From Physcia stellaris (taxonomy: Eukaryota; Ascomycota; Lecanoromycetes; Caliciales; Physciaceae), in assembly GCA_018902385.1 (NCBI GenBank), contig JABSSW010000023.1:186001-250000 (forward strand): a DNA stretch of 64,000 nucleotides, written 5' to 3'. Both the position numbers and the translations under genes were made by a program. Under the pieces are notes generated by a model. That model was not told where the DNA came from, did no database searches, and saw only the letters and a program-made list of their open reading frames with translations. Positions 1-64,000 of the stretch are shown here, one piece after another; within the stretch, counting starts at the first letter, position 1; each line of letters begins with the position of its first letter.

Positions 1-1907
1 AAGAATCTGATGATTTCTTGTATGCTCTGAAACTCACGACTGCTGTCATCCTTGTCAGCTGGCCAGCCTGGGTTCCATCTTGGACTGTCTGGTACTCGCT
101 AAATCGTGGCTGTGAGTGACTTCAATGCTTTCAGAGGTACATCTAGTACACTTCTTCTGGCAGACTAACTCTCTATAGTGTGGGCAGCCCTACAGCTTGT
201 CTTTGTCACCGAAGTATCTATTGGCACATCAATATGGACCTGTATGTACAATTCCGAGCCTGTTCTTCGTCCGCACGTCCGTCTTACATATAGTCATACT
301 TCATGAGCAAAAACGCTTTTTTTCTGGCTTCCGACGTGTGTAATGTAGTTCTATCGATTTTTTCAAGTAAAGTAAAGCTGACTCCGAAATCACCATAGTT
401 TTTATTCGCGGCGTTGGCACAACTCTTGGCTGCATTTGGGGGTGGGCTGCATGGGAAGCTCGCAATGGGAATGCTATCGTGTGTGCGGCGATGATATGTT
501 TAGGGGTGGTCCCATCAGCATATCTGCAACTCGGTACGCAATATCCCAAGGCGGGCATGGTCAGTGTCATCAGCATGTGCGTTGTCGCCTTATCTACGGA
601 GCTCAAGACAGTCCCAGGTGGTGTCTCCCGAAATTTTAAGTTATCTACTTTTTCTGATAAGTCGCCATCTAGGAACGGCTACCGAGAACTTTCTGAAAAG
701 GTGGATAGCTTTCATGATTGGTGGCGCAGTCGCGGTCCTAGTGGAAATGGTTCTCCTACCAGTCAAGGCTCGCACGCGGCTGGTGGAATCGTTAGCTACG
801 GCTCTCGGACACGTCCATGAGATGGAGAACTGCATCGCCGCAGGTATTGAGGAAGGGAAGAATTTCAACCTAAACAGCTTTGATCGAATGCTTCGATTCG
901 AGAACGCAAGTAGGAAAGCCAATGGAGCTTTGGGCGCTGCCGAAACCTTCTGTTGGTCATTTCTCAAACGTGCTTAAGTTGTGAGCTTACTGATATGGAT
1001 CAGTACCTTTCTGTAGCACCGAACCCAGGATTAAGGGATCTTTTGAGGGGTTAGCCATGATCTACAGTGAAGTATGCAAGCAATCATTTCCTGCTACAAA
1101 TCTTTGCTTATTAGTCTGCTCAGATCATCTTCGTTCTTCATCAGATAGTAGATCGAATGGACAACATGCTTCAATTAAGGACCTCTTATGGATCAGGACC
1201 ACTGGAAGAATTCAATGTAGTAGTCCGATAGGTCCTTTCACTTTTATCATAGCTGACCTCTCAATAAGGCTCAAATCTATCCATACCGCCGAAATGTTGC
1301 AGGATCCATCACAGTCACTCTTTTTGCCATACACGGTGCATTAATGACAAAGTTACCGCTTCCGCAATTTTTACCTTCGGCAAGACTAGCACATCTACGC
1401 ATGATCAATAGAGTGCGAGAAGTGGTACAGCAATCGGTTCCCCAAGGACAAAAGCACGAGAATGCCAGCAAACTAATTCGGCAGCTTGCTGTGCGTCGGA
1501 AATACATGTCCTGGAACGCAGCATCTGCAGCTCAAGCCGAAGTAATTGAGTTTCTCGAAGAACTCGTTGATTTGACCAAGCTGCTTGTTGGTGCTAATGA
1601 GTTCCGAAGTGGTCTCCTCACGAGACCAAAATACCATTCTTACCAAGGACAGCCCGAGCATGACGAACCGAAGCCTATTAATACAGTGGACGGCGAAGCT
1701 TTGGATGACGCTGAAGCACGTGACGAGTTTAGAGAGATGGCGTCAGTCCGTGAAGGCCTAACTTTACGTCGGAGGACTACCACAAAGAGTTCTCACGAGG
1801 AAAGCGAAGATATCCCTCCAAGTCTCAGAAGAATCCAGAGCAGGAAGATAGAAGCAGGTATCAGGCGGCAGAGGACGAGTGACAGCTGGAAGACGAACCT
1901 AAAGTGA
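1..1907 (+). CDS. ArAE/DUF2421-type membrane protein, 3' part (5' end outside window)
   Basis: The spliced product resembles the fungal family annotated as brefeldin A sensitivity-related, aromatic acid exporter-like (FUSC-like membrane domain followed by DUF2421). Exons read 3-111, 179-241, 399-617, 673-951, 1004-1071, 1124-1216 and 1269-1907. Every junction keeps frame and most introns have a CTGAY-like branch site. Exons 1-4 encode hydrophobic segments (around LTTAVILVSW, VCAAMICLGVV, WIAFMIGGAVAVLV). The later exons encode the soluble DUF2421 part with the motifs ETFLPFC, YPYRRNVAG and LPSARLAHLRM. About 490 codons are visible. Four introns are 52-55 nt, one is 67 and one is 157. The last acceptor (1268) is AAG instead of YAG. 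Transport is inferred from the family; the substrate is unknown. Confidence 0.8.
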
Positions 1908-3063
1908 GAGTGCAACTTATTGATCGTACTGGCATCTATTGGAGAATATTGCATCTGTCCCATAGTCTAGTACTATGGTGCAAACCATGCATCGAGGGTC
2001 ATTTTAGAAACACTCATGCCATTCTTGGGACAAAGCAAATGAGTGTGACACGAACAAGGCATCATTTTCTGATTCCCTCTCGGGTCGGGTAAGAAGAGTT
2101 CTATGAGTGTGTCTCCATGAAAACCGCACTACTTAGTACGAGCCAGTGGGATTATCTATGTCAAAGTACGTTCTCGGTATTGTCCTTTGTCACACTATCT
2201 GCATTTCTCAACAATTATTTGTGGTTTTTAAGTGTATCGATAGCTGCTCCGGGAACCAACCATGCTTCGATGCACTCGTCTGTGTAAGCTTGACTGTTGG
2301 AAGGTTTTTCAAGCTTGGCGGATAATTTCATCCAAAGGTAAAGATCGCTTTCCCAGCAAATCTCTCACTCCAAAAGCTGTTAGACATACTTATAAACCGT
2401 GCTAGGGAAACAAACCTATTAAGAGAGAGTAAGACTTTCGGTCTGAGCAGAAGCTTCTTCTAGGGACTTCCACAGCTACCTTGGGATCACAAATGCTATA
2501 GTTATTTCACTCATTATTTCCTTCGAGGACTGGAATTCAGATTAGAGGCCTGAGGTATCCTTTCGGAGCTAATGGCTGCACTAGTCTGCAATCAATACCT
2601 TCAACCTTCGCCTTACTTTCTCTCTTTCCTTCTCTTTCTTCCGTTCCTTCCCTCTAGATGTCAATTTGGCTCCTTCTATTTCTTTTCCGCATCACTATCT
2701 TGGCACTACGTCAGAAACGTCTGGGAAGGATCCTTCTCTTTGATCATTCCTCACAGTAATTCTGGGTTCTGATATTCAGCTCAAAGCCATTCGAAGATGT
2801 CAGCAGTAACTCCTTCGATCAGTGCCTTGCCTTTTGGAGATCACACACAGAGCGGACGCCACAAGATTCAAAGGGTCGCCATGTTCAAACCTCTTGACTT
2901 CGGGAGTCCAAGGTGTGGTGACCCTGGCTCCAATGCTAACAAATCGATTACCAAGAACGGGAATACCTATGCGAAGCCTACACCATGCTGCAGCGGCCCC
3001 GCTGCCAAGGGGAAAAGTGGATTATATCAAAGCCTTGACTAAACAATCCCCAGCTCTGCAAAA
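1908..3063. other. Gene-poor interval
   Basis: No convincing coding signal. A pyrimidine-rich tract at about 2600-2660 could belong to a promoter of the following gene. An open stretch at 2797-3039 lies in the same frame as the next gene and may be an upstream exon, but I could not place an intron securely. Confidence 0.5.
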
Positions 3064-4448
3064 GTGCCGAGCTCTGTTACTGCAAGCGGCAACTGTCATT
3101 CAGGAGCTGTAGAGCATGGGCAGAATGATAGTAGGAAGTACCGTTCATACAAACAAAGCAGTCATCATGCGAACAGCAATGATGGCCAAGGTCTATCTGG
3201 CAATTGTCGCGCAGATGCCCAACTAAGCGGCAATGAACCTCTCGGAATTCCCAGTTTTGAAGCATCGTCAGGTAGTTCCAAGACGTCATCGGCCATCGTA
3301 TTGCTGGATAGTGATCATCATATGGTTGAACGCTTGTGTGCATCCATCAACGAGCTTCGAGATAAGATCGCGAATAAATGGGACCACTATGACAAACTCC
3401 ATCGGCACCTACCACTATACGACGTAGGCCCCGTGAGTCGTCCGCAACTCTTTCCCAACACCACGCACACATCCATCTTCAAAGGTCGCAGCTCTCCACC
3501 CGATATCCCAAAGCCAGCCGCCCCTCGTCCACCATTGAAGGTCCTTCCCCTTCATGGACTCTCCGGCACCGGCATCATCAGCGTTTACGACTGTCAGAAT
3601 ATGTATCGAGCCGGACGAGTCGGCAAGCACGATGACCTGCAGAAAACCTACTTTGATGTCGACAACGCTCCCAAATATCAGTCTCACAGGATCGACTGGG
3701 GCAACCTTCGTCCATTGCTACAAACTCAATATAAGGATACTCTACCCAAAGATTACCAGGATCTTGCGGAGGGATACAACGTGATGCTAGGTATGAACCA
3801 CAAGTTGAGCCCGGCTGAGCCAGGTATTGCCGTCAGTGCACCGAAGGGCAAGTGGGACAGAGAAACCATTGGATTGACATCCCAAGAAGATCTAGCTCAA
3901 ATCCGTAAGGATCGCGCTCAGATCAACACGGCGAGCTACGTCAAGGCCTGTGTTGCCGCTCTCGAGGCAGTGGGGGTGACTGAATTCCGTGTAGACTTCC
4001 TTGATTGCATTGATCGCCCACAACCAGGCACAAATGGACACGATGCCGGCATTGGCGATTTCCAGGGATATACTAATGGCCGCCATCGTAGCGTCAATAT
4101 CAAGGGAGGCCATCAGCCTTTTACACTCACTCTCCCTGCCATGAACGCACTCGATAGAGATGACGTTCCTAAACCCAACGGAAATCCCACCGAGCACCGT
4201 CCGCGCATGAAAGAGCTCCATCGAGCCACCACTGGAGACCATCAGGGAGCACTCAACGAATATCACGCCAAATGCGCGAGCATCTCGAAACTCACCCCCG
4301 CGGCAACTCGGCCATCGCAAGAGCCAATAACGCCAAGATCGACGCTCAGGGGAGCATGAACAAGCTCCTTGATTCAGTTCATGAGAAGGACGGCGCTCAC
4401 ACAGCGTACCTGAGTACTGGCTTAGCACGCAGTGACGGCATGGAGTAA
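3064..4448 (+). CDS. Unrecognised protein gene, start unclear, one probable frame break near its 3' end
   Basis: A long reading frame (3064-4359) has coding-like composition, a proline-rich middle (about residues 140-165) and no domain I recognise. It does not begin with ATG. The true start may lie upstream, perhaps at 2797 with an intron around 3000-3055. Near 4270 the reading shifts. The alternative frame continues smoothly with a charged helical C-terminus (MREHLETHPRG ... LARSDGME) ending at 4448, so a one-base loss near 4269-4273, or an unrecognised intron, is likely. It lies about 300 bp from a 17 kb transposon nest. Whether it is functional is open. Confidence 0.4.
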
Positions 4449-4761
4449 TTGGATAGTGAGTGCTTCCATCGCTCTAGACATGGACTCTGCATTTTGTTAT
4501 CCGTTCAGAACGTGTGAGACACTGGAGATAACTGTGAGACTCATCAGTTCTAAGCAGAAGCTGGTGAGGTGCTTACCTGACTTCCGAGTGGCTGACTTTG
4601 CATTCGCCAGGAGATGATACAGATTCTATGCTTCGGAAGGGTAATAGACGGTTTTTTGGAAATGGGGTAGACGGTTGGGGAGGTTGCGTGAGCTTGGCTG
4701 TAGGCATTGGATAGTGGAATGCATAGAGTACTGTTCAAAACGACTGAGTCTGTTTTTTTTT
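4449..4761. other. Flank between unrecognised gene and transposon nest
   Basis: No gene seen. The interval ends in a run of nine T (4753-4761) directly abutting the left inverted repeat of the MULE. The right end of the element is followed by seven T (22053-22059), so the T-run is the probable target duplication. Confidence 0.5.
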
Positions 4762-4890
4762 GGCTGCCAGTATACGGACCCCCCACCTTGGTAAATGGAC
4801 TCCCCGCGTTCGGTAAATGGACCCCCTACCCGAAACCCTCCCCGGAACCGCCCCCGGAGGCCCTCCGAAGCTCTCCAAGCCCCCATCTCC
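4762..4890. repeat. MULE left terminal inverted repeat
   Basis: GC-rich arm. It holds two copies of the decamer GGTAAATGGA (about 4790 and 4812). It matches the right arm base for base over most of the outer 66 bp. Further in, it matches only if many C on this strand have become T in the right arm. This arm is essentially unmutated. Confidence 0.85.
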
Positions 4891-5059
4891 TGTCAAAGTT
4901 CGATTTTGCCATACAAAAAGGGCCTTACAATTGGAGATACTTAATCGTTTCAGTGATTCATGTTATTGTTCGAGATAATTACAGAAACAAAATCATAATT
5001 AAATGTAAAACATGCATTTTCGATGAAATTATTTTTTTCATTTCATAACAATTTATTTA

Positions 5060-5700
5060 TCATTTATTTAATTGTTTTTTATTTGCTTTGCAAATCAAAT
5101 CGTTCAAAATCGAAAATTTCGAAACATGATATGATTGCGATATTGATTTCGCAATGATATGTTGTTGAAAATTTTTCGAATTCGAACTTTTCGAATTTTT
5201 ATTAATCAAAATGTATTTTTGATTTACTAATCGTACATTCAATGATTTTCAAATTTTTTCGATGATTTTTCGTACGAAAATACGTCAATGAAAATCGACG
5301 AAATGTCGTTTGTTGTTGACGTCGACGAAATCGAAATTCGAAATCGTGCAACAGATTTTTTTTTTCGTCGTTTTGTTGTAAATTTTTGAATCTGTTTCGT
5401 TCGCGATGTTGTTGTTGTAAAATTTGAAACTTGTTGTATTTGATTTGTTTTTTTTTTTTTTCGTTTTCGTTCGTTTCGTTCGTTTCGTTCGTTTCGTTCA
5501 TTTCGTGATTGATCACGTTTTCGATTTCGATTTTTATCATTTCGTTGATTAGCGATCGTCGCTTCGATATGTTCGAAATTTGAAAAATTTCGTTTGATGA
5601 ATTTCGTCGTCGTTTTCTTTTTTCGCGTCATGACGAAATTTTTTTGCTTGACATTTTTCGATCGTTTTTGAATTTGATTTTTTTGAACTCGTTAATATCG
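5060..5700 (-). pseudogene. MULE transposase remnant, C-terminal basic tail
   Basis: Minus-strand open stretches (5239-5631 and 5202-5540) encode a basic tail rich in Arg, Lys and Thr. A short tandem repeat gives NER and NET triplets (about 5465-5510). Position and strand fit the end of the transposase gene, cut off from its main body by LTR element A, which starts at 5706. Confidence 0.5.
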
Positions 5701-5705
5701 AGAAA

Positions 5706-5857
5706 TGTTAGAGATCGACTTCTGTCTGATCTGAAAAATCTGCTTTTGTCTGACTAATTGATCTGATTAGTCGACTTGACATGACATTTATTCTGACTTT
5801 TTGTATTTAGCATTTTACATTTTTTTATTATTTCATCAATGAGTCAATGTCTTTACA
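5706..5857. repeat. 5' LTR of element A
   Basis: 152 bp. Starts TGTTAG and ends CTTTACA. Paired with 19667-19819; differences are mostly C/T and G/A. Confidence 0.85.
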
Positions 5858-8800
5858 ATTGATAATATCATTCTATCAATCAATCGTTATTATCGCATCA
5901 ATTGATTGCGTAATAATATCAATCAAATCAGTTTTTGTAATTTATTTGCAAAAGTTTTTTTTTTTTTTTTTCAGCTCGTGTTACATCGATCGACTTCGTC
6001 AGTTTATTTATCAAATTTTCTTTTGTTTTCTCATTGTATGAGTATTTCATTTTGATTCATCAACAACAAATTGTATTTGTTTTTTTGAATGTTAGAAAGT
6101 TTTTCACAACTCGTTCAAATTGACTTTTATCAACAATCTCGTGTCATCAGCATTCATTTCGAAGACACACGAATTTCATCGCTTTCTTCAAATCAAACAT
6201 CGTGAAATCGAAAAGCTTAACGAAGAGATCAGACAAATCATAATTGTTATCGTCGTTTCGAATTTCTTTTTTAATCGTTTTGCATTCAGTTTTCGAAATA
6301 CAATCAAATCAGTTTTTTCGAAGTCGATCGAATTTTCTGTCGAGTGAGATACGAATATCAATGTTTTTCGACGAACTGTTCAGAAATTTCGTGAGTATAT
6401 TACTGTCTACAGAATTTCGATTATTTTTCGAAATTTTTTGAATTCACACATTACGAATTCAATTTTCAGCAATTTCAACTCGTCGAACGATTCGTCAGTT
6501 ACAAAAACTTTTTGAATTTCACGTCATCGTGACGTTTTGTTACAATCGATTGTAAAAACAATCGAACGACGACGAATATTTACGTTCAATTTTTCGTCAA
6601 TCATCAGTCAAAATCAGCGAAATCGAAATTTATTTTTATTCGAATTTATTCGATTCAACGATACAAATAGCAATTTTGCGAAAATATTTGATTCAAATTT
6701 TGTTGATACTCGAATCATTTCAATTATTGAAAAAATTTCTCGTGACAACATGAATCAAAATACGCAAATTGACAATTCAGTTCAATCGTTTGCGTTTGAT
6801 TTCAATGAAATTCAACGTCGTGAATTAACGAAAATTGTTTTAATCGTTTTAAATTATCGACGTTGTGATCGAAATGTCGATAAAAATTCATTTTACGATT
6901 CATCGAATTCAAACAACAATTCACAATTTTTTGTTGACAACAACAACAATATTGACGAAAAAAAAATGAAAAACGTTAATTTTTTCGATTTTGATTACGA
7001 TAATGACATTGTTGTCAACGTGAATAAATCAATAAAATATTTCGACAAACATATTTATTACGTTGATGTTTATGTTTTCGTCGATCGTTTAAAAAATTTA
7101 ATTTCATTACGAAATGAAAACAAGTTTCGTATTGTTTTGTCATAATGTTTTCGTGATTACGTTCAAGAATGACATTCATTGACTTTGTTCGAATTGAAAA
7201 AGAACTTGTTGCGAATCGTTTCTTTAGTCACATGATATCAGATTTTAATCAAGTCATTCAAAAAGCGAACAGTTCAGACATTGCAAAATCTGCAAAAAAA
7301 CGATATATCATGTCAAACGTTAAACAACAGCGTAATTTTCGCATGTACGTTCAAAACATTTTTCGACATATCAAAGTCGTTGAATTCGAATTTGTTTTCA
7401 ATCAACTTATTTTGATTTGATTTAATTTTGATTATGAATTTCGACGCGACATTTCAAAATCAAAATCGAATACTATCATACGAATTTTTCTTGATCATTT
7501 GAAAAAAATTCGACATATGATTCGACATGATTAACAAGTTCGTCGTTGACTCGAAATTTAACAATAACAATCGTTCTAATAAGCAAGACAGACGTGATCG
7601 ACAGAACGAATTTTTTCAATCGTCAAATGAATTTAACGTTTTTTTTTTCAAATTTATCGTTTTGTCGATTATTTTGTTTTCGCTCAACAAAACAAGCTTA
7701 TCAAAAACAGTCATTCGTTCAATCAGAACGTCGTCAAGTCGTTTTGTCATTCGCAAAACAATCATTGTTGTTAACGTCAAAAAACGCGTTCGATTCAAAG
7801 AATCAATCACGTCAACAAGAAAAGAAATTTGACGATCGTGATGACAAGAATTTCAAACGTAAAATTTATGTTTTAGATGAATTTGAAAAGAAAAACGATT
7901 AGAAGTCAATTGAGAAAAATTTTCTTATCGACGAGATTAGCGAGAATCAATCAGCATATTATTTTGAAAATTTAGTCTATTATGATTTTGATCATTCTGA
8001 CGATTCTGATCATGAATCGACGATTAATCATTTTATTTTGTCAATCGTTTTTATTTGTCGTCGTTGTATCAAGTTTTTCGTTTCAAACAACAAACTTCAT
8101 AATCACATTCGTAACTTTGAATGTTTTGATTTTAATGTTCAATTGAGAAAGTTTTTTTCAAATCAACAATTGAATTTTTTCAAAGAGATCGAAATCGACG
8201 TTATCGATTTTCATGTCGTCATTACTTTTACGACTAAGATTACAAAGAAATTTGAGTCAGATTTTAGTCATGATTCAATATCGATTGTCTCGTCAGATGT
8301 CGATTTCTCAAAGAATATTGAAATTGATTGTGAATATCGTGATTGAAATTACGCGAAGATTGACGTCGCTTTGTTCGAGAAGATCGAGTCAGAATTCGTT
8401 TGCATTGATATTGAATCAGAAATCACTATTGCGAATCGTCGATTCTTTTTTCGTCAAAATTCTGATTTGTTTATTCGTATTATGATTACATTTTTCATTG
8501 TACGAGAAATAATCATTGATCAACATCAAATTTTTGAGTACGTCATTGTTTCGATGTACTTTCTTGATCAGAAAGATGACAAAATCGTCAAGACTATGAT
8601 TCGTCGCGAAATTCATTTGATGAACAATTTCAAAATCAACATGTTCATCGACAATGATGTCATTGATTTTGAAAAATGAAACATTGACAACGAGCATAGC
8701 AAAATTACGATTGACAATTACGACGTTATTATTTTTATGACATTCGTCGTCGATCGTCAATTGATCAATCGACGACAAATCAATACATATCAAAAAAACA

Positions 8801-9274
8801 ATCATTGTTTCGTTTCAATCAAAAATGATCATTTCAATTCATTATTTTGTCGACAATATTTTTAATGATCGAAACTATCTTTTCGAGTCAAATGAAACTG
8901 AACTCATTTTGTATCTTCATTTTATGAACATCTTTATCGAAACTATTTTTGTTCGCAATGACGACAAACAAATTGTCAAAATTTTACGTAATTATCGCTT
9001 AAATTATTTCATCGAGTTCGACTATTCAAACGCGTTTTTCGTCAACGACGATAACGTTGATTTAATCATGAAAACATCACGCATTATTCACAAAATCTCG
9101 TAATTCAAAAAAATTATCGTCATTTTCGTCACGACGTTGATTATTATCATTGTCGTCGTTACGTCAATTTAACTAATCATCATCGCTATTTCGTTGACGA
9201 TACACATCGAATCGATTTCGTTTTTGATCAATGTTGTCAACGCTAATTTGTCACAAACGTTCATCTTATTTAGC

Positions 9275-9364
9275 GATTTGAGAAAGTCTTTCGATTTGCG
9301 AAAATTTTTCGATTTGCGAAAGTTTTTCGATTTGCGAAAATTTTTCGATTTGCGAAAGTCTTTC
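9275..9364. repeat. Five 18-bp tandem units inside element A
   Basis: Unit GATTTGCGAAAATTTTTC with small variants, five times in a row between the gag-like and reverse transcriptase regions. Confidence 0.85.
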
Positions 9365-9717
9365 ACAAATCAAACTTTCGATTTCTCAAAGAAATTAAAA
9401 TTTTCGATTACGTTTATCATCTCATCGTCGAACATTGTGCTATTCAATGATGTCACTATTTATTTTTTCGACGAAACGAAAATCTTTCGCAATTTGATCG
9501 TTGAGTTTTCGATTTTGTGAACAGACAACGAATTTGCTGATTTATCGAAAAAAATTGAATGAGAATATCTTTTAAGACAGATTGAGAAAATAAAATTTCT
9601 GAAAAATTAAGATGTATTTTTTGAAAGCTAAAAATCGTGCTCTTGTCGATAAAACTTTCGACGAACTACACGATTTAGATCGACTATTCTGAATCAACGA
9701 ATTTATTTCATTCAGTT

Positions 9718-9955
9718 ATCCAGTGTTCTGTGTTTGGAAGGACGTTAATGGAGAGCGTAAGGGTCGCGTTGTCGTAGATATTCGGGGACTTAATGCCATC
9801 ACTCAACCGGATGTCTACCCTTTGCCGCTTCAAATGGAAATCATTTCAGCCGTCAAGAATTGTCCCTATATTACTGTCGTGGATGCATCCGCCTTTTTCT
9901 ACCAGTGGCGAGTACATTCAGATGACCGGCACAAGCTCACTGAAGTCATCGAAAT
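9718..9955. other. Island of normal base composition within the mutated nest
   Basis: About 240 bp inside the reverse transcriptase region of element A carry ordinary GC content and many CC and GG. Sequence on both sides has almost none. The island encodes recognisable Gypsy reverse transcriptase sequence. Its edges are abrupt. Confidence 0.8.
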
Positions 9956-10177
9956 CAGAAATCATTCAACGTTGTCGTAATGAAATATAAAAATTCGTTT
10001 GTTTACGTGCAACGACAAATTGATCGATTATTTCGTGTTTATCGAAAATTTGTCAAAACATACGTTGATGATATCGTCATTTTCTCGCGAATTTGACAAG
10101 AGCACGTTAATCATTTGCGTTAAATATTTATCAAATTGATTAGCGTTAATATATTCATCAAATTTATTAAAGTATTC

Positions 10178-10496
10178 TGTAAGAAATAAGAATTCAGAAT
10201 TTTCGAGAGTGCGATTCGCATCTCGTCAAGCAATTCGATTATCGAAGTTCGGATGATTTCGAAAAGAATCAGTCTCAATTATTTTACAATTCGATCAACG
10301 ATAAACTCAACAAGCTCATATTGTCAATCGAAATCGCTCGAATTCGTACGATTGAATAAATAAAATGTGAATAAGAATAGCTGCAGAACGTAGTTTGTTT
10401 TGTAGCGATTAATAAATCAATATACTACATTTCAAACTATACATTTCTGATGTCAATAATTCATTAAACTATACTATTTTTAATACGAGTTTTACA
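10178..10496. repeat. 5' LTR of element B
   Basis: 319 bp, same orientation as 16495-16814. Few differences remain, mostly of C/T or G/A type. Confidence 0.9.
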
Positions 10497-13400
10497 TTCT
10501 AATCGTTATCATATCTCAGAATGATGTCACTCGTGTATATTTAACAAAATACAATTTTGTTGTTTCGCATACATCATGTCGAATTCTGATAATGATTTGC
10601 TTTTTGAATTTGTCGAAAATGTTGACGTATTTCTTTGATTGATTTATTACAAGCAACAGATCGAAAAAAGTCATAAAAAAAAAATCAAATTGCAAGCTCG
10701 AAATACCGAACGTTCGAAATTTGTAATTTCTATTTCATTTGTAATTTTTATTTCTGCTTTTGTTTTTGATTTTGTTTGAAAGTTTTTCGTCATGAAAATC
10801 ATCGAGACGACTTCGAATCAATATGAAAAAAAAAATTACAAAAAGTGAAAAAGATATTGCAAACAAATGAAAAATCAATTCACGCAAAACAACGTGAATC
10901 ACATGATTCAATTTTCGAATTTAGTCAAAATCGCATACGCTGATATTTATTTTAAGTCAAATAACAATGCGAACAAATTTTGAAACGCAAAAATCGATTT
11001 TCATTCAAACAAGCAATACATTTGAAACGAATTCAAAATTTTTTTGAAAAACGACATCGAACGAGCAATCACGTTGCAACAAAATTTTTTGAAAAAATAT
11101 CGCAAGCACAAACAAAATCACAGTCAATCGATTAAGAATTACAATGTCGAACGAATAAGTATGTTTGCTGAATTGAAATTCGAGTTCAAACTCACGAAAA
11201 CAATGAAATTCAACGATTTTCGTGACGAATTACGTCTGAAATTTCGCTGCATGCTTTTTAAAGAAAAGAAAATTTTCACAAAAACGAAACTGTTTGAACG
11301 ACTCAAACGTATGAAAAACGCTCAGATTTTGAAAAAAGAACTCAAAAATTTCAAAAAGCGTAAAATTTCGTTCGATATTGACAACTTTGAAAGCGAAAAC
11401 GAGAAATTCAAAATTGCGAAATTCAAAAATAAAAAGATCAAAAATATTAACAAAATCAATTCGAATCACGAATCAATCAAGTCGAAAAATACTCGAATGT
11501 ATCGTTGATTCGTCAGCGAATTCAAAAAAATTCAAAACAAAAATAATTGTATAGATTGTGACAAATCAAATCATCAAATCGAAATTTGCACAAACAAAAA
11601 GAACAAGATCATTTTCGCTGATCAGATTCTTGAACAGTCAAAAAACTAGTCGATTTGATGATTTTCGTTCAAATCGTTAAAAAGAAGAAATTTTCGAATT
11701 TCGATTTCGATACGTCGTTTTTCTCAGACATGAACAAAAATCATGTTAACAAGAAAAGAAAACGACGCAAAAAGTTTAAAAAATTCGTGATTCGTAAATG
11801 CGTCAAAATCAAAATTAACATACAAAACGAAAACAAAATTTGAAATAAATCGAAAACAATATTCGATACAAAAACAAAAATTAATTTGATAAATCATGTT
11901 TATGCGAAAAAGCTGAATTTTCGTCGCTCTGAAATTTTAGGCTGTGATGCAATAACAATTGACAATCATCGTTTGAAAACGTATGACGTTTATTTCGTAC
12001 AATTCGAAGTGTCAAACGTCAAAGAAATTAATCGCTTTTTTGAGAAATCGTTTTTGATCGTGAATTTGAACTGAAATTTAACGTTAAACATGTTTTGAAT
12101 ACAACTTTCGAAAATCAAAGTGAATTGAAATGATGACAGTATCAAAACTTGACGTTGCAAAAAGAAGCATTTCATTTTTATCATATGTCGTATCGAGAAC
12201 ATCGAATCAAAACAATTGATCGAAAACGTCATCGATAACGAAATCGAAACGTATCTCATGTTCGTACGAGTGTATATTGACAAACAATTCGACATGCATG
12301 AAATGCATATTTCAAAACGAGTTCAAATAAAATTTGTCTTGATTGAAATGAAAGAAAAATTCGATGTCAAAATCACTTTTTTCGATATCTTGAAAACGTA
12401 TGAAAAATTCGATAGCGAAAATAAAATTTACGAATTATCGAATCATGATTCAGACGATCATGCTATTGATTTAAAAGAAAACAAAAAATCGTCGCATGAA
12501 TCAATTTATTTTTTATTCGAAAATGAGTTTCGAATATTACGTGCTTACATCGAGAAGCATTTAGTTAACGATTTCATTCGATTTTCACAATTTTTTGCAA
12601 AGACGTTCATCTTGTTCGTCAAAAAAAAAAACGATAATTTACGATTATGCGTGAACTACAAAAACCTTAATGTTTTCACGATAAAGAATAAATATTCTCT
12701 ATCGTTAATCGATGAGAGTCTAGATAAACTCAGCAGAATCGTCAAATATATCAGCATTGATTTGATTGTTGCTTATCATCGATTGCGTATCAAGCATGAA
12801 AACGAATGAAAAACGATTTTTCGTATTCGATATGATCATTTCGAGTATAACGTATTTTCTTTCGATTTCACTAACGTTTCGACGACGTTTCAAAATTTCA
12901 TCAATAAAATTTTAACGGTTCGTTTCGATATTAACGTCATTGTATATCTGAATGATATAATAATTTACTCGATGAACGTCGAAATTCATGTCGACGATAT
13001 CAAATGAATTTTTGATCGTCTTAAAGAAAATAATTATACATTGCTTTTGAGAAATGCAAATGATTCGTTGACGAAATAGATTTTCTTGAATTCGTCGTTT
13101 CTTTTCAAAAGATGAAAATGCAAAACAAAAAAATCGAAATTATTCAACAGTGATCAATATTTCGCAACGTTTTCGACATCATGCAATTTCTCGACATCGT
13201 TAATTTTTATCGACGATTCATTAAACATTTCAGTAAAATTGCTGAATTTCTGATCGTTATGCTAAAAAAATCACAAGAGTTTCGAAAAAATACTCGTAAA
13301 CGTAAACGAAATCAAAATCGAAATCGCAACAAATTATCGAATATTCACATCTTTTTGATCAACGAGACATTGAAAGTTTTCAAACGATTTCGCAAAACAT

Positions 13401-16400
13401 TTATCGAAACATCAATTTTACGTCATTTCGATTTCGAACGTGTTATTCGAGTCGAAATCGACGCATTCGACAAAATTTTTGAAATCATTTTATGTCAACA
13501 AGACGACGAGAATCATTGACATTTTGTTGCGTATTTTTCGCGCAAATTGATTTCGACCGAATGTCATTACGAAATTCATGACAAGAAATTGCTGATTATT
13601 GTGATTTCGTTCAAGCAATGAAAACACTATTTCGAAAACGCAAAAAAACAAATTTTTGTTTTTATTGATCATCGCAATCTGAAACAATTTATGATCACAA
13701 TTAAATTGTTTTCACGTCAAATTCGATGAATTCAAAAATTGAATCGATATAATTTTTTAATCGATTATCGTTTCGATAACAAAAATCTTGCTGACGAATT
13801 TTCAAGACGATTTGATCACATGATAATTATTGAAAAAAACGTCGAAAACAATCGTCAAATTTTGAGACAATTGCAAAAGTCATTGATCGCAAATTCGAAA
13901 CGTTTCGAAAAATGCGAATAAATGCGATCAAAATCATGAATGCGATGCATGTCATGAAACGATTCATGAATGCGATGCATAACATGAAGCGTCGATCGCA
14001 TTTAAATGATTCAACAATCGAATCAATCAACGCTGTTTCGAAAACATTTAATTCAAAAAATTCAAAACGAGATCGAATTTCAATCAGCGCTGTTTCGAAA
14101 ACACTCGATTCAAAAAACTTCAAAAATTCGAAACACTCGATTGAGCAAAAGTCAAACGTGACATTCATAAAATGAAAAATTCTTGTGTTAAAATCAGCGA
14201 TTGTATTTGAATGCGCAATGCATAAAGTTCGAATACAGATTGCTTTACGAAAAAAGACGACATATAACGACGAATCAACATTTTCATTGTTGAATTTCGT
14301 TCGTGATTTGATCGTTAAAAATCAATTCGTCTTTGAAATATGTCGAAAATTAATTATTTCGAGAACAGAAACAGACAGTTGACAACACAAAAATGAATTT
14401 TTGTATTACGACGATATCGTTTACATTTCAAAAAATTTGCGTGAAAACGTTATTCGTGTCAATCACGATAATTCGCTCGTTGATCATTTCGACATCGAAC
14501 GAACGTTGAAATTGATACGTCGAAAATATTATTGATCGAATCAAAACTTTATCGAAATTTTTGAAATGCGACAACAAATCAAAAACATTGTGAAACATGC
14601 GTCGTTTGCAAACGAAACAAGATTGCACAACACAAATCATACGACGAGTTTTTTTTTTTTTTCGATTTTGAATTTAAATGAGTTGATCTTTTCATGAATT
14701 TCGTGACAAAACTTTTTCAAGTAAAACGTGAAATGAAGCGATTTACGACTCGATTTTAATGATTGTGAATCGTTTAACGAAAATGATTCATTACATATCA
14801 GTGATTAAGACGATTTTCGCAAAAATCTGATCGAAATTTTATTTCGCGAAGTCATTCGATTTCACGATTTTTTTTCGTCAATCGTTATCGACAGAAATTT
14901 CATTTTCACGTTCAAATACAACGATGCATTATGTTACGTCTTGAAAATTCAACGTAAATTGTTAATCGTTTTTCATTTTCAAATCGATGAACAAATCGAG
15001 CGAATGAACAACGTCATGAAACAATTTTTTCGAATTTTCGTCAATTTCGAGCAAAATGATTGAATAAAACTGTTGTTCATGATCGAGTTCGTTTACAACA
15101 ACAACAAACACGCATTTACAGATATTTTTTCGTTCGAAATTATGCTTGAATATTCGTTTCGCATGTTTTTCGAAAAAACATGAAACAAGAAAATTAAATT
15201 CAAATTCGCAAAAAAACACGCTGAACATTTAGCTGAGCTATTTCGAATATTGAAAAACAATTTATTCGTGACACAACAACAGCAAACGATGTATAAGAAC
15301 GAACGCACGAAATCAATGTCATACAACGTCGAAAATTACGTGAATTTGAACGATAAAAACATCAAAATTAAACGAAACAAAAAATTGAAATGAAAATTCT
15401 TTGAGTCATTTCAAATTCTAAAAATTATAAAGAATCAAATTTATCGTTTAGATTTATTCAAACGTTGACGCATTCACGACGTTTTTCACGTTTTTTTCTA
15501 AAGAAATTCAATGTTTAAAAGAAAAAAAAAGCATACGTCACATTTTTTTGAATTTTCGTATCAAGTTGAAGATATTGAACTCGACGAAAACATGAAAATG
15601 AAAATCACGAAAAAATTTTATGAAATCGAAGTCATCAAAGACAGCAAGATTTTCAAGACAAATGAAATTTCAAACAAATTTTACAACGAATTCGATCTTT
15701 ATTATCTCGTGAAGTAAAAAAATTATGAAAACGCGATTTGAGAATTTGCATCGTTTGTCAAGCATTTTCGAGAAACTTTGCGACAATTTCATAACGAGAA
15801 TTCAAAGAAATTTGATGTCAATAAGGAAACAAATCATCGAAAATCAAGAAAAAAATGAATTGAAATATTTATTGCATGTTAACACATTTTCGTTTTCAAA
15901 GATTTTGTGTGCTATTTATTGCTTAAAATTTACGACGCATGAAGAATTGAATTGTGTCAAAAACATTTTCAAAGATTGTTGTTCGATCTGATCGAACGAT
16001 GAATCGTTGAATAAAAAATGTGAAATGAAATAAAAAAGAATTTCGAAAATTTGAATATCAATGCGATCGCGATTAATGAGCGTTTATCGCGTGACATATT
16101 TTCTCATGATATCGATGTTGATATTCGAAATAAAAAAATGAAAAATGAAAAAATGTTCGAATTCAAAATTTTTGTCAACAAATCAGTTGTCAATCATCAT
16201 ATCGAAAATTGTGAATGATACGAAATCAGACATTCGATCATGAAAGCAGCAAACAATTGATTCATCAAATTATGCTTTTTTGAGTCATTCAAAAGATGTT
16301 CTCTCAAATTTTTAACGCAAGCTGATTATTGAATTCGGACAAAAATATTTCGAAATGCGAAAATCACGATCATAATGATTTTTCAAATCAATGCAAGATC

Positions 16401-16494
16401 AAGACAAGCAGAACACGTCAAAACAAGCAGAATACGTCAAAATTTTTGTTAACATGTTGATTTCAAAAAATTTCGATGCTTAAAAAAAAACGTA

Positions 16495-16814
16495 TGTAAG
16501 AAATAAAAATTCAGAATTTTCGAGAGTGCGATTCGCATTTCGTCAAGCAATTCGATTATCGAAGTTCGAATGATTTCGAAAAAAATCAATTTCAATCATT
16601 TTACAATTCGATCAACGATAAACTCAACAAGCTCATATTGTCAGTCGAAGTCGCTCGAATTCGTACGATTGAATAAATAAAATGTGAATAAAAAGCAGCT
16701 GCAAAACGTAGTTTGTTTTGTAGCGATTAATAAATCAATATACTACATTTCAAGCTATACATCTCTGATGCCAATAATCCATTAGACTATACTATTTCTA
16801 GTACGAGTCTTACA
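16495..16814. repeat. 3' LTR of element B
   Basis: 320 bp. Immediately preceded by a purine run (about 16482-16490) in the position expected for a polypurine tract. Confidence 0.9.
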
Positions 16815-19666
16815 TATTCATTGATTATTCGTCAATGCAATTATTGAATCAAAAAATCGATTCACTTGATTTATTCATTAATGAGAAAAAGTTGAAAGTC
16901 ATTGTTAAATTTCAGTTTTTTCGTACTTTTCGTCAGTTGAAAATCTATCTTGATTTTACTGATTGAATGAGAAAATACGTTTCATTTTACGTCGACGTGT
17001 CTAAATTTTTGCAAAAAAAAAAGATTATTTTGTTAAAATTTGTTTTCAAGAAAGATAACGCTAAAAAAACTTTCGCTAATCGAATTAAAATCGACAATGC
17101 AATTTCAAAAAAACGAGTTTCATACGAAATATTTCAATCTTTATTCTCGAAATTTTTTTATTTCATTCATCATGATTCGAAACGTCAAATTTATGTGAAT
17201 TTGAATGTCAACAAAGAATTCGACATCGACGTTGTCGTTTATCATGTTAAAAAAAACTTTATCAAATCAGACGAATATTCAGTCAAATCGTTTATTCAAT
17301 CAATAATGTTTCTGTTCAAATTATTGAATTCGATCGAAACTCGTTATTGATCGATTGAAATGAAAGTCGCTGACATAATATGAATATTGCGAAAAATTCG
17401 TCATTTCATTGAATCATTCATTTCGTTTACGATGATTTACATTGATTATGACGTTACGTTAAATATAATCAAACAAATTATTTTTTCGTTTTCGTCAACA
17501 AATAAATTGAATTTTCGATTAGTTCGTGTCAGCGACTATATTCAACGTTTTGATTTAAATATTCGTCATAAATCAAACAAGTTTCATTTTGTGTCGAATG
17601 TTTTGTCTAAATTAATTAGTTTCAACGACTCACAAACATCATTTGAAAAAAAATTCGATGCGCTTTTCATTCTTGTCGATGTTGACACAAATCATTCAAA
17701 TGCTGATTTATATTTTACTTGCTCGCTAATAGAAATGAACGATGTTTTTCGACAAAAGATTCTAAATAATTACAAAGTCGATTTTAGCTAAAATCGAATT
17801 TTAAATGTTTTGAGCATCGAAAACGACGTCAATTTTTCTTTTGAGAAAAAGATCGTGAATTCATTTTTCGCGTTGATGACACTATTGACGATCACGTTTT
17901 CGTTTTTCGTCGATTTTGTATATCGAATGTTGTCGTCAAAAACGTGTTGAAAATCGTTCACGACGATTCAAATGATCATTCAAAATACGCAAAATGTTAC
18001 GAGCAAATCGTTTCGACATGATATATTCGTAATTTGACTCGTCAATTACGCGATTATTTGAAATATTGTTCGAAATGTCAAATTAATCGAATCAGACGTC
18101 ATCAATCACACGACTCGCTACAATTTATTTTGTCGTCAGTCATTTCTTTTCACACGTTTAGTTTAAATTTCATTTTTGCGTTGTCAATATCACGCGTCGA
18201 ACAATTCAACGTCGCTATGTCGATTACATGCAAATTCACGAAACGAATTATCATTGTGTTAAACAAGAATATTTGAACAATCGCTCAATAAAATCGAACT
18301 TTATTGAATCAGCTTGATTTCGACGATTGAAAATTATTTAAGATATTAATATTTGATCGAAATCGAAAATTCATGAGAAATCTTTGACGAGAAATTTTCA
18401 CACGTCTTGATGTGAAATTATTGTACAATACAATTTATCATTCACAAACGGATGAACAATCGGAAAAAATTAATCAAACAATCGAGATTGCTTTTCGATT
18501 TCTCATTAATGTGCTGAATAATTTTGCAGACTGAATTGAAATCATATTTGATATTCAACGAAATATTAACAACTCGATAATCATCGCTATTGACAAAACG
18601 TTTAACGAAATCTCGTATGAATTTATTTTCACGCAAGTCTTCGATCTGTTGAAATCTTTCGAAAAATCGTCGTTGTCGTTATCGCAAATGATTCGACAAA
18701 AAGTTGCAAATGTCTTGACTTTTGCGCAAATGAATTTCAAATTCTACTACGATCGCAAACATCAATCAGTTAGTTTCGTCGTCGACGATTGAGCACAAAT
18801 TCGCTTTCACAAAAATTACGATATTTTTTCGATCGCAATGCTGAATAACAAATTTAATCAACAATACATTGCTTTTTTTTCGTGTCACGAAAAAGATCGA
18901 TAAATTAATTTATCGATTGAATATTTTCAAAAAATGAACTATTCATTCGATTTTCTTTATAACTCAGTTGAAATCATGTTTTAATTCAATTAAAGATTTT
19001 TTCAGCGTTATCGTTTCATTCAATCGAATTTTGTCTTCGTCGAAAAAACATTGATTTGATCAAGTTTTTTGAATTGAAACGTATCATCAACAAACGAATG
19101 ATTGCTCGACGTGAAGTCGAATATTTAATTAAATGAAAAAATTATGACTCAGAATATGATGTTTGGAAAAATTTATCGAAATTGAACGATGTCGTGAATT
19201 TGATGCAAAAGTATGAAAATTCAATTCGTCACATGATCGATTTATTTAGTCGTCATCGTTTGTCGAAGTCAATCATGTTGAGAAAGTTTTTCGCAAATCA
19301 AATTAAAGCAATTTTCGTCGACATCAAATTTATTATTAAAAAATTTTTCGCAAATCAAAATAAAACGATTTTCGTTAACAACAAATCTATTATTTCGTCG
19401 TCGATTTCTGTTTTTCAATTTCTAGTTGTCGTGTCACGAAAGTTTTTTTAATTTCGTCAACGTCAACATCGTTGATTTTTTCATTCGAAACGTTAGTATT
19501 ACGTCGCTCAAATCGACTAACTAAGAATTGAAAAATATCTGAAAAAGAATTATTGCTAGAAGAAACGTATGACTATGAATTTATCGAAGTTAAAAGTTTA
19601 TTGAAACATGATTAGAATGATTAAAAGTTACGAAAACGTAATTGACTTTTCTTTATTGAAACAGAC

Positions 19667-19819
19667 TGTTAAAAATCGATTTTTGTTTGATTTGAAGAAT
19701 TTGCTTTTGCTTGACTAATTGATTTGACTAGTCGACTTGACATTGACATTTATTCTGACTTTCTGTATTTAGCATTCTACATTTTCTTACTATTTCATCA
19801 ATGAATCAATGTCTTTACA
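19667..19819. repeat. 3' LTR of element A
   Basis: 153 bp. Partner of 5706-5857, followed by the duplicated AGAAA. Confidence 0.85.
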
Positions 19820-19824
19820 AGAAA

Positions 19825-21740
19825 ATTGTCGATTCGTTTCAAATCGAAATCGAATTCGTCGTCAAAATCGATATCGAATTCGTTTTTATTCGCGTCATTG
19901 ATTTCATTCGTGATTTCATCAATGATTTCAACAATGATTTCATCAATGATTTCATCGATTTTTTGATTAAATTGATTATTTTCGCGTTCATGAAACAATT
20001 TTTTCAACGACGACAAATCATCGAACAATGAATCGAATTCGTCGTCGTCATCGACATCGATTTCGAAATTCAATAATGTAACGTAATCAAAATCATTGAT
20101 GAACGTTTCGAAATCAAAATTCAATTCAAAATTCGATTTTTTGAAACGTCAATGAAAATGTACGTTTTCGAAATGTAATTTTTTTAATTTTTCATTTATT
20201 TTTTCGATTTTGATTTTGATAATATGCGCACAAAAAAAATTCATTGTAATGATGAAAACGTGTGTACAAAACGACAAAAATTTTTCGAACGTGATCGTTT
20301 TGACGAATTGATATTGTTTATTGATTTTTCGTAAAACATGAAAATTGATTCGATCGATTAATTTTTTGTACATCGAATGTTGTATCGAGAATGAAATATT
20401 TCGTTTTTGTTGATCAAGTTTTGTATTGTAATTCTGATAACAATTCATTAATACAATAAAAATTTTCGAAACAACAATGTTCAAATCGTCGATGAAACAT
20501 TTCAAATTGATTTTCAATACGCGATGATCGTTTTTTATTTTGAAAATCGTGCAAATATCGAAATGCAAATATTTGTTGATGTAACATTTGCAAATTTTGT
20601 TGCGATATTTGTTCAATCAAATATTGATCAAATAATCAACGTCAATCGAATAATCGATTTTGAAAATATTAAAAAAAATACGTCAAATTTTCAACATGTC
20701 ATTTTCGATGAAAACGTATACAATTCGATGTCAAACGATCAAAAATTCAAATCAATCGTTTTTTTCGACGAAAAAAATTTTGCAATTTTTCAAAACGTTT
20801 TTGTGAACGTGTCATAAACAAAACAAATTTTTCGCACGTGAATATGTCATTTTCAAAACGTTCATGAAAATCAAATTTCGATCGATGACAATTACATTTG
20901 TTGACATGAATTCGTAAAATTCGTACAAATATCGTAAACAATTCAAAAATCATTCGAAATTTTTTTTTTTTTTTTTTTTTTAAAAACGCGAAATCAATGT
21001 AAAAATTAATATTTATAACAATGTAATTCATGATAATCATCAACGACATGTCATATTTGTTGATTTTGTAAATGCAATTCATGACAAAAATTTCGAAATT
21101 TTTGCATAAAATTTTTGACGTCGTTGTTCACGAAAAAAAATTTACGCAAACGTTTGATTTCGTCATTCATTTCACATTTCGCGAAAAATTTTTTCGTGCG
21201 AATCAAAAAATAAAATAAATGTTGAATAATTGTATGACGATTCAAACGATAATTTTTGATTTTTTTTTTCGCGTTGTAAATGTTTTGAACAATGAATCGA
21301 ATCGTAAAATCATTGAAACGAAATGAAATAAAAATTTCGTCGAACGTGCGATTTGTAAAATTGTCAATTGATTGAAACGTAAAACATTTGTTACGAATTA
21401 TTCATTTTGTTTGATAACGTTGTCGATTTTTATCATTTTATTTTCAATGAATTTTTTCGTTTTGTAAATCGCAACGATCGAAAACTCGTTTTTTTCGAAA
21501 TTTTCGTGATTGTGCGTATCATTCACAACGTTGAAATTTCAAATTTTTTTCGATTTGTAATAAATCGTCGTGATCACGAACGAACAATCGCATTTGATGT
21601 TATTGATGTCACGTTTGCGTTTTTTGATTTTTTTGATTCGAAAATTTCGATCACGATCACAAATAAATTTGAATTTTTTCAATAAATCAATTTTTTCGTT
21701 TTTTTTGAATCGTTTTTTATTGACGCGATAATCGTTGATT
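19825..21740 (-). pseudogene. MULE transposase remnant, N-terminal and catalytic part
   Basis: Read on the minus strand. A FAR1-like zinc-binding start (CDRDRNFRIKK, around 21660) comes first. The MULE core follows at 21082-20747 (YKINKYDMSL, then IDFAFL). After a linker comes a C-terminal SWIM-like motif around 20270-20200 (CTHVF ... NFFCAHI). An acidic repeat region (19905-19965, built of about 12-bp units) lies next to the LTR insertion. Several stops and frame shifts break it. The assignment rests on matches to the fungal MULE family as I remember it. Confidence 0.7.
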
Positions 21741-21924
21741 TCGACATGCGCGTCAACGACAACAACGAATTTTTTTCAAATAAAATAATTTTGCTCGAAA
21801 AAAAATAATAAATTCATGATTGTTGTTGTGATGCAAATCGACGAAATGTAAAATGATCAAAATGCAAAAAATAAACACGAAAACGTTTCGCGAATAAATT
21901 GATCGCGACACGCGAAAATTCTGA

Positions 21925-22052
21925 TTATTAAACTTGAAAAATTTCGAAAAACTTTCGAAAGCGATTTCGAAAAAGAGTTTCGAATAAGGAAATCCATTTA
22001 CCGAACGCGGAGAGTCCACTTATCAAGATGGGGGGTCCGTATACTGCTAACC
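21925..22052. repeat. MULE right terminal inverted repeat
   Basis: Inverted copy of the left arm. The outer part (about 21985-22052) has normal composition. The inner part is heavily converted to AT, with CC turned to TT or TC while CG is kept. The pair therefore records the local mutation process. Confidence 0.8.
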
Positions 22053-22355
22053 TTTTTTTCGCTGGTAGGCAGATTTAGACTTGTACAGTAATCGTCAGAC
22101 GTTTTTGGAGCGGAGCGCATGAGTCTTACACTTAATTGAACTCGCGCATTTCACAAGTGGTTTGATTATTAATTTGGATACCAAACAGTGGCTTCAGCTC
22201 TCCGAGAACCTTAGGAGTCCCAATATGGTCTTCTTGACCAAGTCACAAGTCCTGAGACTATCACAATGCATAGGACCACCAAAGACATCATCGGCAAGGG
22301 TATCATTCATTACACGCTATATTCGAACAACCTCCTAACCATCTACCCTCAAAAG
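22053..22355. other. SEC18 downstream flank
   Basis: Normal composition resumes at once after the MULE. No gene seen. It should contain the SEC18 3' untranslated region. Confidence 0.5.
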
Positions 22356-24872
22356 CTACGAAAAGCCCATCTGGGCAACCGCCCGGCTGATAACCATGCC
22401 AAACCGTGCTTCGCGATCAGGATCCTGCTTCGCGGTCTCTATACCCATCAATATCTTCTTAATCCCCACGCCCACGCTCTCACTCCTGGTATGCGATCGT
22501 AACTCATCAATCGCCCGGTCCGGATGCCGGAAGACGCCGCTCTCATTCACCACCACCCTCAGCTCGTCGTAGCCCTTGACATTAGGCACGGCGATATCCG
22601 AGTCAAAGGAGGTGAAGAGGTCTAATTGCTGGAGCACGCTGCGCTCGCCGGTCGTGGCGAGGACGAGCAGGCGTCTATCCTTCGGCGGGTCTTTCTTCAG
22701 GAGAACCATCATTGCCTGCAGGACCGCGTTGCTGAAGCGCGGGCCTATGGGGACCCACTCGATGATACGCTCGATGTTGTCGATGAGCACGACCGACATG
22801 GGCGATTTGTACGCGTCGTCGAAGATGCGCCGCATGTGCTCTATTTTCATCGACTCGTTGAAGCCGATCATGTTGTCTGGGCTGCAGAGTTTGATGAGCG
22901 GGTATTCGCTGTCGAGCGCGATCTTGGCGGCAAGAGCTGTCTTGCCTGAGCCGGGGGGCCGTGTAAGATGGCGCTGAAGAGGGGCGTGGAGTCTGGTTCT
23001 CGGACTTGTTGGACGATGAGGCGGCCTTCGTCTAGAATCTCGTCTATGAAGGAAGAGAAGCGGATGATGCCGCCTCGGAGGAGTCGTTGCATTTCGTCTT
23101 CCGAGACGCCGAACGCGGGCTGTACGTCTGCGAAGCCGTGTTCGAAATCGTCTCTGTTGACGGTGATTTGGTCGAGGTCGTCGGAGACACCGGCCACGGT
23201 GCCGACTTTGACGTGCCGGCTCAGAGCGTAAGATGTTGCTGCCCTGACCAGACCGCTGATCTCGGCACCGCTGTAATTCTTGGTTTTTCGTGCGATTTCT
23301 TCGAGGTCAACGTCTGGGTCTAGGTTTTTGCTAGCTCGCATCTTCGCGGTGTGGATGTTTAGGATTTGAACACGACCTTTCTCGTCAGGGAGGGAGATTT
23401 CCACGTGTTGTTCTAATCGTCCGGGTCGTAATAAAGCATCGTCAATCATGTCGATTCGATTGGTCATACCAATGACCAAGATGTTGTTGAGTTGGTCTAC
23501 TCCGTCAAGCTTGGAGAGCAGCTGATTGACAACGCTGTCGCCAACACCTGTCCCACCTCCAGCTCCGCTGCCACGTTGTTTGCATACTGCATCGAGTTCG
23601 TCGAAAATGATTATATGGAGGCCGCTTTCTTCGCCTTTCTCTTTGTACTCTTTTTCTGCGTCTGCGAAGAGTTTTCGAATATTCTCTTCTGACTGACCAA
23701 CGTATTTATTCAATACTTCTGGACCGTTGATGACTTTAGGCTCACGGGCATTTAGCATCTTGCCTATTCGTCTAGCTATCAATGTTTTGCCTGTCCCTGG
23801 CGGTCCATATAGGAGGATGCCCTTGACGTGCTGGATTCCGAGTTTTTCGATTAGTCCTGGAGGAAATATACGGGATGCGAAGGCTCTTCGAAATATGGCA
23901 CTGAATTCTTTATCCAAGCCACCAATGCCCATGTCCTCAAATTTGAAATTTGGTGCTAGAATTGCATTCGCCGCAGGCCTTCGATTTGAAGCTCTTAGAT
24001 TAATGCCTGATCTCGAATCCTTGTAGAAGTTCATAGCCGTGGTCTTTGTGAGTATCCCACGGGCCCGCATGTCGGTCGCACTAGGCTCTGACGCAGCCGC
24101 AGATTTGTCCATCGAAAGATCAACCAATTGAACGGTCTTGACGACTATCAGCAGTGGGATGCTCCTGAAGTCCATAAGGAGCCGCTGCTCAGGCGCAAGT
24201 ATCTGATTTTCAAAATTCCGCGTCAACTGCATTGCAAGCTCGTCTTGATCAAATGGCGCTTCCGTAGTTTTTCTACTTCCAGCAAATCCGATCTCTGCAT
24301 CTAACGAACCGAGGTACCTGTGTCCACCTTCTGCGAAAGGCTCATAAAGCTTGACGGACACGGTGTCCATTAGACTTATTGAAGCCCATGTTCGTTGAGG
24401 ATCCGAGAGACTGATTTGCCCTTGAGGGAAGCCATCGACTGTGGTAGCTGAGAGTACGTAGAGGTCATTGAGCATAACATAGAAATCCTGGCCGTCACGA
24501 AAGGAAGGAAAATCAAAAGGAGAAACGGCAACTCTGTAGGAGGCTTAGTTTGATCGCTTGGCAGGGCACATGAGTTACTCACAGATTTCCGAATATGAAT
24601 CGATTATCAGGCGATTTAGCAGGTCTGAGCTGCCATACCTGACCACTTGAGGCTTGTCTTGGAGCCCCGCCTCGAGAGTAGTCGGATTTCTCTGTAGGGG
24701 CGCTACCATAGGAAGGCCTTTGACTACCTGATGGCGGGCGACCGTAAGACGATGGCGCTCCATATCCACCTTGATTATCAGGAGGTAGGCGACTGTATGG
24801 ACCACCCTGGGCTGGCTGCGGAGGGGGCACTTGGCGCCCAACAGGCGGTCGAGGATTGCGATTACCGAACAT
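22356..24872 (-). CDS. sec18: Sec18/NSF vesicle-fusion AAA ATPase
   Basis: Hexameric AAA ATPase that disassembles SNARE complexes after membrane fusion. Exon 1 (24583-24872) gives a Gly/Pro-rich start (MFGNRNPRPP) and the beginning of the N domain. A 49-nt intron (24534-24582, GTGAGT to CTACAG) follows, then exon 2 runs to the stop. D1 has Walker A GPPGTGKT and Walker B IIFDELDA. The D2 segment has VVLIDNIERI. Expected length is about 820 residues, normal for the family. One base is missing from a six-G run (22953-22958, plus strand) inside the D2 Walker A, so HGPP is followed by a wrong frame; one more C on the coding strand would give GPPGSGKT. Sec18 is essential in yeast, so an assembly error is more likely than a dead gene. 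Downstream reading to 22356 is open and conserved. Confidence 0.9.
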
Positions 24873-25191
24873 TTCTAGCGAATGATTAGGGACGGAAAAT
24901 TGTAGTATTGGCTATTGGCAGGCCAGCTGCTATTTCTCCTCTATTGTTGCCTAGAATCGAGTGAATGAAAGTGTCCTCATCAAAGAGCCAAACAACGTGA
25001 CGTTGAAGAAGCTTAGACCTTCGGATTTAACGGATTTTGTGAGGGGGGGGGTTCTGAGGCTAATGGAACGAGGTCCCAAGACAAGCTACGAAGCTACTCT
25101 GTAAGTACCTGCTCGTACCTGACACGCCCTGCTTCTTGTCAGTCCATTCCCGTACGTCTAGCCACCAGATACAAAACACGACGTTGTTGGC
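24873..25191. promoter_or_regulatory. Shared divergent promoter region
   Basis: 319 bp between the start codons of SEC18 (-) and the LENG1-like gene (+). It should hold both promoters. An eight-G run lies near 25042-25050. No specific site is claimed. Confidence 0.5.
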
Positions 25192-26395
25192 ATGCCTCTG
25201 TAAGTGCATTTAAAAGTTGTGGAACGAACAAGGGTTAACTAAACGCTGTAGCCACCTGCTTGGGAAAAAGTCATGGAACGTCTACAATGCGGACAACATC
25301 GCCAAGGTCAAGCGCGACGAAGCAGCGGCCGCCGCTCGTGAGGCAGACGAGGAGCAGCGTATGCAAGAAGTCGATGCCGAGCGTCGTATTCAGGTGTTAC
25401 GAGGCATCCGTCCAGATCCTCTGCCAGAGGCACCCGAACCCGCAGAAACCTCTCACCATAAGAGCCATGGCGGCCGACCAGACAAAAAGCGTCGGCGGCT
25501 TGCGGGTGAGGATGATACTGATAGAGACCTTAGACTGGCGAGAGAGAACAACGAAGCCGCCGAGAAGAGCACGAAAGCTCTCGCTACAACTAGCAAAAGG
25601 AGTGATGCTCCATTGACAGATTCAAAAGGCCACATCAATCTCTTCCCGGACGAAGGTCCGAAAAGAAAGGCACCAAAGAATGCCGAAGCTGAAGCTGAGA
25701 CGGCGAAAAAGAAGAAGGAGTACGAAGACCAGTACACGATGCGGTTTTCAAATGCTGCTGGTTTCAAAGAGTCGATTGGCCAAAAGCCATGGTATTCCTC
25801 TGCAGGCAATATCCAAAATGGCGAAGATACAGAACAGCCCATTTCAAAGGATGTCTGGGGCAACGAGGATCCAAGACGCAAGGAGCGTGCACAGATGAGG
25901 CTTGTGACCGATGATCCCATGGCTATAATACAGAAGGGTGTCTCCGATCTCCGCCAAGTGGAAAAGGAGAGGAAGAGATTGCAAGCCGAACGGCAAAGTG
26001 AGATGAAGGATCTAATCGAGTTGGAGAAGCGACACGAGAAGAAAAAGAGGAAAAGGAGAGATGACGAGAATGACCTCGAAGACTTCAATTTAGATAAATC
26101 TGCTGGGAAATTTCATCACAAGATTCATCGACAACGGCATAGGAGCCAGGATCGAAGCCATGAGCGATGCTCGAGAGATGGTCGTCACCATCGGCACCGA
26201 AGTCGGAGTCACGAGCGCAAAGGACGTCAATCAAGTTCTCAGTATTATCATGAAGCCAGCAGTGACCGTAAGAAACGTCCTGCAAAAGCACTTGATCCGA
26301 AGATATCATCCCAGATTCCTACACCACCAGATGAGCAAATAGGCTGGGAGAAGAGCTCACATGGTCGATATAGTATTCAATTTGCTCATTGCTAA
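25192..26395 (+). CDS. CIR-N domain protein, LENG1-like
   Basis: A tiny first exon (25192-25199, ATG CCT CT) is joined across a 52-nt intron (25200-25251, GTAAGT to CTGTAG) to exon 2. The product then starts MPLHLLGKKSWNVYNADNI, the typical CIR-N start found in CBF1-interacting co-repressor and LENG1-type proteins. The rest (383 residues in total) is highly charged. It has a coiled, Lys/Glu-rich middle (about residues 240-290) and an Arg/Ser/His-rich tail (about 300-350) like splicing-associated nuclear proteins. A nuclear RNA-processing role is inferred. The last residues are uncertain, since a further intron near 26365-26401 cannot be excluded. Confidence 0.75.
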
Positions 26396-26520
26396 AATAT
26401 AGGTCTATGATGGTGAGTAATCCAGCATCATGAGCACCAGCAGCTCTCTGGAGAATGCTTGGATATGTGTTAGGCTGCCCATCGTGCTAGTGGGCTGTTG
26501 ACGTGCTCAGCTACAGTCAC

Positions 26521-28385
26521 TCACTCATCAGCTCGTTTCCTCATCCCAAACCCATTTCTTATCTCATCCTCTCGACCGACTACCTTCATTGGTAGCGCTC
26601 TTCCGACGCCAGAGAGCACGAAAGGTGCCCACTTCCATCGGAAGGGATTAATTACTACCACGAATGTGAACCAATATAAAAGCTCAGAGTAAGTGAAGAA
26701 GTCGAAAGCCCCTGTTGGTGCTCTGGCCTTCATCCATCGTGTCATATCGATCCATTTTCTCATCCAATATGGGGAAGGACGAGCTAGAGGATCTACCAGA
26801 AACATTAGAAGCAGGCGGGTATATATGCCAATATGGTAGTTGCCAACTAATGGTTTCCGCAATTAGTTTCTTTCTGGTAAGGGGGTGTCTTGCCAAAATT
26901 AAAAAGTCAATACTTACCAGTGCCGATTGCGTTAACATAGGTACAATTGGTGGCGCAAATACTAACGTCTCGTTTAGCAGCGGATCCAAGTCAGTCAATT
27001 GCCTTGTTGTAGAGATATAGCCTACCTTATGTGTTGAGTCGGAAACGTTTGAAGATACCAATTAGGTGGCTCGTACGGCGACTGAAAGCATTCTCTCGGC
27101 AGGAAGGACAGGCTCGGTCTGGTAAAACCGGTGGCCATGATAACCATATCGCCCTTGACTTCTTCTTGACGGCCGGGTCCTCCCTTTGGAACTCCTTGAG
27201 CTCGATGGTTAAACAAGATACCGCTTTCAGTGAAGCGAACGATATCGCCACGCAGCCATTCAGCCTTGTGTTCTAACGAGAAATCCGGAGTCAGCATTGT
27301 CAGACTAGGGTAAACGAGAGATTTTAAGAAGTTTCTTTCAACCAAGCCGGCACGAATTCTAGACCAGATCTAGGACGATAATCAAAGCTATGAAAAGATG
27401 TACCTCGTATCTGATGGAATATGTCTGAATTGACCATTGGGGTATCCATGAAAAGGCCTCCGCCTGGCGGGGCAAGGTCTTCGAGATCACGGTAGAAGAA
27501 GATCTTTAGCAGCCTCTCAGGAATCCATGAGAACATGGTCTCTTGGCCGAAGATGTTGAAAGCCAGAAGCATATCAACAATGGCATTACGGGGAATGATC
27601 CATTTCTCCGACCGAGCCAGGACAGACGTCTTTAAGGCCCCGGTATTCACAACAAACTCGAGAGCTTCTACCGCGGACGCTCCGCCGCCTATGATGAGGA
27701 CTTTCTTTCCTTGAGCTGTCTTGCCATCAAGTTTCGAGGAGTGGTAGATCTCGCCTTTGAATGCCCCTTGATTCTCCACTTGTGGCATCTTAGGGTCCCC
27801 ACAGCTACCAATAGCGGGAATGACCCCTTCGAATCGCCCATTGGATGGATCATTGATAATCCAGCGTCCTTGGCGATCTTGAGTGACAGATGTTACTCGC
27901 GTATTGAACTTTGTGCGTTCCTGGAGACCATAGCGTTTCCAGAGCTGGGTCACTTGCGAGACAATTTGCTGACGGTCCGGATATCCTTCGCTCCACTTTA
28001 CTGACGGGTGAAAACGGTACATAATACTGTGGATCTGAAGCCCAGAGGTATTGTTGACTCGCTGACTCAGAGGTCAGTAGATGAACGGTTACAGATCATT
28101 GCGGAAGAGCATCATTTCCCACTACTTCTCAAGTAGAAGAGATATGCATGTACTTACGCTCCATATTCCTCCAATACTCTTCTCATCACCAGCTTCGAAA
28201 AGTGTCACGTCAAAGCCATGGCCCACGCAATGCGAGGCTGCGGACACTCCTGTAAGTCCTGCCCCAATGACAGCGATCCGAGGTCGCGAAAGGCGCGCAT
28301 TTGGTGGAGGAGGTGTGGGTGAGAGGAGCTTGTCAAGAATCCATTGAAACCAAGTGAAGATCCAGACTAAAGGGTGAAACCCCAT
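26521..28385 (-). CDS. Flavin-containing monooxygenase
   Basis: Five exons (28158-28385, 27404-28061, 27026-27272, 26918-26961, 26521-26846) join in frame to 500 residues. An N-terminal hydrophobic stretch (PLVWIFTWFQWIL) precedes the FAD motif VIGAGLTGVS. The FMO signature FKGEIYHSSKLDG, the NADPH motif IIGGGASAVE and the late ATGF motif follow in the expected order. The C-terminal half has LLYWFTFVVVI, a possible membrane contact. FMOs oxygenate soft nucleophiles with NADPH and O2; the substrate is unknown. Intron 2 (27273-27403, 131 nt) is the least certain boundary. No biosynthetic core gene is nearby, so it is probably a stand-alone oxidase. It diverges from the CSN12-like gene. Confidence 0.85.
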
Positions 28386-28752
28386 TACTTGTACTTTGGT
28401 ATGAGAAGATGCTGTCCAATTTTTTCATCAGGAAGGGTAAGGTAGTAGCTTTGTGCAGAGCTCCAAACGTACAGCATCTGAACAGTTCGTCATGGTTATA
28501 GCTGCCAAAAGCATGTGAAAGCCGACGTTACGCCGCAGAGCCGCAACAGCGTGTCCTGTATTTGCGTCATCGTGCATGCCCTGATTTAGGGTTGAAGAAG
28601 CGGTTTGTTGACAGGGAGACAGGGTGGAATGAGCTGCTCTGAGTTCTCCACTCCCTGATTAACTCATTCGCACACACGATGGTAATCACCGAAGTATGAG
28701 ACCATGGCTTCAGCGACTCTTTCTTCTCTGCGAATTCTAATTCAGCGTTCGC
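28386..28752. promoter_or_regulatory. Divergent promoter region, FMO and CSN12-like
   Basis: 367 bp between two start codons on opposite strands. No specific motif is claimed. Confidence 0.4.
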
Positions 28753-30523
28753 ATGAATAAGGCCAAAATGGCGACACCAACTATTGACAAGTTTCTCGGT
28801 GAGATAGCACGAATACTACGTGAAAGAAATGGCGGCCAATTGCAAGACTATATGGTCCTTGAGCCTCCTTTACCTCCACTTTATAATCAAATCGTCGAAG
28901 AGCTGAAGAAGACCTATCCGGTGTTTAATCAAGCGCCGCTCGAAACAAAGTGTAAAGAATTCATCCCAGAGTATGAAGAGGGCGACGAGGGTGGATCATG
29001 GAGTTCTTTCATTACCTTCGTTGTCAGATATTTCTCTTTCCTTAGAGACGTTGATGTGAACCAGCTCGTCGAAACGCACGATATGTTAAAATCTCTGCTA
29101 AAGTCAGTGCCTTGATATGCAATGAGAGTAGCTTTGGTACATGCTGATAGGTCATAGTCAGTGCGTACTCGCGCTTAGTGCTTCAAGTGGTCTCGTTGTC
29201 CTCCCAACTGTGATTTCGCTATCTCGTACACTGGCCAGACTCGCCATTGGTCTAGACAAAAGGCCTGATCTGGTCGCTCACTTGACTAAACGGGAATCGA
29301 GTGCCGGAAACGAGGAAGCTGGCGAGAGAGTGACATTAGTCGAAAGCTCCGCCAATGTAATCCGTGAAGCTTTCAAAAAGTGCCTTAGTGAGCGCAGCGG
29401 GAATGCCTCTGGAATTGACTCCAACGGGAAACCTGAAGGAAGACGAATAGGGATCTACTTGACGGCGAATCTCTGTCTAAAGCTCTTCTTCCACTGTCGT
29501 AAGCTTCGCAGCGCGGAGCAAATCTTCGGCAACATTTATCAGCAGTCTCCTCCACTTTCTCTCTTTCCCGCTTCCCAACGCGTAGCTTTCCTGTATTATC
29601 TTGGTCGCTATCACTTCGCGAATAATCACTTTCACCGCGCCCAGCTCGCGCTCCAGGCTGCTTACAATCAATGTCACGCCAAGTGCCCAAAACAGCGTCG
29701 GCTCATCCTTGTTTACCTCATCACCGCCAACATCATCCTCGGTCGCTTTCCTTCCCCCGGTCTCTACCGCAGACAAGAAGCCCGAGGCCTCAAAGAGAAA
29801 TTTGGGCCATTCTGCAAATGCATCGCAAAAGGCGACCTCGCGACGTTCCGACAACTCACCAACCTCGAAAGCCAAGGAGCTGAATGGTTCCTCCAAAAGC
29901 GGATCCTCCTCCAAATCGCCAACCGGTGCGAAGTCCTCGTCTGGCGCTCCCTGGCACGGCGAACATTTATGCTTAGCGGCACCCAGGGCAATGCCACCAA
30001 CAAAAAAGCCCCTACGCTCGACCTCCAGGATCTGTTCACCCTAGCAACTCTCCTCGAGAGGCGAGCTCTAGGCCTTGACAAACCCAAGGAAGTCAAACGA
30101 GCCGACCACACCAACTCCATTTTCATGGCACCCAAGCCGCCAACACCGGAGCCCGAGGATCCGCCAGGCTACATCGACCCCGACCTTGCAGGCGTCATGG
30201 AGCCTTCTGGGCCCGATCTCCCGAATATAGACACCGTCGAGTTCATTGTCGCTTCTCTCATCGACCAGGATCTGCTGCACGGATTCATCAGCCATAAGAG
30301 TCTACGCTTTGCGATTACGGGTTCTAAAGCTACTGGAGCATTAGCAGCTGGGTTTCCGAATGTTTGGCAGGTCATCAGCGCTAAGTGTGATGATGAGGTG
30401 CCAGGGTGGGTGCACGAGAGGAAAGTGGGTGGCTTGGGTGCTGGAGCGCTGGGACGGGGAGCAGGGCCGGGGATGGTGGTCAATTTGAGCGGTGCGAGAC
30501 CCGTTGGAGCGGCGCCAGCGTAG
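28753..30523 (+). CDS. csn12: CSN12-like PCI domain protein
   Basis: Exon 1 (28753-29102) and exon 2 (29158-30523) are joined across a 55-nt intron (GTCAGT to CATAG), giving SLLNQCVLAL at the junction and 571 residues. The start FLGEIARILRERNG and the helical repeats (LFFHCRKLRSAEQIF, then FYLGRYHF-type) match CSN12/Thp1-like proteins. The PCI winged helix lies at about residues 430-530 (VEFIVASLIDQDLLHGFI). The tail is Gly/Ala-rich. Family members act in the COP9 signalosome periphery or TREX-2-type mRNA export. Start could also be the second ATG at 28768. Confidence 0.8.
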
Positions 30524-31204
30524 GTTCGAAATGAAGGACAGCATTTTCTGGGATGTCAAAGTGATAAGATGCTCTAGACGCTTGCCACTTGTGCCGGACT
30601 TGCGAGAGGAGTAGATGCCTCCGGAACTGAGAAATTTCAAAGCCGATGGAGGTGCCTCAGCGGTTAAGCTCTTGATATGGACTTTTTGAAGACCAGCCCA
30701 TTCCAAGGAAAGAGGCCAAGAACTAACCCGGTATCTGGCTGAGAGTCAAGTTCGTCAAACCGTCAAACCGTCAAACCGTCAAATTAGTAAAAAGTCATAT
30801 CAACACTTAGATTAGTGAATTTCTAAATCGGCGGAGTCGTGGAGTCACGACGTCGGTGAGACATCAAGGCAAGAAGAATGAGAGGAATGAAGTCGCACTT
30901 GGCTACTCGAGTTCTCTTCGCGATCCATAACCATTCATTCGAACAGTGTGGAAAAAAAGGGAACGTGCTTCGGGGTGCTATATCGCAGGTACTGCCAAAG
31001 CGTCGCTCTTGATGCGATCAATCAAGCTTCAGGACAAATAGCAATGATGAGAGTACTGTTTGAACCCGGACAGTACGGGTAGCGAGCACACACGCTAATA
31101 GCATTTATTCATTTCCTATCATCCATGATGCAGCTATTGAGCACACTCTACGCCACAAATGCGATTGACAGTGAAGCAAAGAGCATCATCTCCCAGCTCC
31201 CCGT
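30524..31204. other. Intergenic, convergent 3' ends, with short tandem repeat
   Basis: No gene seen between two convergent genes. Four copies of the octamer CGTCAAAC (last one ending in T) lie at 30753-30784. Confidence 0.6.
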
Positions 31205-32245
31205 CTAACCGTTGACGACAACCCCTCCATTGGGATGTAAGCTCTGCCCGGAAATAAAGCTACTATCCTGACTCGCCAAAAACACAAAGCACGTCGCGAT
31301 CTCGCTCGGCTGGCCCGGTCGTCCCATCGGCGAGCTGAATTGATCCTGCGCATAATGCTTCATGGTCGACGGAATGAGCGGAGTCCAGACGGGTCCTGGG
31401 CAGACGCAATTGACACGGATGCCGAACTCGAGTTGCTGGTTTGAGAGGCCGCGGGTGAATGCGACGATGGCGCCTTTGGAGGAGGTGTAGTCCAGCAGGT
31501 CGGGGCGGCCGACGTAGGCGTTTATGGAGGCGCAGTTGATGATTGTGTCGCCTGATTTCATGTGCTGGAGGGCGTATTTGGAGATGTAGAAGATGGGGTG
31601 GATGTTGGTGTCGAAGGTCTTGATCCATTGTTCTCTGTTCCGAGCCGTTAGTGGTTGAAAGGGTGTACTATGTACGGGTAGTGAAGCTTACTCTGTGAGC
31701 TCATTGATGCCGTTGGTCATATTCTGGTAAGCGGCGTTGTTGACTAAAATATTGATCGTGCCCATCCGCGACACCGCCTCTTCGACAAGCTTCTTGCAGT
31801 TCTCTTGCTTCCTAATGTCGCCCGCGTAAAGGTGGATTTTGCCTTTGTACTTCTCCTCGACGATCTTCTTGGTCTCCTGGGCATCGCTCTCTTCCTCAGG
31901 GAGGTAATTAATCAAGCTCTCAGCACCCTCCATGGCGTAGAGGATAGCAATGGCACGACCAATCCCCGAGTCACCACCTGTGATGAGTGCCTTCTTGCCC
32001 TCGAGCTTGCCGGCGGCTTTGTAAATCTGGTAGCCGCCATCTTCGGTAGGGATGTTCTGGTCCTCAGGAGCAGGACCTTTCATGTCGGATTGCTTCCCAG
32101 GTTGCTCTTGATCTTGGATGGGAACTTGGTGGCCTGAAGGTAATTAGTCGATGTGAACTGGCCGGAGCATTAGAATTAACGAACCTTTTTTGAATTGGTC
32201 GCCCTCGCTGGTGGCAGACTTTGCTGCGTTCTTGATTGTCTCCAT
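31205..32245 (-). CDS. Short-chain dehydrogenase/reductase
   Basis: Exons 32185-32245, 31692-32133 and 31205-31634 are joined across introns of 51 and 57 nt to 310 residues. The coenzyme motif is TGGDSGIGRA, followed by NNAA and the catalytic YTSSKGA with an upstream NCAS serine. The C-terminal GQSLHPNGG is typical of the classical SDR group related to bacterial general-stress dehydrogenases (YhxC/YghA type). It is NAD(P)H dependent; the substrate is unknown. The first 60 residues are polar and hold no domain. It is probably a cytosolic oxidoreductase. Confidence 0.85.
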
Positions 32246-33593
32246 GTTGATATCTTGGTTGAGAAGATAGTAAAGGTCAAGATGAAGTGTATAATGTGTG
32301 GTGGTTTGGATCTGAATTGTCAACAGATGTGTTCTTGAGGTGGTTTCGCGTCTGTGGGCAAATATTTAGTGACCGCATTCTGGCAGCTACGTCAACACGA
32401 TGACGTTGATACAAGGCGACATCGTGCATGAAGACCCTGAAAATCCAGTCCAATGCCCAATTTTCCTTTTCACGATTTCACGTGATGGCGATTGAAATCT
32501 ACAGGACCGAGATCTTTTTGCCATCTTTCACTGGCGCTTAAGGTTCGAGTACATGGCTCTCCATTTACTTGGAGCTGTTCGCGCACACATCGCTCGTCTC
32601 CTTGGACACGACGTGGTCGCCCTCGTTCGAGAGTATCCATTGAGTTCTCACGCACAAAATCTCGACCAGTTGCAAGGTTATGTACCATGGACCGATATTC
32701 TGTCGGACTTTGTTCCGAAGATCACTCGGACAATGTAATGTTCAATTTGGCTTCACACGTTACGTCATCTTGTCGTTGATTTAGGCCAAGCGAACAAAGT
32801 AACCTAAAATAGTCTAGTGGACGACATGTCCTAGGCTACGAGCAACATTCAAAAATCACATCTTATTTACAATTCCTGTCTGCTCGATAGTGACCCTTCT
32901 TCACAGAAAGAGATGTGGAAGCTAAGTACCGATCTATGCAAAACTCAACGTCTCTATATCCAACGATAATCACGATTGAAATTAAGTGAAAAGGTTGATT
33001 CGACGCCAATCCCAGAGATCTCATAGGACCACCTTCTACACCATGGCCTGGCATGGCATACAACTTCGGCGATAGCATGCCATATACATTTCTAGTAGCC
33101 CAACTATGGGACATTCTACTTAGCATAGTCCCATTCATCAAGTCTAAGACATCGGGCTAATATGTACCTAATTTCATCCATCGCGATTTCTCAGCAGATT
33201 TCTCTTTTCATCATATATAGTAAATCTTTGATGACTTCTTCATGGAAACTGCTTCTTTCTTCTGGATTTGTAGACTTTGTTTGTATTTCTTAGACTTGAA
33301 GTAGATGTCACACTAATGTGGCACTATCAGAAAGTATTCCCTGGCTTGTCCCAGTATCCCAGAACCGGTACTGATCTAGGTCGACAAACACAAAATGGAA
33401 TGTTCTAGGATCATCAATAATGGGGGTAAACAACAAAGATGAAAGGGAAACTGCATCTCTAAATCTGCTAAAAGCTTCCCTTTGATCTCTGGTTGTATTA
33501 TAACTCTCTACCTCTTCAATCGGAATCCCTCATGCTTTTCTTGAGCTTCAGCTTTTCTACTGAGTAGCTTTCAACGTACCTTTTTCTGTTGAA
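32246..33593. other. Intergenic, 1.35 kb
   Basis: Upstream of both flanking genes (divergent). Short open stretches occur on both strands but none has splice sites, composition or motifs that convince me. The region before 33594 is pyrimidine-rich (about 33480-33590), as in many fungal promoters. Confidence 0.5.
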
Positions 33594-34612
33594 ATGGCCG
33601 AACTCCCTCTTAAAACAATACTCGAGGATTTAGTCCACCAGGACATAATTCGGGCGACACCAGTGTACCAGCGGACTTACCTAGAGCCGGTCTACCATTT
33701 CTTTGTGGAAGATCGAATCACAGATGAGGACATCAGAGAGACAGTGGAACAGAGAGCAGGTGTCGAGCTCGAGCAGTATGATCCCGAAAGTACAATCCAC
33801 TCTCGATGCTCACACTGATGCCTCGATAGAGCAACCCATGATACACAGGATTATATCAACATCATCCTGGGCAACCCTCCAACGACTCTCACGGCGCACA
33901 AAGCTCAAATCTGCGCACAATCGAAATACATCGAGGGCGCCATCAACAGCCGCAACACGGCCTCACCTAGAGTCACAATATGTCTGCCAGCGGAAAATCC
34001 GATCAGCTTTGAAGTTATTCTTACCTGGATCAACCGCCGAGACTTTATAAACCCCAATACGAACGAACCTTACTTCTACAGCTACATCGTCCAAGCCTTT
34101 CCCCTCGCCGAGCGCCTGCTGATGCCGGAAGTCTGCACTGCCATACTCGAATATCTGTACCGCACAGCTCCGCGTAATTTACGGTCCTGCCACGGCTTCA
34201 TCTACTCCAACACCATCCGGGGTTCGTGGTTTCGTAAGCTGCTGGTGAATATGCTGATGAAAGAGTCGCGCCTCGGTGACTTCTGTGATTTCCCTCCCGA
34301 CTATGGAGCAAACAGTGAGCCTTCCCAGTTCGTTCTGTGTTTTCCCTTGATTTATGGTTGCTTGAAGGAGACTGTCTGACGATGATGACTTCAATAGACC
34401 CAGACTTCTTGCTGGATTTGAAGAACGAGCTGGTGGAGAAGCTGAGATTATCTCGAGTGTCAAGGTATGACTTGCTCTACCCACTGATGAATGAAAATTA
34501 TAAGACTTTAGATGCTGATCTTGATAGGAATAGAGGGTCTCTGGAGAATTGGGGACGGAGGACCCGGAGTGTACCACCATCCAATCCCAGCAGCATGGAG
34601 GCTCTGTTGTGA
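33594..34612 (+). CDS. BTB/POZ domain protein
   Basis: Four exons (33594-33775, 33830-34314, 34398-34464, 34528-34612) join in frame to 272 residues. Introns 1 and 3 both begin GTATGA. After a 65-residue lead, the BTB core reads INIILGNPPTTLTAHKAQICAQS, with FEVILTWINRRDF and LAERLLMPEVC in the positions expected for strand and helix elements. Fungal BTB proteins of this kind usually act as adaptors or have unknown roles. No second domain is seen. The short C-terminus ends PSSMEALL. Confidence 0.65.
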
Positions 34613-34880
34613 ATTCGAATAGCCAACTACCTTGACAGGAGAAGACCTTTCCGAGGTTCCCATATGGAGCGTAGGGTCTCGTAGCGTGCATAAAGGTTGA
34701 TTTTTCAATACTTTCAATACATGTGGCTGCAGCTGCTAATACAAGAGAATTCGTAGCTGATGACGTTCTATATTTATGACCCCTGAATCTGCAATGCCAC
34801 ATGCGCCAAATGAAGCTGTAACATGTTTTGCTGGAGCAAAAAATCGGATAAAGCGCCTAAAAAGCTTGGAACGAAGCATT

Positions 34881-36756
34881 TCAATTATTCCTCACCGATC
34901 TGACCTTATAACCACCGTCATCCATCTGCAATTCATCAATATCTCCACTGTCACCATCTGTAGTATCTCGTAGACGATAATGAGCCCTAGATTCCCGACT
35001 GAAGAGGATACTGTTCGGCGTTGGTATGGACAGTCTCTTGGCGGCTTTTGTCCCTGTTTTCGGTCGCTTAGCCTTGTCGCCGACACCGTTCAGCAGTCCT
35101 TTTCTCATCGCAGCGTCCAATCTGCCTAGCCCTCTGACTTTGCTGTCTGCAGTCGCCGGTCTACCCGAGTCTATATTTGTATCCTTTTCGATCAAGAGCC
35201 CGCTATCCTTGGTATCCATCTGCCTGAGCTTATTGGCAAGATCCATCTGGTCGTCAGAGCTCTTCTTCGTGCGCTTCGACGACGGACTCAGCTGGGACCG
35301 AAGATCTTCTTTAGCACTTTTCCTCTTCACACTCAGACTTCTGGTAAGACCATCGCTGTCTTGCAGCACGGACATTTCATCTTCGCTTTTCTCAAAACTG
35401 AAGTCGAGTATAGATGGAGTGTTTACCGTTCTGTTTAGTGACGGGCTGTCATGAGGCGACCCTCCGGGTGGGTTAAGACGCGCCGAAGGAGTCGAAAAGG
35501 CGAGTGGAGGGCTCGAGAAAACCATGGTATCGGGATGTTGTGAGAGACCACTTATCTTATTCGAAAAACCAGCGGTAGTTTGAGTGTCCGGGGCGCTGAA
35601 TTTATCCTTCCTACGAGAGATTCCTTGGCGATTGTGTTGCTGTTCGCTGGCTCTTTTCCCTTTGCCTTTACGCTTGTTGAAGTCGAAGTCAAAGTCTGCT
35701 TGAAGCACAGGTGAAAGCTGGACGTTGCCCTGACTTGTATCCGAGAACGGGTTTTGTAATGAGTCCGAAGACCGGCCAGACTTCATACTCTCGTATACAG
35801 GAAGATGTTTCCTCGAAATATGGCTACCCGTGGTGTCATCCGGCCGCGGATCCACTCCAACATGTTCTCCCGACTCAGTCTGATATTCGAAACCAAGCAG
35901 ACCGTCCACATTGAGCTCATTAGACCAAAATGGCGTGGTTTTAGAGGTTGAAGCTCGTCGACCACTGTTACCAAATCGACCCGCAATAGCGTCTGTGGCT
36001 TTCGTAAGCGCAGCCTTGCTTCGCTGAAATGGAGAAGCTTTTGTCGTGACTGGCATCGATGGCGCCTTCAGCCTTTCGGCTTGCTCTGCTTCTCGAGCGG
36101 TAGCTTGCTGCATAAGGTTGGAGATTTTCCGGCTCAACGCTTCTGCTTCGCTAACGCTGGTTTGAAGTCCTGTTCGATCCTGTGTTTCAGATGTACTATA
36201 AACGGCTTTCAATGCTGAATTGTGGTCGTTATCCTCGGAGGCTTGTAGGACAGGGTAGGATATTTTAGGTCTCCCAGGAGCGAGGGCAGGCTTTCTAAGC
36301 ATCCTGCGATTTGTCGATTTTGACGCTAAAGCAGGTCTGGTTCTCTTCAATTGTTCTATATCGTCATGTGGGTCAATGTCGGGGATGGGCGGTAACGGCT
36401 TGTTTCTATCTTCAGCCGAAGCTTTGTCTGATCTTGGTTTAGAATATTCTGAAGCCGGTGTATCGCTCTGAAGAGATGATCGTACTGGTTCTTGAGCGAG
36501 GTTGTCAAGAAGCGAATCGCCAGCGAGCTCATCGGCGCTGTCGCCGTCTGACTTTGGATGATCCTTGGACTTCTGCATGACGGCTCTTGCTCGCTCTAGC
36601 TTTGTCCGAGCTAGAGACGGTATCAGTCTATATTATGAGAATACTGTAATAGAGCTGACAATTTGAGCTTGCACCAACAGCGGATGAAGGCTGGTCATCG
36701 CGAAATACCGAGAACGCGGGCAACAAGCTGCGTTTTTTCTTCCCGTAGGTTGCCAT
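34881..36756 (-). CDS. Unrecognised low-complexity protein, probably nuclear
   Basis: Exon 1 (36675-36756, MATYGKKKRSLLPAF) joins exon 2 (34881-36610) across a 64-nt intron to give 603 residues. The protein is Ser/Lys/Asp-rich and probably disordered. It has several basic clusters resembling nuclear signals (KRKGKGKR about residue 330, KRTKKS about 470), a Pro-rich PLPPIPDIDP stretch (about 90) and an acidic end. No catalytic domain is visible. I considered a WAPL-type regulator because of the start and low-complexity body, but the conserved WAPL fold is absent, so I leave it unnamed. Confidence 0.6.
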
Positions 36757-37709
36757 CTTGACGAGAATAACTCAGAGTGTTAACTCGAAGAAAACATCAA
36801 TTTGCCTGTCCACGATCGCCGTAAAACGGAGAGATCGGATACATTTGAGGAATGTAGAGACAACGCTGTACAAAGAGAGGGTATTATGACAATTCGAGGG
36901 CAGAGGAAACTGCGAGTGACCCAGACTCGCAAAGATTGTCCACGTGGGGTCACTACTCATGATCAATAAGATTATGAGATCACGACTTCACGTCGACCTG
37001 ACATGGGAAATCTTCAATGGAAACTCATTTACTTGACATATCAAAGGAAGTCTTTCACGAAGGGTTACAGTGGAAGATAGATGCTCAAGTACCTCATCGC
37101 TGTGATTAGGTTCTCATAAAGGATATTGGGTGCTGTGAAGATCGACCAAATGGCTTGTATTAGCCCTGGGTTGCCATGTCCTCACACTTCGCTAACAAGT
37201 AGGCTCACAGCTCCAGCCGCGATACTACTTTATGTTGCTCAATAAATGGAATCTCTGGTTTAGCATGTCCTACTATGTTAGGAAAGATTGATACGTAAAC
37301 GATCTGTTGCTGCTAGCGGTTAGATATCACGCCCCTACTGCACCCTTTCAGATCTATACCTGGACTCCCCTGTGGTTACACTTCTAGAGCAGTCATACTA
37401 GGCTTCAGAGCCTACAACAATTAGCGATCTCACTGCAAACTTTGTCAACCTAATTAATATCACTGGCTTTCTCGGTAATCGTGCTGCACTAATAGCGTTG
37501 ATAGGAGATTGAGGAAGATGGCCATGATGAGGGCTGAAGGACCAAGGGGCCACTGGGCGTCTTGTTGTATGAGTTTCAGGTTTCATGTGCGATCAAAATG
37601 TAGTACGATTTCCCTAACGGACGTCAATTGATGCTCGGTTCTGCCAATCTTTACCAACCTAGAGCTGCTAGGCTACATATGTTTGCGTTAGCTTACTCCG
37701 TACGGAGTA
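36757..37709. other. Intergenic, gene-poor
   Basis: Nothing recognisable. A perfect 16-bp palindrome, TACTCCGTACGGAGTA (37694-37709), sits exactly where homology to element B begins. Confidence 0.5.
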
Positions 37710-38557
37710 CCATTGTATCGATGCTGATATTCGGAGTAAGGAGATGGAAAGGTGAAAAAGTGCTCGGATTCGGGATTCCCTGTCAAAAAGTCAGCTGTCA
37801 GTCACGATATCGAGGGCTGTGGATTGTACGAAGTCAGGCACTCGATTTGAAAACAGCAGGCAATGAATTCACCAGACTATCCCATGGTCTGGTAGTAAGT
37901 GGTGCTAATTTTCATGACATACTGACAGACCTACGAGTACCCGACTCGGGACAAAAACAAAAAATGATATCACCTTCATGTCATCTTCGTATACTTTGTG
38001 CCAAACACGGGTACGCGTTTTGTCATAAGGTAATGAATGTACTAGTGGCGATGCATCAGAGGTAAGATAGCACCACACCAGACCATGGGATGCTTTCCTG
38101 ATCCACCCAAGAAGGTGTTCTCTCAGGTTTTTAACGCAGGCTGGCTATCGGATTCGAGGAAGATATTTCAGGGGAGGACACGATCACAAACCGATGCAAA
38201 GAACAAGGCAAGCAGGATACGTCGGAGCCTCTGCAAGCATGTTGGCCTCAAGGGACTTCGGTGCTAAGAGGGGGCGTATAGGATAAGGGTCCAAGACTAG
38301 AACTATCGGGAGTACGGCCCGAATCCCGCCAATCAATGCGGTCACCCGAAGTTCGGATGGCTCCGGAGAGGACCACACCTTACAATTCGGTCAACAACAA
38401 ACTCAACAAGCTGATACTTCCAGCCGAAGCCTACCGGGTTCGTACGGTTGAGCAGGTAAAATATGTATAAGAAGGAGCTTCAGAACATAATTAATCCTGT
38501 AGCGATTAGTAAATCAATATACTACATCTCAAGCTATACATCTATGGTGCCATAATC
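37710..38557 (+). mobile_element. Truncated 3' relic of the element-B Gypsy family, largely unmutated
   Basis: Matches element B from about 16100 to about 16780 when C/T and G/A differences are allowed. It runs from the end of the coding part, across a clear polypurine tract (AAGAGGGGGCG, about 38266-38276), into an LTR (about 38279-38557) that lacks its last 40 or so bases. The 5' bulk of the element is missing. It is interrupted by a MITE (37880-38090). GC content is normal, unlike element B. It is a broken fragment. Confidence 0.75.
37880..38090. mobile_element. MITE copy 1, inserted in the LTR relic
   Basis: Ends are inverted: TCCCATGGTCTGGT with GTGGTGCTA just inside on the left, and the reverse complement on the right (TAGCACCACACCAGACCATGGGA). 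About 211 bp with no coding capacity. The matching place in element B (about 16275) lacks it, so the pre-insertion site can be read directly. Target duplication is AT or none. Confidence 0.75.
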
Positions 38558-39845
38558 ATGAAGCCCTTTTCACTATCGCTCACGAATGCGTCGGATATCA
38601 TCAATACAGATTTAGAATCTTGATACACTCTGCCATCATCCAGTTTCATTCCATCCAGTCCTCCACCTACTTACGCAAAAGCAAATCAAATCATATCGAC
38701 CACTCGTTCCAATCACTCACATGAGTCTCTTCACCATCTTCATGGCGAAAACATTCACTTAGGAAATGTCATTCGATGGGCCTGTCAGTGCGAATGGCGT
38801 TTGATCATGGCAATCATTATCAATACGACGGTCATGTTCTTTCGCCTAACGCGGATTCACGAAACCATATACCTGGATCAATTCATGGTTGAAGCCCCCC
38901 CCGCCATCTTCCCACTCTTTTTGATCTGGATTTTCATGACACTTCGTGAGAAATACAGATCATGGGCACCGACAGTGGAAACGCAAAGATACTGGCTATG
39001 CTTTGTGCTTCTGGCATTGAGGATTACATATTGCGCTCTTCTCTATGCTGCACCAGGGCGGTATGAATACGGTGGTATGTTTCTATATCCTTACGGTGAG
39101 ATAAACTCTAACAAACCAAGAACAATCCAGGCCAAAGGCTTCGCACACAGGACAATGTCGTCAAAGCCTGATGATTCCCAGTGCTCAGATCAGCTCAAGT
39201 TGGTGATTCAGTGGCTAGTGGCGTGGGTGCTAGTCGCAAAGATGAGAAGAGAACGTCGAGGTTAGGCGAGGTTGATACTTTTACTACGTTCACAAGACGC
39301 AAGTTAGGATACTGTACGAGATGATCAGAGCTCGTGACTTGACCGATAATCGCGGCTCAACTGGGTGATCGCCCTCGACATGATGCGGCTGAGTAGGATT
39401 ACATCTCATTTCAATGTACATTATTTTGAGCAAAGATGCGGAATATGCCGCGGAGAGGGGCAATGGGCGCGTGTTTTGGCGCGTTGACATTGTCACGATA
39501 TGGCTTTTGTCTTCTCTCTGTTGATCTTGACGCCTGCTTCCACCGCGATCAACGCTTGTTACAACAATCTCTGGTTTCATCCTGGAAAATGCACACTGGA
39601 TCGGTAAACCCTGCCATCAGATGTACCTATAAATCTATGAGATGCTTTAATGCTGGGGTATGTTCTCGCTGTGCCAACCTCTAACTCTGGTCCTAACGCT
39701 CCAGGTAGTCAACTATTGAAATCATATAGTAAAGGAACTGTCCTGGCTATTCTCCAGCTGCAATCAGTCTTCCACAATAAAAAATAGTACTGATAGACCT
39801 TACCTGGGACCATAAGTCCTTCCCTTCCGCGACAAAAAGGAGACC
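38558..39845. other. Gene-poor interval with a possible small membrane protein
   Basis: A plus-strand open frame at about 38762-39265 encodes four hydrophobic stretches (LIMAIIINTTVMFF, IFPLFLIWIFM, YWLCFVLLALRI, LVIQWLVAWVLV). It has no good start codon upstream; the first in-frame ATG is near 38807. It could be a small membrane protein with a missing first exon, or a decayed gene. I do not recognise the family. Confidence 0.3.
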
Positions 39846-40814
39846 ATGAAGCCAGACAAAGAGATTGCGCGACTGAAGCGACAACTAGATACTGAACGTT
39901 CGGAAAATACAAGGTTACAAGAACGACTACGCGCCAAGGACAACGAATTAGACACTGCCGAAGCTCGGATCGTGGAATTCAAGAAGTCTGAGAGCACGGC
40001 CCAGTCAGAGATTCTCTTTGCAAAGCAAAGAATAGGGGTACTCGAGAGCTTAGTCTCGACAACCTCAGAGGAACTGTTGGGAACTTTGGCAAAAGCAGAA
40101 AAAGAAAATTCAGACCTTGCAGGAAGCCTCAAGCATGCAAATGACCGCATCAAAACCCTTATAGAAGACAGGGATCCCATTCGGGAAGCACGCGATATGT
40201 TCAAGACAAAGCTTTCCCATATGAGCCAGAACTCCGATGCTAGGAGTGCAGAACACCGGGAGATGAAAGATGCGCTCAATCGCATGTGTGAAAAATACAA
40301 AGAGTTGCAGTATGAAAAACTATGCTTAGAGGTCAGAGTAGAGACCCAGAACAGTATCAAGGACAAACTTGACGATGAGAAGGCCAAGGACGGCGCGCTT
40401 CCCTTCAAGGATCCCACCTCAGGACAGCTCATGACGAGTGAGCAATTATTCGAGTTACATCAGAAGTCTGTCCAGGATCACAAGACCTTAGAGCAAAAAT
40501 ACAATCGCTCAATCAAACTGTATGGCGACCTCATCGTGAGTAACTCCAAGCGAAAGAGGCAAGACACCGAGCAATACAATGCCCTTGAGGAGAAGTACAA
40601 CGAGGCTAAAGAGAAGGCCGACAAAGCGGAGAAAGACATGGGAGAGGCAGTTCGTGGTCATTGCCGAGCAATGTGCGCAATGAAGGAGGAAAAGGACGCG
40701 GAGATACAGAGGAAAAACGACCGTATCGAAGCCTTGACCACGGGAATTAACCAGATCGGGACCATCAGTTTTCAGCTCGGGAAAGGTTCGCCTGGCGGCC
40801 CTGATCGTATGTAA
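39846..40814 (+). CDS. Long coiled-coil protein 1
   Basis: Single exon of 322 residues, almost wholly predicted helical coiled coil (Lys/Glu-rich heptads over about residues 5-175 and 200-300). It has a basic patch NSKRKRQD at about 234 and no enzymatic domain. The frame stays open after the TAA at 40812-40814 for 27 further codons, ending with TAG at 40898, and the extension is acidic and coding-like. The stop may be recent, read through, or removed by splicing (a GTAAGG lies at 40811). A second coiled-coil gene follows 0.7 kb downstream on the same strand. Confidence 0.65.
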   Translation: MKPDKEIARLKRQLDTERSENTRLQERLRAKDNELDTAEARIVEFKKSESTAQSEILFAKQRIGVLESLVSTTSEELLGTLAKAEKENSDLAGSLKHANDRIKTLIEDRDPIREARDMFKTKLSHMSQNSDARSAEHREMKDALNRMCEKYKELQYEKLCLEVRVETQNSIKDKLDDEKAKDGALPFKDPTSGQLMTSEQLFELHQKSVQDHKTLEQKYNRSIKLYGDLIVSNSKRKRQDTEQYNALEEKYNEAKEKADKAEKDMGEAVRGHCRAMCAMKEEKDAEIQRKNDRIEALTTGINQIGTISFQLGKGSPGGPDRM

Positions 40815-41526
40815 GGTGAGAAGGACGAGAAAGGTGACGAAGGGGAACTAGCGGTAATCGATGACTTAGGAAAGTCCGGCATCAAAAATGCAGTGTAGAG
40901 CTACTGAGTGTTCAATTTGAAATTCGCGATTTGGAATAGTATCCAAGCCGACGTAATCCACCAGGTGGAAGTAACCCTTCTCCATATCATCCATGTTCAA
41001 TGAGCTTAGCTCAGCATGAAATTGTATCCGCTAGAACCATTACAGATATTTGTACATGTAACGCAAGCGTTTATACCGTCAGTCCTCTCACTGTTTCCCA
41101 ACCTCCGCATCAACAAGCCCGTTCTCTGGCTAAAGTCCTCATCACACTATTCACGTTGTAGGAATCGCCCGTACCTAAGACAAGTCAAAGTGAGATTAAC
41201 AGCATTGGACACCAAACTGTGGATGAGAACGAGAATAAGGGATATGGGAATAAGATAAGATAAGTAAGATAGGTATGGTTATCACGACCTACATAACGAG
41301 ATGAGGACAAATTGAGTAAGGAGGTGATGGTGAATTTGCACGTGCTCGGCACGCCATGGACATTACAACACATTTTACGCCCTATGCATTTTCTAATCTT
41401 GCAATGACCTGGACAGCTTGAGGACTGACTTCGGTGACGGAAAGCGGTCGCCATTTTGTCAGATATTACAACCTGGCACTCCCTCAAAACTCCCACTAAA
41501 GTGAATTATCTCTCTTCCACCCCACA
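40815..41526. other. Interval between coiled-coil genes
   Basis: Contains the possible in-frame extension of the preceding gene to 40898. Otherwise nothing recognised. Confidence 0.4.
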
Positions 41527-42648
41527 ATGATTCTTCCAAAGCAAGATCAGGATTCTCCCTCAGTCAAGCACCAGCTTGTTGCCGAGCGCGACGCCCACAA
41601 TCAGACACGGCATGAACTCAAGAGGGCAATTGCCGAGCTCAGTCTCGCCAAAGAGGAAATACGTGTCCTCACTGCAGATTTAGAAGCTGCACAACTTACC
41701 ATCACGGATCTTGAGACCTCAGCAACCGCTACGGCGGAGACAATCAAAGACGATAAAGCCCAAGTAGAGAGGGAAAAGCAGGATCTGCAGAACACGCTGG
41801 ACAACTTAGCCAACAAGCCCAAAGCACAGCTCGAGCAAGAGAAAAAAGATCTGGAAGTAGAGAAACAAGAGATCCAGATCAGATTAGATGATTCAGAGAT
41901 GTTGGTGCGTCGGCTTGTGGAAGAGAAAGAGAATCTCAAAGTCGAGAATGAAGCGCTACAGGAGGAGAAGTCAATATTGGCGCTGTCAAATGACGAGCTA
42001 TCTCGAGAAAAGCAAGAGACGCTTGAGGAGAAGGGACAGTTAGCCACTAAACACGACACGTTGTTGCAGGAAAACGACGATTTGATCGGGCTCTACAACC
42101 AGCTCGATCACAAATATCATAGAGAGATAGAGTGTCGTGAACGTGCTGAGCAAGAGGCTAGAAGAGCTTGGAGTCTGCATGGAGAAATTGAAAAGGCTGA
42201 GGCTGAGACTGCAATGACTGTCCGACTCCTCAGTCGAGAGAAGGAACTGAGACGACAGGCCGAGGCAGATGCAGCAAATTCCGAGCGCGATTACCGTCAA
42301 GAGCGAAGCCAGCGTTTGAAGGCAGATGAAGACGTCATCGAAGCTCTACAACGTCACAACAGCTATGTCGATTCGAGGCGTGTCTTGTTGGCGGACATGG
42401 ATAATGAGATCCAGGATTTGAAGGCTGAAATTCGTGCAATGAAGAGCAGACCGCCGACTCGTACTCGCATAACCGGCACCGGGTATTCAGAAGACGACAT
42501 GCTGGGCAGCCGGATGACTGCAAATGGGCGTTATGGTGATACTTTGGCCGAGCCCAGTAGGCGTAGATATCGTGGGGAAGTCGAGGATGGTTACCGGTCA
42601 CAGGTAATCCTTGAGGGTGTGAGGAGATATCGAGGGACGGAGAGATGA
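41527..42648 (+). CDS. Long coiled-coil protein 2
   Basis: Single exon of 373 residues starting MILPKQDQD. It is continuous coiled coil over about residues 10-310, rich in Glu, Lys, Gln and Leu, with a short Arg-rich, Gly/Tyr-containing tail. No other domain. It shares general character and orientation with the coiled-coil gene upstream but no clear sequence identity that I can see, so tandem duplication is not shown. Scaffold or cytoskeletal roles are possible but unproven. Confidence 0.65.
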   Translation: MILPKQDQDSPSVKHQLVAERDAHNQTRHELKRAIAELSLAKEEIRVLTADLEAAQLTITDLETSATATAETIKDDKAQVEREKQDLQNTLDNLANKPKAQLEQEKKDLEVEKQEIQIRLDDSEMLVRRLVEEKENLKVENEALQEEKSILALSNDELSREKQETLEEKGQLATKHDTLLQENDDLIGLYNQLDHKYHREIECRERAEQEARRAWSLHGEIEKAEAETAMTVRLLSREKELRRQAEADAANSERDYRQERSQRLKADEDVIEALQRHNSYVDSRRVLLADMDNEIQDLKAEIRAMKSRPPTRTRITGTGYSEDDMLGSRMTANGRYGDTLAEPSRRRYRGEVEDGYRSQVILEGVRRYRGTER

Positions 42649-43310
42649 GACTCAGAATATCATCGCAAGAAAAGCCGGAAAGAGCATAGCCACTTGAAGA
42701 AACAGGATCACCTGCGCACCGTCATTGCCGCAAAGTTGTCTAGGCTTACGACTGAAGCAGAAGCAGAAGCCATCCAACGACACAATAATAGATCTGATGC
42801 CGCATTCCCCATCCTGATCCAATCCGCGAATATGGTCCTGGGCCGTTGCATCTCGCCAAGTCGAAAGTATTTCAACCCTCGTACTCGTACAGCCCATCTC
42901 ATCCCTGTCCCTCAAGCCCAGCTCTCCCCTGCCAATGATCCAACGTGTTCGCAGCCCTGGAATGTTCTTTGCGAGAACGGGCCTGATTACCGCCGACTCC
43001 GCTACGGGATGATCCCTCGGCCCGAACAAGTCCCCGCATTCATCCAATCAGAGACAACGTAATTGAGATTGCGTCAGCGCCGTAATCACTTGGTGTTCCC
43101 TCGCCTGAAAGCCTTACTGTCTGTAACTCATACAAGTGTACAAGTACATATCCACCAAGCGCCTTCGCTTTGTCTCCATTTCGTCCGGCCCTTTACCAAA
43201 TCGCCGTTGTATGCAATCAAGCGTCATCCAAAGCCGGAGTTGACTCAACCCAACCAGACTTCGCACGGAAACACATATCATATACATCGCTTGAACCCTT
43301 ATCAATCAAG
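42649..43310. other. Intergenic, upstream of ALA dehydratase
   Basis: An open stretch on the plus strand (42694-43062) has no recognised motif and no splice signals that convince me. The promoter of the downstream gene should lie in the last few hundred bases. Confidence 0.4.
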
Positions 43311-44490
<1,180 letters not shown>

Positions 44491-45361
44491 TGATATCTGC
44501 CGTTGTATTCAGCAAATGTCGGGGTCAATGAAGATATCTAGAAGTCTCATGATAGCGCAACAGGATTTAGAATTAGAGGGCTTTATGCTTATGACTAGCT
44601 ACTGTCTCTACGTTCCAACTGTGAGTCTGATTTCCTGTTTTGTTCTGTCCATTGAAGCCTCCTGATTACAAAACCAAAGACGCATCAAATATGCCAATGC
44701 CCCTATCTGTCTTCTTAACACATCTCGCCTTGTAGCACCGAATTGTTATGTCCTTGAGACATCAAGCGCTGGATGGGAGGCTCGTGGTAGTGTTCAACTG
44801 TAGCGCTATTGGCGCTAAGAACAGAAGATGCCCGAGACGTTGAATGATGAGATCTCGCATCGAGCTGTGTGCTTCTACGTCGCCCTGAGGCTGTGTGTCT
44901 GAAACTGGTGCAAGTCAAATAATCCAGATGTATGCCCGAGTAGATATGGGGTGGTTGGCCCCGAGCGTCCGGACCAGAAAGCTTGTCAACAGCGATCGAG
45001 GGCTGAGTCCACGGGTCAGCAGGCTTTGACGACAACTTGTCGTGTGTGCGAAGCCTCGCAGACTGTGTATCCGGAAAAGGGAAGGGGCAAAGCATCATAA
45101 GAATCGATCAAGGAAGACTTCGTTGACCAAGAAAATTTTGATCTAACGGGATGGGGCCACCGGTTGTTCTTCGGCATCCAGGAGAAGGAGCCTCCGGCGC
45201 GCCACCACCCATGCATGATCTTGCGTCCCAGGAGAAGGGTGTAAGAAGATTGATAAGCAATTGGGTATACTGAAGACAGCATGCTATGCTCAAGGCGCCT
45301 ACATACCAGTCAATATCGAAAGATCAAATCCAAAAATCCAAAAGCAAAAAAACATAAAAGG
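44491..45361. other. Gene-poor interval downstream of ALA dehydratase
   Basis: Open stretches on the minus strand (44715-45098 and 45016-45282) overlap in different frames and show no domain. I cannot support a gene. Confidence 0.4.
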
Positions 45362-45545
45362 GGAAGGAGCCTGGATTCGAACCGACCTACCTCCAGGGCG
45401 CAAAAGCTCACGTCCCAGAGGGCCGTTACCAAACCCCTCCTGGTATACACTTTAGGGTAGTGCAGAGGCCAGAGTTCAGGCTTCATTGGGGTTTTTGGGA
45501 CTTTGACTGGGATTTTAAGGACCGCTGCGCCATACCCGCGATTGA
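45362..45545 (-). ncRNA. tRNA-like pol III sequence, SINE or tRNA pseudogene
   Basis: On the minus strand an A-box-like TGGCGCAGCGG lies near 45525. A second A-box-like TGGTAACGG lies near 45428, followed by a perfect B box GGTTCGAATCC near 45373. A T run follows downstream (about 45340-45355). The 79-nt piece 45362-45440 can pair its ends (GGAGGGG with TCCTTCC), but the T stem and anticodon arm do not fold properly. It is therefore not a normal tRNA. A decayed tRNA or a tRNA-derived SINE is the best reading. Confidence 0.35.
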
Positions 45546-46397
45546 AATCAGAATGTGCCAATTTTATTTATCTACTTGTTTAAAAGCAGAGTTCTGGGTG
45601 CTGGGCAAAAGAAAATTGTGATCTCAGGTACTTCAGTAGTCACTACTTAGGAGTCTATTCATGGCGTTTGTACACTTTCATCTTCATCAAATCGCTACGA
45701 AGGGCTCTTCCCCCTTTTACCCCTTTTATCAGCAGCATCGAAATAATTTGTTCATCTGCACGAGTCGTTACTTCCTGACGCGATGGTCGATCTGATTTGT
45801 ATCTTGCCATGGCCGCTTCCTTCCTCGTCTTCATCGACACACGGTCTGGATCAAATCCTCTCTTTCCACCAGGACTTGCTCCTCCAATCAAGGGATCCCG
45901 ACTCTTCCTCCTTCTGCTTTTTGCCTTGAATTTCCGCTTCCCACATCCCGGAAGCTACGAGGCTTCGCAGATAAGCGATAAACCTATTAATCTCTTTCCA
46001 TTCAGAATGTTGCCTGTCATGCGATGCATGTACACGCCCGGCGTCAGCTTTGGACTCTGATCTCTTCTATGGAAGTAGAATATGATGAACATCTATCGAT
46101 TGATGGACAAGTCTACTTCCGCGAGACGGTGCTTGTGCGCTCTTCTAGGAGCAGAACTGATCAGGAGAGTCTATAGTACGCTCGCTCACGAAACATACAA
46201 TTGACGACAATAGTCTCTCAATGGAGTCGAAATGGACTTACTGCAAGGGCTCGGTCATCCAGAAAAAATTAGAGCTGTTATGCAACGACCCTCTGTCAAG
46301 AAAAAGTCACCCAGACATGGACAGCGCTCACGGATCTGAAGAATCTAAACAGCACAGATCTGAACCGAAGACCGCTTCCATTCAAATGTCACAAAAC
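45546..46397. other. Gene-poor interval
   Basis: A minus-strand open stretch (45655-45891) encodes a basic peptide with no recognised family. Nothing else is supported. Confidence 0.4.
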
Positions 46398-47046
46398 TCA
46401 CACAGCCCATGGCGGAACACTCCTCGCAACAGCACTCCCTGCACGACTTCGATTCCGCCTCAGATCATCAAAATCAACCACCCTCACCCCAGACTCCACC
46501 CCCCCAAAAGCTTTATCCACCAAACTCCCAGTCCCCCACAAAAACACCCCCAACGCATCCTCCCTCCCTCCCCCGCCCACCCCGCCATCCCCCACCAAGC
46601 ACACAACGAACCCTCACACTCCGCGCCCCATGCATCAGATCCCAATAACTGGCCACGTCGCTGCGGGGAAAGATCCTCTCGCCCCCACCCGGCAGACTGC
46701 CGACCGGGAAAACGCTCAAGCTCGCGACCACGAGCACGCAAGTGGCGACTCGGAACCGGATGGGGAGGTGGAAGCCGTAGAGCGGAGTCCGCGGCGGCGC
46801 GGCGGGGGCGAGGAATTCGAATCGCTCGTGTCGGTGGATTGAGACTGAGGCGTAGTAGAAGGCGTGCAGGGCTGTGTCGCAGTCGGCTGGGTTGAGGCCG
46901 GTGCCGGTCCAGTAGGGGTGGTCGGTGCAGTGGGCGGGTTCGATGGTGAGGTTGTGGATGGGGGCTGCGTGCTGGGTTAGGGGAGAACTTGTCGTGAGTG
47001 TTGCGAGGAGGACTGGGACGGTGAAGCATGCGGTGGGTAAGAGCAT
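46398..47046 (-). CDS. Putative secreted protein with one probable frame break
   Basis: Starts MLLPTACFTVPVLLATLTTSSP, a clear signal peptide. A cysteine-containing domain follows (HCTDHPYWTGTGLNPADCDTAL). This domain type is common among small secreted fungal proteins of unknown function. The first frame runs 47046 to about 46600. From there the plausible C-terminus (GVFLWGTGSLVDKAFGG, ending SVPPWAV at 46398) is in another frame. The shift lies in a C-rich tract of the plus strand (about 46570-46600, including five C at 46589-46593). A one-base homopolymer error would explain it; real decay is possible. Expected length is about 216 residues. Confidence 0.5.
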
Positions 47047-48086
47047 CGTGAGCTAATCAAGGAACGGAGGCTGTCCTGCACATCGAGATGGGGCATCTCG
47101 GGGTTTTGCGGCTGCGGCGCTTTGACTGTTCTGGCGCGGATGTGTGACGATTTGGAGACTGGCGCGCGAGAGATAGACAAGGATGTCGCGTCTACATACT
47201 GTAGCTTGGTAGTGGTTTAGGCCACTTCATGGTGGAGAGGAACATCCAATGGCTCATTGTCGTGTAGATTCAGTAGGATATCGAAGAAGCCTAAGAGCTA
47301 CAGAATAGACGGAGAAATAAAGAGATATTGAGCGAAGTGTTTCTTCCACCATCGCATCAGAGAGCATGAGACTGTGCGCACTTTTATGCACGTCGTTGAC
47401 CGCAGTCGTCTCTGGTGCAGGGGTAGACATCGTACAGACTCACTCTCGCTCTTCCAGTAGGTCCGCTCCACATTCAATAGAGAGAGGCTTCTCTGTCACC
47501 ATCACCACCACCACCACTAAGAAAGATTGACCACGATCCCATTCCCATAGCGTTGAGAAATGCCTCTTCATGGCACCTCTCCAATCCCTTCGAAATCCCC
47601 GACTCCGACATAACGATCAACCTCCCACCCCGCCCCCCCTTCCCACTACCCGCACGCAACGTAACTTGCCTCGGGGTACGTGATCGCGAAATCCATGTTC
47701 CGCTACGGGGACGAGATGATCGAAAGACCGCTCGTGGAGCATTACAGGAACCTCGGGCTCGAGATGAATATCCAGGGCTGGCCAACCAGCGTGCGGAGGA
47801 TGCGCTGCTCGGAGCTGGATGATGTGATCCAGGGGCTTTCGGCGGAGGGTGTGTCGGTATCGGAAGACGGATGAGATGGGGCCGAATGCGTGGCTTGGGA
47901 CTGTTGCGCTGCTTGAGTAGATAGGGTCTCAATCGGTTCTCGGATTCAATGGCAGAGAGTTAGATACTACCATGACCGAGCTCTTGTGATTATATTACGT
48001 AGGATTATTGATGAAAACTGGGAGAAACAGAACCGAGGGATAGCAGAAGACGTGGTATCGAAAGTGAAAGATGCACCCATGTCATA
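47047..48086. other. Gene-poor interval with a weak candidate
   Basis: At 47553-47874 (plus) two overlapping frames could form a short protein, with NPFEIPDSDITINLPPRPP in one and MFRYGDEMIERPLVEHYRN in the other. The switch lies near a G run at 47673-47676. I recognise no family and would not call it a gene. Otherwise nothing is seen. Confidence 0.3.
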
Positions 48087-48304
48087 TCCCATGCTCGGGT
48101 GTGGTACTATCCTGTCTCTCATGCATCGCCTCCGATACACCCAATATGACAATACGCTTCCCCGTGTTTGGCACAAAGCATATGAGGACGGCATGAAGAC
48201 GGTATGAAAATGACATGAATCTTCTGCTTCCGGCCCAGATCAGGGCATCGTAGATCTGTCGGTGTATCCTAAGAAATAGCACCGCTTACTACTAGATCAT
48301 GGGA
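48087..48304. mobile_element. MITE copy 2
   Basis: About 218 bp, inverted relative to copy 1 at 37880-38090. Ends are TCCCATG and CATGGGA with the inner GGTGCTA/TAGCACC pairs. The centre shares a long block including TTTGTGCCAAACACGGG (read on the minus strand). It is flanked by TA on both sides. It has no coding capacity. Confidence 0.7.
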
Positions 48305-48480
48305 TAGGCCCAACCGCCTTTCGAACTTGTAGAGGACGATACGTCAGCCGCGGACTGGTCAGTATCTGACAAGAGGACGTATTAAATCTTTGCCTGATTT
48401 CTTAGCATGGTTTGGAGTCGACCGGAACGAGAAATGGTCGATATGTTACATTTGGCCAGCCTTTCTTAGTCTTCATCATC

Positions 48481-49251
48481 TCAGTCGTCGCTCTCATCCT
48501 CTTCCAAGTCAATGACTTCGTGGTTCTCATAAAAGCCCGGCGACAACATTTCGATCACCCCTGCCATATCCTCGAAAAGGCAACGCTCATCCGCAATCTC
48601 CTTGAGCTCGGCCAGTTTCTCAATCCATGTCACGTCCTCATGAGGCTCCGAACTTGTGGTCTCACGCTCTTCCGGGGTCATACTCTGTATGATGCCCATC
48701 ATCGTATCCTCCAGAATGCTATCACGCTGGAAGTCTTTTTGTACCTCATGGGCCACCACGTCCCCTGCACTGAGAGAGATGGTTTTGCCAATTTTTCTCA
48801 ACGTCTCCAGAGCACTGAACTTGGTGTTGAGGCTGGCATGCGCTGGGCATTGTTTTCGGATGTCTTTGATCACTTTCACTACGCTGTGGCAAGCGTCGCC
48901 CGATGCATCGTACTGTTTCGAGCCGGAAAGCCGACTATACGTGACGTTGATGGTTTTCCATACAGATTTTGAGTGGTGACTGAAATCGACGTCTTTGACC
49001 CGTTCGGATTGTTTAACGCTGGCGGCGTGGCTTTCTACTAATGTAGCCACATCGGGATTGCGAATTGCTGCTTCGAGGAGGAGCTTCCCCAGGATATCAG
49101 GTTTGAGGGTTGCGATCGATTTGGCGATTCTTGAAGCTTGTGCACGATCGATGGAAGGCTCGTGTTTATTGCTCCTGGAAGATACGCGTGCGCGTTTCCT
49201 GGAGGTTCCCGCCATTGGATGATACAGAATAGGATTATGGACTTTGCACAA
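48481..49251 (-). CDS. Unrecognised conserved-looking protein
   Basis: Single exon of 256 residues. The more likely start is the second Met (49215, MAGTSRKRARVSS), giving 244. A basic nuclear-type N-terminus leads into a helical region (PDILGKLLLEAAIRNPDVATLV) and a central block with YDASGDACHSVVKVI. The tail is acidic (VIDLEEDESDD). The layout suggests a nuclear helical-repeat protein of a type I have seen in filamentous fungi but cannot name. It is intact. Confidence 0.6.
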   Translation of the reverse strand: MCKVHNPILYHPMAGTSRKRARVSSRSNKHEPSIDRAQASRIAKSIATLKPDILGKLLLEAAIRNPDVATLVESHAASVKQSERVKDVDFSHHSKSVWKTINVTYSRLSGSKQYDASGDACHSVVKVIKDIRKQCPAHASLNTKFSALETLRKIGKTISLSAGDVVAHEVQKDFQRDSILEDTMMGIIQSMTPEERETTSSEPHEDVTWIEKLAELKEIADERCLFEDMAGVIEMLSPGFYENHEVIDLEEDESDD

Positions 49252-50434
49252 TCGGCGAGCTCAATGCTCTGACGCGTTCTTCTCGAACCAGCCGCCTCAT
49301 GTGATTCTGGGGAGACCTTTGTTAGTTGCAGCGGTGTCGAGGTAGATCGCTAGGGTGGCTGTCGCGGCTTTTAAGGAGAAGCGAGAATTATACTCGGTGC
49401 TCGTGAGAAATACTGGCTACTACCCCGTGGTAGGGAGTAAGGTAGGTCATCACAACCAACCTGTGGAGCATACCATAACACATCCCTGGTCGGTTACTCG
49501 TAGCGGGCGCCAAGAGATCGAGATTTGAATTGCATCTCGATCTCAGCTTGCTCGTCACTCGTAGAATTGGAAGCTGGAGACTTCAGGGAAACCTAACGTT
49601 TATTATTACTGTGTCAAGAATGTTGCGGTAGACCTCTAATGATAATTTCAACTCGACGAAAAAACCAGTCATAAGAATTTTTCTCAATCATAAAGTACCC
49701 TTCGGATCATCAATCTGAAGCATGACTATGTACATACAAGCAAATCTCTATTGGAACTGTGAAGCGACTTCGATACCTAGATGCCGAGATCTGTCGTGCT
49801 GAAACACATGATTTCCCGTTTGAATCAGGGATTGGAGCGACTGAGGAGAGAGCTCGATTAATGGTGGCTCTTTAGTTGATCTCCAAATGCATCGATTTAT
49901 AACTTACGAGTAGCAGTATCTTGTCTGTCTTTCCTCATGGTAGCATTCAGATGTATCGACAATATTAATCCCATATCCACAGACTCACAGATGCGATCCC
50001 AATTCGTCCGATGTCCCTAAATAGCAAAGGTGCCGAGATAGTGGCTCTGGTGGGGGTGTTTCGCACCCAATTGGCAGACGCCAGTGGCTTCCTGCATCCC
50101 AATCTGGACTGCACCAATAGCGCCAAACCCACAAGTGCGCTCGCTTGCTTCATCTCTAGCCGCATCTGTTGAAAATCTTGCGAGATGCTTCGCAGCCTCC
50201 CCTGCTCTATCATGCAGCCAGCGAGCCACATGGCTGTCTGGCCAGCGCGCAAGATGCGAGTCGGAGATACATGCGCCATTGGCTCAATAAACCGGCGCAT
50301 GTGTCTCAATAAACCGGGCAGCATCCACCCTACCAGATTCCCTGGTCTGGGAGATAGCGATATTGACATCAGCAGCTAGGCAATCTGCTTAAAGATGTCC
50401 CGTTCCCTCGCAGCTACGCTGATATCCTTCTGAT
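49252..50434. other. Intergenic, 1.2 kb
   Basis: Upstream of both flanking genes. Open stretches on both strands (about 49965-50379) overlap and look like chance frames. Confidence 0.5.
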
Positions 50435-51449
50435 ATGGCACCCCACCGAGCGCTCAGCTTCCCCCTCTCCTGCGCCGAAGAGGCCGCTCGCGCATCCCCC
50501 TTCAAAGTCCTCAAGGCCGATGCTGCTAAGCTTGGTAACTGCGATGCCTTTCGGATTATTCGCAAGCTGCTGGCGAACCAGCAGGACTGCAGCTTCTGTG
50601 CGACTCATTTGCAGATAGACAGCTATGATCGAGAGAATTGGCTACTGCAGCGAGACATCACCCACGCCCTGATATTTCCCGTTCTCGAGCTCTATCGCCA
50701 CGCCTCCAATGTCGCCAAGACCATGCTCGGTGACCGCAATATCTTCGACCTAGAGCTCGTATTCAGAGGCGAAGCCCGGGGAGCGTTTTCTTGGCTGCAA
50801 TGCTTCATCGCCGAGGAGGAAGACTGGTGTCTCACTCGCGGCTGTCCAGGTACCTATCTCCTCATACCGTCCCAATAAATCCTCCCCGTGCTAACAAACA
50901 CTCCAAGCCTGCATCGTCTCCAAAGTGCTCGAAGCGGAACCCACCATCCGCATCATTCTCGTCGCCTGCCGCCTCTCCCAGTCCCTCCGCCAACCTCATA
51001 CCTCATCCACCGAGCTACCCATGTTCGATTTCTGGCTCTCCTCCCTCCGCAACGCCCTTCGTGAAGATCCCTTCTGGGGCCCCGACTTCGGCGACCACCT
51101 CGAGCGGCGCGCCACTTTACTAGAACATGGGCTCGATGAACTGGTATCGCAGTGCTTCGAGATCGAGGCTTTGGCTTCCAAGCACTCGTCGATTGGCAAT
51201 TCGGGGAGGCAAGGGAAAGCGCACGCCTATGCTCCCGTGAAGCCGACGAATCTGAGAGCTTCTAAAACTCCAGGGAAGGAGAGGCTGGTCGCTGCGACGG
51301 CGGAGAAGAGCTGGATGCAGCAGATTGTGCTTGGGTGCTGGACTACGCTGCTGGCTGATGCGGCGGCGGCGAAGGTGAGGCGGAAGGGCGGACTGGAGGT
51401 CGAGAACGGGCTCGTGGAGGTTAGAAGGCTGAGATGTGTGACGGGTTAG
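50435..51449 (+). CDS. Unrecognised protein
   Basis: Exons 50435-50849 and 50908-51449 join across a 58-nt intron (GTACCT to CCAAG, branch GCTAAC) to 318 residues. It is helical, with two cysteine-containing parts (QQDCSFCATHLQ and DWCLTRGCPACIV at the junction) and a basic, Ala-rich C-terminus. I recognise no domain. The clean splice, the continuous frame and the codon composition support a real gene. Confidence 0.6.
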
Positions 51450-52000
51450 GTGAGGCTAAGGGATTTCGGGCTTCTTTTGGATGGTGTCGTTATAAACTGG
51501 GGGCAAGAAGAGTCATTGCGCGGTTGCGAAGGATACCCATGGCGGCGCTTCGGATGTCGTCTTAGGATGGTCTTGCATAGATTGGTATGGATTAGAGGGA
51601 CATCATGAGGCATAACGATTGTGGTTCTAAAGGGGTCAAGTAATTGCATTGGTCTTGGGGGTTTGGGCAGTTTGGGAGCCTGAGTAGGAGTTGAGTGAAT
51701 ACTATTTAATCATTAATCCTAAATACATTTCCACCACTAGTCACACGACTTGTCTTCAATATTTACGTACGTTCTTCCTCAACGTCCACAGTCATCCGGC
51801 CTTAGCATCTTGTCCTTGGCTAAGAAAGAGTTTCTCGATTTCTGCTTTGGGGTCATATTGGAAAAGCCACCTTGAATTATTATCGCGTGGGAGCTTTCCT
51901 ATCAAATAGTCAGTAAAGCAACGAGGGCGGGTTTATTCGTTGACTAGATCAATGCAGACGAAGAGCCTGAAGTGGAGACAAAGTTGTATAGGCCATGAAG
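51450..52000. other. Intergenic, convergent 3' ends
   Basis: No gene seen. Confidence 0.5.
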
Positions 52001-53501
52001 CTAGGCCAAAGATTTCTGATCGCAGGATCCTCGAAGCGCAACCACATCCCTCGTCGTGTGTTCTTCAGACAGGAGCAAAGGCGCTGAAGGTCTAATGATC
52101 TCGGCTTTGGAAAGGATCCTTGGACTGCGGCCGTCCAGTGCTCGAGTTGAAAGGGAAAACATACACCTACCTCCGAGCCACATGAAGAGATACATCATCC
52201 TTTCGCCTATGAACCCCTTCTTCCGTTTCATGTCCCCTAATCGCTTCGCATAATCCGAGATCTTTCTCACACGTGGCATGCGTATCTTGCAATAGCTCTT
52301 CGCAGCAAGCTGTAGCGCCTCTCTTTGGTTATTCAAGCCATTCCACAGGTGCTGAGCGATCAATATGCCTAGCATCTCCGCGTCTTCCAGGGCTTGACTT
52401 ACGCCTTGCCCCGAGCTCGTTTGTAATGCGTGGGCTGCGTCACCTACGAGAACCACCCCGTCCCGTTCCCATGTTGGGAGGTTGGGAGTCGTCCAAGTCG
52501 GGTAGATGGAGTCGATAGTTACCTCTTGAATAACTTTTTGGATGACAGGGTCTTTCCAGCTGGCATGACGATTTTGGAGTTGGTGGACGATATCGTCTTT
52601 GTTTATGCCATCCTTTTGAGGAGGGGTTTTCAAAGAGTAAGTTGACCACCATACTGCTTGTGGACCCGGAGCGCAGGTGGAGATCGCATCATGGGAGATA
52701 TCGGGAACAGTAGTGCAGGCGCCGTAGCCGAAGAAGCCATCGGGGCCAAAAGTCATCGTCGTCGTCCCCAAAGGCTCATTTGCAGGAAGGTAAGATGAGG
52801 GCATGAAGCCACCGACGCCAACAAGACCTCTTTGTTGCTTTTAGAGAAGGTTCCTCGAGATTCTGCTGATCGTTTGATACTCACTCGTAGATTGCTGGGT
52901 AGGCATCGCTATTCCCATCACCAGTGACAGCGCGTTTGACGACACTCTTCACACCATCAGCCCCAATGATGAGGTCGGCTACTTCATCGGATGAGCCGTC
53001 TGCAAATTGGATACGAGGTCTTTGAGATGTAGTGCCTGGAGTAACCCCTGAAACTCTTTTACAAAGAATCACAGCATCTGGTATCCGTTTCCGCAGAGCA
53101 TCCCAGAGCGCTTGACGGCTTATTAAGATAGTGTGTAGCGGTGGATCAGCGAAATCTGTAACTGGAAAATTGGCAAGTGACTTTCCATGGCAATTCCGAA
53201 AGTTGAATTTTTTTACAGGATAGCCATGATTGACCAAGTCGGGAAAGAGTTCCTCGTCGAGCTGCTTTAGCACACGGACACCATTCGGTGATACTCCTAA
53301 GACTCCACCTACGCCATGGGTGAATGATGACGGTACAGATAAGGAGGGCTCTGACCAGTCGGATCTCTTTGGCACCTTATGGGATTCATAGATCAGCATC
53401 TCAAGCGGTGGATCTCTGGCTATAGTAGGAGATAATTCTTTTTGAAGGAAGAGATAAGTCGATAAGCCAGCGATTCCGCCGCCAACAATAACAATTCTCA
53501 T
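52001..53501 (-). CDS. FAD-dependent aromatic-type monooxygenase
   Basis: Exon 1 (52885-53501, start MRIVIVGGG) and exon 2 (52001-52829) join across a 55-nt intron (GTGAGT to AAAG) to 481 residues. The dinucleotide motif VIVGGGIAGLS is at the start. LIIGADGVKS marks the middle DG motif, and VVLVGDAAHALQTSSGQG is the second FAD motif. This order defines the group A (salicylate hydroxylase-like) flavoprotein monooxygenases, which use NAD(P)H and O2. The substrate is unknown and no pathway gene is adjacent. The intron acceptor is AAG rather than YAG. Confidence 0.85.
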
Positions 53502-55056
53502 GCTGCTAAAAATCTCCTGATTGAAATGGAGAACCGCAGAGATTGCTCTAAAGTAAGGCAATTGGGCTCCCTACCCACGAACGGCCGATCGAAGTGCTGA
53601 CAAAGGTTGAAAAAGGGGACAGACATCATGTATTTGTGTATACCTTTTGACTTCCCTAGTGAAGCAAGGCAGCAGGATTACCAGAGTGGCCACGAGTAGA
53701 TCGAGATGGATGGTGCCATACTGCAATACGCGTTGTAGTGCTGATATAAGCTACGCAACGACAGATACAACGCGCCTGTCACAGCATGCTATGACTGGGG
53801 CCTAAAAGTTCTGTATGTCTTCGCCAAAAGTGTGGGAAGATGGGATGAGTAGTCATCTCCAGTCACTCAGTCTTGGCAGTACCGGAGAAGTACATTCCAA
53901 GTGACAAAGCAGAAATCTGTGTAGACACGGTACCCCGTGAATGGTTCAGCATTGTGACCTTGGCGAATAATGACGACTTGGGTCGTCGAATGATCAATCA
54001 AAGGTAGATGACATGGGTTCGCTAAAGAACATGGGTTTCGCTAAAGATAAAGACACCGCTAGGGAATTAGCCGCTATCTTCTACATCCTTAATTCCTTAT
54101 CTTGACTACCTTGTCTTGCCTGACCAATCAGCCCGATCCTTCCATTCGCTTCGAGGCAGGGAACTCGATACGAGCAAATCCGCTGAGAAAGCAAAAAGTC
54201 AAAAACCAAAAAACAAAAACAAGCTGCGTCAAGCCAACCTCTCACACCATCCTTGGCCCACGATCGATATGCGCGTCTGCAAAGAATCTGTGCCTGAACT
54301 GAATACTTCGTTTATGCGCGTATCATGTGCCGGCATATGGAGATACCCGAAACATAGTAGTGAAAGTTTTTTGGTCATTTACCCTTTCTGTCGGCAAGGG
54401 AGACAAGAGAAAGAACATGCCAGCATGTGGTCAGTGCCTTTCCCACTTGACGGTTGACGGATCCGATATCACAAGTTCCCGTTGCACAGCGATAGGACGA
54501 TCTCTAATGATAGGGACGAGTAGCAGGAATGATTTGTATTCGGCCCCACTACTGCACGGGTCCGTTCCTTCGTCTCTTTGCTGATGCCTGACCTTCGCAG
54601 TCTCGACACTTCAATGCGAACCCCGGTACTGTTACGCACATGGCTGAACAACCCGCGGTAGGTTATCTTTACCAACCCCCAAATACCTTAATCTTGCAGA
54701 CCCACGCTCCTCCGCACTTCAACTTGACTAGACCCATATCGTACCGTACAAACCTTTTTAACGTGATTGATCGACGGCGTCTGCATCAAGGTCCACATCT
54801 CCCAACTGCCAATCCGCACCATTCATCCTGCACATGGGCCATGGCTCTCGCAGGCCGTCAAAATTACCGCCGCTACGGGTCTCGAGCTCATTGTTCCGGA
54901 CAGCCTCAAGGCGTAGCTCGAATGAGCTCACCCTGTCCTTGTCCCACATAACTCCAATGTCCTCCCTATCTCGAATGATCCTTAGGCCCTTTCGACTTGC
55001 TGCTTTCCCTGTTACTCCTACCTATAACATGAGGATATCTTCCAGAATTGGTGACT
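53502..55056. other. Intergenic, 1.55 kb
   Basis: Promoter-side region for genes on both strands. Short open stretches on both strands have no motif or splicing support. Confidence 0.5.
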
Positions 55057-57041
55057 ATGCCAGCGTGGTGGTCAGAAGAGAGAATCAACACTACTGTCAA
55101 TAAAGAGTACCTCTGGCGTGAGCTTGGCTCCAAAAAGTATCAAGAACAACTCAATCGTCCGCTGGCGTTCGGACACGGTCTCACCAACGATACCTATCTT
55201 GACTGGATCATATTGAAAGGAAGACGACTGTTCCTGACCCTCAATCATATCGGCCTTCCTGAGTGCATCTTCCAAGTTCTGGACCGGTCACTTGACGATG
55301 ACGACCTTCCGATATCTGAATCTGCACTTTTGAGCTCAACCTTTTCGGTGGTAAATCCGAGACATTAGACAAGAAATTCCACCGACAACAGTTCAAATTC
55401 CTCGTCAAAGATCTGGTGTCCGGGCAACACATCGACTATGGCACCCACGACGTGGTACCTGTGGAGATAGTGAACAAGCGGCCGAGCGTGTCTTCTCTTC
55501 ACACTACAGACAAGGTTTGTTTCCATGATCGACTCTATACACGGAAACGATTCTTGACTTCGGGGGAGAATGGCTTGGACAGAGTTCAGTTTGCAATGCA
55601 TTTGAAAGCACTTCAAGCCCTCAAGCACCCTCATCTGGTCAACGTCTTTGCTTCGTATACTCAAGCAGACTTCAGCTATCTGCTTTTGACGCCCCCAACC
55701 GAGACAACCTTGAAAAGTTTTCTTGAGGAGCAACCAAAAAGCTACAAGCTGCTGGAGAAGGAAGAGCGACGAGCAATCCTACTCAAATGGACTCACTGTT
55801 TGAGTTCCGCGCTTGCATACCTCCACAGCAAAGGTTTCACGCACCAAAGCATCCGGCCATCGTCGATATTGGTATCCGCGCAGAACACGATCTGCCTCGC
55901 TGACTTCTGGGCTCTCAGAGCACTGGATGACGACGAGAAGTCGCATGCATCCAAAGCTGAGACTTACGATCATGCTGCTCCGGAAAATTGGCAGCGTAAA
56001 TCCTGCCTCCACGAAACAGCTCCTTTGAAAACTACTCTACCTGGTGGCGGACGCACTAGAAGCCGACTACCCTCTATCTCTGCTGCTGCTCCACCTACAT
56101 CAAGATCGGGCTCAATTTGCACAGCCGTAGGCTCGCACACGCGTACACGCTCCAGAACCGAGTCCTCCTCCTCGTCTAGCCATTCTCAATCTCGCAATGC
56201 AATCATCACGACATTTGCCCCTCCGGCACTGACAGACAGTCCTTCTTTCGCCGCGGATGTCTTTTCTCTTACAGCAATTCTCCTAGACCTTATGACTTTG
56301 CTCCTCGGCCGTACTGTGAAGGCATTTGCCTCGCACCGCAGCAAACATAACCGTACAGCGGGACGAGGAGGCGCTCCTGCCGATGCAAGCTTCCACAAGA
56401 ACCTTGCACAAGTCGGGACGTGGATGGAGTCGTTGCAGACTCAAGCGAAAGAGAAGGAGCGAGTGTTCCGGAAAGCTAAGCTCAAAGGAAAAGCGGAGAG
56501 CTTATTCTATGGCTCTGCCGCCGGGGTGGTCGGTGTTTGCAAGAACGGGATTTGGAGAGACCCATCCCATAGACTCACCGCTAGCGAATTAGAGAAAGAA
56601 ATTAGGCAATGGGTCGACAGAGGCCTTGGTACGGGGAGACGCTGGTGCTGCGGCGCAGAGGCGGAAGAGGTCATTCCGGGGATGAGCTTTACTTCTTTAA
56701 CAGAAGCGAATGAAGGGAGCGAAGGAAAGGGAGGAACCGTACGAGCCGAAAGTCTCGCATCCTTCGACATGCAGCTGCCCATAGAACGGCCAATGTCACT
56801 GTCGGAAAGCGTCTCTATCGACAGCACAAGCGTCACCTCACGCATGGAGGAGGACATCGGCAGCGCTCGCACTTCCGACACGCGAAACCTGTTCACTCCA
56901 AATGATCGTGAAGACTGGCCGTTGCAAAGGGAGAGCAGAATATTGACTGAGAGGTATATGTCGGCGCCTCACTCTGGATATGAGACAAGGAAGATCGGTG
57001 CAGGACCCCGACCGGTAGGAGGTTTCTATGAGTTCGAATAA
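55057..57041 (+). CDS. Degenerate protein kinase (pseudokinase), one probable frame break
   Basis: The start MPAWWSEERINTTVNKEYLWREL belongs to a fungal kinase-like family. The N-lobe carries HDRLYTRKRF and LKALQALKHPHLVNVF. The catalytic loop is HQSIRPSSIL where active kinases have HRDxKPxN, and the metal loop is DFW instead of DFG. The APE-like segment (AAPENWQRK) is kept. A Ser/Arg-rich insert (about residues 285-350) and a long disordered tail follow. Loss of the catalytic Asp suggests a scaffold or inactive enzyme. The reading shifts by one base near 55329-55333, within CACTTTTGAG. Both sides are clearly one protein, so a missing base (sequence error or mutation) is likely. Confidence 0.7.
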
Positions 57042-57539
57042 TGTCACGAATGATAGAATAAGGTTCGTGTCTGGCGCTGAACATGCTATGGGACGATACC
57101 CAACGCTGGGCTTGGGGAAGTAATAGTTATTAGGCTTTGTACTTCGTTAGAATCACTTGGCTCGATGCTGCAACAACTTTTCCATCCAGCTTCTCTGTCC
57201 GTCGGGTGAAGCGATAGTGGTTCAAATCACGTGCGGCTACGGAGTACCGCGTACTACATGAAATTTTAGCGGATAGCATTTTTTTGCTAGCGGATGGCAT
57301 TCGTTCACAACACTCCCGTAGACAGTCTCTCGATCTAGGCAGTCATCTCCCTCATATCCGAGATCCCTTGCTTGGGGCATCATGGCGAGAAATAGCCTTG
57401 TGGGTACGATAACGGCCAACCACCAAAATACCGCCCGAACCTTTACCGGCCGGCTTATGCCATAGAGAATCATCACTGCCTGTTTGGATCTGACAAGAAT
57501 AATCGACTCATTATTAGGGTCACTTAACATCGATCGAAC
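57042..57539. other. Intergenic
   Basis: No gene seen. Contains TACGGAGTACCGCGTAC, similar to the palindrome near 37700. Confidence 0.5.
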
Positions 57540-58095
57540 ATGCCTGTATATCTCGTACATGGCTTTCGCTGGCCTCGTATAAAAATCCGTCATCAGGTCA
57601 TCTTACAGAACATTGAGGATGCTTCGCCGGAATACATTATGACACCTGCCAGTTCAACTGCGATCATTTCCCAGCTTCGTGCTCAATTTCCTACAATCAT
57701 GGCTGCACTCCCTCATCTCAGGTTCATAGAACAATATGACCCAGCAGATACAAGCTTCAGCGCACAAAGTCAGCCGTACGCCTATGTCACAGACAAAGTC
57801 GCGGTCGATAATTTGAGTATCGTTGTCGAGGATACCATATCTCAAGGCCTTCCTCCTGCCAGCTGGGAGGCAATGGCAGAGCTACGTGATAGCATTGCAC
57901 CAGGCGCCAATATCGGGTGGTTTGTGGTCTACAACGGCGATCCGGAACGCGCTCAGGGAAGCTTCAGCTCGGCTAGTGGACCTTCAGACGTAAGGCTCTT
58001 GCGACTTCTGATCAATACTGGAAGCTAATTTCTCACAGCCGAGCAACATAAAGAAGCCAAAGGGAGGCCTCAAGAAGTTTTTCGCCAAGCCTTGA
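57540..58095 (+). CDS. flbE: FlbE-like developmental regulator
   Basis: Exons 57540-57989 and 58039-58095 join across a 49-nt intron (GTAAGG to TCACAG) to 168 residues. The start MPVYLVHGFRWPR, the block HLRFIEQYDPAD and the later GWFVVYNGDPER match the FlbE family as I remember it. FlbE is an upstream activator of conidiation in Aspergillus, acting with FlbD at hyphal tips. The C-terminus is a short basic tail (KKPKGGLKKFFAKP). Assignment rests on memory of the family, so the symbol is tentative. Confidence 0.6.
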
Positions 58096-58951
58096 GCATG
58101 AAGCCAACCTGTCAAGCAAGTAAGAAATAAGTAAGAAACAACATGCCGTGGGAACATTGGTGGGCTTGGTATGGACTCGCAGCACAGGTAAATCTCGACC
58201 TTCTCTGCACACAGAATCTAATGCTCAAACATGCTCAACCTTGACCGTCTAATCTGCTCTGATAGTACTTCGCCATGGCTACATCGTACAATAATGACGG
58301 CTGGGTTTTCCTAAGGATTCGAAATTAACAAGTATACCTAGCGTACTTTGCGCAGTTCCCAAATCATCGGCATGCGATGCTCTGAAGACCGTTCTCCTGC
58401 AAATCTCAGTTCATATAATGCTGGGTTCGGGTTGCTCCGTGCTCGTGTTGGACACTCGTACAAGTTATATGAACGTAAGGAAATTATAATTCTCTAAAAA
58501 CTCTGGTCTGATTCCTAAGATATATCACTAAACGTCGGATTCTTTTGCTCTTAAGTTCAGGAGTGATTTCAAGTCTGCTTTCATGTCCGTTGGGAAATTG
58601 CAACATGACCACCTTTTCGGCAGCTATCCTTCGGCAAGAGAGCAGCAGCTTTTTTACTATCCTTTGTAGCTTCCTGGTACCTTGCATAGACTTTGAAAGA
58701 TTTTCTTTTCCCCTCATCCTCCCTGGTGATTTCCTTGGTTCTTCGAAGGAACTTCCCCGCATTATTCGTAGTTCTAGTATACCTCGTGTCGATCCATGCA
58801 TTACCTACCTTAGTCCTATATTGACATCACGCCCGATGGCGTAGTGTCCAAAAATTAGCTATGGGCAATAACAAAAGCTCTGAGAGTACGGGTGACTCTC
58901 TTCATCTCGCTATAGGTTAATGCAACCCTCTGCCTTTTGAACCTAGCAACG
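58096..58951. other. Intergenic, upstream of glutaminase
   Basis: A minus-strand open stretch (58484-58801) encodes a basic peptide without recognised family and is probably chance. Confidence 0.5.
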
Positions 58952-61483
58952 ATGTTGAGCTCACTGCTGTCTGTACTGGCTTGTGCAAACTGTGTCTTAT
59001 CTCAAGACCCGTTCTCTAATGCAAAAGACTCTAATGGGTACGTACTACATCTAACAAGTGACATTCTCGCTGACAGAAGCTACCGCCAGCAACTCTGCCC
59101 CGGCTTATTCTCCTGCACGTCCGCCTGCAATTCCCCTTGCCGTGCGAAGTCCTTACACCAATGCATGGAGCTCTACATCGGGCAACGGTACCTTGAATAC
59201 GAAGGGAGTGATATACTGGCCCGGACCACCCCTGGGCTGGGAGGGTATTGTCACTGTCGACGGCACATCCTATGAATATCTTGGCACAGGTTCTCAGAAC
59301 CTCCCTTCTCTACCAAATTTGAAGCCCGCCACACCCCTAACCGTCAGCTATGACTCTCAGTATTCGAACTTCACTTTCTCGGCTGGTCCAGTGGAGGTGA
59401 CTGCCAGCTTTCTGTCTTCAGTGCTACCCCAAGACCTTTGCCGGAGTAGCATCCCGCTCAGCTACTTGACTACAAGTGTGCGATCAACGGACAGCAGCAC
59501 CCATGATGTCCGCTTCTACAGTGATGTCAACGCAGCTTGGGTGGCCTCGGAATCTAATGTAACAACGCAGTGGAATCTGTATCAGGGGTACAACGCTATC
59601 AATGGCACCAGAAATGGAACCGGAAATAGCTCTTCCCCCTTTAGCTGGTTCGTGTTTGATTCTATTGTAATTTATCTTCGGAAACCGCTTATAGGAAAGG
59701 CAGGTTTGTATATCTACAGCAGCCGTATGAATTTGGAGAGGAGGCAGACGTACCTCTTTGGGGGAACTTCACCTATTCATCAAAGCCTCTTAAAGCACGG
59801 AGCTTCAGCTATCAGAGTGGATTCTCGACAAATCTACGGTACCAATATATAACAGGACAATCTTTGCAGAACAAGGTAGATGCCGAATACCGTCCATTCG
59901 CCACCCGCGAGCCTGCGTTTGCGTATGCGCACGATTTCGGGAACGTCAACAGCGCTTCGGTAACTTATACTATCGGGTCTGTTCAGCAACCTATCATTCG
60001 ATATCTCACATCTACAGGCGTTGTGCCTTTGCAACCATGGTGGATGAAATGTTACGGTGATATCTTCCAGATGATCGATTTCCATTACAGCGATTTTGCC
60101 GAAACGCAATCACTGGCATCGCGATTCGAGGCTCGGCTCAAAGAGGATGTCGACTCGTACTACAGTGCTAACATGGCCATGGTCTACAGTAATAATACAC
60201 CGAGCGCGTCTCCAATCTGGTCTAACGGCTCCATGGGCCACAATGGGACGGATCAGTATTCGGAGCAGTACATCTTTGACCCAAACAATGCTTACGGATT
60301 CCTGAATCCGACCGACCTTAGTGGTATAGCGATCCCTGATGTACAAGAAGCCGAGGCCTACTACTCTATTGTAGCTTTATCGGCCCGCCAAGTAATGGGT
60401 GCTTACGTCTTTGCAATCCCTCCGAACGGTGGGTGCTCAAATTCGAGTACGAACACCTCGGAACCATTGATGTTCCAAAAGGAAATCGCCTCGGATGGAA
60501 ACGTCAACACAGTGGATGTCATGTATCCTGCTATGCCCTTCTTCTTATACTCGAACCCAAACCTTCTTAGATATAATCTGGAGCCCTTATATCAGAACCA
60601 AGAAGGCGGCTTTTATCCGAATCAATACAGCATGCATGATCTAGGTACCCATTTTCCTAATGCTACAGGGCATGTCGAGGGCGATGACGAGTATATGCCT
60701 GTCGAAGAGAGCGGAAACATGATACTCATGACTTATGCTTACTACAAGTTCTCGGGCGATGCCGATTATATCCGGCAGCATTACCCCAAATTACAACAGT
60801 TTGCTCGGTATCTCATTGAGTACTCATTGACACCCGGAAAACAGCTGAGTACTGACGATTTTGCCGGCCAATTAGTGAATCAGACCAATTTGGCGATTAA
60901 GGGTATTGTAGGTCTTCAGGCCATGGCTTCGATAGCAACGATTGCGGACGATGCGACCTCTTCCCAGAACTACAGCTGGACCGCTTCCTCCTTCTACAGT
61001 CAATGGGAAGAACTTGCCATCGACCCTTCCGAGAGGCATACACTGCTCTCGTACCAATGGCGATCCTCATACGGTCTGCTTTACAATACTTTCCCGGATA
61101 CCTTGCTCAATCTGAACCTCATACCCCAGTCCCTTTATGAGATGCAATCCGAGTGGTACCCCACCGTCAGTCAAATCTTCGGCGTCCCGTTGGATAGCCG
61201 GCACTCGTACACGAAGTCGGACTGGGAGATGTGGACGGCAGCGACATGCTCTCCCGAAACACGTCGGCTGTTTGTCAATGCCTTGGGCTACTGGATCAAC
61301 CAGACAGACACGGACACGGCCTTTTCCGATCTCTATGAGACCATCGATTCGGGCAGCTTCCCCGTCTCTCCGGATCCCATCACATTCACCGCCCGGCCAG
61401 TGGTTGGAGGTCATTTTTCACTACTTTCGTTGCTGCGGAAGGATCAGATTGGGGGAGGCTACAATGCCAGTAGCAGCACTTGA
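58952..61483 (+). CDS. gtaA: Secreted glutaminase, GtaA type
   Basis: Hydrolyses glutamine to glutamate and ammonia outside the cell. Exons 58952-59037, 59090-59647 and 59704-61483 join across introns of 52 and 56 nt to 807 residues. The signal peptide is MLSSLLSVLACANCVLSQ. The mature start (PARPPAIPLAVRSPYTNAW) and conserved blocks (WPGPPLGWEG, EPAFAYAHDFGN, MYPAMPFFLYSNP, then DDFAGQLVNQTNLAIKGI) are those of the fungal GtaA family with DUF4964, DUF5127 and DUF1793 regions. Many NxS/T sites suggest glycosylation. No break is seen. Intron 2 is placed from frame and family fit. Confidence 0.9.
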
Positions 61484-62527
61484 GCGTGCGAGAATGGGCA
61501 TCCAAGAGATCAGCAGTACTTGGATGGTCAGGATTGAGGGATTTAGTGCGTAAATAATAGGAATGGAACAGGTGATGTGCGTACTGAGGTGTTTGTTTGC
61601 ACTCGCATCAACGCTGAATCAACAGTCCTCCGGAAGCGCTAGAGAGTTTCTAGAAACAGAGCAACTATTCTGACAGCGTTGAAAAGGACGGTGAGGGAAT
61701 TATGGGTAAGGAACGACATTGCGCAGTAAGGCTGCACAGACGTTGATCCTGCACATGCATTACCCCATGCTGATGTTGGTCGCTACGTTAGCCAACCGAT
61801 GTGTGTGTTTGAGAACGCGGCTCTCACAAGCGATTATGTCCATCGGAAGGGAGGCTACAGATGTCAACAGCATATGCTGATCATCGACTGAGAAAACAGT
61901 AGAATAGACACAAGATATTATGAAAGCTTACGAAATGTTCCTTCACGCTAGGATGCTGGTGCTTCTTGGACATGCGTGAGGCATTTTTGTTCTCAGACAT
62001 CAAAGGGGCGAAGGGACGGGTCTCATGTCATTCAATCGACGCAGCGGTCGGCATAAATGGGCCGATGGATCTGATTGTGCTAAGCTTTGTCCAGCAAAGA
62101 GATGGGTGGAGTGACGGCGGGATGAAGAATAGATGAGACTGCGCTAATTCGTTCCCCAAGCCCTGCTGCAACTGGTGGTGCTTGTAGTGGAGGAATATCA
62201 GACCGGGAATAGACACAGCCCCATCCCATGACCGTCTGATCTGCATGAATTTGAAAATGTCCAAGTGAGCCTTGCCAAGAAGAGGCAGTTGTTCTTAAGG
62301 TGCGGGGACTTTTCTCGCTTTGTGAACTAGCAGCTTCACTTAAGGTCCCCTCGAGTACGTCAACACTTTACAATTCTGATTTCGTACTCTCCATCTCATC
62401 CACTATTTCATTCCTCATCCCGCCCCCCTTTACACCTGAATTATCTGCATAATTCAAGCTGTCTTCCTCACGTAGTCTTATCTCCGCCTCCTCTACTCAT
62501 CAAGCTACTGAGCGAGACTCCTCTACA
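61484..62527. promoter_or_regulatory. Intergenic, with CT-rich promoter of the stomatin gene
   Basis: No gene seen. From about 62340 to 62525 the plus strand is strongly pyrimidine-rich (TTCCTCATCCCGCCCCCC), a usual mark of fungal core promoters, leading to the start at 62528. Confidence 0.5.
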
Positions 62528-63628
62528 ATGGACACCGGTAAAGCTCCTCAAGGTGCAAACGGCTTCCGTAACGGTTCACCTGGCGGCAGCAACGGTGCCA
62601 TTATCAATGTCCAGCCACCCAGGCGAGAGGACTTACAACCCGCCTATGCACAGACGCTGCAAGGCGAGTCCGACGATGCTGGCACTCATGGCTGGTACGG
62701 GTCGATGAGTATGCATTTCGCCACTCGAAGCCTTATCTACAATCATTAACAACTCACAGTCAACACGCTCGGTTCATGGATCGGTTTCTGCGGTGCCATC
62801 CCCTGCTGCATCGTCTGCCCGAACCCATACAAGCCAGTCTCCCAAGGCAACGTCGGTCTAGTCACCAAATTCGGCCGCTTCTACCGCGCCGTCGACCCCG
62901 GTCTCGTCAAGATCAACCCGCTGTCCGAGAAACTCATCCAGGTAGACGTCAAGATCCAGATCGTCGAGGTGCCCAAGCAGATCTGCATGACCAAGGACAA
63001 CGTCACCCTGAACCTCACATCGGTCATCTACTACCACATCACCTCGCCGCACAAGGCCGCCTTCGGCATCAGCAACATCCGCCAAGCCCTCGTCGAGCGC
63101 ACGCAGACCACCCTCCGCCACGTCGTCGGTGCGCGCGTGCTGCAAGACGTCATCGAGCGCCGCGAAGAAATCGCCCAATCAATCGGCGAGATCATCGAAG
63201 ACGTCGCCGGCGGCTGGGGCGTGCAGGTCGAGAGCATGCTCGTCAAAGACATCATCTTCAGCAACGAGCTGCAAGACTCCCTCAGCATGGCCGCGCAAGC
63301 CAAGCGCATCGGCGAATCCAAAGTCATCGCCGCCCGCGCAGAAGTCGAGTCCGCGAAACTCATGCGCCAGGCCGCCGATATCCTGAGCTCGGCGCCGGCG
63401 ATGCAGATCCGGTACCTCGAGGCTATGCAGGCGATGGCCAAGACGGCGAATAGCAAGGTTATTTTCTTGCCCGCGAATAACCAGACTGTCAGCTCGCAGG
63501 CTTTGCAGCAGGCTGATGCGTATAACGGCGAGGGAAGCTCCAAGGGTGATGCCGCGCATGCGTTTGATGAGAACTCCGGGAGTGGGTTCCAGCAGGCGAT
63601 GAACGCGAGGGTGATTGAGAACATTTAA
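62528..63628 (+). CDS. Stomatin-like SPFH/band 7 membrane protein
   Basis: Exons 62528-62708 and 62760-63628 join across a 51-nt intron (GTATGC to CTCACAG) to 349 residues. A polar N-terminus is followed by a short hydrophobic, cysteine-rich membrane anchor (WIGFCGAIPCCIVCPNPY, likely palmitoylated). The SPFH domain follows: GLVTKFGRFYRAVDPGL, then ITSPHKAAFGI and VVGARVLQDVIERREEIAQ. An Ala/Glu-rich coiled coil and the oligomerisation segment (RYLEAMQAMAKTANSKVIFLP) end it. Such proteins form membrane microdomain scaffolds on the inner leaflet or in mitochondria. Confidence 0.92.
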
Positions 63629-64000
63629 ATCAGTCTAACTGGCATCAGGACAGCACGGCAGGGATGGCGATGAGGCATCGGGGATGAGTGCAAAAGTGGC
63701 AATCAATGCATGAATAAGGAAGGAAGGATACGAATACGGGAGTCGGGCTTCATGATGTATTTTCCTCGGTCGGAACGTGATACCCCGTGGCGTTGTATGC
63801 TTGCTTGTTTTACTTAGTGGTAGTGGTATCGAATATTCAAAACCGGATTAACTCTCCTCTCACGTCCAGCTCTTTGATTTGTTGTTCTCATGTTTTCTTC
63901 GCCTTTGTACGCTTTAGAAATGCATGCACACCAGTAAGGTCATCAGGCTTTCTGCTTCGTGTCGTCCATTGGCCGATCTTGTCTTGGATTCAATATTGCC
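63629..64000. other. Downstream flank
   Basis: Stomatin 3' region and window edge. No gene seen. Confidence 0.5.

Follow-up and report, generated by a model that had tools for sequence, protein, structure and literature searches.

Why should some 17 kb of DNA contain hardly any CC or GG, when the genes that flank it are ordinary in composition? The stretch in question occupies positions 4943-21984 (17,042 bp, delimited by dinucleotide counts and by the positions of CC and GG) of the window, that is, of the whole 64,000-nucleotide stretch of DNA that we analysed (C23:186001-250000, from a genome of 43.97 Mb in 147 contigs). The boundaries of this block are sharp, the final GG on the left lying at 4933 and the earliest on the right at 21988. 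A preliminary description had reported that CC and GG are nearly absent outside one small island, that CG, CA and TG remain common without a rise in TA, and that this might reflect a RIP-like process with an unusual target context. The compositional part of that description stands. With a GC content of 0.292, the block holds 39 CC+GG against 728 expected from base composition, and the minimum in 300 base-composition shuffles was 654, so base composition does not explain the loss. Twenty-six of the 39 lie within the island at 9718-9930, and the other 13 are spread between 10251 and 19165. Observed/expected ratios in the block were 0.054 for CC, 0.416 for CT, 1.18 for CA, 2.92 for CG, 0.40 for TA, 1.53 for TC and 1.31 for TT, compared with 0.93 (CC), 1.07 (CT), 1.08 (CA), 0.92 (CG) and 0.70 (TA) in the right flank (22,051-64,000). 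Comparison of dinucleotide frequencies with the flank thus reveals a strong loss of CpC with CpG and CpA kept (and TG still common), rather than a depletion of CpA accompanied by a high TpA/ApT. Indeed, TpA/ApT is 0.41 and (CpA+TpG)/(ApC+GpT) is 1.29, which makes the block negative by the classical RIP thresholds (TpA/ApT >= 0.89 with (CpA+TpG)/(ApC+GpT) <= 1.03, as given in passages of PMC3897900 and PMC2621366).

The block is a nest, in which an outer element with inverted ends contains a Ty3-like LTR element (element 1), which in turn contains a second LTR element (element 2). The outer element (4768-22046), a putative MULE according to the preliminary description, was delimited by comparing its ends, which lie at 4768-4821 and 21993-22046 and are 93% identical; its margins keep CC over the outermost 165 bp on the left and about 60 bp on the right. 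Element 1 (5706-19819, plus strand; LTRs at 5706-5857 and 19667-19819) is defined by its LTR pair, its ends, the AGAAA that flanks it on both sides and a reverse transcriptase match, and element 2 (10178-16814, plus strand; LTRs at 10178-10496 and 16495-16814, 93% identical) by its LTR pair, its ends and a TATTC on both sides. The 13 CC/GG that lie elsewhere than in the island are shared between element 2 (ten) and the right-hand portion of element 1 (three), the outer element having none. The outer element has a (CT+AG)/(CT+AG+TT+AA) ratio of 0.014-0.071, and both LTR elements, outside the island, one of 0.125-0.139; in the right interior of the outer element (19821-21984), which has zero CC/GG, CT is almost gone (0.014, against 0.508 in the flank). 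These residues of CC/GG and CT fit the view that the outer element, as the older one, has been more exposed, even if the CT ratio does not separate element 1 from element 2. When the inverted arms of the outer element were compared, with the left arm as the less mutated reference, C-to-T changes were found at 23/40 CC, 7/11 CT, 0/7 CA and 0/18 CG, much as the preliminary description had read these arms (C lost before C or T, CG kept). CC is only partly changed here because the outermost 60 bp or so are almost untouched in both arms.

Within the nearly saturated element 1 there is a 213-bp intact island (9718-9930, plus strand), which could be accounted for by conversion from an unmutated copy or by a fault in the assembly. 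Its 26 CC/GG lie in part of a reverse transcriptase: the translation matches the Ty3 enzyme in a Protein Data Bank search (E 0.0004), and it is here that element 1 is recognised as encoding a Ty3-type reverse transcriptase. Pfam gave no match for the island translation, nor for an open reading frame of 202 aa within the block. Sequences matching the island were found at 14 other places in the genome, 12 of which are CC-poor (0-8 CC/GG in 3.1-3.4 kb) and lack a comparable island in the 3.1-3.4 kb examined at each. The other two, L042 and L044, are more distant copies of element 1, where some 3.3 kb contain 30 and 38 CC/GG, respectively; these may be either older copies in which CC has begun to return or copies that were only partly mutated.

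The island provides an unmutated reference against which substitutions in the copies elsewhere can be counted. Pooled over five close copies on other contigs, C had become T at 118 of 126 CC, 82 of 104 CT, 4 of 139 CA and 2 of 130 CG, on both DNA strands, and 552 of 555 A/T comparisons were unchanged. One of these copies (L036) differs from the island by 34 changes, every one of them C to T at CpY, with zero other substitutions over 212 sites; in another (L038) CC was changed at 26/26, and in a third (L040) at 25/25, together with 21/21 CT. The base 5' of the target had no visible effect at CC (ACC 22/24, CCC 21/24, GCC 27/28, TCC 48/50), and at CT, where the proportions ran from 10/15 for GCT to 30/35 for TCT, the numbers are too small to exclude a weak one. 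Fisher tests gave about 1e-59 for CC versus CA and about 1e-38 for CT versus CA, values that should be read with caution, as related copies do not provide independent sites. Six more distant copies were tabulated separately (three further matches, L045, L047 and L049, cover only 148, 134 and 96 bp and were left out of the tables). Four of the six (L041, L043, L046 and L048), when pooled, gave CC 84/104, CT 56/83, CA 18/112 and CG 27/104, while L042 gave 18/26, 13/21, 4/28 and 6/26, and L044 14/26, 9/21, 3/28 and 4/26, for the same contexts. In all six, CC and then CT still exceed the other contexts over a higher background, and in the four pooled copies the contrast is weaker than in the close ones.

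The same rule was found in a sequence of an altogether different kind. An rDNA unit on another contig (C41:40001-54000; L051, L052), which matches the 5.8S, LSU and SSU models, is CC-poor throughout (38 CC/GG in 14 kb) and provides the sole 5.8S match among the best 39 of 2644 candidates. Measured against the letters conserved in Rfam, the unit had C-to-T changes at 37/41 CC, 25/54 CT, 1/42 CA and 0/34 CG, and 328 of 335 conserved A/U letters were unchanged. These counts cover the whole of the 5.8S, six of the eight LSU blocks (the two omitted have no capitals) and ten SSU alignment stretches, a few SSU pieces, some with capitals, being left out. Counting every rRNA letter, whether conserved or variable, blunts the contrast (CC 132/187, CT 78/146, CA 14/127, CG 34/156), as expected wherever the consensus does not represent the sequence of this fungus itself. 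The SSU match also contains extra stretches (e.g., of 328 and 222 bases), which may be introns. Island copies and rDNA show the same order, CpC > CpT >> CpA, CpG, and in each of them CC differs from CT (p 0.001 and 8e-6, respectively).

A third comparison comes from the LTR of element 2, which occurs at at least 40 places in the genome (the best 40 of 182 candidates). In a set of 22 LTRs (the two in the window and 20 of the 38 others listed), the 58 invariant C positions are all CpG (36) or CpA (22). The 77 variable positions of the C/T type comprise 49 CT, 16 CC, 11 CA and 1 CG, so that 65 of the 77 are CC or CT, and at the 12 variable CA and CG positions the minor letter is present in only one to three of the 22 copies. 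Differences within five LTR pairs, paired by spacing, are almost all transitions. The LTRs thus agree with the rule, CpG and CpA being nearly untouched and few CC being left.

How widespread is this signature? We sampled 40 stretches of 2 kb at chosen round coordinates (80 kb in all, and thus not a strictly random sample) and divided them into 160 windows of 500 bp. Nineteen of these, or about 12%, contained three or fewer CC/GG, one contained four, and the remaining 140 contained 25 or more. A GC content below 0.38 was confined to 20 windows, namely the 19 CC-poor ones (GC 0.16-0.34) plus the one with four CC/GG. The CC-poor windows fall in 6 of the 40 stretches; three of these six were searched (1 kb each), and all three proved to be repeats, with 40, 8 and 69 matches including self, whereas one CC-normal control stretch had no match beyond itself and a short tandem copy that overlaps it. 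None of the 19 CC-poor windows passed the classical RIP thresholds, and the six windows that did pass look ordinary (GC 0.44-0.50, 38-59 CC/GG).

Taken together, three direct comparisons and the genome sample support the preliminary suggestion of a RIP-like process with an unusual target context: C is lost before C or T, and CpG is kept, as is CpA. Mutation at CpC is close to saturation, nested elements and an rDNA unit are both targeted, and many contigs are involved. We therefore consider repeat-directed C-to-T mutation of the RIP type, following a CpY rule (CpC > CpT >> CpA, CpG), to be the probable explanation. As in RIP, the changes are C to T on both strands in repeats, with the flanks spared; the CpA preference and raised TpA/ApT of the Neurospora type were not seen (CA changed at 4/139 and 1/42; TpA/ApT 0.41). 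In such a process, which affects both strands, CpC would be mutated first and nearly to completion and CpT second, with CpA and CpG largely spared. Mutation presumably came as a burst rather than by slow decay: in close copies that have 85-100% of their CpC changed, hardly any other substitution is seen. It may operate on paired copies during the sexual phase.

A search for methyltransferase genes of the RID and DIM-2 types, which the preliminary description had proposed as a check, yielded four PF00145 matches at three loci, two of the matches being taken as exons of one gene. One locus appears DIM-2-like, although its BAH match scores under the cut-off. The other two (L001 and L003) have DNA_methylase and are 39% identical to each other over 195 aa, and their scanned open frames yielded no BAH match. 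They carry EET and EQT where the DIM-2-like locus has ENV, motifs that we take to distinguish the RID/Masc1 type. Judged by these motifs and by the lack of BAH (a criterion found in passages of PMC7862722), L001 and L003 look RID/Masc1-like. The presence of RID/Masc1-like and DIM-2-like genes would point to a filamentous ascomycete. The methyltransferase domains are divided between open frames; exon structure was read by eye, and the L001 match spans two TGA taken as intronic. The methyltransferase frames have an ordinary CC content (112-115 per kb). The catalyst may be encoded at one of these loci, by either RID/Masc1-like gene or else by the DIM-2-like gene, and would then have a shifted preference for the base 3' of the target C. 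Whether the target of a repeat-triggered mutator has switched from CpA to CpY in this way, perhaps through divergence of one RID/Masc1-like paralogue, we regard as an evenly balanced proposition.

Other explanations fare less well. The presence of a DIM-2-like locus, and the non-CG methylation reported for ascomycetes in passages of PMC7862722, would suit a scheme in which repeats are methylated at CpC and CpT and the 5-methylcytosine then deaminates slowly and spontaneously to T. We think this unlikely, given that copies with 85-100% of CpC changed show only 3 changes in 555 A/T comparisons (and L036 none), and that the edges of the block are sharp. Decay through CpG methylation was also considered and rejected, CpG being changed at only 0/34 sites in the rDNA and 2/130 in the island copies.

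Slightly less likely again is the action on repeats, at CpY, of a dedicated DNA cytosine deaminase outside the RID family. The target order is unlike the published preferences that we found, as far as the passages concerned go, and this would favour such an enzyme, but at CC the 5' base makes no visible difference, and the block is enriched in TC (1.53) rather than depleted of it. A profile search with APOBEC_N was silent in this genome and silent in the control genomes too, and hence uninformative. Mutation by APOBEC-type enzymes, like that by ultraviolet light, varies with the 5' base (TC or CC), and the dependence expected of either was not observed. Finally, although the intact island could itself have arisen locally through faulty assembly or polishing, a composition bias or assembly artefact (an AT-rich or misassembled region) is scarcely credible as the source of the signature, given 39 CC+GG against a shuffle minimum of 654 and the recurrence of the pattern at 12 of the 14 other island places, in the rDNA unit and in 6 of the 40 sampled stretches.

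Several observations count against the RIP reading: the intact island, the weaker contrasts in the distant copies and over all rRNA letters, and the escape of short elements. Six of the latter (L006, L009, L011, L016, L017 and L022; 623-698 bp), which share the ends of the outer element and are 81-93% identical, all retain normal CC, even though they exceed the Neurospora RIP threshold (at least 80% identity over at least 400 bp, according to a passage of PMC3017866). It is possible that the length threshold here lies above the 400 bp of Neurospora, though other reasons for their escape are conceivable. Six other matched arms (L015, L019, L024, L026, L028 and L029) border on stretches of 1.1 kb or more that lack CC altogether.

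If the target rule has indeed shifted from CpA to CpY, this would represent a natural specificity switch in the RIP enzyme, and genomes with such a switch would be overlooked by surveys based on TpA/ApT. The common index thresholds miss mutation of this kind, both in the block (0.41 and 1.29) and in the genome sample (0/19 CC-poor windows). To our knowledge, how RIP picks its cytosine is an open question, and RIP enzyme activity has never been reconstituted; a near-reversed 3' preference in a genome with RID-like genes offers a natural contrast for mapping specificity. The rule would also alter the consequences of mutation. CpY targeting cannot make stops from CAA, CAG or CGA, and the sole route from sense to stop is TGG to TGA; inactivation would therefore lean more on missense change.

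How does this system compare with those already known? As in Neurospora crassa, C becomes T on both strands in repeats, and RID/Masc1-like and DIM-2-like genes are apparently present; unlike there, where the order is CpA > CpT > CpG > CpC, the order here (CpC > CpT >> CpA, CpG) is nearly reversed. (Passages of PMC5496416 give that order for Neurospora, and CpA about equal to CpG, with CpT > CpC, for Trichoderma.) In the passages of PMC4352252 on ten genomes, the RIP signatures named are CpA, CpT and CpG, the latter two being discussed as RIP or RIP-like. The CpT signature of Botrytis, Sclerotinia and Magnaporthe described there resembles ours in that CpT is a major target, but in those fungi CpT accompanies CpA, whereas here CpC leads and CpA is spared. 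Passages elsewhere report alignments from RIP-capable fungi in which CpT to TpT is a dominant form (PMC7882544), a CpA bias in Mycosphaerella graminicola repeats (PMC4522978), and in Monilinia a CpA type with CpC-to-TpT double changes (PMC8959702); CpC to TpC is listed as one of four formal possibilities in PMC2621366. Among the open-access passages covered we found no case of RIP led by CpC, and priority for such a rule is thus not established.

In architecture there is a likeness to the strong RIP of the lichen fungus Cladonia rangiformis (PMC12542154), in which, as here, blocks are sharp and elements nested, short DNA elements (about 730 bp) mostly escape and later inserts have a higher GC content. 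Affected sequence there mostly has a GC content of 10-20%, against 0.16-0.34 in our CC-poor windows; the words "CpA" and "dinucleotide" are absent from the main text of that paper, so the target context is not comparable. The rDNA unit, for its part, recalls the mutated rRNA pseudogenes of ascomycetes (passages of PMC5555474), which likewise carry C-to-T changes. In those pseudogenes, however, the main target is CpA/TpG, with CpT comparatively high in N. crassa, whereas here it is CpC and CpT.
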